From Chloroflexota bacterium (lineage in GTDB: Bacteria > Chloroflexota > Limnocylindria > Limnocylindrales > CSP1-4): a stretch of DNA of 44,501 nt. The DNA is taken from NCBI GenBank assembly GCA_003158675.1, contig PMKN01000089.1, positions 746 to 45,246 of the forward strand. Direction: 5' to 3'. The number at the start of each line of letters is the position of its first letter. The stretch's first letter is position 1. The translations under genes were made by a program, and so were the position numbers. Positions 1 through 44,501 of the stretch are shown here, in pieces. The notes beneath the pieces are model-generated. The model was not told where the DNA came from. It saw only the letters and a list, made by a program, of their open reading frames with translations, and made no database searches.

Positions 1-576
1 GTCCACAAGTTCGCCCACGTCCGCTTCGAGCCGTCGGGCTTCACCGCCAACCCGGAAATCCCGATCGCCAAGTCGATCGTCGACTACATCTTCCGCTGGA
101 TGGGCTCTCGCTTCCTTCCGCCGGAAGACCGAGCCACGCTTGGTCTAGTCGACCGGTCGGCGGCCGCGGAATCTTCGGTGCAGCCTCTCAACCTTGGTCT
201 CGGCGGGACCGGCGGAGCCGGAATCGCCGGGACGTCAGGGAGCAGCAGTTCGCCCGCCGCGGGGCCGGCTTCACCGCCCAGCGGCGTCACGGCAGTGGCA
301 GCTCCCGAGGCCGAGGCGCCGTCAACGACGCCCGCCAGTGAGGGGCCCCGCTCCGAAGCCACTCCCACAAGTGGCAACGGCCACGCCCCGAGCAACGGCA
401 CCAACGGCAACGGCAAGCCCCGCGCCACCCTGGGCAGCCTCGGCATCGGCCGCGGCCAGGTCACGTTTGCGGCCCAGGCCGACGCCCCCAGCTGCGCCGA
501 ATGCGGCTCGATCATGGTCCGCAACGGCTCCTGCTACAAGTGCCTCAACTGCGGAAGCACCAGCGGGTGCAGCTAG
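1..576 (+). CDS. nrdJ: Adenosylcobalamin-dependent (class II) ribonucleotide reductase, C-terminal part
   Basis: The reading frame is open from base 1, so the gene begins upstream of the window and only the last 191 residues are seen. Class II reductases make deoxyribonucleotides using coenzyme B12 and work with or without oxygen. The first ~45 residues (KFAHVRFEPSGF..., IVDYIFRWMGSRF) match the conserved end of the catalytic barrel region. A low-complexity Gly/Ala/Ser/Pro/Thr linker of roughly 90 residues follows. The protein ends in a Cys-rich tail, CAECGSIMV...CYKCLNCGSTSGCS, with paired CxxC motifs as in the NrdJ family; this tail is thought to bind metal and shuttle reducing equivalents. 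The long linker is unusual in length but not in kind. It converges with the propeller gene, with about 210 bases between the two stop codons and no clear terminator. Confidence 0.9.
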   Translation, partial: VHKFAHVRFEPSGFTANPEIPIAKSIVDYIFRWMGSRFLPPEDRATLGLVDRSAAAESSVQPLNLGLGGTGGAGIAGTSGSSSSPAAGPASPPSGVTAVAAPEAEAPSTTPASEGPRSEATPTSGNGHAPSNGTNGNGKPRATLGSLGIGRGQVTFAAQADAPSCAECGSIMVRNGSCYKCLNCGSTSGCS

Positions 577-787
577 ACGTCAGCCCTTCCCGAAACCTCC
601 CGGCTTAAGCTCTGGTGGGGCGCTATGGCTTCGACCGTAAGCGTGCGCCCGCATGCAAAACCGCCGGCCGTTCGAGCTCGGAGACCAGGGTCCCTATGGC
701 AGAGGCCGTCCTCGCAATCGACGTCGTCTTCTCGGCGGCGCGCGATCTGGCGATCGCGTTCGAGCGTTCGCTGGCCAGCTCGCGCGA

Positions 788-2545
788 TCACGGTCCCGGG
801 ATCTTCGCGACCGAGTAGCCGGAGCGCGACGGCACGTACATGATCACGTAAGCGTTTCCGGACGAGTCGAAGACCAGGCCGGTGCCGCGTAACACCCCAT
901 TGCCGAGGTCCGGCGTTTCGGTCGGGTAGCCGGATCGCAGCTTGCCGTTGGGCGCGAAGACGGCCATCGCCTGATCGGTCACCTGGCCGTTGCCCCAAAT
1001 CTGCCAGGTCATCCAGACCGATCCGTCGGGCGAGAGGAAGATCGAGGTTGGGCCGTCGACGGCCGCGGGCCAACCTGGTTCGGCGGAACCATCCGGCGAG
1101 AAGGCTGAGACGTGACACGCCGTCTTGCCGAATTGCCCCAGATCGCCGACGTCGACCGTGGAGACATACAGGCTGCCATCGGCCGCCGTCTCCATCTGCT
1201 GGAAGTTCTGGTCGGCGGCGAACGCCAGTCTCTCCTGGCGCACGAGAGTTCCGTCGGCCGCGAGGGTCACCAGCTCGTCGCCCGACATACCGAACACGGC
1301 CACGTAGACGTGACCGTCGGGCGCGACCGCGATCGGCGAGAGCATGAGCGTTGGGACGACCCAGGGCGTCCAGCCGGCCACCGGCTTGCCATTGGAGCCC
1401 AGGGCCACGATCTCTTGCGACCCGGGCTTCTGGTCGACGTATTGCTCCACGAAGATCGTCCCGTCGGCACCGAAGGCCGGGTGGTTCATCGACCGATAGC
1501 TCGTGTACGGCCAGCCGGACAGGAGCTTCCCGCCGGCTCCCAGGCAATAGAGCCCCGAGGGCCCGCTGGCGTCCTGCGCCCCACGGCCGGGCAGGAAATC
1601 CATGAAGCAGACGTGGCCGCTCGGCCCGACGACCAGCTTACCGGAGTTGTAGTCGTGGAGCGCCGCGGGCGACTTATACGGCCAGCCGGACACGACCTTC
1701 CCGTCCGGACTGACGGCCGTGATGTGGATCGAGGTGGGCGCGTCGGAGGTGGTCCCGGTCTCGAAGCCGGAAACGTAGACCGTCCCATCCTTGGCCATTA
1801 CCTCGTTGCCGTTCCCGACCGGCACCGGAACCCCGGCCGCCGGCCATCCGGGCTTCGGCTTCCCGTTCGGGCGGATCGCGAACAGGGCGCCACGGAAGCC
1901 GCTGCCGGTGTTGGTGTATTCGAGCACGACAATCGACCCGTCCGGCTGGACGCCGACCACATCAGCCTGATAACCGGGCGCAAGCCGCAGGATCTCCGAG
2001 CCGCGCCAGGCGGCGAGCTTGGGCAGGACCGACGAAGACGTGGGCCACGGTGTCTCTGACGGGCGCGGGGTCTCCAGAGAGGGACGATCGTGCTGGAACT
2101 GCATGTAGTCGTAGGCGGCAGTCTGACCGAGCCGCGCGTCCGCAATGTCGGTGACGGTCGGGAGCGGCAAGGAGAAGCGGACGACCGTCACCTCCAGTGT
2201 GTACGGTCCCCATCGCCCCGACTGGTAGATGGACGTGCCGTCAAACTCGAGGCGCAGCGGCTGAGAACCCGCGGCGAGATTGCCGGCGCCCTGGCCGGCG
2301 TTGGTGGCGACTTCCACGCCGGATGCATCCAGGAGGTTCGCGTAGACCTGGTACTCGCCGGCCGATGGGATCGTGATCGTCGGCGTGAGGACGAGCTCGT
2401 CGATGAGGCCGTCGTGGTCGGAGTCCACGGTCTGCTCGTCGAATCCGGAACCGAACGACACGTCTCCCGCCACCCCCGATGGCTTTGGCCCATCCACGGC
2501 CACCGGACCGAGGTCGCCACTCGGTACACTCTTCATGCGTCCCAC
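788..2545 (-). CDS. Beta-propeller-like repeat protein with an N-terminal Ca-binding-type segment and no export signal
   Basis: A 585-residue protein, mostly repeats of about 45-60 residues built on a pattern like SPDGKVVSGWP ... GADGTIFVE ... SNGKPVAGW, typical of PQQ/NHL-like propeller blades. Near the N-terminus, DSDHDGLIDELV resembles an EF-hand/thrombospondin-type-3 calcium loop, followed by a beta-rich stretch (ITIPSAGEYQVYANL). This architecture belongs to secreted proteins, yet there is no signal peptide: the frame starts GTG (2545) or ATG (2536) and is closed by a TGA only five codons upstream of the GTG. The gene may therefore have lost its 5' end, or a start/frameshift upstream is misread. 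Its start lies about 50 bases from the divergent serpin gene. No enzymatic residues are recognisable; binding or a structural role is a guess. Confidence 0.75.
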   Translation of the reverse strand: MGRMKSVPSGDLGPVAVDGPKPSGVAGDVSFGSGFDEQTVDSDHDGLIDELVLTPTITIPSAGEYQVYANLLDASGVEVATNAGQGAGNLAAGSQPLRLEFDGTSIYQSGRWGPYTLEVTVVRFSLPLPTVTDIADARLGQTAAYDYMQFQHDRPSLETPRPSETPWPTSSSVLPKLAAWRGSEILRLAPGYQADVVGVQPDGSIVVLEYTNTGSGFRGALFAIRPNGKPKPGWPAAGVPVPVGNGNEVMAKDGTVYVSGFETGTTSDAPTSIHITAVSPDGKVVSGWPYKSPAALHDYNSGKLVVGPSGHVCFMDFLPGRGAQDASGPSGLYCLGAGGKLLSGWPYTSYRSMNHPAFGADGTIFVEQYVDQKPGSQEIVALGSNGKPVAGWTPWVVPTLMLSPIAVAPDGHVYVAVFGMSGDELVTLAADGTLVRQERLAFAADQNFQQMETAADGSLYVSTVDVGDLGQFGKTACHVSAFSPDGSAEPGWPAAVDGPTSIFLSPDGSVWMTWQIWGNGQVTDQAMAVFAPNGKLRSGYPTETPDLGNGVLRGTGLVFDSSGNAYVIMYVPSRSGYSVAKIPGP

Positions 2546-2596
2546 GTGGGATGCGCCTCACGGGCGGTGGCGCGGTTCAACTAGAGAGGGCCTGCG

Positions 2597-4069
2597 ATGT
2601 CCGCATTAGGGTTCCGGCCATTGGCCACTCGCAGCGGGAGACGGACCGCATCTCGCGCCTGCACGTTTCTGACGGCGGCCCTCGTCGCGGCTTGCGCCGG
2701 TGCGACGGCGACGCCCACCACGCTCCCGACCGCGGCGCCAGCTCCGACAGCGGCGCCCACTCCGACCGCCGCGCCCACGGCGGCACCGACGGCGGCGCCC
2801 AGCCCGACCGCGGCGCCAACGACTCCGGCGGCGGTCGTCCCGTTCGAGCTGGCCATGGGCAAGACTCCGTTGCTGGTACCGGCCGGCGACGACGGGGTCA
2901 AGGCAGGAACCGCCATCAACGACTTCGGCTTCGACCTGCTGCGCCGGCTCGACTCGTCGGGCAACTTGTGCGTCTCCCCCAGCAGTATCGCTCTGGCCCT
3001 GGCCATGGTCCAGCCGGGAGCGCGAGGCGCCACGGCCACCGAGATGGACAGCGTCCTCCACGGTCTCGGATCCGATGCCAATGCCAGCGAGATCGTAGCC
3101 TTGCTCGCAAAGCTGCAGGCCGACACCGTCTACGCCGACGCGGACGGCTATCCGCTCGAGCCGGACCAGACGCCCACACCTGGTCAGGCGCCTCTTGCTG
3201 AACTCACCGTTTCGAATCAGGCGTTCGTCCAGAAGGGTCTGACTCTTCAGGCGGCGTATCTGGAGGCTCTTAGTTCCCGGTTCGGGGCCGGGGTCGGCTT
3301 GCTCGACTTCGCGGCCGATGCCGAGTCCGCCAGGCTGACGATCAACAAGTGGGCCAGCGATCGGACCCACGGTCGCATACCCAACGTCCTGCAGCCGGGC
3401 GACGTCGATCCGGCGACCCGCCTCGCTCTTGCCAATGCCATCTACCTCAATGCTGCATGGCAAGATCCCTTCGATCCGGCCAAGACCGCCTCGCGAGCGT
3501 TCAAGCGCGCCGATGGCTCGACGGTCAAGGTCCCGACGATGGCGGCTGAACTCCTGGCCACCTACAGCTCCGGCCCAGGCTGGCGGGCCATCAAACTGCC
3601 CTACGTCGATGCGATGTCGATGATCGTCGTGGTGCCCGACCAGATGAGCTCGTTCATCGCCGGAGCGAATGCGGCAGCGTTCTCGAAGATCGCCTCCAAG
3701 CTGACCTCGGGCTACATGGTTGACTTCACAATGCCGCGCTTCTCGACCGAGTCGCGGTTGAGCCTGGGCGACCTGCTCGCGGCCATGGGCATGGCCAGCG
3801 CCTTCGACCCGGCGAAGGCCGACCTCTCAGGCATCGACGGCTCGCCAGACATCGTCCTGGACAAGGTGATCCACCAGGCCAACATCGATGTCGTGGAGGA
3901 GGGCACGACCGCTTCGGCGGTCACGGTGGTCGGGGGCAGAGGCATGGGCTTGCCTCCGCCTCCAGTGACTTTCCACGTCGACCGTCCGTTCCTCTATTTC
4001 ATCCAGGACTCGGCGAGCGGCGCGATCCTCTTCATGGGCCGCATCGACGATCCCTCGGCGGGAGCCTGA
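2597..4069 (+). CDS. Serpin-family protease inhibitor, lipoprotein (paralogue 1)
   Basis: Full-length serpin of 490 residues. Residues 1-33 form a basic n-region, hydrophobic core and lipobox (LVAAC, Cys33), so the protein is probably lipid-anchored outside the membrane. Residues ~38-80 are a Thr/Pro/Ala repeat linker. The serpin domain follows, with NDFGFDLLRRL, SPSSIALALAMV (the helix B region), KWASDRTHGRIPNVL, LANAIYLNAAW and the C-terminal FHVDRPFLYFIQD...ILFMGRI. The reactive-loop hinge is EEGTTASAV, close to the inhibitory consensus (small residues P12-P9), so real inhibition is likely. Counting 17 residues from the hinge Glu as in alpha-1-antitrypsin puts Met at P1 and Gly at P1', followed by a run of prolines. 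The ATG start has GAGGG six bases upstream. The membrane-protein gene begins seven bases after the stop, suggesting one transcript. A paralogue lies at 14573. Confidence 0.93.
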   Translation: MSALGFRPLATRSGRRTASRACTFLTAALVAACAGATATPTTLPTAAPAPTAAPTPTAAPTAAPTAAPSPTAAPTTPAAVVPFELAMGKTPLLVPAGDDGVKAGTAINDFGFDLLRRLDSSGNLCVSPSSIALALAMVQPGARGATATEMDSVLHGLGSDANASEIVALLAKLQADTVYADADGYPLEPDQTPTPGQAPLAELTVSNQAFVQKGLTLQAAYLEALSSRFGAGVGLLDFAADAESARLTINKWASDRTHGRIPNVLQPGDVDPATRLALANAIYLNAAWQDPFDPAKTASRAFKRADGSTVKVPTMAAELLATYSSGPGWRAIKLPYVDAMSMIVVVPDQMSSFIAGANAAAFSKIASKLTSGYMVDFTMPRFSTESRLSLGDLLAAMGMASAFDPAKADLSGIDGSPDIVLDKVIHQANIDVVEEGTTASAVTVVGGRGMGLPPPPVTFHVDRPFLYFIQDSASGAILFMGRIDDPSAGA

Positions 4070-4075
4070 CCGCGC

Positions 4076-4996
4076 GTGCCGCCGAGCCAACGCTCACCGG
4101 ATGAGGCTCGGACCCGGCTTGGGTTCGCCCGCCAGATGTCCGGCCGGATCATCGATCTGCCGCCGATACGCCGCCCGCGAGAGATCTTTGCCGTCTACAA
4201 CCACGCGGGCGGCAGCCTCCTCGCCCAGGGTCTGGCGTTCAGTGCGCTGTTCGCCGGCCTGACCGGGCTCCTCTTCGCCGTCGGCGTCTTCGGCTATCTG
4301 GTGCCGGCCGAGGCGGATCGGCAGCGCCTGGTCGACGGCTTCACCGGCGACCTGGCCCCGCTGGCCCCGGTCGCCAGGGACGGATTGGCCAGCGTGGCGG
4401 CGCACGCCAGCGCCTTCTCCGTGATCGGCCTCGTTGGCATGGTGTGGGGTGCCAGCCAGTTCTACGGCGCGCTCGACCAGGCGATCGCGCGGGTCTTTTC
4501 CCAGGCTCCCGCCCGCGGCCTATTGGATCGGATCTTGCGCGGCTTCGTCTCGGTCCTGCTCCTCGTCGGCGGGCTCGCCTCGGGGATCGCCATCAACGCG
4601 GTCCAGGTGGCCGTGACCACCGGGCTCAGCTCGGGACCGGAGGGAGACGCGGGGCGGACGCTGGCGGCGGTGGCCTTCCCGCTCGTGACGGCGGCCGTGA
4701 TCGTCGTCGCGGTCGGCGTGATGTATCGCGTCGTGCCGAATACGGACGTGCCGGTCTCCATTGTTCGGACGCCGGCAATCCTGGCCGGGCTCGTCCTAAC
4801 CTGCCTGACCGAGTTGCTCGTCTACCTCGCGCCGCTGCTCGCCGGCGCGCTGTCCGTGTTCGGAGATGTGGCCGCGGTGTTCGTCGCGCTGGCGTGGCTG
4901 CACCTGGCATTCCAGGTCGTGCTTGTCGGCGCCTCGTGGACGAGCCTGCGACTGGACGACGCAAGCGCTGGCGCCGCGCCAGAACCGGCCAGCTGA
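4076..4996 (+). CDS. YihY/BrkB-family inner-membrane protein
   Basis: 306 residues with about six hydrophobic segments in the order typical of YihY/BrkB proteins: a first helix after an amphipathic start (GGSLLAQGLAFSALFAGLTGLLF), a pair around ASAFSVIGLVGMVWGASQFYGAL and RGFVSVLLLVGGLASGI, then FPLVTAAVIVVAVGVMYRVVPNTDVP and two C-terminal helices. YRVVPNTDVP is close to the family's signature (Y-x-x-x-P-x-x-x-V). The molecular function of the family is unsettled; it was once wrongly named ribonuclease BN. The GTG start at 4076 is six bases after the serpin stop, so it is probably co-transcribed; an in-frame ATG lies at about residue 21 and may be the real start. The tail is short and Ala/Pro-rich. 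Confidence 0.85.
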   Translation: MPPSQRSPDEARTRLGFARQMSGRIIDLPPIRRPREIFAVYNHAGGSLLAQGLAFSALFAGLTGLLFAVGVFGYLVPAEADRQRLVDGFTGDLAPLAPVARDGLASVAAHASAFSVIGLVGMVWGASQFYGALDQAIARVFSQAPARGLLDRILRGFVSVLLLVGGLASGIAINAVQVAVTTGLSSGPEGDAGRTLAAVAFPLVTAAVIVVAVGVMYRVVPNTDVPVSIVRTPAILAGLVLTCLTELLVYLAPLLAGALSVFGDVAAVFVALAWLHLAFQVVLVGASWTSLRLDDASAGAAPEPAS

Positions 4997-5193
4997 GGAA
5001 GGCGGAGCAAGCGCGCCGCACGCCGGGGAGGGCGTCTCAGGAATCTCACGCGCAGCCCCTCCGGTACGCGTCCATGGTCGCCGATCGCGAACGGCCCCGC
5101 AACGATCGTCTCGAACGCGTCCCTGGGTGACGACCTCCGGCACTTGCCGCTGTCCGTCAATCGCGCTGAAGCTGCCACTCAGCCGGAGGCCAC

Positions 5194-5592
5194 TTGGTCA
5201 AGAGGTTTGACGTGATGAAGATGTTGGTGAGGGGCAGAATCGTCAGGGTGATCGCGTGCGCCCTGGCGCTCACGGTCGCGCTCGGCTGCATGCCCCGCCC
5301 GGACCTCCAGTTCTCGCCCACGGCCCTGCCCGATGCTCAGGTCGGCTCTGCCTATGCAGCGACCATCACCGTCAGTCAGGCCGTGACGCCGGTGGGTGGC
5401 GCCTCAGTGCAGGATGGCGCGCTCCCCGCGGGACTTGATCTCGCATTGGCCAAGGAGCCTGCTGACACGATCCAGATCTCGGGAACGCCCACGGTCGCCG
5501 GCACGTTCACGTTCACCGTCTACGTGTGGTGCTACGGCACGAACGTCGGCGGGCAGACAGCGACGCCGGCGTACACCCTCGTGGTGAAATGA
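5194..5592 (+). CDS. Small lipoprotein with one putative Ig-fold (He_PIG-like) domain
   Basis: 132 residues from the TTG at 5194, which is preceded by GGAGG with a 4-base spacer; GTG 5212 and ATG 5215 are in-frame alternatives lacking their own ribosome site. After a basic n-region comes a hydrophobic segment ending in ALTVALGC, a passable lipobox. The rest is a single cadherin/Ig-like domain: FSPTALPDAQVGSAYAATI at the front, then LPAGLDLAL, ISGTPTVAGTFTFTV and a closing TPAYTLVV. This order is that of the He_PIG-type putative Ig domain found in bacterial surface proteins. Such a protein probably sits outside the membrane; its partner is unknown. It stands alone, about 200 bases after the BrkB gene. 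Confidence 0.75.
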   Translation: MVKRFDVMKMLVRGRIVRVIACALALTVALGCMPRPDLQFSPTALPDAQVGSAYAATITVSQAVTPVGGASVQDGALPAGLDLALAKEPADTIQISGTPTVAGTFTFTVYVWCYGTNVGGQTATPAYTLVVK

Positions 5593-6065
5593 GAAGAAGC
5601 TTCCGGTCGGGGCGAGAGGATTTGAGTAGGCGGTTCCCAAGACTCGGATGGTCGTTCCCGCATGGATTGCCAACGCACTTCGGCACGCGCCGTGCCCCGA
5701 TCTCGATGAAGAACAGGGTGTAGCGGGTCGGCAGAAACGCCGTCTCTCGACCGTAAAGGAGTCGCAGGCCAGAATTCCAGCTGCCTGAGCCTTCAGGAAA
5801 CCGCGCCAGCCAATGCCTCGACATCGAGTACTTGTACCCCACGGCCAGCGGTCGCACCCATACGTACATGCACAATACGGCCATCGACCTACCTACGGAG
5901 CTCCGATCGGGCGTCCAAGCGCCAGATCGACGACGGCGCATCTCGACCCGGGACGCAGTATCGGGTGGCAGGCAGCGCGTCAGGATAAGCTCTGCCAAGT
6001 CCGCTCGCGCGCGCTGCGCGCGAAAGCAACTCGTATGCGGCAGTCGGTGGAGCTATGGCTGTGAT
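5593..6065. other. Gene-poor accessory stretch
   Basis: About 470 bases with no convincing intact gene. Base composition falls steadily towards the A+T-rich lipoprotein gene on the right. The only protein-like piece is a short minus-strand segment that resembles an integrase core (separate entry). The remaining open frames on both strands read as random, Arg/Ser-rich translations. Confidence 0.5.
5624..5749 (-). pseudogene. Possible remnant of a DDE integrase-type transposase
   Basis: Read on the minus strand, the translation contains TAFLPTRYTLFFIEIGARRV followed after a few residues by GNPCGNDHPSLGNRLL. The first part resembles the start of the integrase core of a large transposase group (consensus roughly T-x-x-L-R-R-x-Y-V-L-F-F-I-E-x-x-T-R-R-V), and the second part could be its degraded NPTGAWVTQQARNL continuation. 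No start, no catalytic triad and no terminal inverted repeats are visible, so at most about 40 codons of a dead element survive. The resemblance is from memory and may be chance, but it fits a locus where the composition changes abruptly. Confidence 0.3.
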
Positions 6066-6812
6066 TTACGATGGGAGTATTTCAATCTTGAATTCTCCCC
6101 GATTGTCTGTGTAGTTGTCATCCCTTAGATCAATGACCAAAGGATGTCCTTTTCCTGTCAGTGTCATGACATATGAATGGCTCGCATCAAACGCGGGGAC
6201 GGGCGTATAGGCGAAAAACGTTGTGTCACCAGTCGTATTGAATGTCAGGTAGATATCGGCAGAGGGCGGTACGAAGGTTCCGCAAAAACCGCTGGTTCCA
6301 GGGCCTTTGGGAATGGCATACCAATAGAACGCATCCTGGCCAACCGGGCTAGCTCCAAGACCTGGTATCGGAAAGACAGGCGCCTTGTCTGGTGTGCCGG
6401 CACAAATGCCATATTGCGCCCAATAGTCCCCATTCCAGTTGCTGAAAGTCCCCGAGATCTTCACGGAATATACGTGCCGATCCGCCAGGGTAATGGTAGA
6501 TTTCACTTCCTTATGCCTTGTGTCAAAGAAGAATGTTTCGGTGGGCAATGGGGTCGTTATTGCAGTTGATGTTGGTGGGACAGGAGTTGCACTTGGCAGG
6601 CCTGGTGTTAGGGTGGCAGCCATTTGCGCAGGGCTAGACGGAACGGCCGTTGAAGAGGGAGCTATTTGCATAGGGCTGGACGGAACAGGCGTTGAAGAGG
6701 GAGCTATTTGCATAGGGCTGGACGGAACAGGCGTTGAAGCGGGAGCGCACCCGCTCAACAGAACCGTGAGCGATACGAACGCGAGAAGAACTGACCCAAT
6801 GTTTTGTTTTAT
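6066..6812 (-). CDS. A+T-rich lipoprotein with Ser/Pro repeat linker; apparent ATA start
   Basis: The ORF track starts at TTG 6758 (MSGCAP...), which cuts through a signal peptide. Reading further upstream in frame gives IKQNIGSVLLAFVSLTVLLSGC, a textbook lipoprotein signal with lipobox LLSGC. A strong ribosome site, AAAGGGGGA, lies 8 bases before an ATA codon (6812-6810). A TGA closes the frame upstream, and no ATG, GTG or TTG lies between that TGA and TTG 6758. So either ATA is used as the start or an ATG has mutated. After Cys22 come 14-residue repeats (TPVPSSPMQIAPSS twice, then a diverged copy) and a ~160-residue globular domain (SVKISGTFSNWNGDYWAQYGICAG...) that I do not recognise. The sequence is much richer in A+T than its neighbours, which implies horizontal acquisition. 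Confidence 0.7.
   Translation of the reverse strand: MKQNIGSVLLAFVSLTVLLSGCAPASTPVPSSPMQIAPSSTPVPSSPMQIAPSSTAVPSSPAQMAATLTPGLPSATPVPPTSTAITTPLPTETFFFDTRHKEVKSTITLADRHVYSVKISGTFSNWNGDYWAQYGICAGTPDKAPVFPIPGLGASPVGQDAFYWYAIPKGPGTSGFCGTFVPPSADIYLTFNTTGDTTFFAYTPVPAFDASHSYVMTLTGKGHPLVIDLRDDNYTDNRGEFKIEILPS
6649..6732. repeat. Two identical 42-bp tandem repeats in the lipoprotein linker
   Basis: The 42-base unit beginning GTTGAAGAGGGAGCTATTTG is present at 6649-6690 and again, without change, at 6691-6732; a diverged third copy lies just before it (about 6607-6648). On the minus strand each unit encodes TPVPSSPMQIAPSS. Perfect identity suggests recent slippage or unequal crossing-over, so the number of copies may vary between strains. 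Confidence 0.9.
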
Positions 6813-7252
6813 GACGATATCCCCCTTTGATCAATCATTCAGCGAAGCCGGCCAAAGCGATGCATATGGCCAGCATGGCACCGGCGAGCACGCTGACCCG
6901 AGAATACCCTAGGAATGCCCTGACTGTCTCGATATTTGCTCCACAGCAGCATGATCGTGACGTGTGGCCGGCGCATCTCGGCATCGAAGGTCGCGACCCG
7001 GCGAAGTCGGTCGACTTCCTGCGCAACCTGCCGGCCCTCTGGGAAGAGGCGCCAAACTCCCGCCGCGCGCCGGCGGATTCTCTGTTTGAGTCGGTGTACG
7101 TCCTGGGGCTCGACACGATACACGTGGAGCCAACGCCAGCAGCCGTCCGCAGGGGCCTCGCGGAGGCATTTCGTGCTGAGGAGCTGGTTATGGTCGGGGC
7201 GAGAGGAGTCGGGCCTCCGAGCGGATCTGCCGTCGCGGGCTCTCGTCGGCGA
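6813..7252. other. Region between lipoprotein and cpaE-like gene; coding-like but broken frames
   Basis: No intact gene is supported. On the minus strand, the frame directly after the cpaE-like stop stays open to about 6839 and shows a G/C distribution over codon positions typical of genes (a sample of 20 codons around 6961-7020 gives high, low, high). Its translation includes YRVEPQDVHRLKQRI and GVWRLFPEGRQVAQEVDRL. Another minus frame ends with a hydrophobic tail, SVLAGAMLAICIALAGF, before a stop at 6835. Together these could be a frameshifted small membrane protein, but no start codon or family can be assigned. Confidence 0.35.
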
Positions 7253-8527
7253 CTATGTGGCGCGCCCGGTAGGGTTGGTGTTCCGGCCGCCGCTGAAGAT
7301 CCCGAGGAAGCCCTGGCCGGACTTCGCGGCGCCAGAGTCACGGGTGTCCATCATCCGGCTGCACAGCTTCTCGATGTCGCCGATGACCTTCTCTTTCGGG
7401 AACCGCTCGACGGCCGAGCGGCCTTCATTGGCAGCTTGAACGAAGAGCATGCCTGCCGATCTGATCTCGGTCAGCGAGGGCATGCCCACGACTCGCTCCA
7501 TATCCGCGACCGATACTCCCGAGTTGGCGCGGTTCACGACCATGGCCAGCCGGTCGCGAATCTGAAGTTCCACCGCAACCTCGCGGAACTGGACGGCAGC
7601 CCGGATGGCGGGCACGTCGGGCGTCACCGGCACGAGGATCTTGTCGGCTCGCTCGAAGATGCCCTGGTTGAGCAGCCCGTAGTCCGGGTGCATGTCGACG
7701 ATGACCCAGTCGTAGACCCGGCATGCTGCCGTGATTGCCTCGGCGACCTTCTTGGGCTCGAGGATCTCCGTATGGAGCGGGGACTCGGCCATGACCAGCA
7801 CCGAGACGCCGTTCAGGTGCTGGGTCGCTATGCTCGCGAATGTCTCATCCGCTCCGGTGTCAAGGTCCTCGGTCCAGGCGTCCGCCACGGTGCGGACGTG
7901 CTCCATTCCCAGCGACGAGGCGATGTGACCGGTGACGGTGTCGCAGTCGACGAGCAGCACCCGCTGGCCTTTCCGGATCTGCAGCATGGCGGCGGCGTTG
8001 ACGGCGATCGTCGTCTTGCCGACCCCGCCCTTGGGATTGAAGACGATGACGATCTGGCCGCGGGGTCCCTCTGCTTCCGATGGCTCGGTCGGAGGCTCCG
8101 ACATGATGATTCCGCTCTCGGTCTCCCCGACCGGCATCTCGGCCCGGATCAACATTGCCTCGACTCGCCACCGCAGCGACTCAGCGGAGTACGGCCTGGT
8201 GACGTACTCGTCTTTGACGCTGGCCTTGCCCCCAAAACCACTCATTTGATCGAAGGCCTGGGCCGCGACGACTATCAGGGCTGGGATGTCGCGATCCTCA
8301 TCGTGCAGTAGCGCGTACATCTCGAGCGTCGCATCGAAATCGTTCTCGCTATCGACAATGGCCAGGCCGATATCACGGCGCTCGTGCAGCAGGGCCTCGA
8401 GATCGCCCGCGGTCCTGATCTCGATCGGCTCGAAGCCAGCCTCAGCGATCTGCTCGCTGACCGCGCCAAACTCAGCCGGCGGAAGCGCGATGGCGATTGC
8501 TGACCGAGCCACGGATGCGATCTCCAT
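7253..8527 (-). CDS. CpaE/TadZ-like MinD-ParA ATPase with N-terminal receiver-like domain
   Basis: 424 residues. Residues ~1-130 resemble a response-regulator receiver fold (GLAIVDSENDFDAT, IPALIVVAA, VTRPYSAESL), and residues ~157-400 form a MinD/ParA-type ATPase with deviant Walker A KGGVGKTT at 166-173, LLVDCDTVTGHIASSLG, and VYDWVIVDMHPDYG. This two-domain order is that of CpaE/TadZ, which position type IV (Tad/Flp) pilus machinery at the inner face of the membrane. The usual phospho-acceptor layout of the receiver looks degenerate, as is common for the family. No other tad/cpa gene is present in the window, so it is either an orphan or a remnant of a dispersed locus; a general chromosome/plasmid-partition-like role cannot be excluded. 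ATG start at 8527, with a weak purine stretch upstream. Confidence 0.85.
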   Translation of the reverse strand: MEIASVARSAIAIALPPAEFGAVSEQIAEAGFEPIEIRTAGDLEALLHERRDIGLAIVDSENDFDATLEMYALLHDEDRDIPALIVVAAQAFDQMSGFGGKASVKDEYVTRPYSAESLRWRVEAMLIRAEMPVGETESGIIMSEPPTEPSEAEGPRGQIVIVFNPKGGVGKTTIAVNAAAMLQIRKGQRVLLVDCDTVTGHIASSLGMEHVRTVADAWTEDLDTGADETFASIATQHLNGVSVLVMAESPLHTEILEPKKVAEAITAACRVYDWVIVDMHPDYGLLNQGIFERADKILVPVTPDVPAIRAAVQFREVAVELQIRDRLAMVVNRANSGVSVADMERVVGMPSLTEIRSAGMLFVQAANEGRSAVERFPKEKVIGDIEKLCSRMMDTRDSGAAKSGQGFLGIFSGGRNTNPTGRAT

Positions 8528-9040
8528 TTAGAAAGAGATGCGTGCGGTGAGTCTAGCCTTCCGCCTCGGAATTGTGGGAGATGACGTTCGGCCCGCCCCT
8601 GGGTCGTTTCATGGGTATCCGCAGGTGGTCCGGGACGAGAGGCTTGGCTCTAGACGCGCACCTCAACGGTTCGCCGAGACCCGCTGTCCACGTTGCCAGT
8701 TTCAGCTCACATCAGCCCTCCACCGGTTCGATCAAACCGCCACCCTGCTAACCGACGGTCGCGTGCTCATCGCCGGCGGAGGAGACATCTCGGGATGGCT
8801 CGCCTCGGCCGAGCAATACCGGCCGTAGGTGCGTACGGCGGGGATTCGTCGACGTTGCACATGGGACCGCGTCTCCGAAAGGTCGGAGAAACGCGGTGCC
8901 GGCCTTGCGAACCCTGATGATCTGATAGCGTCTCGATTGGGCACGCGACTGGCACCGACAGGATGGGGAGTCTCAGCCATGGGCGACGACCTAACGCGGC
9001 CTCAGGGGCCCACTCTTTCTTGACCGGCGTCCGCCCGCCA
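8528..9040. other. Spacer with kelch remnant
   Basis: About 510 bases without an intact gene. The middle holds a kelch-repeat fragment (separate entry). From about 8830 to 9040 I see nothing protein-like on either strand and no strong hairpin. Confidence 0.5.
8700..8828 (+). pseudogene. Kelch / galactose-oxidase-type repeat fragment
   Basis: The plus-strand translation ends HRFDQTATLLTDGRVLIAGG then DISGWLASAEQYRP and a stop. This is the classic kelch blade found in bacterial secreted propellers (HTATLLxDGRVLVAGG ... ASAELYDP). Only a single blade is left; the upstream part of the open frame does not continue the fold and no signal peptide or ribosome site is linked to it. It is most simply the stub of a deleted propeller gene. 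Confidence 0.6.
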
Positions 9041-10663
9041 TCACCGCGGCCACTTCTCACTGTGGTTGAGTCGCGGCCGCAGGCGCACCCGCCAGGCCAC
9101 GTAGGACGCGGCGCCCATACAGGCCAGCAGAGCTAGCAGGAGGCCCCCATCGTCGCCCGAGGAGGACGATGCGGCCGTGCTGGTCGGCGGAGGAGTGACC
9201 GCGAGGGTAGGCGTCGCAGTGGGAGTTGGCGGCGGAGTGGCCGCGAGGGTAGGCGCAGCAGTGGGGGCGGCCGTGGGGGTTGGTGCCGGAGTGACCACGA
9301 TGGTTGGCGCAGCAGTGGGGGCGGCCGTGGGGGTTGGTGCCGGAGTGACCGCGAGGGTGGGCGTGGGCGTGGGGGTTGGGGCCGGTTCACCCACGATCGT
9401 CAGGCCAGCCGAACCAGCGGCGCCGGAGCCGCCTTCGGTCGAGCCGATCGGTCCGGTGCTGTCAGTGAAGTTGCCCGTGGAGGCACCGACGATTACGACC
9501 GAGAAGGTGCAGGAGGCTTGCGCGGCGAGAGTTGCCCCGGCGAGGCTGATCGTCGTACCACCGGCAGGAGCGCTGATGGTTCCCCCACCACAGCCACCTG
9601 TCAGACCGTTGGGCGTTGCGACGACCAATCCGGCGGGCAGGGTGTCGGTGAAGGCGATACCCGACAGCGTCATCGTTCCCACGGGGAGGGCGGGCTGCAG
9701 GACTGGGACGACGTTGCTGTTGGGGTTGGTGACCGTGAAGCTCAGGGTCGTGGAGCCACCGGCGGTGATCGGCGACGTAGCGAAGGCGGCGCCGATGGTG
9801 GGCGGCCCATAGCCCACGCTCAGGTTGGCGGTCGAGGTGTTGCCTGTTCCGCCGTTGTCCGAGGTGATCTGCGTGCTAACGCTGAAGTAGCCGAACCACG
9901 CGGCGACCACGTTTACGCCGAAGTTGCAGCTGGCACCTGGGGCGATGCTCGCACCCGAGAGCGCGATCGTGCTCGGCGCGGTTATCGTGAGCGTCCCGCC
10001 GCAGGCCGTTGCCGGCCCTGAGCCAGTCGTCAGGGTCGCCAATGTGTCGCTGAAGCCCACGCCAGTGAGAGTGGCGTCGTTACCCGCCGGGTTGGTGATG
10101 GTGAAGCTCAGACTGGCGTTACCCGCTGTCGCCAGCGAGCCGGGCGTGAAGACGGTGCTGATCGAGGGTGGGGCCACCACCTCGATGCTGGAGTCGAAGA
10201 CAGTATTATCGGGACCGCCCTGGTCCGAGGTGCTGGTCAGATTGTCGGTCTTGAGCCCGGGGCTCGTGCCGGTGACCTCGACGTGCAGGTACGGACCGAA
10301 ATCAAAAGCGCTAAACCCACTCATGCTGATCGTGCTGCTGCCAGGATCGGCCGTCACGGTTCCTGTTGTATACCAGCCGCCTTCAGTCACGTTGGGCACA
10401 GCCGCGACCACTAGACCGAGGGGCAGATGGTCGGTGACGCTGAGGCCGGTGGTGGTCTCGGCGGGACTGACCACGTCGATCCACAGCGTCACCGTCCCGT
10501 TGAGCGGCATTGACGAGGTCAGGAAGCCGCCCTTGACGAAGTCGGACCAGACCTCGTAGTGACCCGTGCCCGTCACAGCTGCCGCTCGGGCAGGCAAGAG
10601 CGCACTCGCACTCAGGGCCAGGGTGAACAGCAACCCGGCGAGGGCGCCGGACCGACGTGCCAT
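9041..10663 (-). CDS. Secreted surface protein with DUF11-like repeat domains, Pro/Thr stalk and C-terminal membrane anchor
   Basis: 540 residues. An N-terminal signal peptide (ALAGLLFTLALSASALLPARAAA) is followed by an Ig-like domain (TGHYEVWSDFVKGG...), then at least two tandem units of the DUF11/DUF7933 kind: ISTVFTPGSLATAGNASLSFTITNP ... LTGVGFSDTL and a second TIGAAFATSPITAGGSTTLSF ... LSGIAFTDTLPAGLVVATPNGL. Next comes a 90-residue stalk of PTP/TAAPTAAPT repeats, a hydrophobic segment (GGLLLALLACMGAASYVAW) and a basic tail (RVRLRPRLNHSEKWPR). There is no LPXTG, so anchoring is by the transmembrane helix. The ATG at 10663 has GGAGGTGG seven bases upstream. A role in adhesion or envelope structure is inferred from architecture only. 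Confidence 0.85.
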   Translation of the reverse strand: MARRSGALAGLLFTLALSASALLPARAAAVTGTGHYEVWSDFVKGGFLTSSMPLNGTVTLWIDVVSPAETTTGLSVTDHLPLGLVVAAVPNVTEGGWYTTGTVTADPGSSTISMSGFSAFDFGPYLHVEVTGTSPGLKTDNLTSTSDQGGPDNTVFDSSIEVVAPPSISTVFTPGSLATAGNASLSFTITNPAGNDATLTGVGFSDTLATLTTGSGPATACGGTLTITAPSTIALSGASIAPGASCNFGVNVVAAWFGYFSVSTQITSDNGGTGNTSTANLSVGYGPPTIGAAFATSPITAGGSTTLSFTVTNPNSNVVPVLQPALPVGTMTLSGIAFTDTLPAGLVVATPNGLTGGCGGGTISAPAGGTTISLAGATLAAQASCTFSVVIVGASTGNFTDSTGPIGSTEGGSGAAGSAGLTIVGEPAPTPTPTPTLAVTPAPTPTAAPTAAPTIVVTPAPTPTAAPTAAPTLAATPPPTPTATPTLAVTPPPTSTAASSSSGDDGGLLLALLACMGAASYVAWRVRLRPRLNHSEKWPR

Positions 10664-10866
10664 CTCGATGCCACCTCCAATGGCTGGCCAGTCAGCTCGC
10701 AGGGCGCTTCTCTGCGGTCGTGACGGTGCCGACGCACAATCTACCCCCTGCCCCGTCCGAATGGGTGGCTACTCTTCCCGCGACGGGTCCTGACTTGCCA
10801 TCCCAGGTGCTCGGGTGGCGCTCATGGTCGGCGCCCGCTCAGGAACAGCGGCCGCCCCGGCTCGAC

Positions 10867-11196
10867 CTACGGGCCGCCCCCGCGGACGTACCCGACGAAG
10901 CGGTTGTCGCTGACCTTCAGCCAGATCCCCAGCGGCGAATTCATGGGCTGTTCGTAGGTCGGGCATGTGAAGGCGGGCATCTCGATCACTACGGCCGGCT
11001 CTGTGGTCCTTGGTAGCTCCGCGGCCGAGTGGAACTCATCGGCGGTCTGCTGGTAGCCACTGATGTGGCTTGGCGGATCGCCCAGGCAGAGGTATTTGTC
11101 GTGGATCTTGGACCAGGCGCCCACCGGGATCGCGGCGACGACGATCAGCGCGACGATCACGGCGGCCGCTGCGGCTAGTCTCCTGCTCCTCTTCAT
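10867..11196 (-). CDS. Small exported or membrane-anchored hypothetical protein
   Basis: 109 residues. The start MKRSRRLAAAAAVIVALIVVAAIPVGAWS is a typical n-region plus hydrophobic helix, cleaved or kept as an anchor. The ~80-residue outer part contains two cysteines (YLCLGD and FTCPTYEQP) that may pair, and ends VSDNRFVGYVRGGGP. I do not recognise the family. It reads in the same direction as the DUF11-like gene, about 200 bases upstream of it, so a shared transcript is possible but not shown. Confidence 0.65.
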   Translation of the reverse strand: MKRSRRLAAAAAVIVALIVVAAIPVGAWSKIHDKYLCLGDPPSHISGYQQTADEFHSAAELPRTTEPAVVIEMPAFTCPTYEQPMNSPLGIWLKVSDNRFVGYVRGGGP

Positions 11197-11433
11197 CCGC
11201 GCATCTTAGGCAGCGTGTCGGCTGATCTTGCAACCATCACGACCGCGTCGAAGCGGCAAGCCCGAGCTGCGCTCCTGACTCAGCGAGCGAATCCCAGGCG
11301 ATCCAGACCAGCTTCGAGTCGGCAGGGAGGCGCAGACGTCCGAACACGGGCCGTGTGGCGTTGACCACGCTGCTAGGCTGATCGGGGATTGGCCGACGTC
11401 CGTCAGCACTCCCGGTCATTCGCAGGTGGTTCG

Positions 11434-11676
11434 ATGAGCGATCGGAAACGAGTTGCCGAGAGGAACGTCGGTGCGTTCTTGAGCCCTGGGGATCTGCCGA
11501 TCCCAGTGCCGCCGATGAACGCCTTAGACGACGGACCGGGCGAGCCCGGACCTGGGGATGAGTGGACGTTCCCGACTGGACCGGTCCAGGCCGAGACCGA
11601 CGCCGACGCGACCACCGAGCCGGGGAATTCGGACGGCACAATCGTCTCGCCGCTCCATCCCACTGATCGGGCGTAG
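11434..11676 (+). CDS. Small acidic hypothetical protein
   Basis: An 80-residue frame from the ATG at 11434 (MSDRKRVAERNVGAFLSPGDL...), with AGGTGG five bases upstream. After a basic start it is rich in Asp, Glu, Pro and Gly (DDGPGEPGPGDEW) and probably disordered. Third codon positions are G/C-biased as in neighbouring genes, which is the main reason to keep it; the overlapping minus-strand frames read as Arg/Ser-rich noise. The bases from 11197 to 11433 on its left hold nothing I can name. Confidence 0.4.
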   Translation: MSDRKRVAERNVGAFLSPGDLPIPVPPMNALDDGPGEPGPGDEWTFPTGPVQAETDADATTEPGNSDGTIVSPLHPTDRA

Positions 11677-11796
11677 CCGTTCCCGCAGTCGGGGCTTGAG
11701 CCGGATCAGAGGACTCCGCGGGCGTCGCGGCAGGCGGTCATTTCGCCGGGTCGCCGACACGGATCGAGTTCGGGCGCCTGGCGCCCACCGTCAGGT

Positions 11797-12285
11797 TCAG
11801 GCGACCGGCTCGCTCTCGAATGCCCGACGCAATTCGGAGACGTCTATCTTGCTCATCTTGAGCATCGCTTCCATGGCCCGGCCCGCCCGAGCCCGATCCG
11901 GATCCGTCAACATCTCGCCAAGTTGGCGCGGCACGATCTGCCACGAAACCCCGAAGCGGTCCTTCAGCCAACCGCACCGGCCGGGCGAACCGCCGTCGGC
12001 GGTCAGCGCCTCCCACAGACGATCGACTTCAGTCTGGTCCACGCAATCGACGAAGAAAGAGACGGCCTCGGTGAACGGGAACTGGGGACCGCCGTTGAGA
12101 CCCTTGAACGGTCGGCCGGCGAGCGTGAAGTCAACCATGACAGCTGCCCCTGCCGGCGTGCTCGGATTGTCCGCGGGGGAGCGGATGACGCTGTCGATCC
12201 GGCTGTCGCGCAGCAGCGAGACGTAGAAACGGGCGGCTTCCTCGGCGTTGCCGTCGAACCAAAGGCAGGGTGTGATCTTTGACAT
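11797..12285 (-). CDS. VOC-superfamily protein, PhnB/YdhR-like (3-demethylubiquinone methyltransferase-type domain)
   Basis: 162 residues from the ATG at 12285, which has GGGAGG seven bases upstream; the longer start in the ORF track (12336) lacks this. MSKITPCLWFDGNAEEAARFYVSLL is the hallmark of PhnB-like glyoxalase-fold proteins, followed by VMVDFTLAGRPFKGLNGGP, SFFVDCVDQTEVDRLWEAL, GGSPGRCGWLKDRFGVSWQIVP. The C-terminal MLKMSKIDVSELRRAF completes the family's ending. These proteins are single beta-alpha-beta-beta-beta repeat pairs of unproven function; despite the annotation often given they carry no methyltransferase motif. The gene precedes nothing obviously related. Confidence 0.9.
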   Translation of the reverse strand: MSKITPCLWFDGNAEEAARFYVSLLRDSRIDSVIRSPADNPSTPAGAAVMVDFTLAGRPFKGLNGGPQFPFTEAVSFFVDCVDQTEVDRLWEALTADGGSPGRCGWLKDRFGVSWQIVPRQLGEMLTDPDRARAGRAMEAMLKMSKIDVSELRRAFESEPVA

Positions 12286-12399
12286 CCCTGTTCCTCCCGG
12301 GGTAGTGGCGAATAGTCGCTGCGCAAGGTTTGCCATAGGCCGGGCGCATCGCGCTCGCGCGCACTGCCCCCGAGCGCCAGGTGAAACCGAGCCCTCGCC

Positions 12400-13056
12400 T
12401 CACATCCGGGGCAGCGCACCGCCGCGAGGCGGTTCGGCGGCGAGCGGCAGGCCCAGATCCCGGAGATCCGAGCGGAGCCTGGCCGCGTCCACGAACCGGA
12501 TCGCGACGATGCCAAGGGCCGCGGCCGCGGCCACGTTCCGATCCCAATCGTCGACGAAGACGGTGGCCCCGGCCGTCAGCCCGAAGCGCGTCAGGAAGTG
12601 GCCGAAGATGGCCGGGTCTGGCTTGCCAACCCTGACTGTGCCCGAGATTAGGATGCCGTCCAGTTCGTCGAGGAACGGAAACCGCGCGAGAGTATCCGGG
12701 AAGGTCTCGGCGGACCAGTTGCTTAGGGCGTACGTCCGAATCCCGGCGCGTCGTAGTTCGCGCATGATCGCCACCGAATCCTCGAGCGACCCGGGGACCA
12801 TCTCCTGCCAGTTCAGCCGGTAGGCCGCTATCAGATCGGCATGATCGGGATGAGCGGCGACAAGCTCGGCCACGGCCTCGGCGAAGGGCCGGCCGACGTC
12901 GAGGCTGGCGTTCCATGCCGGGGTGCAGACCTCGGCCAGGAACCGCTCCATCGAAGCTTCGTCCCCGCCGAACAGCCGGCGATACAGGTGGCGCGGGTTC
13001 CAATCGAGCAGCACGCCCCCGAGGTCGAACGCGACGGCCGTGATTTGAGTCGTCAT
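12400..13056 (-). CDS. HAD-superfamily hydrolase (subfamily IA, YihX-like phosphatase)
   Basis: 218 residues from ATG 13056; a GTG three codons earlier (13065) is possible. Motif I is FDLGGVLLDWN: nucleophile Asp11 is present but the second Asp is Gly, as is normal in the YihX group. Motif II is TYALSNWS (Ser/Asn), motif III the Lys of VRVGKPDPAIFGHFL, and motif IV VFVDDWDRNVAAAAALG. A helical cap lies between residues ~20 and 85. The substrate is probably a small phosphate ester; nothing nearby indicates which. Confidence 0.9.
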   Translation of the reverse strand: MTTQITAVAFDLGGVLLDWNPRHLYRRLFGGDEASMERFLAEVCTPAWNASLDVGRPFAEAVAELVAAHPDHADLIAAYRLNWQEMVPGSLEDSVAIMRELRRAGIRTYALSNWSAETFPDTLARFPFLDELDGILISGTVRVGKPDPAIFGHFLTRFGLTAGATVFVDDWDRNVAAAAALGIVAIRFVDAARLRSDLRDLGLPLAAEPPRGGALPRM

Positions 13057-13108
13057 GGATCTCACGAAATTGCCGCCTCCGGCTCGCGGCGGCGGCAGCC
13101 ACCCACGC

Positions 13109-13600
13109 TCAGGAAACCGCTCCGCGTCGGCGGGTCTGAGTCTCCGGCCACCGCCAGAGATAGCGGTAGATGAAGCCGAGGCTATCCTGCTCGGCGCCCT
13201 TCAGGCGTTTGCGCGCCTGGACGAGAGGAAAGGCGGAGAGCCCGGCTGCCGTGCGCAACCCGAAGACACGGTTGCCGATCGCAGCCAGCCAGCCCCACTG
13301 GCCTCCGTGGTTGCGGATGTAGGTTTCGCCGAAGTACGCGCCCAGTTCGAACGCCAGGGCGCTCCTCATCTCCTCGAGCTTGGCGCCTGACGCTTCTCTC
13401 GGCAGCGAGTCGTACATCTGCACGCCGATCCCGTCCGCAGCGTCGATGCTGGCGTCGGAGAAGTCGAGCGCCACGTCGAGGTCGCGCCCACGCTCGGCAT
13501 AGCGACCGGCCAGGCCGGCCATTTCCAGAGCCACTTCGGCATCGGCCTCGAACTGAACACCAAGGACCCCATCGTGGGGCCTTTCTCCAGACTCATCCAT
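13109..13600 (-). CDS. Conserved-looking hypothetical protein
   Basis: 163 residues, soluble, no signal peptide. The most structured part is LGAYFGETYIRNHGGQWGWLAAIGNRVFGL followed by FPLVQARKRLKGAEQDSLGFIYRYLW, which looks like a compact alpha/beta domain with conserved aromatic residues. I associate this pattern with uncharacterised actinobacterial and chloroflexal proteins but cannot name a family. It reads the same way as the HAD gene, about 50 bases upstream of it. Confidence 0.65.
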   Translation of the reverse strand: MDESGERPHDGVLGVQFEADAEVALEMAGLAGRYAERGRDLDVALDFSDASIDAADGIGVQMYDSLPREASGAKLEEMRSALAFELGAYFGETYIRNHGGQWGWLAAIGNRVFGLRTAAGLSAFPLVQARKRLKGAEQDSLGFIYRYLWRWPETQTRRRGAVS

Positions 13601-13680
13601 ACAAGCCAGGGTACACCCCGCGCATCGAGCCGCCCCTGGGCCCGGCCTTCGGACCTGAACCGCACCTGGTTCCGAGGTCT

Positions 13681-14373
13681 TCAGGCGATCCGTTCGCCGG
13701 CTCGAACCTCAAGGTCCAGATGGTTCTCGAGCGGCGCCAGCGGACACGACCAGCGCGGACCGAAGGCGCACGAGGGCTGGTAGGCGAAGTTGAAGTCGAC
13801 CACAACGGTGCCGCGGTTCGGGTCGCCGCCGAGGTCCGCGCCCTTGCCGGTGTCGAGCAGGTAGCGGCCACCGCCGTATGTCGCGCTGCCGTTGGTGGCG
13901 TCGCGGAACGGCATGAAGAGGCCGCCCGCGTACTCGGGCAGCCAGAACAGCGTCAGGCGTCGGAGCCCTGCTTCGAACGGGACCTCGACCCAGCCGACGC
14001 GCTCGAATGCCAGCGGCTGGCCGGCGCTGATCGGCAGACGGAGCGCGAGGGGCGCAGCTGCTTCGGCCCGTCCGCGAGGGTCCGATGTGGCGTCGCCCGA
14101 GGTGGCGTCGCCCGGGCCGGTCGCCTCGATGCGGATCAGCGGCAGCTCGTACCTGAATGCCGGGTCGTATGGGAAGTGGATCGCCCGGAACCCGGCCCGG
14201 CGATCTGGAGGCACGGGCGAGGCGGCGTGGTTCCGATACAGCTCCTCGCGGACCGCCCGCCAGCGAGCGTGCGCGTCAGCCGGGACCGCGCAGCCACGCA
14301 CGTCCGCGTACAACTCGCCAACTCGACGGCGCCAGTCCGTGAGTTGCAACCGGTCCTCACCCGTCACGTTCAT
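13681..14373 (-). CDS. DUF1684-family protein
   Basis: 230 residues from the ATG at 14373 (MNVTGEDRLQLTDWRRRV...); the ORF track extends 51 residues further upstream through Arg/Ser-rich, non-conserved sequence, so I reject that extension. Conserved pieces are HFPYDPAFRY, LTLFWLPEYAGGLFMPFRDA, TYGGGRYLLDTGKGADLG and VVDFNFAYQPSCAFGPRWSC ending CPLAPLENHLDLEVRAGER, the standard DUF1684 order. The function is unknown; the family is a beta-rich, soluble, all-cytoplasmic fold. A run of Ala/Asp/Thr (GPGDATSGDATSDPRGRAEA) interrupts the domain at about residue 105 and looks like a lineage-specific loop. It is divergent from serpin 2 with ~200 bases between them. Confidence 0.85.
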   Translation of the reverse strand: MNVTGEDRLQLTDWRRRVGELYADVRGCAVPADAHARWRAVREELYRNHAASPVPPDRRAGFRAIHFPYDPAFRYELPLIRIEATGPGDATSGDATSDPRGRAEAAAPLALRLPISAGQPLAFERVGWVEVPFEAGLRRLTLFWLPEYAGGLFMPFRDATNGSATYGGGRYLLDTGKGADLGGDPNRGTVVVDFNFAYQPSCAFGPRWSCPLAPLENHLDLEVRAGERIA

Positions 14374-14531
14374 GGCGTCAGTGTCGCGTGGACGTCTCGC
14401 GAAGGAGCCGCGCGTCGCCCTGGTCGCGCCAGCCGGGCTGCTCCGCCGCGCGGCTGCAGGGCCTGTAGGCGTCCCGCAAAGCGAGTTCGCGTCTCGCCGC
14501 AACTTCGCGCTCTCGCGTATCGTCATAGGCC

Positions 14532-14550
14532 CGGCCTCGGTTCGAGGCCG
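14532..14550 (+). promoter_or_regulatory. Hairpin in the serpin 2 leader
   Basis: CGGCCTCG and CGAGGCCG form a perfect 8-base stem with a GTT loop, 22 bases before the serpin ATG. It lies just before the ribosome site (GAGGG), so it is part of the leader or promoter region; no function is shown. Confidence 0.4.
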
Positions 14551-14572
14551 CGGACGTTATGAGGGTGCGACC

Positions 14573-16060
14573 ATGGAGACGATCGAAACGGCGCGATGGC
14601 GTGCGACATCGGGCCGACCGACGCCAAGGCGGCACAAGGTCCGCGCAACGGCGGCCATCCTCGCCGCGGCGATCCTGGCCAGTGCTTGCAGCGCTGCCAT
14701 TGCAACGCCCTCGCCTTCCGGCCCGCCGAATCCCACCTTGCCATCGCCGTCGTCGCAGTCGCCGACGGCGTCAACGTCCGTCGCACCGACGCCCGCTCCG
14801 GTCCAAACGGTCGATACCGGCTACTTCGCCATGGCCCTGGGCAATTCGGCACCGATTCCGCCGGCCGCTGACTTCGGCGTCCTGGCCGGCACCGAGATAA
14901 ACGACTTCGGGTTCGACCTGCTGCGTCGGCTGGATGCGAACGGCAATCTGTGCGCCTCGCCGGCCAGCATCGCGCTCGCCCTGGCCATGGTTCGCGCGGG
15001 AGCCAACGGCGACACGGCCGCGGAGATGGACAAGGTCCTGCACGATTTCGGGTCGCCCGGTCAGGCCGGCGAAATCGCGACCATGCTCGACGCGTTCAAG
15101 CGCCAGACCTTCTACGACAACTTCTACTCTGACGATCCGCTGGCCACGCCGTCCGACGGCCAGCAGCCGGATGCGGAGCTGGACGTGTCCAATGCCGTCT
15201 TCTCCCAGAAGGGAATGAGCCTGGAGCAGGCCTACCTCGACACGCTCAGCTCAGAGTTCGGGGCCGGCGTCGGGCTTCTCGACTACAAGGCCGACCCGGA
15301 GGCGGCCCGTCTCATCATCAACCGCTGGGCCAGCGATCGCACCAAGGGTCGCATCCCCAACGTGCTGCAGCCTGGCGAAATAACCACCACCACCCGCATC
15401 GCGCTGGCAGACGCCATCTACCTCAAGGCCGGCTGGAGCCAGCCCTTCGACGAAGCGGCCACGAAAGCGTTGCCGTTCACGCTCTCTAGCGGGGCCAAAG
15501 TCTCGGTTCCGACCATGGCGCTGGACAAGGTGCTCTCATATTCGGCCGGCAAGGGCTACCGCGCGGTGGAGCTTCCCTTCAGCGGAGAGTCGCTGTCGAT
15601 GACGATCGTCGTGCCCGACGACATGACCTCGTTCGTGAACGGCCTCACAGCCGCTGAGTTCGGCGGCATCGTGAGCCAGGGGAAGGGCTACATCGTGGAC
15701 CTGACCCTGCCGCGTTTCTCCGCCGACTCGAGGGTCGAACTGTCGCCAGTTCTAGCGGCGATGGGCATGCCGGCCGCCTTCGACCCGTCTCGGGCCGACT
15801 TCTCGGGCATCACGACGGACGAGAAGCTCTTCGTCCAGTTCGTGATCCACCAGGCCAACATCGACGTGGTCGAGAAGGGGACGACTGCCGCGGCAGTCAC
15901 CGTTGTCGGAGTGGGAACGATGGGTGGCGGCCCTACACCGCCACCACCGCCTCACGTGACGTTCCACGTCGACAAGCCGTTCCTGTACTTCATCCGCGAG
16001 GCCGGCACGGGCGCCATCCTCTTCATGGGCCGCATCGACGATCCGTCCTCGAAGAGCTGA
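14573..16060 (+). CDS. Serpin-family protease inhibitor, lipoprotein (paralogue 2)
   Basis: 495 residues from the ATG at 14573 (GAGGG seven bases upstream); the ORF track's long extension to 13892 overlaps the DUF1684 gene in antisense and is not real. The n-region is basic, followed by ATAAILAAAILASACS with probable lipidation at Cys39, then a Pro/Ser/Thr linker to about residue 80. The serpin domain closely mirrors paralogue 1: NDFGFDLLRRLDANGNLC, INRWASDRTKGRIPNVLQPGE, VDKPFLYFIREAGTGAILFMGR. Hinge EKGTTAAAV keeps the small residues needed for loop insertion. By the same count P1 is Met and P1' Gly; the P' side carries five consecutive prolines and is longer than in paralogue 1. It stands alone, followed 74 bases later by a minimal zincin on the same strand. 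Confidence 0.93.
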   Translation: METIETARWRATSGRPTPRRHKVRATAAILAAAILASACSAAIATPSPSGPPNPTLPSPSSQSPTASTSVAPTPAPVQTVDTGYFAMALGNSAPIPPAADFGVLAGTEINDFGFDLLRRLDANGNLCASPASIALALAMVRAGANGDTAAEMDKVLHDFGSPGQAGEIATMLDAFKRQTFYDNFYSDDPLATPSDGQQPDAELDVSNAVFSQKGMSLEQAYLDTLSSEFGAGVGLLDYKADPEAARLIINRWASDRTKGRIPNVLQPGEITTTTRIALADAIYLKAGWSQPFDEAATKALPFTLSSGAKVSVPTMALDKVLSYSAGKGYRAVELPFSGESLSMTIVVPDDMTSFVNGLTAAEFGGIVSQGKGYIVDLTLPRFSADSRVELSPVLAAMGMPAAFDPSRADFSGITTDEKLFVQFVIHQANIDVVEKGTTAAAVTVVGVGTMGGGPTPPPPPHVTFHVDKPFLYFIREAGTGAILFMGRIDDPSSKS

Positions 16061-16134
16061 GTCGGGGGCGCCAGCCGCCGGGCGCTCGTCGCCGCCCGCG
16101 CACCGCATCCGAGCCGGCGGCCGATAATGGGTCG

Positions 16135-16560
16135 ATGTGGCCCGAAACCGACCCGCCCGCCGACCTCTTCTCGGAACCCTTCGTCGGACCGGACGAACCG
16201 ATCGATCCTTTTGACGCACTCGTAGTGGCGGCGCTGGACTCGCTGCCACAGGCCTTCCGCGACCGGCTCGGCAGCGTGGCGGTCGTTGTCGAAGACGAGC
16301 CGACGATCGACCAACTCGCAGCCGTTGGAGCACACGGGCTGCTCGGGCTCTACACCGGCGTGCCGCGGACGGCGTATGGCGCGGAAGACGCTGCGATAGC
16401 GAGCAAGATCACGATCTTCCGCAATCCCCATCTGCGTCAATTCCGCGACCCGGAGGCCCTGGCTCGCGGCGTGGCCGAAACCGTCCGCCACGAGGTGGCG
16501 CACCACTTCGGTATCTCCGACGCCCGCCTTGAGGAGCTCGCGCGCGAGCGAGGCCGCTAG
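16135..16560 (+). CDS. Minimal zincin metallopeptidase family protein (DUF1025)
   Basis: 141 residues, cytoplasmic. Ends with the zinc site TVRHEVAHHFGISDARLEEL: HExxH at 119-123 and a downstream Asp129, as in the minimal zincins of the DUF1025 family. VVEDEPTIDQL, LLGLYTGVPRT and KITIFRNPHLRQF are the other family landmarks. No peptide substrate is known for these proteins. The gene follows serpin 2 by 74 bases on the same strand and ends before a strong pair of hairpins, so serpin and zincin could share a transcript. Confidence 0.9.
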   Translation: MWPETDPPADLFSEPFVGPDEPIDPFDALVVAALDSLPQAFRDRLGSVAVVVEDEPTIDQLAAVGAHGLLGLYTGVPRTAYGAEDAAIASKITIFRNPHLRQFRDPEALARGVAETVRHEVAHHFGISDARLEELARERGR

Positions 16561-16608
16561 CCGCCAAGGCGCCGAGAGCGCCGTACCTGGGTTGCCCGAC
16601 CCAAGCAG

Positions 16609-16652
16609 CCGCTCGCCGCCGGGCACTGCTAGTGCGACCCGGCGGCGAGCGG
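16609..16652. terminator. Strong 15-bp hairpin between convergent genes
   Basis: CCGCTCGCCGCCGGG and its exact complement CCCGGCGGCGAGCGG flank a 14-base loop that itself contains CACT-GCT-AGTG. It sits between the convergent zincin and propeller genes. There is no T-run on either side, so if it ends transcription it does so as a U-less (GC-rich) structure working in both directions. Confidence 0.65.
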
Positions 16653-16674
16653 TAACTCAGTTGCGATGCAGCCG

Positions 16675-16700
16675 CGCTGCGGCGTTCGAGCGCCGCAGCG
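16675..16700. terminator. Second hairpin of the convergent terminator pair
   Basis: CGCTGCGGCG and CGCCGCAGCG form a perfect 10-base stem with a TTCGAG loop, 22 bases after the first hairpin and 13 bases from the propeller stop codon. Again no U-tract. Confidence 0.6.
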
Positions 16701-16713
16701 AGCCGCGTGACGG

Positions 16714-19467
16714 TTACGGCAGGAAGAAGCCTGTCGCGTCGAAGACGACCTGCGTCTGAGCCGAAAGGTTGGACGCGACGTACGTGACGCCCAGCGAGCC
16801 GTCAGGCGCAAGAGCCACGGTCGCGGCGTTGGCGCGGTCGTCAGCGAGCGGGAAGTTGAGGGTGGAACTCGTCGGATTGTTGACGGGTGTCGGGCCCATG
16901 AACAAGTAGCCTCTAGCCGTCTGACCGGTAACGGTCAGATTGCCGGTGACCGCGGCTGCGCCGGTCGGGACGCCGCCCCTACCGGACACCGCGAAGGTGC
17001 GAGCCACGTGCGGGATGAACACCCCGGTCAGTCCGTTGGCCACGCGCGTATCGAGCAGCCGAGTAGGCGCCAGTGCAACGAAAGTGGCGCCCGAGGTACC
17101 TGGCACGAAGTATCCGGTGACGTCGAAGACGACATTGGCGTGCGACGACAGGTTCGAAGAGAAATACGTCACGCTCAAGTTGCCCGTTCCAAGGGCCACC
17201 GTCACGGCGTTGGCGCGGTCATCGCCGAGGGGGAAGTTGACCGTTGAGCTAGTCGGTTTGTTGATGGGTGTCGGGCCCACGAACAGATAGCCCCTGGCGG
17301 ACTGGCCGGTCACGGTCAAGTTGCCCGTTACCGCGGTGGCGTTGGCGGGAACGCCACCACGACCCGCCACCGCAAAGGTCCGAGCCACCTGTGAGGTGAA
17401 GACGCCGCTGAGACCGTTGCCCGACCTGGTGTCGAGCAGACGAGCCGGCGCCACGGCAAAGAAAGTTGCGCCTGAGAGATCTGGCAGGAAGTAGCCGGTG
17501 ACGTCGAAGACGACATGGGTCTTGGCCGACAGGTTGGACGACACGTAGGTGACGCCCAGCGAGCCGTCACTCCCCAGAGCCACCGTCACCGCGTTTGCGC
17601 GATCGTCGCCGAGGGGGAAGTTGAGCGTCGAGCTGGTCGGGTTGTTCATGGGAGTCGGGCCGACGAACAGATAGCCTCTGGCGGTCTGTCCGGTTACGGT
17701 CAGATTGCCGGTGACTGCGGTGGCGCTGGCGGGCACGCCGCCCCGACCTGCAACCGCGAAGGTCCTTGCGACGTGGGAAGTGAACGTGCCGCTGAGGCCG
17801 GTGCCTGAGCGCGTGTCGAGCAGTCGCGTGGGGCTAAGGGGGAAGAACGTGGAGCCGGTTCTCGCAACGTGCAGCGACGTCGAGCCGGTGGCGGTTCCGA
17901 ATGTGCCGGTGACCGTGTAGTCGCCCCCGACCGCAGAACCGCACAGGTTGCCGGCGCAGGTGCCCGCTCCGTTGATCGTGAATGTGGTCAGCGAAGTCAG
18001 GTCGCCGAGATCGGCGTTCGCACTGTCGAAGCCCTCCGCGGTGTAGGCCTGGGTAGCCCCGGCCACGATCGACGCGGCGGCCGGAACCAGGGCCAGATGG
18101 TCGGCCACGAGGTGAAAGGCGTACAGCTTCCCGTCGGACGAGCCGACGTAGACGACGCTGGACGAGACGGTGGGCGAGGACTGGACGGAGGTACCGATAG
18201 AGCTGCTCCAGGCAGGCACGCAGGCCGACCCGTCGATGGCGCAGTCGGCTCGGAAGGCGTAGAGCTTCCCGTCGGACGAGCCGACGTAAACTACGCCGTT
18301 GGCACTCGCGGGCGAGGACCGGACGGGGTGGCCGGTATCGCCGGTCCATAGCGGTGTGCAGGCCCCGCCGCCGGTGCTGCATGAAGTGCGGAAGGCATAG
18401 ACCTTGCCGTCATCGGACCCGACCCAGACCCGGCTGTCGCCGACCGACGGGGACGAGTAGATGGGACCGCCGGTCGCGGCCGTCCAGAGAGGCGTGCAGA
18501 CGTTGGGTGTGCCGCTGCAGCCGGTGGCTCCGGCCGCGTCGAAGGCGAACAGCTTGCCGTCGGCGGAGCCGACGTAGATCACTCCGGACAGGATCGAGGG
18601 CGAGGAGTGGACAGGGCCTCCGGTGGTGGCCGTCCACAGCGGATTGCACGACGCGCCGCCGCTGGCGCAGCCGGAGGCGAAGGCGTAGAGCTTGCCGTCG
18701 TTCGAGCCGACGTAGACGACGCCGAAAGCGACGGCCGCCGACGACTGGACGGCGGCGCCGGTCGTTGCCGTCCAGAGCGGGGTGCAGACGTCGGGAGTGC
18801 CGCCGCAGCCGGTCGCCCCGGCGGCGTCGAACGCGTAGACCTTGCCGTCGTCGGACCCCACGTAGACCACGCCTGTGTCGACCGTGGGTGACGAGTGGAT
18901 CGGACCGCCGGTCGTGGCGGTCCAGAGCGGCGAACACGTTCCGCCGCCGGTCGCGCACCCTACCGCGAAGGCGTACAGCTTGCCGTCGGCGGAGCCGACG
19001 AAGACGCGGTCGCCAGAAGCCGCCGGGGAGGAGTCGATTGCGCCGCCGGTCGTGGCGGTCCAGAGCGGCGCACACGTTCCGCCGCCGGTCGCGCACCCTA
19101 CCGCGAAGGCGTACAGCTTGCCGTCGGCGGAGCCGACGTACACCACGCCGTTGGCTACAGCCGGCGACGAGTCCACGGCGGCGCCGGTGGCGCCGGTCCA
19201 GGCCAGCCCGAGGGCGTGCACGTTCGAGTCGGAGAGGATCAGTTCGCTCGTGTTGTGCGCCTGATGCGTCTGGCTCTCGCGGAACTGGGTCCAGTCGCCG
19301 TTGGCGGCCAGGGTCGCGGCCGGCCCAAGGGTGACGACCGTGACCATCGCCACGCCGAGCGCAGCCAACCGAGCGACCAATGGCCGCAAGTGACCGCGGC
19401 CAGGTCTGTCCTTAGATTCGGAGATGGACAGAATCGTGCGATGCCGATGCGCGGAGGGGAAGTTCAC
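16714..19467 (-). CDS. Secreted eight-repeat PQQ-like propeller with triplicated RLLDTR domain
   Basis: About 917 residues from GTG 19467, chosen because AAGGAG lies 8 bases upstream; the ORF track begins 13 codons earlier. A long n-region leads to a signal segment (LAALGVAMVTVVTLGPAATLAA). Then eight repeats of ~45 residues follow, each like PLWTATTGGPIHSSP...GVVYVGSADGKLYAF, the PQQ-type blade, enough for one closed eight-bladed propeller. Each of the seven junctions carries a CX6C pair. After a short beta-rich bridge come three copies of a ~127-residue domain (PTRLLDTRSGTGLSG, VAGRGGVPASATAVTGNLTVTGQ, GYLFVGPTP, VVFDVTGYFLP), common in actinobacterial and chloroflexal secreted proteins. 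No alcohol-dehydrogenase active site is seen, so PQQ binding is not implied; binding of polymer or cell-wall material is a guess. Confidence 0.9.
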   Translation of the reverse strand: MNFPSAHRHRTILSISESKDRPGRGHLRPLVARLAALGVAMVTVVTLGPAATLAANGDWTQFRESQTHQAHNTSELILSDSNVHALGLAWTGATGAAVDSSPAVANGVVYVGSADGKLYAFAVGCATGGGTCAPLWTATTGGAIDSSPAASGDRVFVGSADGKLYAFAVGCATGGGTCSPLWTATTGGPIHSSPTVDTGVVYVGSDDGKVYAFDAAGATGCGGTPDVCTPLWTATTGAAVQSSAAVAFGVVYVGSNDGKLYAFASGCASGGASCNPLWTATTGGPVHSSPSILSGVIYVGSADGKLFAFDAAGATGCSGTPNVCTPLWTAATGGPIYSSPSVGDSRVWVGSDDGKVYAFRTSCSTGGGACTPLWTGDTGHPVRSSPASANGVVYVGSSDGKLYAFRADCAIDGSACVPAWSSSIGTSVQSSPTVSSSVVYVGSSDGKLYAFHLVADHLALVPAAASIVAGATQAYTAEGFDSANADLGDLTSLTTFTINGAGTCAGNLCGSAVGGDYTVTGTFGTATGSTSLHVARTGSTFFPLSPTRLLDTRSGTGLSGTFTSHVARTFAVAGRGGVPASATAVTGNLTVTGQTARGYLFVGPTPMNNPTSSTLNFPLGDDRANAVTVALGSDGSLGVTYVSSNLSAKTHVVFDVTGYFLPDLSGATFFAVAPARLLDTRSGNGLSGVFTSQVARTFAVAGRGGVPANATAVTGNLTVTGQSARGYLFVGPTPINKPTSSTVNFPLGDDRANAVTVALGTGNLSVTYFSSNLSSHANVVFDVTGYFVPGTSGATFVALAPTRLLDTRVANGLTGVFIPHVARTFAVSGRGGVPTGAAAVTGNLTVTGQTARGYLFMGPTPVNNPTSSTLNFPLADDRANAATVALAPDGSLGVTYVASNLSAQTQVVFDATGFFLP
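16717..17860. repeat. Three tandem ~381-384-bp repeats encoding the RLLDTR domains
   Basis: The landmark GT[AG]TCGAGCAG recurs at 17048, 17429 and 17813, spacing the units at 381 and 384 bases. Long runs are nearly identical between copies (for example around the GACCGGTNACGGTCA and GGGGAAGTTGA motifs). The units are large enough for recombination to change copy number. Confidence 0.85.
18905..19140. repeat. Near-identical 135-bp blade duplication
   Basis: About 100 bases starting near 18905 (CCGCCGGTCGTGGCGGTCCA) recur almost unchanged 135 bases later, near 19040. They encode blades 2 and 3 of the propeller, while other blades differ more, so this blade was copied recently. Confidence 0.8.
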
Positions 19468-19795
19468 CTCGCAAGCTCCTTCCATGTACGCGAGTCCGGC
19501 GCCCATCGCATTCGAGGAGTGCGGGGGCTGCTCGCGTGGCCTCGCGGCCCCGTTGTCGGGAGAGGCCTCGGTCGGCGATCCGGCCCATGACGGTGAAGAC
19601 CGGACAAGGCCAGACGTTCCTTACGTCTGCCACCCCATCCGGGAACCCTGCGCCCAGTTGGCGTTGGGGACCCAAAGCGGGCTCAAGATCGAACCATGAC
19701 GAGTATCTCATCAGCCATTCGTGGCGAGTCAACCCGTCCGCGCCCATCGGCGCGGCGACGCCAGGCAGGTTTGGGGCGGGGATGTGCCCCCGCCT
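19468..19795. other. Leader region upstream of the large propeller gene
   Basis: About 330 bases without a gene. It contains a perfect 7-base hairpin CAGACGT-TCCTT-ACGTCTG (19611-19629). I looked for c-di-GMP-I and other riboswitch cores in the propeller's leader and saw none. Confidence 0.4.
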
Positions 19796-20035
19796 CTATC
19801 CGGCGCGCTGCTTCGCAGGGCAATACGTCACGCTCGCGGCTTTTCGCTGGGCCCAGGTCTGGCCGGCACGAGCGCGTCCCTTAAGCCAGGTCTTGCGGTC
19901 GCGCAGGTGGCTGCGCTGGACGCCGGAACCGCCGTTCGTGCGGCTGTCGACGGCCGGGGCGGAGGTCGTTCGGTAGCCCGACTTGCCTGAACCGGCCTGG
20001 GGTTGCGGGGCGATCGTGGGGGTCTCGTCGCTCAT
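19796..20035 (-). CDS. Small basic hypothetical protein
   Basis: 79 residues from ATG 20035, with AAAGGA seven bases upstream and strongly G/C-biased third positions, so probably real. The N-terminal half is Ser/Gly/Thr-rich and likely disordered (TIAPQPQAGSGKSGYRTTSAP); the C-terminal half is basic and Trp-containing (RSHLRDRKTWLKGRARAGQTWAQRK). One Cys. A nucleic-acid or ribosome-associated role would suit the composition but is not shown. Confidence 0.55.
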   Translation of the reverse strand: MSDETPTIAPQPQAGSGKSGYRTTSAPAVDSRTNGGSGVQRSHLRDRKTWLKGRARAGQTWAQRKAASVTYCPAKQRAG

Positions 20036-20083
20036 TGGACGATCCTTTCGGTGTGACGAATGCTGTGGCCGCTCGCTGAGTAT

Positions 20084-20434
20084 CTAGACCGTGGCGCCGT
20101 TGCGCCCCGGACCAAGTTCGCCGCGAACGGCGGCGGCGCCGTGGAGTCGGGACCAATCGCATACGGCTTCATCGAGGAGTGGCGAATCCGGTCGTAGGGC
20201 CAGCCGATCGTCCGAGCCTCGAACGGCCTGGCCCAGCTCAGCCAAGACGCCGCGATAGGCCGGTTTGTCGTTTGGCCGGCGGAGCGTCGGCGGGAAGACG
20301 TCGAAGTAGCCGTCGCTGCTCACGACAATGAGCGCTCCGGGGGTGGCGAAGGGTCTGCGGGCCACGAGGGGATCCGATCTGCCGTGCGCTGCGAGTGACG
20401 GAATCGTGACCCGGCGCGGTCGACTGCCTACCAC
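20084..20434 (-). CDS. Hypothetical protein, start uncertain
   Basis: Up to 116 residues. The region from about residue 30 on (GALIVVSSDGYFDVFPPTLRRP, then DKPAYRGVLAELGQAVRG) has gene-like codon use with G/C-rich third positions, whereas the first ~28 residues are Arg/Ser-rich and may be non-coding. No ribosome site marks a start. No family recognised; it could be a fragment of a larger degraded gene. Confidence 0.4.
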   Translation of the reverse strand: MVGSRPRRVTIPSLAAHGRSDPLVARRPFATPGALIVVSSDGYFDVFPPTLRRPNDKPAYRGVLAELGQAVRGSDDRLALRPDSPLLDEAVCDWSRLHGAAAVRGELGPGRNGATV

Positions 20435-20599
20435 AGTGGGGCCCTGGCTGGATTAGGTCAAGCCGACCGGGCGGCCCAGACCGGGGATCGCGGGCGGCGC
20501 CTGCCGCGGCCGCCAGGGGGCAGCATTGTGTAATCGGCCCATTGCGAGTACCGTGGGTAGGTTGCTACGCCTCGTGGCAACGCTCCGCGTGGTCACCCG

Positions 20600-20640
20600 C
20601 TTTCCGAACGGGCCGTGCGTCTGCCGTTTCGTTCGGGAAG
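20600..20640 (+). promoter_or_regulatory. Leader hairpin just before the cold-shock ribosome site
   Basis: CTTTCCGAACG (20600-20610) pairs with CGTTCGGGAAG (20630-20640) along 11 bases with one G-U, around a 19-base loop. The ribosome site AGGGG (20648-20652) follows seven bases later. Such a leader could refold with temperature, as in cspA mRNA, but this is inference. Confidence 0.5.
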
Positions 20641-20658
20641 AGAATATAGGGGTCATTT

Positions 20659-20862
20659 GTGACCACCGGTACTGTCAAGAAGGTCGTCGCCGACCGCGGT
20701 TTCGGTTTCATTGCCGCCGAAGATGGGAAGGAATACTTCTTCCATCGTGGCGGGCTCCAGGCTCCCCTCGACTTCGATCGCCTTGTTGGCGGCGAGCGCG
20801 TCTCGTTTGAAGTCGAAACGAGCCCCAAGGGCCCGCGTGCCGTTCAGGTAAGCGCAGCCTAG
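20659..20862 (+). CDS. Cold-shock domain protein (CspA family)
   Basis: 67 residues, one OB-fold cold-shock domain. RNP1 is DRGFGFIAAED and RNP2 is KEYFFHRGGL; the usual KGFGFI and VFVHFS are thus slightly altered (FFHR for FVHF). C-terminal VSFEVETSPKGPRAVQVS is normal. It binds single-stranded RNA/DNA and acts as an RNA chaperone. The start is GTG with AGGGG six bases upstream. It comes first in a same-strand group with a glycosyltransferase and an RNA helicase; the helicase would fit a cold-adaptation theme. Confidence 0.93.
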   Translation: MTTGTVKKVVADRGFGFIAAEDGKEYFFHRGGLQAPLDFDRLVGGERVSFEVETSPKGPRAVQVSAA

Positions 20863-20896
20863 TCCGTTATTCCCGGCCCTCGCGGCTCGAGCGTCG

Positions 20897-22126
20897 ATGA
20901 CGCCCCGGGCCGCGAGCCGCCGCGGCTCGTACATCGAGCGCGACAGGAGCTACCCCATCTCGAGGACTGCCTTCGTCTCAACCTATGCTCCGCGCCAGTG
21001 CGGCATCGCCACGTTCACCTACGATCTGGCGACGACGGTCGGCGAACGCGAGATCGTGGCGCTCCACCCTGCCAACCAGCTGGGTCCCTACCCGGCGGAG
21101 GTCCGCCACCGCATCCGGCGCGACGTCCAGAGCGACTATGCCGACGCGGCGCAGGCCCTCAACGACTGTGGCGTTAGCGTGGTCTCGTTGCAGCACGACT
21201 TCGCCATCTGGGGCGGCGACGACGGCGCATGGGTTCTCGATTTCGCTCGCGGACTCCGCATTCCGGCCGTGGCCACGCTCCATAGCGTGCCCGCGCAGCC
21301 CAGCGTCGCCCAGCGCCGAATCCTGAGCGAGTTGACCGGCATTGCGGCAACCTCGGTGGTCATGTCGAAGGCCGCTTCCACCCGTCTGACCGATACATAC
21401 GCAGTTGACCCGTCGCGCGTCACCGTCATCCCCCACGGCATTCCGGATCTGCCGTTCGTCGCCTCCGACACCGTCAAGCCCCGACTCGGGCTGCAGGGGA
21501 AAGCGGTCATTCTGAGCTTCGGGCTGCTCGAGCCCGGCAAGGGTTTTGAGACGGTCATCGAGGCGATGCCGAGTGTCGTAGCCGCCGTTCCCACCGCCTG
21601 CTACGTGATCCTGGGCGCAACCCATCCCGACTCCGCCAGCCGCGGTGGCGAGGAATACCGGGCCGGCCTCGAGGCGCGAGTCGCCGCCCTCGGCATCGCC
21701 AACAACGTCAAGTTCGTCGATCGGTTCGTCGGCCGAGTCGAACTCGGCACCTGGCTCGAGGCCGCGGACATCATCGCGACGCCCTACCCGGATCTCGACC
21801 AGAGCGTTTCGGGCTGCCTCGCCTACGCCATGGGCGCCGGCAAGGCCATCGTTTCGACGCCGTACGTGTACGCCTCGGAGGAACTCGCCCAGAACCGTGG
21901 GCGGCTCGTTCCGATCGGTTCCTCTTCGGCCATTTCGGGTGCGTTCATAGAACTCCTCGGCGACGCGGAGCTGCGGACCTCGATGGGCCGGCGAGCCTAC
22001 GACCACAGCCGCCAGATGGTGTGGTGGCAGGTTGGCGCTGAATACCGGGGCTTGCTGGATCAAGTCTCCCGCTCGGCCCCCACGCCGGTCCGAACGGCTG
22101 GCAGGCTTGCGATTGGCGTCGCCTGA
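20897..22126 (+). CDS. GT4-family glycosyltransferase
   Basis: 409 residues, two Rossmann-like halves (GT-B fold). The first half opens with FVSTYAPRQCGIATFTYDLA, a donor/acceptor loop seen in a distinct GT4 clade, and includes VVSLQHDFAIWGGDDG and VATLHSVPAQPS. The second half contains VTVIPHGIP, ILSFGLLEPGKGFETVIEAM, and the acceptor/nucleotide segment SGCLAYAMGAGKAIVSTPYVYASEEL, where the usual EX7E motif is altered as in that clade (SGTLAYA-type). It probably transfers a hexose from a nucleotide sugar to a polysaccharide or glycolipid. No other sugar gene is near. The ATG has no clear ribosome site; the first ~24 residues are basic and may be leader. Confidence 0.88.
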   Translation: MTPRAASRRGSYIERDRSYPISRTAFVSTYAPRQCGIATFTYDLATTVGEREIVALHPANQLGPYPAEVRHRIRRDVQSDYADAAQALNDCGVSVVSLQHDFAIWGGDDGAWVLDFARGLRIPAVATLHSVPAQPSVAQRRILSELTGIAATSVVMSKAASTRLTDTYAVDPSRVTVIPHGIPDLPFVASDTVKPRLGLQGKAVILSFGLLEPGKGFETVIEAMPSVVAAVPTACYVILGATHPDSASRGGEEYRAGLEARVAALGIANNVKFVDRFVGRVELGTWLEAADIIATPYPDLDQSVSGCLAYAMGAGKAIVSTPYVYASEELAQNRGRLVPIGSSSAISGAFIELLGDAELRTSMGRRAYDHSRQMVWWQVGAEYRGLLDQVSRSAPTPVRTAGRLAIGVA

Positions 22127-22354
22127 ACCCCCGAACGCACACCGCCCCACTCCACCCTGCGGGTGGTACCGCCTCCACAGGTGGTAGGATGAGCTTGCTA
22201 ATCGCTGTTTCGGACACGCTGCAGCAGCGTCTGCCGTCGGTACGCCACGAGGGTGCCGGCAAACCAACCCGACCCAGGAGTCAGAGCGCGACCCAATCCG
22301 TCTCGCCCGGCCAGGTCGGAGACCGCGTCTAATGACGCACTCAGGAGCAATCGT
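22127..22354 (+). promoter_or_regulatory. Structured leader of the DEAD-box helicase gene
   Basis: 228 bases between the glycosyltransferase stop and the helicase start. It holds a perfect 6-base hairpin CCACCC-TGC-GGGTGG (22152-22166) and the dyad ACGCTGC-A-GCAGCGT (22216-22230). The frame is open from 22253 but Pro/Arg-rich and not conserved-looking, and the preferred TTG start at 22355 has AGGAG seven bases upstream. A leader RNA is therefore more likely than an N-terminal extension. Confidence 0.4.
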
Positions 22355-23617
22355 TTGACATTCGACAACCTCGGCCTTTCGGCCGATCTTCTCGCCACAG
22401 TAGCGCGAGAGGGATATACCGAGCCGACGCCCGTTCAGAGCGCGGCCATTCCCCTCATCCTGGCCGGCCGCGACGTTCTCGCCGCCGCCCAGACCGGAAC
22501 CGGCAAGACCGCCGCCTTCGTCCTGCCGATCCTGGAGATCCTCCGGCATCACTCCAACGCCGGCTATTCGCCCGCCCGGCACCCCGTCCGCGTCCTGATT
22601 CTGACGCCGACCCGTGAACTTGCGGTCCAGGTCGCGGCAGCGGTCAAGACCTATGGACGCAGCGTTCCGCTTCGCTCCGCGGTCGTCTACGGGGGCACTC
22701 GCATCGACCCGGAGATCAAGATCCTCTGGAACGGTGTCGAGATCCTGGTTGCTACACCGGGCCGCCTGCTCGACCACGTGGGGCAGCGCACGGTGAACCT
22801 GTCCCAGGTCGAGATCCTCGTTCTGGACGAAGCGGACCGCATGCTCGACATGGGCTTCATCCCGGAAGTCCGCAAGATCGTCGGAAACATCCCGGCGAAG
22901 CGCCAGACTCTCCTCTTCTCGGCCACCTTCTCGGACGACGTCCGTCGCCTGGCCGGCGAGTTCCTGACGGATCCGGAAACGGTTGAGGTCGCGGCTCGCA
23001 ATAGCATCGCCGACAACCTCACCCAGGTCCTCTATCCGGTCGACCAGAGCCGCAAGGCGGACCTGCTGATCCACCTGATCCAACGCGACTCCATGGAACA
23101 GGTCCTGGTCTTCACCAGAAGCAAGATCGGGGCCAGCCGCCTGGCTTCGTACCTGGATCGGCGTGGCGTGAGCACCTCCGCAATCCACGGCGACCGCAGC
23201 CAGTCGGAGCGGACACGCGCCCTCGAGGCGTTCAAGGGACGATTCGTCAAGGTTCTGGTCGCCACGGACGTGGCCTCGCGTGGGCTGGACATCGAAGACC
23301 TGCCGTACGTTGTGAATTACGAACTCCCGTACGAGCCGCAGGACTACATCCACCGCATCGGCCGAACCGGCCGGGCCGGCGCCAGCGGAACGGCCATCTC
23401 GCTGGTCTCGCCCGATGAGGTCGACGAACTGCGCGGCGTTCAGCGTTTGTTGCGCAAGGCGATCCCCTGCCAGATCGTGGACGAGTTCCTGCCAGATCCG
23501 GACCGCGAGCCATTGCCCGCGGCGCGACCTCGAGGCGGACGCCCGCAGCGGTCACAATCGCAACGAACAGGCTACCGACAGTCCGGCCTCGGGGCCGCGG
23601 CCGCCGGGGCCCGCTAG
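22355..23617 (+). CDS. DEAD-box ATP-dependent RNA helicase (RhlE-like)
   Basis: 420 residues from TTG 22355. All superfamily-2 motifs are intact: Q-motif (LTFDNLGLS ... PTPVQSAAIP), I AQTGTGKT (45-52), Ia TPTRELAVQ, Ib TPGRLLDH, II LVLDEADRMLDMGF, III LFSATFSDD, IV QVLVFTRSK, V ATDVASRGLDIEDLPYVVNY, VI YIHRIGRTGRAG. The C-terminal tail is short and basic (RPRGGRPQRSQSQRTGYR), as in RhlE proteins that act on ribosome assembly or cold-stabilised RNA. The upstream 34 in-frame codons listed in the ORF track are probably leader. With the cold-shock gene 1.5 kb upstream it fits a cold/RNA-structure response; shared transcription is not shown. Confidence 0.95.
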   Translation: MTFDNLGLSADLLATVAREGYTEPTPVQSAAIPLILAGRDVLAAAQTGTGKTAAFVLPILEILRHHSNAGYSPARHPVRVLILTPTRELAVQVAAAVKTYGRSVPLRSAVVYGGTRIDPEIKILWNGVEILVATPGRLLDHVGQRTVNLSQVEILVLDEADRMLDMGFIPEVRKIVGNIPAKRQTLLFSATFSDDVRRLAGEFLTDPETVEVAARNSIADNLTQVLYPVDQSRKADLLIHLIQRDSMEQVLVFTRSKIGASRLASYLDRRGVSTSAIHGDRSQSERTRALEAFKGRFVKVLVATDVASRGLDIEDLPYVVNYELPYEPQDYIHRIGRTGRAGASGTAISLVSPDEVDELRGVQRLLRKAIPCQIVDEFLPDPDREPLPAARPRGGRPQRSQSQRTGYRQSGLGAAAAGAR

Positions 23618-23650
23618 CCCAGCCGCCGCAGCCAGGAGCCACGACCCACG

Positions 23651-23965
23651 ATGCGCAAGCGCAAAGTGACCTATCCGGTAGCTCGCACGGCCACCAGACA
23701 GCCCAAGACCGCCGGGCTGCCCGGTGACCCCGGATACGTCCGATCGACCGTCGCGAACATCAACCTTGCGGCTCTCGATGTCCGGGACGACCTCGTGGTG
23801 GGCAACCGGGTTAGGATCGGCGGAGGCGGCCTCTACGCAGGCGAACTGGCGGTCATCGAGTCGATCGTGGGCGGCATCATTCCGGCCGCGATGGTCCGGA
23901 CCGACGCAGGCAAGACGCGACGCGTTCGAGCAGTCGACCTGGAGCACGTCGCTCCCGAGAACTGA
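23651..23965 (+). CDS. Small basic hypothetical protein with KOW-like stretch
   Basis: 104 residues. A basic start (MRKRKVTYPVARTATRQPK) leads to a beta-rich part, VGNRVRIGGGGLYAGELAVIESIVGG, with the rhythm of a KOW/SH3-like barrel, and ends KTRRVRAVDLEHVAPEN. The family is not recognised. It follows the helicase by 33 bases on the same strand, so it may be translated from the same message and act with RNA; that is inference. AGGAG lies 12-13 bases before the ATG, rather far, but no closer in-frame start exists. Confidence 0.6.
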   Translation: MRKRKVTYPVARTATRQPKTAGLPGDPGYVRSTVANINLAALDVRDDLVVGNRVRIGGGGLYAGELAVIESIVGGIIPAAMVRTDAGKTRRVRAVDLEHVAPEN

Positions 23966-24378
23966 GCTGGGTTGTGCGGCGCCCGACTGCTAGGTAGCGG
24001 CCACGGCCCACGTGGCGGAGCCGATGGCGCACGTGACGCAATCGGTAGTTCGCGCACTGAGCCAGATGACCTTCTGGCGATTCCGCCGCTTGCGCATGGA
24101 ATCGCCCCGCTACAATTCGCGAGTACGGAATCTGCCGTAGACGGCGAGGATCATCGACGCCGGGTTGGCTGTGGTGAGAAGCGTCGTCGAGGCGGCCCGT
24201 GCGGGTCGGGTCGGCGGTGGAGGATCGTCACCCTCCAGGTTGGTCCAGATGCCGGATGGTCGGCTCGCGGAGAGTTGCCGAACTTCCGGCACCGGAGCGT
24301 CGCTGAACTCCTCGCCATCGGTCCCGATCGCCAGGGCAACGTCAGTTGCCACGTCCGCGGAACGAGGCCCAATACGGG
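23966..24378. other. Spacer with a candidate promoter
   Basis: About 410 bases with no firm gene. A promoter-like pair TTGCGC (24090-24095) and TACAAT (24111-24116), 15 bases apart, reads towards the small zinc-ribbon gene. A minus-strand frame (24110-24352, GTG start) has fairly gene-like codons but a low-complexity translation; I do not call it. Confidence 0.4.
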
Positions 24379-24558
24379 ATGACCGACCAAGGCGATCGCA
24401 TGGACGCTAAGCAAATCCACTGTTCGGTGTGCAAGCACCCCGTGGCCCTGGTAGCCGGCCAGGGACGCCGTCGAGCCGCTCTCATCGAGGATGGCCTGAC
24501 GCTCTGCGACGTATGTGCACCCGCCGGCAATCAGCAGGTGGTTCGGGCCGCGCGCTGA
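24379..24558 (+). CDS. Small zinc-ribbon-like protein
   Basis: 59 residues from ATG 24379 (an ATG at 24400 is also possible). Two CxxC knuckles, CSVCKHPV and CDVCAPAG, are separated by ~28 residues including GRRRAALIEDGLTL, as in tiny zinc ribbons. The target is unknown. It is convergent with the Eis-like gene, whose stop is only 18 bases away. Confidence 0.6.
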   Translation: MTDQGDRMDAKQIHCSVCKHPVALVAGQGRRRAALIEDGLTLCDVCAPAGNQQVVRAAR

Positions 24559-24576
24559 CCCGGCTGGTCCGCGGAT

Positions 24577-25809
24577 TCAGAACTCCTGAGGACACCAGGG
24601 CTGAACGGCCGTCGGGAAGAGGCGGTCGGCCGCAGCCAGTCCCCCCGTCCGCATCTCCACGACCCGTCCTGCACGCGCCAGCGCGGTGGCTGTGAAACCC
24701 CCAAGGAAGATCGACCCCAGATCGTTCGCGTCCAGCGCAACGTCCGGTTCGGCCTTCGTGGCGGTTACATGGGCCCGACCTTCGGCCACTTCCACGGCCC
24801 AGCGGCCGGCGTTCCACGGACAATATTCGTCGCGCAGCTCGAGGATGACTGAGCCGCTCGCTCGACCGTCGATGCCGTAGCTTCGGCCTTCCAGTGCCGT
24901 ATGCACGTCCACGATCCGCAACCACAGGCCGTCGCCCACGCAGATCCCGAGACGACGCGGCTCGGAGGCGAGCAGGAGAACGGGGTGGTCTGCGGGCAGA
25001 CGCCAGGTCTTGAGCGTCCGCGTCAGGTCCACGTTGAAGAGGAACCGCCAGATCTCGCGCGTGCCGCGCTCCGTCGACCCGAGCGCCTCCTCCACGATGA
25101 TCGTGCCGCTGGGGCCTCGGTGTCCCCAATCGGCCTTGATCTTGTAGACCGCGTAGGCTTCCGGGCCTCGGTCCGTTTCGTAGACCACCAGCCGTCGCGC
25201 CTCGCCGCCCTTTGCGTCCTTGTCGACCAGGGGCAGCTGACCAACCCACCAATCCGGAGTCCGCCCCAGGAAGCCGGCCCGCTGCGCGCGCGCCGCCTCG
25301 TAAACGGGCGTCACCAGATCAAGGCCCTCGCCGGCCCGGAGCAGCCGGCACGAACCCTCGACCGGCCACTCCCTGGCGAACCCGGCCGCGGATGTCTCTG
25401 CATCCATGGTGAGTGCGAGCGTCGCCAGGCCGTAGCCGAAGCGCTGGTAGATCGTCCCCTCCGAGGCCCACAGGATGGCCAGCGGCTCGTTGCGAGCGTG
25501 GCAGTCGTCGACCATCAGCCGCATCATGCCGCGCAGAATCCCGCGCCGCCGGTGCGACGGCAGAACGCTGACCCAGGTCACACCCCCGGCAGGCAAATCG
25601 CCGCCGGGTACGCTCAGATTCAACGTGAACACGCCGCCGGTCCCGACGATAGTGTCACCGTCCAGGGCAGCCAGGAAGCGCTCCGGATCGGCGACCTTGC
25701 GAACCCGTTCGATGACATCGTCGGCGGAGCCCTCCCCGAACGCGATCTCCGCGGTCCTGAGGAGTTCCGCGAAACGGTCGGGCGGGCAGGTGCGAATCTC
25801 GACGCTCAT
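24577..25809 (-). CDS. Eis-type GNAT N-acetyltransferase
   Basis: 410 residues from ATG 25809, the usual length for Eis (enhanced intracellular survival) proteins. The layout is an N-terminal GNAT domain with the acetyl-CoA loop VLPSHRRRGILRGMMRLMVDDC, a second degenerate GNAT half (YAVYKIKADWG...EALGSTERGTREIWRFLFNVD), and a C-terminal sterol-carrier-like domain (GSVILELRDEYCPWN...DVALDANDLGSIFLGGFTATAL) ending in the free carboxylate FPTAVQPWCPQEF that serves as general base in the family. YQRFGYGLA supplies the conserved tyrosine. Known members acetylate aminoglycosides and lysines; the substrate here is unknown. The ORF track's 611-residue version reads back through the lipase gene out of frame and is wrong. 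ATG overlaps the lipase stop (ATGA), so the pair is translationally coupled. Confidence 0.93.
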   Translation of the reverse strand: MSVEIRTCPPDRFAELLRTAEIAFGEGSADDVIERVRKVADPERFLAALDGDTIVGTGGVFTLNLSVPGGDLPAGGVTWVSVLPSHRRRGILRGMMRLMVDDCHARNEPLAILWASEGTIYQRFGYGLATLALTMDAETSAAGFAREWPVEGSCRLLRAGEGLDLVTPVYEAARAQRAGFLGRTPDWWVGQLPLVDKDAKGGEARRLVVYETDRGPEAYAVYKIKADWGHRGPSGTIIVEEALGSTERGTREIWRFLFNVDLTRTLKTWRLPADHPVLLLASEPRRLGICVGDGLWLRIVDVHTALEGRSYGIDGRASGSVILELRDEYCPWNAGRWAVEVAEGRAHVTATKAEPDVALDANDLGSIFLGGFTATALARAGRVVEMRTGGLAAADRLFPTAVQPWCPQEF

Positions 25810-26720
25810 GGCGCCAATCTTGACAGAGCCTCGGGCGCTTTGGCACGCAGCCACTCCACGATGAGAGCGACCACCTGGGGCCCTTCGGGTTCGTTCAGCG
25901 TCTCGTGGCGCAGGCCGGGCAGAACGCGCCGATCCACGACGGGAAGCGCGGCCAGCGGCTCGCTGAACTCCGTGGCAACGAGCGTGTCGTCGCCGCCGTG
26001 GATGACCAGTGTCGGAACGCGGAGGCGGCCGAGCTCGGCCCGGGCCCGTTTCATCGCCCCGAACAGCTCCGCTCCAAGGCGGGTCGTCGAGTGGGGCTGG
26101 ACCAGCGGGTCGGCGAAGTAGGCCGCACCCACGGCCGGATCGCGTGACAGCTGCTCGCCCGCGATCGGGTTGGATATGACGAGGGTCGGAGCCACACGAC
26201 TCAGGACGGGGGCGAGCGCGCGCTGCCAGCCGGGGACGCGGGCACCGAGCGGCGGGGCGCTGAGCACGAGCAGGTCCGGCGCGACGCGGTCGGAACAGGC
26301 GTAGGTCAGGGCGACGAGCGCGCCCATCGAATGGCCGAACAGAACGAACGGTCGGCCGGGTGTGCGTACAGCCAGAAGCCGCCCCTGCAGGTCGTCCAGG
26401 AACTCGTCCCACCGGCCGATGTAGACGCGCCTGCCACCCGACAGCCCATGACCCCGGATATCGAAGGCATGGGTGTCCAGCCCCGCCCCGGCCAGCAGTC
26501 GACCGGTTCGCTCGTATCGGCCGCTGTGCTCGCCGATACCGTGCACGATCAACACGCTAGCCCACGGCTCGCCGGCGGGTAGCCAGTGGCGCATGTGCAA
26601 GGGCGTTCCGTCGGCCCCCAGTGCTGTTTCCCCCGGTCCGGCGGGCGACGGCTCGGGGGCCGTGTCGGGTGTCGTCAAGGCTTCGGAAGACCGCGTCGCC
26701 CGACGAGGTGGAGCCGACAT
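25806..26720 (-). CDS. Alpha/beta hydrolase, monoacylglycerol-lipase-like
   Basis: 304 residues from ATG 26720, with GGGAGGG 8 bases upstream. After a disordered start come LHMRHWLPAGEPWASVLIVHGIGEHSGRY (oxyanion HG), FDIRGHGLSGG, the nucleophile elbow LFGHSMGALVAL (Ser), VIHGGDDTLVATEFS (Asp) and LPGLRHETLNEPEG (His): the full triad of the serine aminopeptidase S33/monoglyceride lipase group. Likely substrate: lipid esters. No export signal. The stop codon overlaps the Eis-like start by four bases, so the two are made together. Confidence 0.92.
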   Translation of the reverse strand: MSAPPRRATRSSEALTTPDTAPEPSPAGPGETALGADGTPLHMRHWLPAGEPWASVLIVHGIGEHSGRYERTGRLLAGAGLDTHAFDIRGHGLSGGRRVYIGRWDEFLDDLQGRLLAVRTPGRPFVLFGHSMGALVALTYACSDRVAPDLLVLSAPPLGARVPGWQRALAPVLSRVAPTLVISNPIAGEQLSRDPAVGAAYFADPLVQPHSTTRLGAELFGAMKRARAELGRLRVPTLVIHGGDDTLVATEFSEPLAALPVVDRRVLPGLRHETLNEPEGPQVVALIVEWLRAKAPEALSRLAP

Positions 26721-26809
26721 GTCGCGATCCCTCCCGTTGCGCGCCCGTGGCAATTCATCTTACTCAGCCCGGCGCAAGCGCGACCGAGGGTTCGCGATCC
26801 TCGGCGGGC

Positions 26810-27610
26810 CTACTCCGCCGAGCGGCTGAAGGAGCGAGCCCCCAGGGCGATGGTCGCGAAGGCGAGGACAAACAGCAGGACCAATCCGACCACGATCTCA
26901 CTGTCGCCGTAGTTGGCGTTGAACAGAGCCCGGATGGCCGACACGGCATGGAAGAGGGGGTTGAACTTCGCCACGGTCTGGAGCCAGTCCGGCGCCAGCG
27001 ACATCGGCAGCATCACCCCCGACAGCAGCAGCAGCGGCAGAGCCAGGCCGTTTACCACCGGCGCGAGCGAGTCCTCGCTCTTGAGCACCAGCGCGAGGGT
27101 GTACGACACGGGCGCCATCATCAAGCCGATCACCGCGAGCATCGCGAACGCGACCGCCACGCCGCCGAGGTTGATTTCGAGCCCGAACGGTATCGCCAGC
27201 ACGACCAGGATCAAGCCCTGGCCGAGCAGGAGGACGACGTCGCGCAGGGATCGGCCGACGAGCATGGCCACGCGGCTCATCGGCGTGACGGTCATTCGTT
27301 CGACGACGCCCTCGCGCATCTCGTCGCACAGGCCAAATCCCACGAATGCCGAGCCGAAGAGAGCGGTCATGACCAGCAACCCGGGCACGAAGACGTTGAA
27401 TGCGCCGCCGGGAGGAAAGCCCGGCATCCTGGCGATGTTCGTCAACAGCGGCCCGAATAGCAGCAGGTACAGGATGGGCTGCAGGATGCCCATGATGACC
27501 CACACGGGATTGCGCAGGCTCAGCGTGAGCGAGCGATCGAATATGAGCCAGGTGTCTCGAATGGTTCGCACTGCTTTCTCCCAGGCCGCCGCGTCCCCGC
27601 GGAGCGGCAT
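26810..27610 (-). CDS. ABC-2 type permease of a DrrAB-like exporter
   Basis: 266 residues, six predicted membrane helices (VWVIMGILQPILYLLLFGPLL; VPGLLVMTALFGSAFVGFGL; LLLGQGLILVVLAIPFGL; VAFAMLAVIGLMMAPVSYTLAL; LPLLLLSGVMLPMSL; VVGLVLLFVLAFATIALGA). LCDEMREGVVERMTVTPMSR is the cytoplasmic coupling loop typical of DrrB/NodJ permeases, and FNPLFHAVSAIRALF the late conserved segment. It begins four bases after the ATPase stop and forms one exporter with it. Substrate unknown: drugs or lipids by family. Confidence 0.93.
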   Translation of the reverse strand: MPLRGDAAAWEKAVRTIRDTWLIFDRSLTLSLRNPVWVIMGILQPILYLLLFGPLLTNIARMPGFPPGGAFNVFVPGLLVMTALFGSAFVGFGLCDEMREGVVERMTVTPMSRVAMLVGRSLRDVVLLLGQGLILVVLAIPFGLEINLGGVAVAFAMLAVIGLMMAPVSYTLALVLKSEDSLAPVVNGLALPLLLLSGVMLPMSLAPDWLQTVAKFNPLFHAVSAIRALFNANYGDSEIVVGLVLLFVLAFATIALGARSFSRSAE

Positions 27611-27614
27611 CGTG

Positions 27615-28583
27615 TCAGGCCGCGGTCTCGCGCAGCGAGCGACCGGTCTTCTTGAGGAACACGTCGTCGAGGCTGGGCCGGTGGAGGTCCATGGTCGAGG
27701 GCGCCAGGCCGTGGCCGTCGAGCAGTCGCAAAACGCTTGGCACGGCTTCCTCGCCCTTGTCCACGTACAGCCTCACGAGCCCGTCCTCGAGACCCGCCTC
27801 GCGAACGAACGGCTGGCCGGCCATCAGCTTCACGACCTGGTCGGCGTGGCCGTTGACACCGATCGTGATCACGTCGCCCGCGATTTCGCGCTTGAGTTCG
27901 GTCGGCGAACCTTCGGCGACTATCCGGCCGTGGTCGATGATGGCCAGACGATCGCACAGGGCGTCGGCCTCTTCGAGGTAATGCGTGGTGAGGAAGACGG
28001 TCGTGCCGCCGTCTCGGAGCTTGCGGATCTCGTCCCACATGCGCGCCCGAGCCTGGGGATCGAGACCCGTTGTCGGCTCGTCGAGGAAGAGCATCGCCGG
28101 GCGATGGACCATCCCGATGCCGATGTTGAGGCGCCGCCGCATGCCGCCCGAGTAGGTGCCACACGTGCGGTCCGCCGCGTCCGCAAGTTCGAGCGCGTCG
28201 AGTATCTCGACTGCTCGCTTTCCCGCATCCGCCTTCGACATGCCGAACAGGCGACCCTGGATGACCAGCTCCTCGCGGCCGGTGGCCTCGCGGTACGAAC
28301 CGCCGGCCTGGGCCACGTAGCCGATGCGCTTGCGGACTTCGTTGGGATGCTTGGCGACGTCGAAGCCGGCGACGCAGGCCGTTCCCGCGGTCGGCGGCAG
28401 TAGCGTCGCCAGGATCCGAAGAGTCGTCGTCTTGCCCGCCCCATTCGGCCCGAGGAAGCCGAAGATGTCACCGGCCTCGACGCGGAGATCGACGCCTGCG
28501 ACGGCCTCGACTTCGGCGCCCTTGCCCCGGCCCTTGAAGGTCCGGCGGAGTCCGGTCGTCTCGATGATCGGTTCGGGGCTCAT
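27615..28583 (-). CDS. ABC transporter ATP-binding protein, DrrA-like (daunorubicin-resistance family)
   Basis: 322 residues. Walker A GPNGAGKTT (45-53), Q-loop YVAQAGG, signature YSGGMRRRL (SGGM in place of SGGQ, usual for DrrA), Walker B MLFLDEP (164-170), D-loop GLDP, H-loop TTHYLEEAD. The C-terminal ~90 residues (VITIGVNGHADQVVKLMAG...SLDDVFLKKTGRSL) match the DrrA-type regulatory tail. AAGGAGG stands six bases before the ATG. First gene of the drrAB-like unit, divergent from the MarR-fusion gene across a 154-base region holding a perfect palindrome, so repression by that regulator is likely. Confidence 0.94.
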   Translation of the reverse strand: MSPEPIIETTGLRRTFKGRGKGAEVEAVAGVDLRVEAGDIFGFLGPNGAGKTTTLRILATLLPPTAGTACVAGFDVAKHPNEVRKRIGYVAQAGGSYREATGREELVIQGRLFGMSKADAGKRAVEILDALELADAADRTCGTYSGGMRRRLNIGIGMVHRPAMLFLDEPTTGLDPQARARMWDEIRKLRDGGTTVFLTTHYLEEADALCDRLAIIDHGRIVAEGSPTELKREIAGDVITIGVNGHADQVVKLMAGQPFVREAGLEDGLVRLYVDKGEEAVPSVLRLLDGHGLAPSTMDLHRPSLDDVFLKKTGRSLRETAA

Positions 28584-28669
28584 GCCCGGCCTCCTTGCGT
28601 ATAGGGTCCGGGTCGCAATCCCGATACCTCGATGTCACACTGAGTTGCTGTGAAGTCCATCTTTGTCCC

Positions 28670-28697
28670 TTGCCTTCGCGCCTCACTGCGCTATGAT
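28670..28697 (+). promoter_or_regulatory. Promoter of the MarR-fusion gene
   Basis: TTGCCT (28670-28675) and TATGAT (28692-28697), 16 bases apart, are a good sigma-70-type pair reading towards the regulator. The palindromic operator begins two bases after the -10 box, on the expected start of transcription. Confidence 0.6.
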
Positions 28698-28698
28698 C

Positions 28699-28717
28699 TC
28701 TCTGCGCAGCGCAGAGA
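28699..28717. promoter_or_regulatory. Perfect 19-bp palindrome, probable MarR operator
   Basis: TCTCTGCGCAGCGCAGAGA: nine-base arms around a central A with no mismatch, 20 bases before the regulator's ATG and 115 bases from the exporter ATPase start. Size and position fit a dimeric winged-helix repressor acting on its own promoter and perhaps on the divergent exporter. Confidence 0.75.
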
Positions 28718-28737
28718 ATAGCCAGGGAAGACGAAGC

Positions 28738-29868
28738 ATGTCAAGCGATGGATCGAGAGATGAGCTGGTGGCCGCGGTCCTGTTGGCAACGCGGAAGGTC
28801 GGCAGCCAGGCCGCTCTGTTCAGTCAGGCCGTCGCCGAACGCCTCGGGCTGGCGGGAACCGACGTCGAATGCCTGGACGTGCTCCTTGTGGAAGGGGGCC
28901 TAACGGTCGGCCGGCTGGCAGAGCTGACCGGACTGACCACGGGTTCGGCGACGCGAATGGTCGACCGGCTCGAGCAGGCCGGCTTCGTGAGGCGCGTCCC
29001 CGATCCGGCCGACCGGCGCCGGGTCATGGTCGAGCCGGTGGCCGGCCTCGAGGCCAAGCTCGGGGCCCTCCACGCGTCCATACGACGGACCCAGATCGAC
29101 GCCATCGGCCACTACAACGACGACCAACTCCGGCTCTTCCTCGAATACCTGGACAGCGCCGCCGCGATCCTTCTGGCCGAAGCGGTGAAGATGCGCGCCC
29201 CCAGTGAGGAGCCCGGCGCCGGGGGGAACTTCGCCGCGCGACTCGGCGGAGTGACCGCCGGTCACCTCGTCTTCGTCTCTGGCGCGCCGAACATCGTCTT
29301 GCGCGGCGAGGCCGGCCTCGAGGAGCTATATAAAGCCCATTTCGACGGACCGGTGCCGCGCATGCGCGTCCGCGACGGGGTGGTGACGGTCGCCTATACC
29401 CGCTTCAACTGGTTCGACTGGCGAGCCCAGATTGCCGATCAGAACGTCGAGCTGTCGGCGCACTGGCGAAAGGATCGCGGCGAGATCGCCCTCAACACGG
29501 CGGTGCCCTGGTCGGTAGAGCTTCGAGGCGGGGCGAGCCGGCTGAGCGCGTCATTGCGAAGCGTCCGCCTCGAGTCGTTCGAGATGCGCGGCGGAGCCAA
29601 CCGCGTCAACCTGGAGTTGCCGCAGCCTGTCGGCGTCGTACCGATCCGGATTACCGGCGGCATGAGTCGCCTGCAGATCACCCGGCCGTCGGGGGTCGCG
29701 GCCGGACTCCAGGTGCACGGCGGGATCGCCGAAGTCACGGTCGACGGCGAAACCTTCAAAGGCCGTGGCCAGATCTCGCTTCAGACTCCGGGCGCACCGG
29801 ACTCACTCAACCGATACGAGATCGAGGTCAATGGCGGCGTGGCCAAACTGTCCATCTCGACCTACTGA
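28738..29868 (+). CDS. MarR-family regulator fused to a LiaF/DUF4097-like beta-repeat domain
   Basis: 376 residues from ATG 28738. Residues ~1-150 are a MarR winged helix: LFSQAVAERLGLAGTDVECLDVL, the recognition part LTVGRLAELTGLTTGSATRMVDRLEQAGFVRR, wing PDPADRRRVMV, then a helical dimerisation segment. From ~160 on there is a second module: VTVAYTRFNWFDWRAQIADQNVELS, then turns rich in GGA/GGM (VELRGGASRLSASL, FEMRGGANRVNLEL, RITGGMSRLQITRP, VHGGIAEVTV, VNGGVAKLSIS), the rhythm of the LiaF C-terminal/DUF4097 single-stranded beta-helix. No membrane helix. The fusion suggests that the beta-helix senses a ligand (envelope stress or a drug) and controls DNA binding; that is inference. It is divergent from the exporter genes it probably controls. 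Confidence 0.88.
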   Translation: MSSDGSRDELVAAVLLATRKVGSQAALFSQAVAERLGLAGTDVECLDVLLVEGGLTVGRLAELTGLTTGSATRMVDRLEQAGFVRRVPDPADRRRVMVEPVAGLEAKLGALHASIRRTQIDAIGHYNDDQLRLFLEYLDSAAAILLAEAVKMRAPSEEPGAGGNFAARLGGVTAGHLVFVSGAPNIVLRGEAGLEELYKAHFDGPVPRMRVRDGVVTVAYTRFNWFDWRAQIADQNVELSAHWRKDRGEIALNTAVPWSVELRGGASRLSASLRSVRLESFEMRGGANRVNLELPQPVGVVPIRITGGMSRLQITRPSGVAAGLQVHGGIAEVTVDGETFKGRGQISLQTPGAPDSLNRYEIEVNGGVAKLSISTY

Positions 29869-29889
29869 GGCCGCCGCCAGCCGAGATCG

Positions 29890-30288
29890 CTACTCCCCTG
29901 CCCGCTTCTCGAAGTCAAGCGAGGCCGAGTTGACGCAGTATCGCAAGCCGGTCGGCTTGGGTCCGTCCTCGAAGAGGTGGCCGAGGTGGGCGCCGCAGTT
30001 GGCGCACCGGACTTCGGTCCGCTTCATGCCGAGGGTGTTGTCGGCGTGCGTCGTGACTTTCGACTTGTCGACTGCGTCGAAGAAGCTCGGCCAGCCGGAA
30101 TGGCTGTCGAACTTCTGGCTCGATTCGAAAAGCGTCTGACCGCATACCACGCACCGGTAGCTGCCGGTGTCGTGGTTGTCCCAGTAGGTGCCGGTGAACG
30201 GCCGCTCCGTGTCGGCCTCTTGAGTGACCGCGTACTGGAGTGGCGTCAAGCGCCGCTTCAGTTCCGCCTTGTCGGCCTGGGCCGTCAT
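29890..30288 (-). CDS. msrB: Peptide-methionine (R)-S-oxide reductase
   Basis: 132 residues, cytoplasmic. Repairs the R form of methionine sulfoxide. Zinc ligands are CVVC (46, 49) and CANC (95, 98); catalytic Cys118 lies in GLRYCVNSASL; substrate residues HSGWPSF and HLGHLFEDGP are intact. The position of the usual resolving cysteine (GCGWPSF in many homologues) is Ser/His (SHSGWPSF), so recycling must use another thiol or thioredoxin directly. Its ATG overlaps the stop of the upstream F420 oxidoreductase gene (ATGA), an unusual partnership. Partner msrA is about 10 kb away. Confidence 0.96.
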   Translation of the reverse strand: MTAQADKAELKRRLTPLQYAVTQEADTERPFTGTYWDNHDTGSYRCVVCGQTLFESSQKFDSHSGWPSFFDAVDKSKVTTHADNTLGMKRTEVRCANCGAHLGHLFEDGPKPTGLRYCVNSASLDFEKRAGE

Positions 30289-31238
30289 GCCGGCGCTCCT
30301 TCCGAACGAACCAATCCGATCAGCTCTCCGACGAGCCCCACCGCCTCAGGGGTCCGTATGGCGACGTTTCGGAATGTGAAGCCATCGAAGCCCGCGTCGA
30401 TGTAGCCGCGCAGGATCTCCGCTCCCTGATCTACCAGCACTGGCATGAACATCGACCGCCGCTCTGCGGGAATGCTCTCGAGGACGCGTGCCTTGTCGGC
30501 CTCCCGGGCCACGGGCACGATGGGCACGGCGACAGTCCGGACAATCTCGGAGGGATCGCGGCCAAGAGCTTCGCAATGGCGATCGAGCACGGCCAGCTTG
30601 AGCGCGGCCTCCTCGAGCGCGCCGAACCAGTTGGTTATGTCCGCAAACTGGGCGGCGATCTTGAGCGTGCGTTTCTCCCCGCCGCCACCGACCATGATTC
30701 GCGGCCCGCCGGGCCGGACCGGCCGCGGGTTGTTGAGGGCGCGATCGATCCGGTAGTAGCGGCCCTCGAAGCTCGGGCGTTCTTGAGTGAACATCGCCTT
30801 GCAGATGGTGAGCGCCTCCTCGAGGCGATCCTCGCGCTCGCCGATCGGTGGAAACTCGATGCCGTAGCCGGCGTGCTCCACGTCATTCCACGCGGCGCCG
30901 ATTCCGAGCATGGCCCGACCCCCCGAAACGATGTCCAGAGTGGTAACCGTCTTGGCCAGCATGGCCGGATTCCGATAGGTCACGCCCGTGACCATCGTTC
31001 CGAGCATGACCCGCTTCGTGCGCGCCGCGATCCCGGCGAGAGCCGTGTAGCCCTCGAGCATCGGCTCCTCAACCGCTCCCACCGGGCCAATCTGGTAGAA
31101 GTGGTCCATGACCGTCACGAGATCGAACCCGGCCGCCTCGGCGGCCTGGGCGAGTTCGACGACGCGGTCGAATAGCTTGGTATCCGGCACGCCCGCGAAT
31201 GTGTAGCTTGGCATGTGATATCCGAAGAAGGCGCGCAT
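30285..31238 (-). CDS. LLM-class F420-dependent oxidoreductase (TIGR03560-like)
   Basis: 317 residues from ATG 31238, with GAGG 4 bases upstream; the ORF track's 88 extra N-terminal residues are non-conserved. Luciferase-like TIM barrel: FDLVTVMDHFYQIGPVG, MLEGYTALAGIAARTKRVMLGTMVTGVTYRNPAMLAKTVTTLD, SGGRAMLGIGAAWNDVEHAGYG, RPGGPRIMVGGGGEKRTL. The HFYQ/GVTYRNPA/GIGAAW set is that of the group using coenzyme F420 rather than FMN. The substrate is unknown. Translationally coupled to msrB. Confidence 0.92.
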   Translation of the reverse strand: MRAFFGYHMPSYTFAGVPDTKLFDRVVELAQAAEAAGFDLVTVMDHFYQIGPVGAVEEPMLEGYTALAGIAARTKRVMLGTMVTGVTYRNPAMLAKTVTTLDIVSGGRAMLGIGAAWNDVEHAGYGIEFPPIGEREDRLEEALTICKAMFTQERPSFEGRYYRIDRALNNPRPVRPGGPRIMVGGGGEKRTLKIAAQFADITNWFGALEEAALKLAVLDRHCEALGRDPSEIVRTVAVPIVPVAREADKARVLESIPAERRSMFMPVLVDQGAEILRGYIDAGFDGFTFRNVAIRTPEAVGLVGELIGLVRSEGAPA

Positions 31239-31459
31239 GGCTACCTCGAACTCCTGAAATGACGGCTGCGACCGTGGCCGGCTTCCGACAATCTGCCACC
31301 GACGGTAGCACCGACGGTACGAGACGGCATACGCGCCGTTATCGCGTACCGGGATCGACGCACCTGCCTGGAACGGGTTTCGAAGCGCGCGTATGCTGCC
31401 GATGTCATTAGACGTCGACTCTCGCCCCAGCCAAGCACGACGCACGAAGAGAGGATCTG

Positions 31460-32113
31460 ATGGACCCCTCCGGATACGGCCAGACGCCCCCGCCGACACC
31501 ACCCCCCGCGCCGGACGCGCCGCCCTCCTGGGCTCCGCCCGGCCAGCCCGGCTGGGGTCAGCCCGTTCCGCCCATTCCGCCCGCTCAGCCGGGCTGGGGT
31601 CAGCCCGTTGAGCCTGGTCAGCCCGGCCAGCCCGGCTGGCAGCCCGGCCAGCCTGGCTGGCAGCCCGGCGGCATGTGGGCGACCCCGGTCGCTCCGAAAC
31701 GGCGCGCGCCGATCCTCCGAATAGCCGGCGTCGTGCTCATCCTCTTGGTTCTGGCAGGTGGGGCGCTGTTCTACATTGGCCTCAACAGCGGCGTCGGCCA
31801 GGTCATGTTCTCCAAGAGTGCCTATCAGACCGGCAACAACTGCAAGTTCGACGCTCCCGTGACCGAGGCGACCACCACGGACTCGATCTACATGATCGCG
31901 TTCTTCCGTGACACGCTGCAGCCGTCCGACTCGTTGACACTGGATGTCACCAAGGATGGGGCGCCGTTCGAGAACGCGACCGACACGACCGACACCTCGT
32001 TCAACTGCTACATCGAGTCGCAACCCATGGGTCCGCTGGCTGCGGGTGTCTACAAGCTGACGTTCACTCACAACGGGACGGTCGAAGCCGACGGAACGCT
32101 GACCGTCAAATAG
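31460..32113 (+). CDS. Single-span membrane protein with Pro/Gly-rich cytoplasmic repeats
   Basis: 217 residues. The first ~75 are proline-rich with repeats built on QPGWGQPV and QPGQPGWQ, then a basic stop (APKRRAPI) and one membrane helix (LRIAGVVLILLVLAGGALFYIGL), then a ~115-residue outer domain with two cysteines (NNCKF, FNCYIE) and a beta-rich end (AAGVYKLTFTHNGTVEADGTLTV). The orientation rule (positive side in) places the repeats in the cytoplasm. Similar proteins occur widely in Gram-positive-type genomes without known role. AGAGAGG precedes the ATG by five bases. Confidence 0.8.
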   Translation: MDPSGYGQTPPPTPPPAPDAPPSWAPPGQPGWGQPVPPIPPAQPGWGQPVEPGQPGQPGWQPGQPGWQPGGMWATPVAPKRRAPILRIAGVVLILLVLAGGALFYIGLNSGVGQVMFSKSAYQTGNNCKFDAPVTEATTTDSIYMIAFFRDTLQPSDSLTLDVTKDGAPFENATDTTDTSFNCYIESQPMGPLAAGVYKLTFTHNGTVEADGTLTVK

Positions 32114-32173
32114 TCGGGCGCTTGCTGCCCTGCCGCCACCGGAACGCGACCGCGGGAGCGCGACGGGACCGGG

Positions 32174-33025
32174 CTACGCCGGCAAGTTGGGCGGGAGCGG
32201 GCCCCTGACGGGCTGGTTCGCGGCCGCGGCCTCGGGGACCGCATCTGGCGGCGGCGCAGGGTCGGGAGCGGGGCCGGGGGCCGGGGCTGAAGCCCGGACG
32301 TAGCTTGCACCCGCGGAGGACCCGTGCGGCGCGGCGCGAGCCCTCTGTGCCGCCAGGATGTGGCACGTGATCCGCTCCTGGTCCGTTTCTGTGATCCTGT
32401 CGAACCGGACCGCGACTCGTGCCGCGGCCACCGAGTCGCCGGGCGATGCGGCTCCTGGCGACGCCGCGACCGGGACCGGCTCGATCCGGACAACCGGCCC
32501 GCTGGCGATGACGATGTCGCGCGCCGACAGCACCAATGCCAGGCGCAGCTGCTCGCCGAACGCGAGGGGCATGGTCGTCGTGAACTGGACGCCGCCGGCG
32601 CCGATGTTGACGGTTCGGCCGGTACCCATCCCGTCTCCCCCCAACGATTTGATCCGAACAACTCGATCCAGATCCACTCGCACGTGAGCCCGTCGCTGCA
32701 CGCTCTCGACGCCCTGGGGCCGGCGGACGGCGAATACGAGGGCCTTGCCGGAGCTCTGCCGAGTGGGACCGCCGAGCCACCGCAAGAACTCGCTCTCGAC
32801 AACGAGCTTACCGCCCCGGTTGAAGGTCAGATGCAACCGCCGACCATAGTCGAGTTCCAGCGGCGGAGGCTCTGGCGGCGGAGCATCGGGCGGCCGCATC
32901 GCGAGCCACAGCTCGTCCGACAGGACGTTTGTGACGAACGCGGGCAGACTGACAATCTCGCCGTCGATCTCGGTCTCGACGGCGACGTCGTCGTGGATGG
33001 ACAGGTCTTTCGGATCGATGGTCAT
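32174..33025 (-). CDS. PilZ-domain c-di-GMP receptor, YcgR-like
   Basis: 283 residues from ATG 33025; the 49 extra residues in the ORF track are not conserved. An N-terminal YcgR-like beta-barrel (residues ~1-95, VAVETEIDGEIVSLPAFVTNV...) precedes the PilZ domain. The first c-di-GMP motif is QRRAHVR (RxxxR present); the second is NIGAGGVQF, where the canonical Ser of D/NxSxxG is Gly. The C-terminal ~60 residues are an Ala/Pro-rich disordered tail. It lies 290 bases after an EAL phosphodiesterase on the same strand, so message maker/breaker and receptor are neighbours. No flagellar genes are in the window. Confidence 0.85.
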   Translation of the reverse strand: MTIDPKDLSIHDDVAVETEIDGEIVSLPAFVTNVLSDELWLAMRPPDAPPPEPPPLELDYGRRLHLTFNRGGKLVVESEFLRWLGGPTRQSSGKALVFAVRRPQGVESVQRRAHVRVDLDRVVRIKSLGGDGMGTGRTVNIGAGGVQFTTTMPLAFGEQLRLALVLSARDIVIASGPVVRIEPVPVAASPGAASPGDSVAAARVAVRFDRITETDQERITCHILAAQRARAAPHGSSAGASYVRASAPAPGPAPDPAPPPDAVPEAAAANQPVRGPLPPNLPA

Positions 33026-33315
33026 TGCCCGTACTGCCGGTCCGATATCAGGCGGGCGCACGGTTGCCGGACGATTGACCGAGCGCCTGGTCGACTCGCC
33101 GCAAGCTTGAGCGAAGGGCGGTCCTGCTCTCCCCCCGTTTGGCGTGACGCAGGTGGACTGGCGGCGTGTCACTCAAGGAATCGGTTGGCGGGACTGCCGA
33201 TTGAGCCTCCCGGCATAGGAGGCTGGTCCTGGACGCACCGGCCGATAGGGTGGGCGCCCGATCGGTCGCCCGACACGCGTCCGGCCTGCAGGGTCGTCCA
33301 GCCGGCCGGCTCGGC

Positions 33316-35640
33316 CTAGCGTCCCCTTGCCAGAGATATGCCGGTAAGAACGAGGGACTCGGCCTGCTGCGCCCTCCGGCGACGAATGCGAGGCGGCCGC
33401 CTCAACGGCTCCGGCCGGCCCAGCAGGTAGCCCTGGCCGAACTGAATGCCGAGCAGGTTGAGGGCGGTCCGCTCGTTCTCGGTCTCGATGCCCTCGGCGA
33501 TCAGGGCGCAGCCCACGCTCTCCGCAAAGAAGGCCATGCCTTTGACCATCGCCTGCCGCGCCGGGTCGGTGTCGATGTTCCTGACCAGCGAGATGTCGAG
33601 CTTCACGTATTCCGGGTGCAGTTCCAGGATGTGGTGCAGGCCCGCGTAGCCGGCTCCGGCGTCGTCGATGGCGACCATCGCACCAGGCCGCACCAGCTCC
33701 AGTGCCACTTTCAGCTTCTCGTAGTCGTCGATCGCGGCGTGCTCGGTGACCTCGAGAACGATGGGTTGGGCGGCCTCAGACAGCACGTCCAGCAGCGGCG
33801 TCGATGCGGTTGCGAGTGCCGGCGACACGTTCAAGCTCAGGAAACATCCTGCTGGCAGGTCGCGCGCCTGCTCAACCTGCACGCGCAATACTGCGGTTTC
33901 GAGCTTGACCATCATTCCGACCTTGTCGGCCGCCACGAAGCAAAGATCCGGGCGTATGCCGGCGTCGAAGCGGACCAGCGCCTCGAAGCCGACGGGCGTC
34001 CTCGTGGTCAGGTCGACGATCGGTTGGAAGACCGGATGGAACGCCTGGGTGGCGATGATCGCCTCGACCTCCGCCTGCAGCTTCTCGCGCTGGCCCATTT
34101 CGTTGAGCATGGGCCCGAGAACGGCCGCGGAGATGACGCTGAACTCGGTCAACGTAGCCAGGCGTTCGGAGAGGCGCCGGGCATGTTCCGGTGTTGCGGC
34201 GCCCATTGCCAACAGGCCGATCATCTGATCGTTCCAGATGAGCGGAACCAGGGCCTCGACGCGGAGACCGGACTCCACGATGGCCCGATCGAATTCGTCC
34301 CTTGGCGTCCGACCCGCCCAGGACTCCAGCCACAGCCCCAGCTCGGCGTGCTCCGTCAGCTCCCGGGCCGGTCCCTCCGGCAAGGGGCAGCCAATCGTCA
34401 GCGGCCGGCTCGATATGCCGCCTTCGGCCAGCGGCACGACGCCCTTCGGAGTGAAGGCCAGAACGACCGCGCTGTCGATCCCGCCGCTGTTGAGGGCCTC
34501 GGCGCAGATCCTCTCCGCCGTCTCCTCGACGGTCGCACCGGCCTCGAGGCGGGCCAGGGAGATGGTCGTCGCGGCGCGCTCACTCATCTCCGAGGTGAGC
34601 CGCTCCGACACATGCCGCTCCCGCCCCTGCAAAGCGCGCTGGCGAACCATTGCGAGCAGCACGACCGAGCAGGTTCCCAGCGCTATCGGATCTATTTCGA
34701 ACGAACGGGTGCGGGGCATGACATCCAGGACGACGCATCCGACGACCGCCACTATCGGCAGCCAGTCCGCGGTGGCGCGAGAGAAGCGCTCATATCGCAG
34801 TCCGTTGCTTTGCTTCAGAGTCCATGTCACGCCGCCGTAGCCGGCTATCAGAACCCCGGCCGGCAAGAGGAAATCCATCGGCTCGATCGAGTCCGGTGCG
34901 CCGGCGAGGGATCGCATGATCCAACCTCCCCAGGCCGTGGCCATCAGCACGATCCCCAAGGAGACGGCCCAAACGCCTCGCCGACTGAGTTCGACACGCA
35001 GGTAGAGGGCAGCGAGGGCCGTCGCCGCCGCACTGGCCAGGAGACCGGCCGAGACCAACGGGAGCAGCAGGTTCTCGGTCGGATTGGCCACCAGGTCGGC
35101 GATCTTGAGGCCCGACCCATTGCCCTTGCTAAGCCAGGTGGCGAACATGATCGTCATTGCCCCGGCCATGACGATCATGCCGTCCAGCAGAGCGGCTCTG
35201 CGCGTCTCCTGGTCGAGCCGGCGGATCAGAGCGATTACGACCGTCGCCACACCGATCACCGTGCCGACGACGTAACAGGCCTCCGAGACGGGGCCAAACG
35301 ACGCAGCGGTACCGAGGATGTCCGGTATGTCGGCGACGACCTGGCCCACGGCGGTGAGCGCCAACGCGATCGCCAGAGAGGCGCGGAACCTCAGGTACTC
35401 GGGCGCTCCCCTAGCGGCCGCCTCCGCAACCGCGATCGCCGCCACTGCGGGCGCGACCGAACAGGAAACGTCCTCGAACAGGAGCCAGGAGTGGTTCGGG
35501 TTGATGAACTCCAGGACCGCCGCCGCCGCCGCAACGGTGGCCCCCACCATCAGGACGGTCAGTCCAGGCACTCGAGCGCGATAGCGCAGTATCGCCGACC
35601 GGCGCTTGGCTCCCGGCCGACCGGCCGAGTGAGCGCGCAT
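33316..35640 (-). CDS. Membrane-anchored GAF-EAL cyclic-di-GMP phosphodiesterase
   Basis: 774 residues from ATG 35640. Residues ~20-300 hold eight to nine hydrophobic helices (e.g. VPGLTVLMVGATVAAAAAVLEFI, LLLPLVSAGLLASAAATALAALYL). A coiled stretch leads to a GAF domain (SLARLEAGATVEETAERICAEAL... LVPLIWNDQMIGLLAMG) and a C-terminal EAL domain: FQPIVDL, GFEALVRF, LSLNVSP, LEVTEH, AIDDAGAGYAGL (DDFG altered to DDAG), YVKLDISLV, ALIAEGIETENE, GQGYLLGRP. All metal- and substrate-binding residues are kept, so it should hydrolyse c-di-GMP. No GGDEF domain is present. Membrane and GAF parts presumably sense a signal. Confidence 0.93.
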   Translation of the reverse strand: MRAHSAGRPGAKRRSAILRYRARVPGLTVLMVGATVAAAAAVLEFINPNHSWLLFEDVSCSVAPAVAAIAVAEAAARGAPEYLRFRASLAIALALTAVGQVVADIPDILGTAASFGPVSEACYVVGTVIGVATVVIALIRRLDQETRRAALLDGMIVMAGAMTIMFATWLSKGNGSGLKIADLVANPTENLLLPLVSAGLLASAAATALAALYLRVELSRRGVWAVSLGIVLMATAWGGWIMRSLAGAPDSIEPMDFLLPAGVLIAGYGGVTWTLKQSNGLRYERFSRATADWLPIVAVVGCVVLDVMPRTRSFEIDPIALGTCSVVLLAMVRQRALQGRERHVSERLTSEMSERAATTISLARLEAGATVEETAERICAEALNSGGIDSAVVLAFTPKGVVPLAEGGISSRPLTIGCPLPEGPARELTEHAELGLWLESWAGRTPRDEFDRAIVESGLRVEALVPLIWNDQMIGLLAMGAATPEHARRLSERLATLTEFSVISAAVLGPMLNEMGQREKLQAEVEAIIATQAFHPVFQPIVDLTTRTPVGFEALVRFDAGIRPDLCFVAADKVGMMVKLETAVLRVQVEQARDLPAGCFLSLNVSPALATASTPLLDVLSEAAQPIVLEVTEHAAIDDYEKLKVALELVRPGAMVAIDDAGAGYAGLHHILELHPEYVKLDISLVRNIDTDPARQAMVKGMAFFAESVGCALIAEGIETENERTALNLLGIQFGQGYLLGRPEPLRRPPRIRRRRAQQAESLVLTGISLARGR

Positions 35641-35642
35641 GC

Positions 35643-35660
35643 CCCCGGACACGTCCGGGG
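35643..35660 (-). promoter_or_regulatory. Hairpin abutting the EAL start codon
   Basis: On the minus strand CCCCGGAC-GT-GTCCGGGG is a perfect 8-base stem ending two bases before ATG 35640. It contains the only G-rich stretch that could serve as ribosome site, and also a GTG that is in frame. It could mask translation. Confidence 0.55.
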
Positions 35661-35797
35661 CGTGCCGGAGTGGTCCCAACCAGCCTGCGGCCGGAAGGTT
35701 CACGCGGTGGCCAGCGCCAAATGCGGCGGGGGCCCGGCTTTGCGCCTGGCGTTCATAAGTTCCATCGATAGCAAGTCCGTCGGTTCCAGGTCGGCGT

Positions 35798-35832
35798 GCG
35801 CATTTCGGCCAACTGGGCGAGCGCATTTCGGC
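35798..35832. promoter_or_regulatory. 12-bp direct repeat between the divergent EAL and aminotransferase genes
   Basis: GCGCATTTCGGC occurs at 35798-35809 and again at 35821-35832, 23 bases apart (about two helix turns), in otherwise non-coding sequence between two divergent genes. This looks like a tandem binding site for a regulator. Confidence 0.5.
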
Positions 35833-35989
35833 ACGCAGGCGGGCTGCGGCCGTCCGTGTTGTAAGTATCGGCTGCGTCACCGCCAACTTCATTCATCCAT
35901 TGCCCGTAAGAATCGCCGGGATTCGGTACCGTAGCCGCGTAACGGGGCCACGTACCTTGAGCAGGGCGTGGCCAGCGTTCGGAGGATCG

Positions 35990-37111
35990 GTGCGCATCGA
36001 CGACTTCGCCCTCGAGCGGTACTTCGCGCGCTGGGAGTTCAGCGCCCAGACGCTGATGTGCGCATCAGACGTCGAAGGCTGGCGCCTCCGCGACCTGCTG
36101 GCGATGGCAGATCGGGACGGCCTGGAACGCTGGGATGGGCTACGTCTCGGCTACACCGAATCGATGGGCGATGCGGCGCTCCGAATGGAGATCGCGTCGT
36201 TGTACGAGCGCGTGACCTCGGACGACGTCCTCGTCTTCTCCGGCGCGGAGGAGGCGATCTTCTGTCTGCACAACATCCTGCTCGGGCCCCGCGATCATGC
36301 CGTGGTCGTGCGGCCGGCTTACCAGTCCCTGGCCGAAGTGGCGCACGCCGTCGGCGCGGCGGTCACGCGCGTGGAATTGTCCGAGGCCGACCGCTGGTGC
36401 CTGGACGTATCACAAGTCCGCGCCGCGTTGAAGCCGAACACCAGGCTCATCCTCGTGAACGAGCCGCACAACCCGACCGGATCGCTGAGCGATCGGGCGA
36501 CCTTCGACCAGCTGGTCGAGCTTGCGTCCGAATCGGGCGCTCGTTTGATCGTCGACGAGGTCTACCGCTTCCTCGAGTTCGACCCGGCGGACAGGTTGCC
36601 TGCCGGCGCGGATGCGTCGCCAACGGGCGTGAGCATCGGCGTCATGTCCAAGTCGTTCGGGCTGGCGGGGCTGCGCATCGGCTGGGTCGCAACGCGTGAT
36701 CGAGCCCTGCTGGAACGGCTGGCCGCGTTCAAGGACTACACGACCATCTGCAGTTCGGCGCCGTCGGAGGTGCTGGCCCTGATCGCGCTGCGGGCCCGCG
36801 AGCGGGTCCTCGCCCGCAACCGTGCCATCGTTGAGACGAACCTGCCGCTGTTGGATGGCTTCTTCGCGCGGTGGCAGGGCATCTTCGAGTGGGTCCGACC
36901 GCGCGGCGGAACCATCGGCTTCCCGCGTTTGCTGGCCGATCGACCGATTGACGAATTCGCGGACGATCTGGTCAGACAGACCGGCGTGCTGATCCTGCCC
37001 GGCTCTCTTTTCGAAGACTCGGGCAATCACTTTCGGGTTGGATTCGGACGGTCCAATCTGCCCGCGGGGCTGGAACGCCTGGAGAGGTTCGCCGAGCGGA
37101 CGTTGCGCTAG
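35990..37111 (+). CDS. PLP-dependent class I/II aminotransferase
   Basis: 373 residues from GTG 35990 (VRIDDFALERYFARWEF...), with GGAGG four bases upstream; the ORF track's earlier start adds 30 non-conserved residues. Landmarks are YTESMGDAALR, VFSGAEEAIFCLHNILL, NEPHNPTGSLS, DEVYRFLEF and the PLP lysine in SKSFGLAGLRIGW, then FRVGFGRSNLP near the end. The sequence CASDVEG...LGYTES resembles aminotransferases annotated as capreomycidine-synthase or plain aspartate-type; the substrate cannot be told. It overlaps the 3' end of the flavin reductase gene by four bases, tail to tail. Confidence 0.9.
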   Translation: MRIDDFALERYFARWEFSAQTLMCASDVEGWRLRDLLAMADRDGLERWDGLRLGYTESMGDAALRMEIASLYERVTSDDVLVFSGAEEAIFCLHNILLGPRDHAVVVRPAYQSLAEVAHAVGAAVTRVELSEADRWCLDVSQVRAALKPNTRLILVNEPHNPTGSLSDRATFDQLVELASESGARLIVDEVYRFLEFDPADRLPAGADASPTGVSIGVMSKSFGLAGLRIGWVATRDRALLERLAAFKDYTTICSSAPSEVLALIALRARERVLARNRAIVETNLPLLDGFFARWQGIFEWVRPRGGTIGFPRLLADRPIDEFADDLVRQTGVLILPGSLFEDSGNHFRVGFGRSNLPAGLERLERFAERTLR

Positions 37112-38469
37112 GTCCGCGGTCTGAGCTGCTTCAGGGCGTCGGCAAAGAGCCCGTCGAAAGCGCGCGAGGTCGAGGGAAAGGCGTGGATCGTGGCCGCGAG
37201 AGTGGAGACCGGAATGCGCGCCTGGATCGCCAGGACCAGCTCGTGGATCGCCGCCGAGGCATCCGGGGCCACCACCGAGCCGCCCAGGATCGTCTCCGAA
37301 GGCCGATCGACGACGATCGCCAGGTGCCCGAAGGTAGCCTCCAGCGAGTAACCTCTGGCCGTGGTCGCCAGGTCGGCTACGAGCTCGAAGGCGTCCGCGC
37401 CGGCCGAACGGGCCTGTTCGAGGTCCAGGCCGACCGATGCGACCTCCGGCTCCAGGTAGACCGCGCGTGGGATAGCCCGGTAGTCGGGCGTCACCGCCTC
37501 GCCCATTGCCATTCGCACCGCCAGTCCGCCCTGGTAGTGGCCGACGTGGGTGAAGAGCTCGGGGCCAGCCGGATCGCCGATCAGAAAGATGCCATCCGCA
37601 ATTCGAAGGCGGCCGTCCCTGGGCAGGGCGTTGGCGTCGACGCCGACCGATTCGAGGCCCAGACCGTCGAGACCGAAAGACCGTCCCAGGGCGACCATGA
37701 TCTGCTGGCCCTCCACGACACCGCCGTCGCTCAACTCGACGACGTGAGCGTCGCGGTCTCCGGCTCGCGGTCTCACGCGGGTCGCCCGTGCGCTCAACCG
37801 AAGCTCCACTCCATCGTCGCGCAGGATCCGAGCGATTGCCTCGGAGTTACGAGCATGGTCCCGCTCCACGAGCCGCTCGTGGGAGTGCACCAAAGCCGTC
37901 TCCACGCCGAAGCGGGCGAAGACCGAAGCCATCTCCACGCCAGTGGCCCCGCCGCCCAGGACGACCAGGCTGCGTGGCAACTCACGTGTAGAGGTGGCTT
38001 CGCGGTTCGTCCAGGGGCCAGTTTCGGCGAGGCCCGGGATCGCCGGCATCTTCGATTGAGAGCCCGTGGCGACGACGACCGCGGCCGTCTTGAGATGCTG
38101 GGCCGAGCCGTCCGCTCGACGCACGTCAACCGCCCCCGGGCCCGCGACTCGAGCCTCGCCGCGGACGAGGGTCGCGCCCGCCGCTTCAAGCTGGCTAACG
38201 TGGCCGGAGTCATCCGGCCAGTCGCGCCCCTCTCGGTTGATCATGTAGTCACGCCGATCCGACGCCCGCTGCCACGGATAGCCCCCGCGGCGCCGTTCCG
38301 AGGCGGCGTGGAGCAGCGACTTGGATGGAATGCAGGCCCAGAACGAGCAGGACCCGCCGAACAACTCGCGCTCCACGACTGCCACGCTCGCACCGCGCTC
38401 GCGGGCCGCGTGCGCCGCAGCCTCACCAGCGGCTCCGGCGCCGATTACCACGAAGTCGAAACGATCCAT
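37108..38469 (-). CDS. FAD-dependent pyridine-nucleotide disulfide oxidoreductase, MerA/lipoamide-dehydrogenase-like
   Basis: 453 residues from ATG 38469. N-terminal FAD site VVIGAGAAGEAAAHAA, redox pair GGSCSFWACIPSK (Cys41 and Cys46), second nucleotide site LVVLGGGATGVEMASVFARFG, FAD end site GIFLIGDPAG, and the dimerisation domain. The family's C-terminal His-Glu dyad, normally in HPTxxE, reads IHAFPSTSRAF: the base His is Phe and the Glu is Arg. So it is not a lipoamide dehydrogenase in the strict sense and must transfer electrons to another acceptor (a quinone, metal or low-molecular thiol). It stands divergent from the arrestin-like gene. Confidence 0.92.
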   Translation of the reverse strand: MDRFDFVVIGAGAAGEAAAHAARERGASVAVVERELFGGSCSFWACIPSKSLLHAASERRRGGYPWQRASDRRDYMINREGRDWPDDSGHVSQLEAAGATLVRGEARVAGPGAVDVRRADGSAQHLKTAAVVVATGSQSKMPAIPGLAETGPWTNREATSTRELPRSLVVLGGGATGVEMASVFARFGVETALVHSHERLVERDHARNSEAIARILRDDGVELRLSARATRVRPRAGDRDAHVVELSDGGVVEGQQIMVALGRSFGLDGLGLESVGVDANALPRDGRLRIADGIFLIGDPAGPELFTHVGHYQGGLAVRMAMGEAVTPDYRAIPRAVYLEPEVASVGLDLEQARSAGADAFELVADLATTARGYSLEATFGHLAIVVDRPSETILGGSVVAPDASAAIHELVLAIQARIPVSTLAATIHAFPSTSRAFDGLFADALKQLRPRT

Positions 38470-38709
38470 CGTCCGCCCCACTTTTGCGCCCCAACGGTCG
38501 GGACGGTGGGTCGATCATCCGCCACGTGCGGCGCCGTGGCTCCAGCCTTCGCCCGTCGGTCCGCGAGGCGGGCCGCCAGGAGATCCATTGCCGGGACTGC
38601 CGACCGCCCATACCGGCGGATCGCTGGGCGCTTACCATTCATGTCGCGGGTGAGTCGTGCCGCCCATCCACCGCCCGTCTGGCTGTCGTCACGCCGCGGA
38701 GGGTTCCCG

Positions 38710-39696
38710 ATGCCGCCGTTCGGTTTCGTCTTTGGCCACACCGGATCGGCTCCGTCTCCGTTTGGTGCTATCAACGGGCCCAGGCTCGCCGGCCCCGAGG
38801 GTAGCCACCCACTCCACTCCGTAAGCCCCGAGGAGCTCCTTGCGCCGACATCGGGCGCGGTCCTCGGCGAGTTCGTGCTGGACCATCCAGCTCGAGTAGG
38901 CGACGGCATCACCGGCCGCGTCAAACTGACCGCCAACGCGACGATCGAAGCTCGGAAGGCGTATCTCCGGCTCGTTGGCCTGCGGCTCGACGAGGTGCGA
39001 CGTTCGAACGAACACACCGACGCGGAAGGCCACGTCACCTCAACGGAGCGATGGGTGGAGACATCCGGGAAGCTCTTCGTCACGGATTCTTTCCTCGAGC
39101 CGGTGGTCCCGACTAGCTTCCAACCCGGCCAAACGTGGGAGACAACGTTCATGGTCCCGGCGCCGGAGCTGGGTCCGCCAACGGCTCATCTGGGCGAGTC
39201 GATCATCGCCTGGGCGCTCGAGATCCGGTGGGACGTGCCCATGGGCGCGGATCAGTGGGCGGCGATCTACCTGCCACTGGCCCAGCACCCGGACCTCATT
39301 CGCGCGGGCGTCGGCAAGCAGGGCGGCGTGAGCCTGTTGGCGAGCGTACAGGTGAGTGACGCGTCGATCAACGTAACGTCGCCACTGCCGGCGCCAGCGG
39401 GTCAGGAAGTGGCCGTCAGCGTCTCCTGGCCCTCCGCTCCTTCCGGACAGGGAGCCCGCATCGAGATCCACCGCCGCACAAATTGCCCGAATGGAACCGA
39501 GGGCATCATCGCGACGGCCGCGATCGACCCGGCCTCGCTTGGGAGCGGCGCGGCACAGGCAAGCCTGCTGGTGCCGGCCGGGTCGGCGCCTTCGTTCGAC
39601 GGCGCCGGGCTGGAGATCGACTACGTCATCCGCGTCCTTGTGGACCGCCGCTTCCGAACGGACGCAGCCATCGAGAGACCCCTCGCTGTCGTCTGA
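38710..39696 (+). CDS. Arrestin-like beta-sandwich protein
   Basis: 328 residues from ATG 38710, with GGAGGG six bases upstream. The ORF track's 837-residue version runs antisense through the flavin reductase gene and is wrong. An N-terminal Gly/Pro-rich stretch is followed by two beta-sandwich halves; LGEFVLDHPARVGDGITGRVKLTANATIEARKAYLRLVGLR is reminiscent of the first strands of arrestin/Spo0M proteins, and WETTFMVPAPELGPPTAHLGESIIAWALEI of the second. The final ~100 residues (VAVSVSWPSAPSGQGARIEIHRRTNC...) form a further Ig-like part. No enzyme motif. A scaffold or stress-response role is possible. Confidence 0.65.
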   Translation: MPPFGFVFGHTGSAPSPFGAINGPRLAGPEGSHPLHSVSPEELLAPTSGAVLGEFVLDHPARVGDGITGRVKLTANATIEARKAYLRLVGLRLDEVRRSNEHTDAEGHVTSTERWVETSGKLFVTDSFLEPVVPTSFQPGQTWETTFMVPAPELGPPTAHLGESIIAWALEIRWDVPMGADQWAAIYLPLAQHPDLIRAGVGKQGGVSLLASVQVSDASINVTSPLPAPAGQEVAVSVSWPSAPSGQGARIEIHRRTNCPNGTEGIIATAAIDPASLGSGAAQASLLVPAGSAPSFDGAGLEIDYVIRVLVDRRFRTDAAIERPLAVV

Positions 39697-39798
39697 GCGG
39701 GCGAGCTGACCCGGACCGCATCATCCCGAAGAACGGGCGGTTTGGACCTGTTGGAGCGTCGCCACGGTCGTCGGGCGCCCGCCCGGCAGCCGCTCGGG

Positions 39799-40509
39799 TC
39801 AGCGAGCCTGATCGATGGCCTTCGCCGCGTCGGCGACCCGTTGCGCCGACCCGGCCGACTTGAAGAAGTCGGCCGGCAGCGTCACGCCGGTGGCGTGGTT
39901 CGGGCAATAGCCGTTCGGGACCTTGTGCAAGTACTGCTGGTGGTATTCCTCGGCGAAGTAGAACTCCGGGGCGGGGCGGATTTCAGTCCTGATGGTGCCC
40001 TTGCCGGCGGCGGCGAGACGCTCCTGGAACACGGCACGGGAGGCGATGGCGTCGCGCTCTTGGGCATCGCCGTGAGTCAGGATCGCCGATCGGTATTGCG
40101 TCCCGCGGTCCGCACCCTGGCGCATACCCTGCGTCGGGTCATGCGAATCCCAGAACAGCTTCAGCAGATCGCGGTACGCGACTTGCTTGGGGTCGAAGAC
40201 GACGCGGACGCTCTCGATGTGGCCGGTCCGGGCGCTGCAAACCTCTTCATACGTCGGGTTCGGGGTCGAGCCGCCGGCGTAGCCGACGGAGGTCGAGATG
40301 ACGCCGGGAGTCTGCCAGAAGAGGCGTTCGGCGCCCCAGAAGCAGCCCATCCCGAACTCGGCTATCTCCGAACCTTCGGGATAGGGCGGTCGGAGCGGTG
40401 TACCAAGGACGGCATGGCGGGCGGGAACGGGCATTGCCTCCGAGCGGCCGGGCAGGATCTCGTTGGGGTTGGGCATTCGCATCTTGTGCGGGTCGACGAA
40501 CCAGTTCAT
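39799..40509 (-). CDS. msrA: Peptide-methionine (S)-S-oxide reductase
   Basis: 236 residues. Catalytic Cys56 lies in [10 protein letters not shown], with [46 protein letters not shown] and the resolving Cys202 in [11 protein letters not shown]. One resolving Cys is seen, so it is the two-cysteine, thioredoxin-recycled type. The N-terminal ~45 residues ([21 protein letters not shown]) are the extension shared by a subset of MsrA proteins. Cytoplasmic. It lies downstream of the HtrA-like protease gene on the same strand; both serve protein quality control, with a hairpin in between. Confidence 0.96.
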
Positions 40510-40538
40510 GACCCGAGTCTACGCCGCCTCCAAAGTCG

Positions 40539-40575
40539 GGTCCGCCCCCCGACCGGGCGGGCCGCCGGGCGGACC
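40539..40575 (-). terminator. 9-bp hairpin between protease and msrA
   Basis: GGTCCGCCC and GGGCGGACC pair perfectly around a 19-base loop, some 77 bases after the protease stop and 30 bases before the msrA start. Without a U-run; it could attenuate read-through or belong to the msrA leader. Confidence 0.4.
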
Positions 40576-40651
40576 GGCGAGACTGCAACGTCGCGACCCA
40601 TGGTTTCCTCCTGCTACTGCAGTGAGGATAGGGCCGCGAAGCCCGCCAACC

Positions 40652-41587
40652 TCAGTTGTTCCGCTTCGTCGCGTCGCCTCCCGGAGTGCCGCCGGACGCC
40701 CCGCCGAAGTCGACCTTGACCGTCAGCTCCTCGACGCCGCGGACGAGGCCAATCTCCAGCATGCCGGAACCGGCCTTGGACAGGGCTTCGTGCAGGCCGT
40801 CCGGATCTTCGACCGCGGCGCCGCCGGCAGACACGATCAGGTCGCCCTCGCGGATGCCCGCCGCCTCGGCCGGGCTGCCTTCCTCGACGCCGCGCACGAG
40901 AACGCCGGCGCGATCGGGCAGGCCGACCGCCCGGCGTAGATGCCGCGCGACATGGCCGGGCGCCACGGCAACGCCGAGCAATGGCCGCGCCGCCGACTCG
41001 CCGCGGCCCAACGCGTCGATCCGGGCCCGCAGGCTTTCGTCCGCGGGAAGTGCGAGATAGAACCCTTCGCCGATCCGCTGCGTGTTGACGCCGAGCAACC
41101 GGCCTTCGGCATCCAGGATGGGGCTGCCCGAAGAGCCGGGCGCCAGCGGCGCCGTGTGTTCGATGCTGCCGCCGATCAGCCGGCCGCCCGGCCCGCGGAA
41201 CGACCGCTCCATGCCCGAGATCAGCCCGACGGTCGCCCGCACGCCGCCCGAAGGAGCGCTCGCGACTGCGAACACGACGGCACCGACCTGCGGTGCGGAC
41301 TTCGAATTCGCCCAGGGGATGGCAGCCGCGCCGGCGGTATCGACCTCGAGAACCGCCAGATCGCCGTCGACGTCCTCGCCGAGCAGCTTGCCTGGAGCCC
41401 GCCGTCCGTCCGCGAAGACGCACGTGGCTTCATCGCCGTGCATGTTGTGGGCGTTGGTGAGCACCCGATTCTCCGCCACGATCACCCCGGATCCGCGGCG
41501 CCATCGGCCGCCGATCCCAACCACTCCAGGAGTGGCCAGCGCGGCCACCTTGGCCACCGCCACCGAAAGCTCGTCCAGTGCGCCCAT
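40652..41587 (-). CDS. HtrA/DegP-like trypsin-fold protease with one PDZ domain, no export signal
   Basis: 311 residues from ATG 41587, with GAGGAG eight bases upstream. The trypsin fold keeps the triad: His47 in VLTNAHNMHG, Asp76 in EDVDGDLAVLEV, Ser153 in LAPGSSGSPIL. A single PDZ domain follows (GVLVRGVEEGSPAEAAGIREGDLIVSAGG ... VRGVEELTVKV). Unlike DegP, DegQ or PepD it has no signal peptide or membrane helix at the N-terminus (MGALDELSVAVAKVAALATP), so it should act in the cytoplasm. Divergent from an HxlR regulator and followed by msrA. Confidence 0.9.
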   Translation of the reverse strand: MGALDELSVAVAKVAALATPGVVGIGGRWRRGSGVIVAENRVLTNAHNMHGDEATCVFADGRRAPGKLLGEDVDGDLAVLEVDTAGAAAIPWANSKSAPQVGAVVFAVASAPSGGVRATVGLISGMERSFRGPGGRLIGGSIEHTAPLAPGSSGSPILDAEGRLLGVNTQRIGEGFYLALPADESLRARIDALGRGESAARPLLGVAVAPGHVARHLRRAVGLPDRAGVLVRGVEEGSPAEAAGIREGDLIVSAGGAAVEDPDGLHEALSKAGSGMLEIGLVRGVEELTVKVDFGGASGGTPGGDATKRNN

Positions 41588-41720
41588 TTGAGTCGCTCCT
41601 CGGGAGCCGAGCCTTCCGGCCCGCGCCCATCCGTATCGTTTCCTGTCGCCGTAGTAGCTAGCGAGTTGCAAGTTACACCGCTCATCGGGATCGCGCAAGC
41701 GGCATACTCGCTACGATGGG

Positions 41721-42146
41721 GTGGTGCCCGAAGAAGCAACGCCATCTCCACTCCAGGCGGCCCTAGGTCGCGTTGGCGACCGCTGGAGCCTGCTCGTCGT
41801 CGAGGCACTGCTGGACGGGCCGCGGCGCTTCAATGACCTGCAGACCGCGCTGGGCGGCATCGCGCCAAACATCCTCTCGGACCGGCTCAAGCGGCTGGAG
41901 CGCGAGCGCGTCCTGCTGGCCCGGCCCTACTCCCAGCGGCCCGTCCGCCTGAGTTACGAGCTGACCGCCGATGGCCGCGAGCTGGCAGGAGCGCTCCGCC
42001 TTCTGTCCGACTGGGGATCGCGAGCCGACTCGTCCGACGCCCTTCGGCACCGGACCTGCGGCACTCCGCTGGAAGCGCGCTGGTACTGCCCGACCTGCGC
42101 CCGAAGCATCGAGACCAACGAGGCAGCCGAGCTCCGGCTGCTGTAG
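41721..42146 (+). CDS. HxlR-type winged-helix regulator with C-terminal zinc ribbon
   Basis: 141 residues. LGRVGDRWSLLVVEALLDGPRRFNDLQTALGGIAPNILSDRLKRLERERVL is the HxlR/MarR-like winged helix; YSQRPVRLSYELTADGRELAGAL the wing and helix. The C-terminal RHRTCGTPLEARWYCPTCARSIE has Cys/His spacing of a small zinc ribbon, unusual for the short HxlR proteins but known in actinobacterial ones. The start is one of two adjacent GTG codons; TACGAT (41712-41717) three bases upstream could be a -10 box, which would make the transcript nearly leaderless. Divergent from the HtrA-like gene, its possible target. Confidence 0.85.
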   Translation: MVPEEATPSPLQAALGRVGDRWSLLVVEALLDGPRRFNDLQTALGGIAPNILSDRLKRLERERVLLARPYSQRPVRLSYELTADGRELAGALRLLSDWGSRADSSDALRHRTCGTPLEARWYCPTCARSIETNEAAELRLL

Positions 42147-42262
42147 CGGCGATCCGGCGCCAGGCGACGCCGCCCCCCGTTCCCGTCGTCGCGACCAATA
42201 GTGGCGCGCCGTCGACGACCTCCCGGTCACGAGTCATAGTTGCCGCTGACAGGGAGGCCGAC

Positions 42263-43024
42263 ATGACCACACACGACAACACGGGCGGCGACTCACGCGA
42301 GCTCGCCCAGCTGCGGTTGGAACGCCACCACCATTCGGACGACGACCTCGACGGAGTGGCCCTGCACCGCGCCGGCGAGACATCGCTTGAGCTTGACGAC
42401 GAGCTGACCCGCGATCGAAGGGCAGCCATCTCGCCTGAGGACTGGGCCCGCTTCGAGGCGTACATGGCCGAGATCCTCACGGCGATGGGCATGAAGCTCA
42501 ACCAACCGGGGACTCGGGATACTCCGCGACGTTTCGTGCGGGCGCTGTTCGACTCGACCGAAGGTTACGAGGGCGACCCCAAGCTCGTGACCGTCTTCCC
42601 GACCGAGTGCTACGGCGGAGCCAGCTGCGAACTGTCCCAAGTGGTCGAGGGACCAATCCCTTTCACCGCCCTGTGCGAGCACCATGTCCTGCCGTTCTTT
42701 GGGCGCGCCTTCGTCGGCTACATCGCCCATGAGAACATCATCGGCATCAGCAAGCTGACCCGGCTGGTGCGCATCGCCACTCGCCGTTTCGGCGTCCAGG
42801 AGCGGATGACCCACGAGATCGCTACTGCCCTCGCCGAGCTGACCCAACCGCACGGCGTGGCGGTGTATATGGAAGCGCACCATCTGTGCACGCAGATGCG
42901 TGGCGTCCGCGAGGTGCATCCCATGACCCGTACCACGGCATTTCGTGGCGCGTACGAAACGAGCGCGCCGCTGCGCTCGGAGTTCTACGATTTGGCGGGG
43001 CTTGGGCGCGGGGTTCGCGACTGA
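42263..43024 (+). CDS. folE: GTP cyclohydrolase I
   Basis: 253 residues from ATG 42263, with GGGAGG five bases upstream. It makes 7,8-dihydroneopterin triphosphate, the first step to folates and pterins. Zinc ligands are Cys138 and His141 in ALCEHHVLPF and Cys209 in HHLCTQMRGV; DTPRRFVRAL, GRAFVGYIAHENIIGISKL and TRTTAFRGAY are all intact. An N-terminal extension of ~55 residues, His- and Asp-rich (ERHHHSDDDLDGV), precedes the catalytic core. It is followed 44 bases later by a RibD-C/DHFR-like reductase gene. Confidence 0.96.
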   Translation: MTTHDNTGGDSRELAQLRLERHHHSDDDLDGVALHRAGETSLELDDELTRDRRAAISPEDWARFEAYMAEILTAMGMKLNQPGTRDTPRRFVRALFDSTEGYEGDPKLVTVFPTECYGGASCELSQVVEGPIPFTALCEHHVLPFFGRAFVGYIAHENIIGISKLTRLVRIATRRFGVQERMTHEIATALAELTQPHGVAVYMEAHHLCTQMRGVREVHPMTRTTAFRGAYETSAPLRSEFYDLAGLGRGVRD

Positions 43025-43068
43025 CGCGAGCAGCGCACTGGCGCATTCGACCCGGGAGGGCCGCAACG

Positions 43069-43944
43069 ATGGCAGGCCGAAGCGAGGGACTCGCGCTCGA
43101 GTCGCTCTGGCACGCCCCGTCGACGGCGCCAGGAGACGGCATCGACGTTCGAGGCGGGTTGCTGCCAGCGGACCTGGCCGCGCTCTATCCGGGCGAGCTG
43201 GCCGTGGCCCTTGTCAACGAACGCCCCACGGTGATCGGCAACTTCGTGTCCAGCGTGGACGGAGTGGTTGCTCTCGGACCGAGCGAACCCGCGGCCGGCG
43301 GGGGCGAGATCAGTGGCTTCTCGGCCGCGGACCGGTACATGATGGCTCTGCTGCGGGCGCTCGCCGACGTCGTGGTCGTGGGCGCTGGCACGGTCCGCGT
43401 CGGCACGCGCCATCGCTGGACGGCGGACTTCCTCGCTCCAACCCTAGCCACCGCCCTGGCCGCCTGGCGCGCGGATCTGTGGCTTTCGGCTCAGCCGACC
43501 ACCATCGTCGTTACCGCCAGCGGCAATCTGGATCCCGCTCACCCCGGTCTATCTGCTCCGGACGTTCCGGTGATAGTGGCCACCACACCGGCCGGAGCGG
43601 AGCGCCTGAATGCGCAGCCTCTCCCCGCCAACATGAAGGTGGCGCCCGTAGGCTCGAACGATTTGGTCCCGGCCGGGGCGATCCTGGAGTTGATACGAGG
43701 GACCGGCGCGCGTCTGGCACTCTGCGAGGGCGGCCCGCATCTCTTTGGCGAGATGCTGCGCGCGCGCCTCATCGATGAGCTGTTCCTCACGGTTGCGCCA
43801 CAGATCGTCGGTCGCGCCAAGGCACACCGCCTGGGGTTGGTCGAAGGCACGAGCTTCAGCGAGAGTCACGGGCGCTGGTCGAACCTGCTGTCGGTCCGCC
43901 GCGCGGGCGACGATCTCTTCCTCCGCTACCGCTTCGAGCGGTAG
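43069..43944 (+). CDS. RibD C-terminal/dihydrofolate-reductase-fold reductase
   Basis: 291 residues from ATG 43069, with GGGAGGG eight bases upstream. The fold is that of RibD_C/DHFR-like reductases: IGNFVSSVDGVVALG (substrate loop), DRYMMALLRALADVVVVGAGTVR (NADPH loop GAGT), ARLALCEGGPHLFGEMLRARLIDELFLTVAPQIVG. In riboflavin synthesis this fold reduces 5-amino-6-ribosylaminouracil phosphate. Sitting right after folE, it may instead act on a pterin, or serve as dihydrofolate reductase. No other rib or fol gene is in the window. Confidence 0.85.
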   Translation: MAGRSEGLALESLWHAPSTAPGDGIDVRGGLLPADLAALYPGELAVALVNERPTVIGNFVSSVDGVVALGPSEPAAGGGEISGFSAADRYMMALLRALADVVVVGAGTVRVGTRHRWTADFLAPTLATALAAWRADLWLSAQPTTIVVTASGNLDPAHPGLSAPDVPVIVATTPAGAERLNAQPLPANMKVAPVGSNDLVPAGAILELIRGTGARLALCEGGPHLFGEMLRARLIDELFLTVAPQIVGRAKAHRLGLVEGTSFSESHGRWSNLLSVRRAGDDLFLRYRFER

Positions 43945-43948
43945 CGGA
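43922..43948 (+). terminator. 11-bp hairpin across the reductase stop codon
   Basis: TCCGCTACCGC and GCGGTAGCGGA form a perfect 11-base stem with loop TTCGA; the stop codon lies in the 3' arm. Confidence 0.6.
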
Positions 43949-43950
43949 AG

Positions 43951-43967
43951 GGGCGCATGGAGCGCCC
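43951..43967 (+). terminator. Second hairpin after the folE-reductase unit
   Basis: GGGCGC-ATGGA-GCGCCC, a perfect 6-base stem, follows the previous hairpin by two bases. Neither has a U-run; together they resemble the tandem GC-rich pair at 16609-16700. Confidence 0.5.
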
Positions 43968-44090
43968 GGGTCGGCCGGTCGCCTAGAATGGGTCGGGCAT
44001 AAATCGGACGGGTCCATCGCGGCCGTTTTCGGTCGCGCCTGAACGTCGCGGCCGCTGCCCCGGCTGCGCCCTCATCGACGAAAGGTACGC

Positions 44091-44501
44091 ATGAGTCGGA
44101 CTTTGCGCATCGGCGTCCTCACCGGAGGCGGCGACGTCCCCGGTCTCAACGCCGTCATCAAGAGCGTCGTCTATCGCGCAACGGAGCTTGGCCACGAGGT
44201 CTACGGCATCAGGCGCGGCTGGGAAGGCCTGACCCACATGAAGCCGGGCCCAGGGCTGGACGAGGACTACATCGTCCCGCTGGATCGAACCAACACCCGC
44301 TCGATCGATCGGACGGGGGGCACCTGGCTGCACACCTCTCGCACCAACGCCCGCAAGATGAAGGCCGGCAAGACGCCCGCACACATCGGACCGGAGCGCC
44401 TCAAGCAGCTCGAGGTCAAGGAGGGCGTCTACAACTTCACGCCCGTCGTCCTTGAGAATATCGAGAAGCTCGGGCTTGACTACCTGGTCCCGATCGGCGG
44501 C
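44091..44501 (+). CDS. pfkA: 6-phosphofructokinase, N-terminal part
   Basis: 137 residues, continuing past the window. AAAGG precedes the ATG by five bases. The N-terminal site LTGGGDVPGLNAVIKSVV is that of PfkA, where GGD contacts the phosphoryl donor; VYGIRRGWEGL is the next conserved segment, then TNTRSIDRTGGTWLHTSRTN. The window ends at LVPIGG, exactly before the residues (GGDG, GGDD or GGEG) that tell ATP- from pyrophosphate-dependent enzymes. Central glycolysis, cytoplasmic. Confidence 0.94.
   Translation, partial: MSRTLRIGVLTGGGDVPGLNAVIKSVVYRATELGHEVYGIRRGWEGLTHMKPGPGLDEDYIVPLDRTNTRSIDRTGGTWLHTSRTNARKMKAGKTPAHIGPERLKQLEVKEGVYNFTPVVLENIEKLGLDYLVPIGG

Follow-up and report, generated by a model that had tools for sequence, protein, structure and literature searches.

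A MarR-family regulator fused to a soluble Toastrack-type domain and facing DrrAB-like exporter genes in Chloroflexota

Results

Gene organisation and domain make-up

In the window, by which we mean the whole stretch of 44,501 nucleotides of Chloroflexota DNA that was analysed, a regulator of unusual length is placed head to head with the genes of an ABC-2 exporter. The coding features are as follows.

28738..29868, plus strand: MarR-Toastrack fusion regulator of 376 aa, with an ATG start and a frame intact to the stop
28738..29196, plus strand: complete MarR domain, aa 1-153, recognised by Pfam match and by the helices of the AlphaFold2 (AF2) model
29197..29223, plus strand: flexible linker, aa 154-162, of low pLDDT in both AF2 models and of varying length in the alignment
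29224..29865, plus strand: soluble Toastrack (DUF4097/LiaF-C type) beta-helix as predicted, aa 163-376, recognised by phmmer and Foldseek matches to 4qrk
27615..28583, minus strand: DrrA-like ABC ATPase, TIGR01188 344.6 bits against a cut-off of 312.45, divergent from the regulator and conserved as its neighbour
26810..27610, minus strand: ABC-2 permease (DrrB-like) directly downstream of drrA, Pfam ABC2_membrane E 1.9e-30
28580..28660, minus strand: conserved 26-codon ORF MDFTATQCDIEVSGLRPGPYTQGGRA in the drrA leader, whose stop codon overlaps the ATG of drrA

An upstream TTG at 28663 offers a possible longer start for the regulator; close relatives align from the ATG position instead. Residues 37-96 match both MarR_2 (PF12802; E 2e-14, 54 bits against a cut-off of 27) and MarR (PF01047; E 5e-14, 52.4 bits against a cut-off of 24.6) in Pfam, and the winged helix (aa 37-100) is the best-conserved part of the protein, with 42-91% identity between homologs and the window protein, compared with 32-74% for the whole MarR half and 32-67% for the Toastrack half.

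The C-terminal half alone gave no significant match in Pfam or NCBIfam, and the window protein has no DUF4097, Toast_rack_N or LiaF-like_C match above the Pfam cut-off. With phmmer, however, this half matches PDB 4qrk (E 4.2e-6, over its residues 82-215), and in PMC11237479 4QRK is named as a Toastrack structure, Toastrack being the domain that unites DUF4097, DUF2154 and DUF2807, the LiaF C-terminus included. Membership was judged by the match to 4QRK, with the Pfam cut-off as a detection aid and not a defining trait; Pfam and NCBIfam alone miss the domain here and, taken by themselves, would have led to a false negative. The fusion protein showed no transmembrane segment.

Predicted structure

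The mean pLDDT of the AF2 model rose from 76.9 with 11 homologs to 85.7 with 45. Its helices at 7-36, 104-123 and 128-153 complete, within aa 7-153, the full MarR helix set, and in MarR proteins the helices flanking the winged helix form the dimer interface. In the model built with 45 homologs residues 163-376 consist of strands throughout. Foldseek returned 4qrk as the top PDB match (E 5.9e-13, TM 0.79 by target length), followed mostly by MarR structures corresponding to the N-terminal half, and the C-terminal domain is accordingly modelled as a right-handed single-stranded beta-helix like that of 4QRK. The pTM of the model is only 0.56, so the mutual placing of the halves is of low confidence. 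Also of low confidence is an aromatic loop (WFDWRAQ; aa 220-243, 29395-29466), poorly modelled at 223-243, which is kept in the genus and near relatives and shortened in distant fusions; it is a possible site of contact with a ligand, a lipid or a partner.

By sequence and predicted fold it is thus confirmed that the protein joins a complete MarR regulator and a soluble Toastrack-type domain in one polypeptide. The preliminary description had claimed a MarR DNA-binding domain tied to a soluble, LiaF/DUF4097-like beta-repeat module, to be checked by domain search and structure prediction, and these claims have held: the MarR matches lie above the curated Pfam cut-offs, the module has the predicted fold, and nothing in the protein is membrane-spanning. 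The matches of phmmer and Foldseek to 4qrk rule out an unrelated C-terminal fold. A chance ORF or pseudo-domain is ruled out by conservation in 45 homologs from diverse genomes, and an assembly error or mis-joined genes by the same join in dozens of separate genomes.

Distribution of the fusion

A first scan of Chloroflexi MAGs brought up ten fusions of full length, with identities of 47-71%. Whole-genome searches of 177 genomes of the window's class yielded about 20 that are full-length, and many more turned up across the phylum in 400 sampled genomes, some large ones having several copies. From Chloroflexota 46 distinct fusion proteins were gathered, 45 of them full-length and one truncated at a contig end. 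Among 347 actinobacterial genomes, taken from the phylum of a Micromonosporaceae record, three contain full-length fusions (five proteins, two of the genomes having two copies each; E 1e-133 to 1e-150), and one further genome has a truncated copy. Another actinobacterial candidate (L011/L135), which by frame length resembled a fusion, proved to be an ordinary MarR preceded by an open frame. In searches run without a positive control, 299 genomes of Pseudomonadota and 148 genomes from the phylum of G523 (Thermodesulfobacteriota by label) yielded MarR-only matches or none, and no fusion; these two, Chloroflexota and the actinobacterial phylum were the phyla sampled.

A tree of the Toastrack core separates membrane types from soluble types (support 94/91). 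Gain and loss of the MarR-Toastrack join take five changes on the best tree, but a single origin is also conceivable; the TetR row described below was too long to place. The window's own genome has one protein only with a PF13349 match, on another contig (C15, L033). It is a membrane-type Toastrack protein and not a paralog of the fusion, and the ORF that follows it looks PspC-like by eye.

Control region

The regulator and drrA are separated by 154 bp, in and around which we distinguish three elements.

28699..28717, no strand: candidate operator, a perfect 19-bp dyad TCTCTGCGC-A-GCGCAGAGA, indicated by sequence symmetry and conservation in relatives
28670..28697, plus strand: promoter-like site of the regulator, TTGCCT-16-TATGAT, with its expected start point inside the dyad
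28715..28744, minus strand: drrA-facing promoter-like site, TTGACA-18-TATTCT, with its -10 overlapping the dyad edge

The dyad lies within the gap, and genus relatives have it, with small changes, between roughly -39 and -20 relative to the start, while its flanks vary. Allowing up to 3 mismatches, its pattern has one site in the window against 0.07 expected by chance. Throughout the genome, in a regulon search that used the dyad pattern only, there is one perfect copy, and the sole other site has 3 mismatches, the same as the reversed-pattern control.

Both promoter-like sites show conservation as well. Elements similar to the TTGC and TAT types of the regulator's site recur in most genus relatives; the drrA-facing -35 overlaps the regulator's start codon, and its complement reads GTCAA in 18/18 aligned sequences and TGTCAA in 17/18. 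For promoter-like sites flanking the dyad, 0.1 is expected by chance. Since the dyad lies between the two divergent sites, one bound dimer would cover the start region of both transcripts. Before distant fusions, dyads of MarR size (TATCTTAG..CTAAGATA type, e.g. TATCTTAGTCACTAAGATA) recur about 25-50 bp ahead of the start. Compared with shuffled sequence, the best dyad reached p < 0.05 in no more than 15 of the 35 upstream regions, which were of diverse origin.

Neighbouring genes

By sequence the window's exporter belongs to the daunorubicin-resistance type (DrrAB), with the ATPase above its family cut-off and the permease at 103 bits to TIGR01247 (drrB), below the cut-off of 223. Short peptides akin to the 26-codon ORF, with an FDI/CDI core, occur in the corresponding place at 7 of 10 loci, the window included, and the ORF is possibly a leader peptide or a small protein. 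On the other side of the fusion and convergent with it lies msrB (methionine sulfoxide reductase B; 29890-30288, minus strand), which has the same place in most genus relatives.

When loci were fetched uniformly with 1.5-kb flanks, DrrA/B-like genes were present at 27/37 fusion loci and 4/24 MarR-only loci; as the loci are phylogenetically related, this is to be taken as a contrast and not as a p-value. The DrrAB-like ABC-2 exporter genes beside the fusion are normally divergent from it. At other loci the divergent place is taken by an MFS exporter (L104, L127, L128, L159, L161), an EryCIII-like glycosyltransferase (L100, L103) or a beta-lactamase-family protein (L101, L111, L125). Three fusions (L095, L099, L105) have no recognised exporter or resistance gene beside them, nor has a fourth (L096), whose neighbour is an unrelated pantothenate kinase. 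The survey of relatives and neighbours that the preliminary description proposed as a check agrees with it, as relatives keep the fusion (45 full-length in Chloroflexota), and adds the divergent exporter genes as likely targets together with a likely operator.

A natural swap of the regulator was found in G002, a genome of the same genus (locus L053), where the gene opposite a drrA of 84% identity to that of the window encodes a Toastrack-free MarR, non-orthologous to the window's regulator (33% identity). Toastrack is therefore optional, not required, for regulation of this exporter.

TetR fusions and free-standing Toastracks

The same Toastrack is also joined to a TetR_N domain, in two proteins (L123, 4334-5608, minus strand, and L171) from genera g1 and g7 of the window's family. 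They are 49% identical to each other and both are divergent from drrA; because MarR and TetR are unrelated, this join happened separately. Unfused soluble Toastrack genes stand directly downstream of drrAB, inside the operon (L131, L132), or adjoin an MFS gene (L130, L133), and at L130 MFS, Toastrack and MarR genes form one string on one strand. The fused and the free arrangements make up the pattern expected if Toastrack works with the exporter and the regulator, whether fused or not.

Discussion

A putative input and a DNA-binding output are found in one polypeptide, an architecture that, as far as can be judged from sequence, fits one-component signal transduction. We propose, with a probability of roughly 0.65, that the fusion acts as a one-component repressor on both its own gene and the exporter operon, with Toastrack as the input. 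A MarR dimer would bind the 19-bp dyad, just downstream of the regulator's -10 and over the drrA -10, so that one dimer would block transcription in both directions. On meeting its signal Toastrack might, speculatively, cause a change in the MarR half, upon which repression would presumably be lifted and DrrAB made. As to this signal, the likeliest candidate, speculatively, is a surface of a protein or of the membrane that becomes accessible under envelope or drug stress, perhaps on the exporter; the alternative is the drug itself. Toastrack would then have a ligand or a partner, and the beta-helix would gate the MarR dimer, as the preliminary description had suggested; beyond the domain make-up, its claim of an envelope-stress sensor is thus conjectural, and the description as a whole is supported in part. 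MarR domains commonly bind ligands themselves, and for this reason Toastrack may modify rather than provide the sensing.

What kind of input the domain receives may be judged from its known relatives. According to published work on LiaX and LiaF the beta-strand C-terminal domain is a brake, probably acting through protein contacts, and the evidence on the Lia system favours a role of the Toastrack-type C-terminal domain as an inhibitory surface for protein docking over one as the direct sensor. In PMC11237479, likewise, it is proposed that sub-membrane complexes dock on Toastrack, whose occupation may act via fused or associated HTH domains. From these published docking and brake roles, a docking or membrane-linked input is slightly favoured over direct drug binding.

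Direct drug binding is the essence of the first alternative, in which Toastrack binds the exported drug or a lipid with neither a protein partner nor a membrane link. The divergent genes vary between ABC, MFS, glycosyltransferase and beta-lactamase-family types, so they provide no shared transporter partner, and all of them fit small-molecule resistance; the domain is soluble, and contact with ligand or lipid could be made by the aromatic loop, which the genus and its near relatives retain. We nevertheless see this explanation as possible but on the unlikely side, given the docking role just cited and the case of LiaX, where the antimicrobial is said to bind the N-terminal domain and not the Toastrack-type one.

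A second alternative places the input at the exporter: Toastrack would dock on its cytoplasmic side or bind its ATPase, and whether the MarR half is free to bind DNA would depend on the state of transport. The free Toastrack genes inside drrAB operons and beside MFS genes speak for such coupling, as do the two unrelated DNA-binding families that carry Toastrack beside drrA and, in other bacteria, the association of Toastrack with an ABC ATPase, a permease and an HTH factor reported in PMC11237479. Fusions that face glycosyltransferase or beta-lactamase-family genes, without a recognised divergent exporter, count against it, and we regard it as rather improbable. Least credible is a structural add-on serving stability or oligomer formation only, with all sensing left to the MarR half: this half is complete and has the usual dimer helices in the model, and in G002 the gene opposite the orthologous exporter encodes a MarR that lacks Toastrack, but in conservation the Toastrack half comes close to the whole MarR half, in two phyla, and its separate joining to TetR argues for a functional input.

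Keeping the one-component repressor as the preferred reading, we may tentatively extend it to an undescribed and widespread class of one-component switches for envelope or drug stress, in which a soluble Toastrack replaces the LiaF-LiaS-LiaR chain. The domain would bind to an exporter or to a partner in the membrane and act directly on the MarR or TetR repressor to which it is fused, and which sits over two divergent promoters. Lia and PSP partners (LiaF-TM, PspC, PspA, LiaRS) neither adjoin the fusion nor are fused to it, the neighbours being drrAB, msrB and others. With no such partner and no transmembrane segment, it is not classed as a Lia system, though it may work like one. The head-to-head exporter genes, seen in many bacteria of two phyla, suggest a single protein that both detects envelope or drug stress and turns export on.

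The signal of Toastrack has been unsettled, partly because the known ones sit in membrane complexes. A soluble Toastrack which comes with a DNA-binding domain and a candidate operator would make the state of the domain readable directly by a DNA-binding or reporter assay. Its repeated pairing with exporters, as MarR-fused, TetR-fused and free in the operon, links Toastrack in both phyla to the export of drugs; the fusions also offer a natural set of sensors for exported compounds.

Comparison with known systems

Regulators of exporters are well known in the MarR family, in the type of E. coli MarR, EmrR and MepR. The fusion shares with them the winged helix, the dimer-type helices, a promoter with a dyad of some 19 bp, here the candidate operator, and the adjoining exporter genes. 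In standard MarR proteins nothing follows the dimer helices, whereas here about 215 additional residues form a second domain.

With the Toastrack proteins (LiaF-C, LiaG, YvlB, LiaX-C and 4QRK) it shares the same beta-repeat fold, by sequence and predicted structure, and the known ones are likewise linked to drug or envelope-stress genes. Unlike them, the fusion has no transmembrane, SHOCT, PspC or HAAS part and no adjoining two-component system, and is attached to a MarR (or, in other cases, TetR) DNA-binding protein. In the LiaFSR-LiaX system of Enterococcus a C-terminal domain that is made of beta strands and belongs to the DUF4097 family (PF13349) brakes a stress response to membrane-active drugs; that system is multi-protein, membrane-bound and based on a histidine kinase, while the fusion is a single soluble protein.

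Similar in gene content are neighbourhoods described in PMC11237479, where Toastrack occurs with an ABC transporter and a GntR- or RHH-type regulator, or in HAAS-PadR systems. There, too, Toastrack shares its place with the genes of an ABC transporter and of a DNA-binding protein, but these Toastracks are described as membrane-anchored and separate from the regulator, whereas ours is soluble and joined to it. No description of a MarR- or TetR-Toastrack fusion was found in the papers searched, and the main text of PMC11237479 mentions neither MarR nor TetR. HTH-coupled Toastracks in general were predicted in that 2024 work, and the MarR-Toastrack fusion is a new architecture made of known parts.
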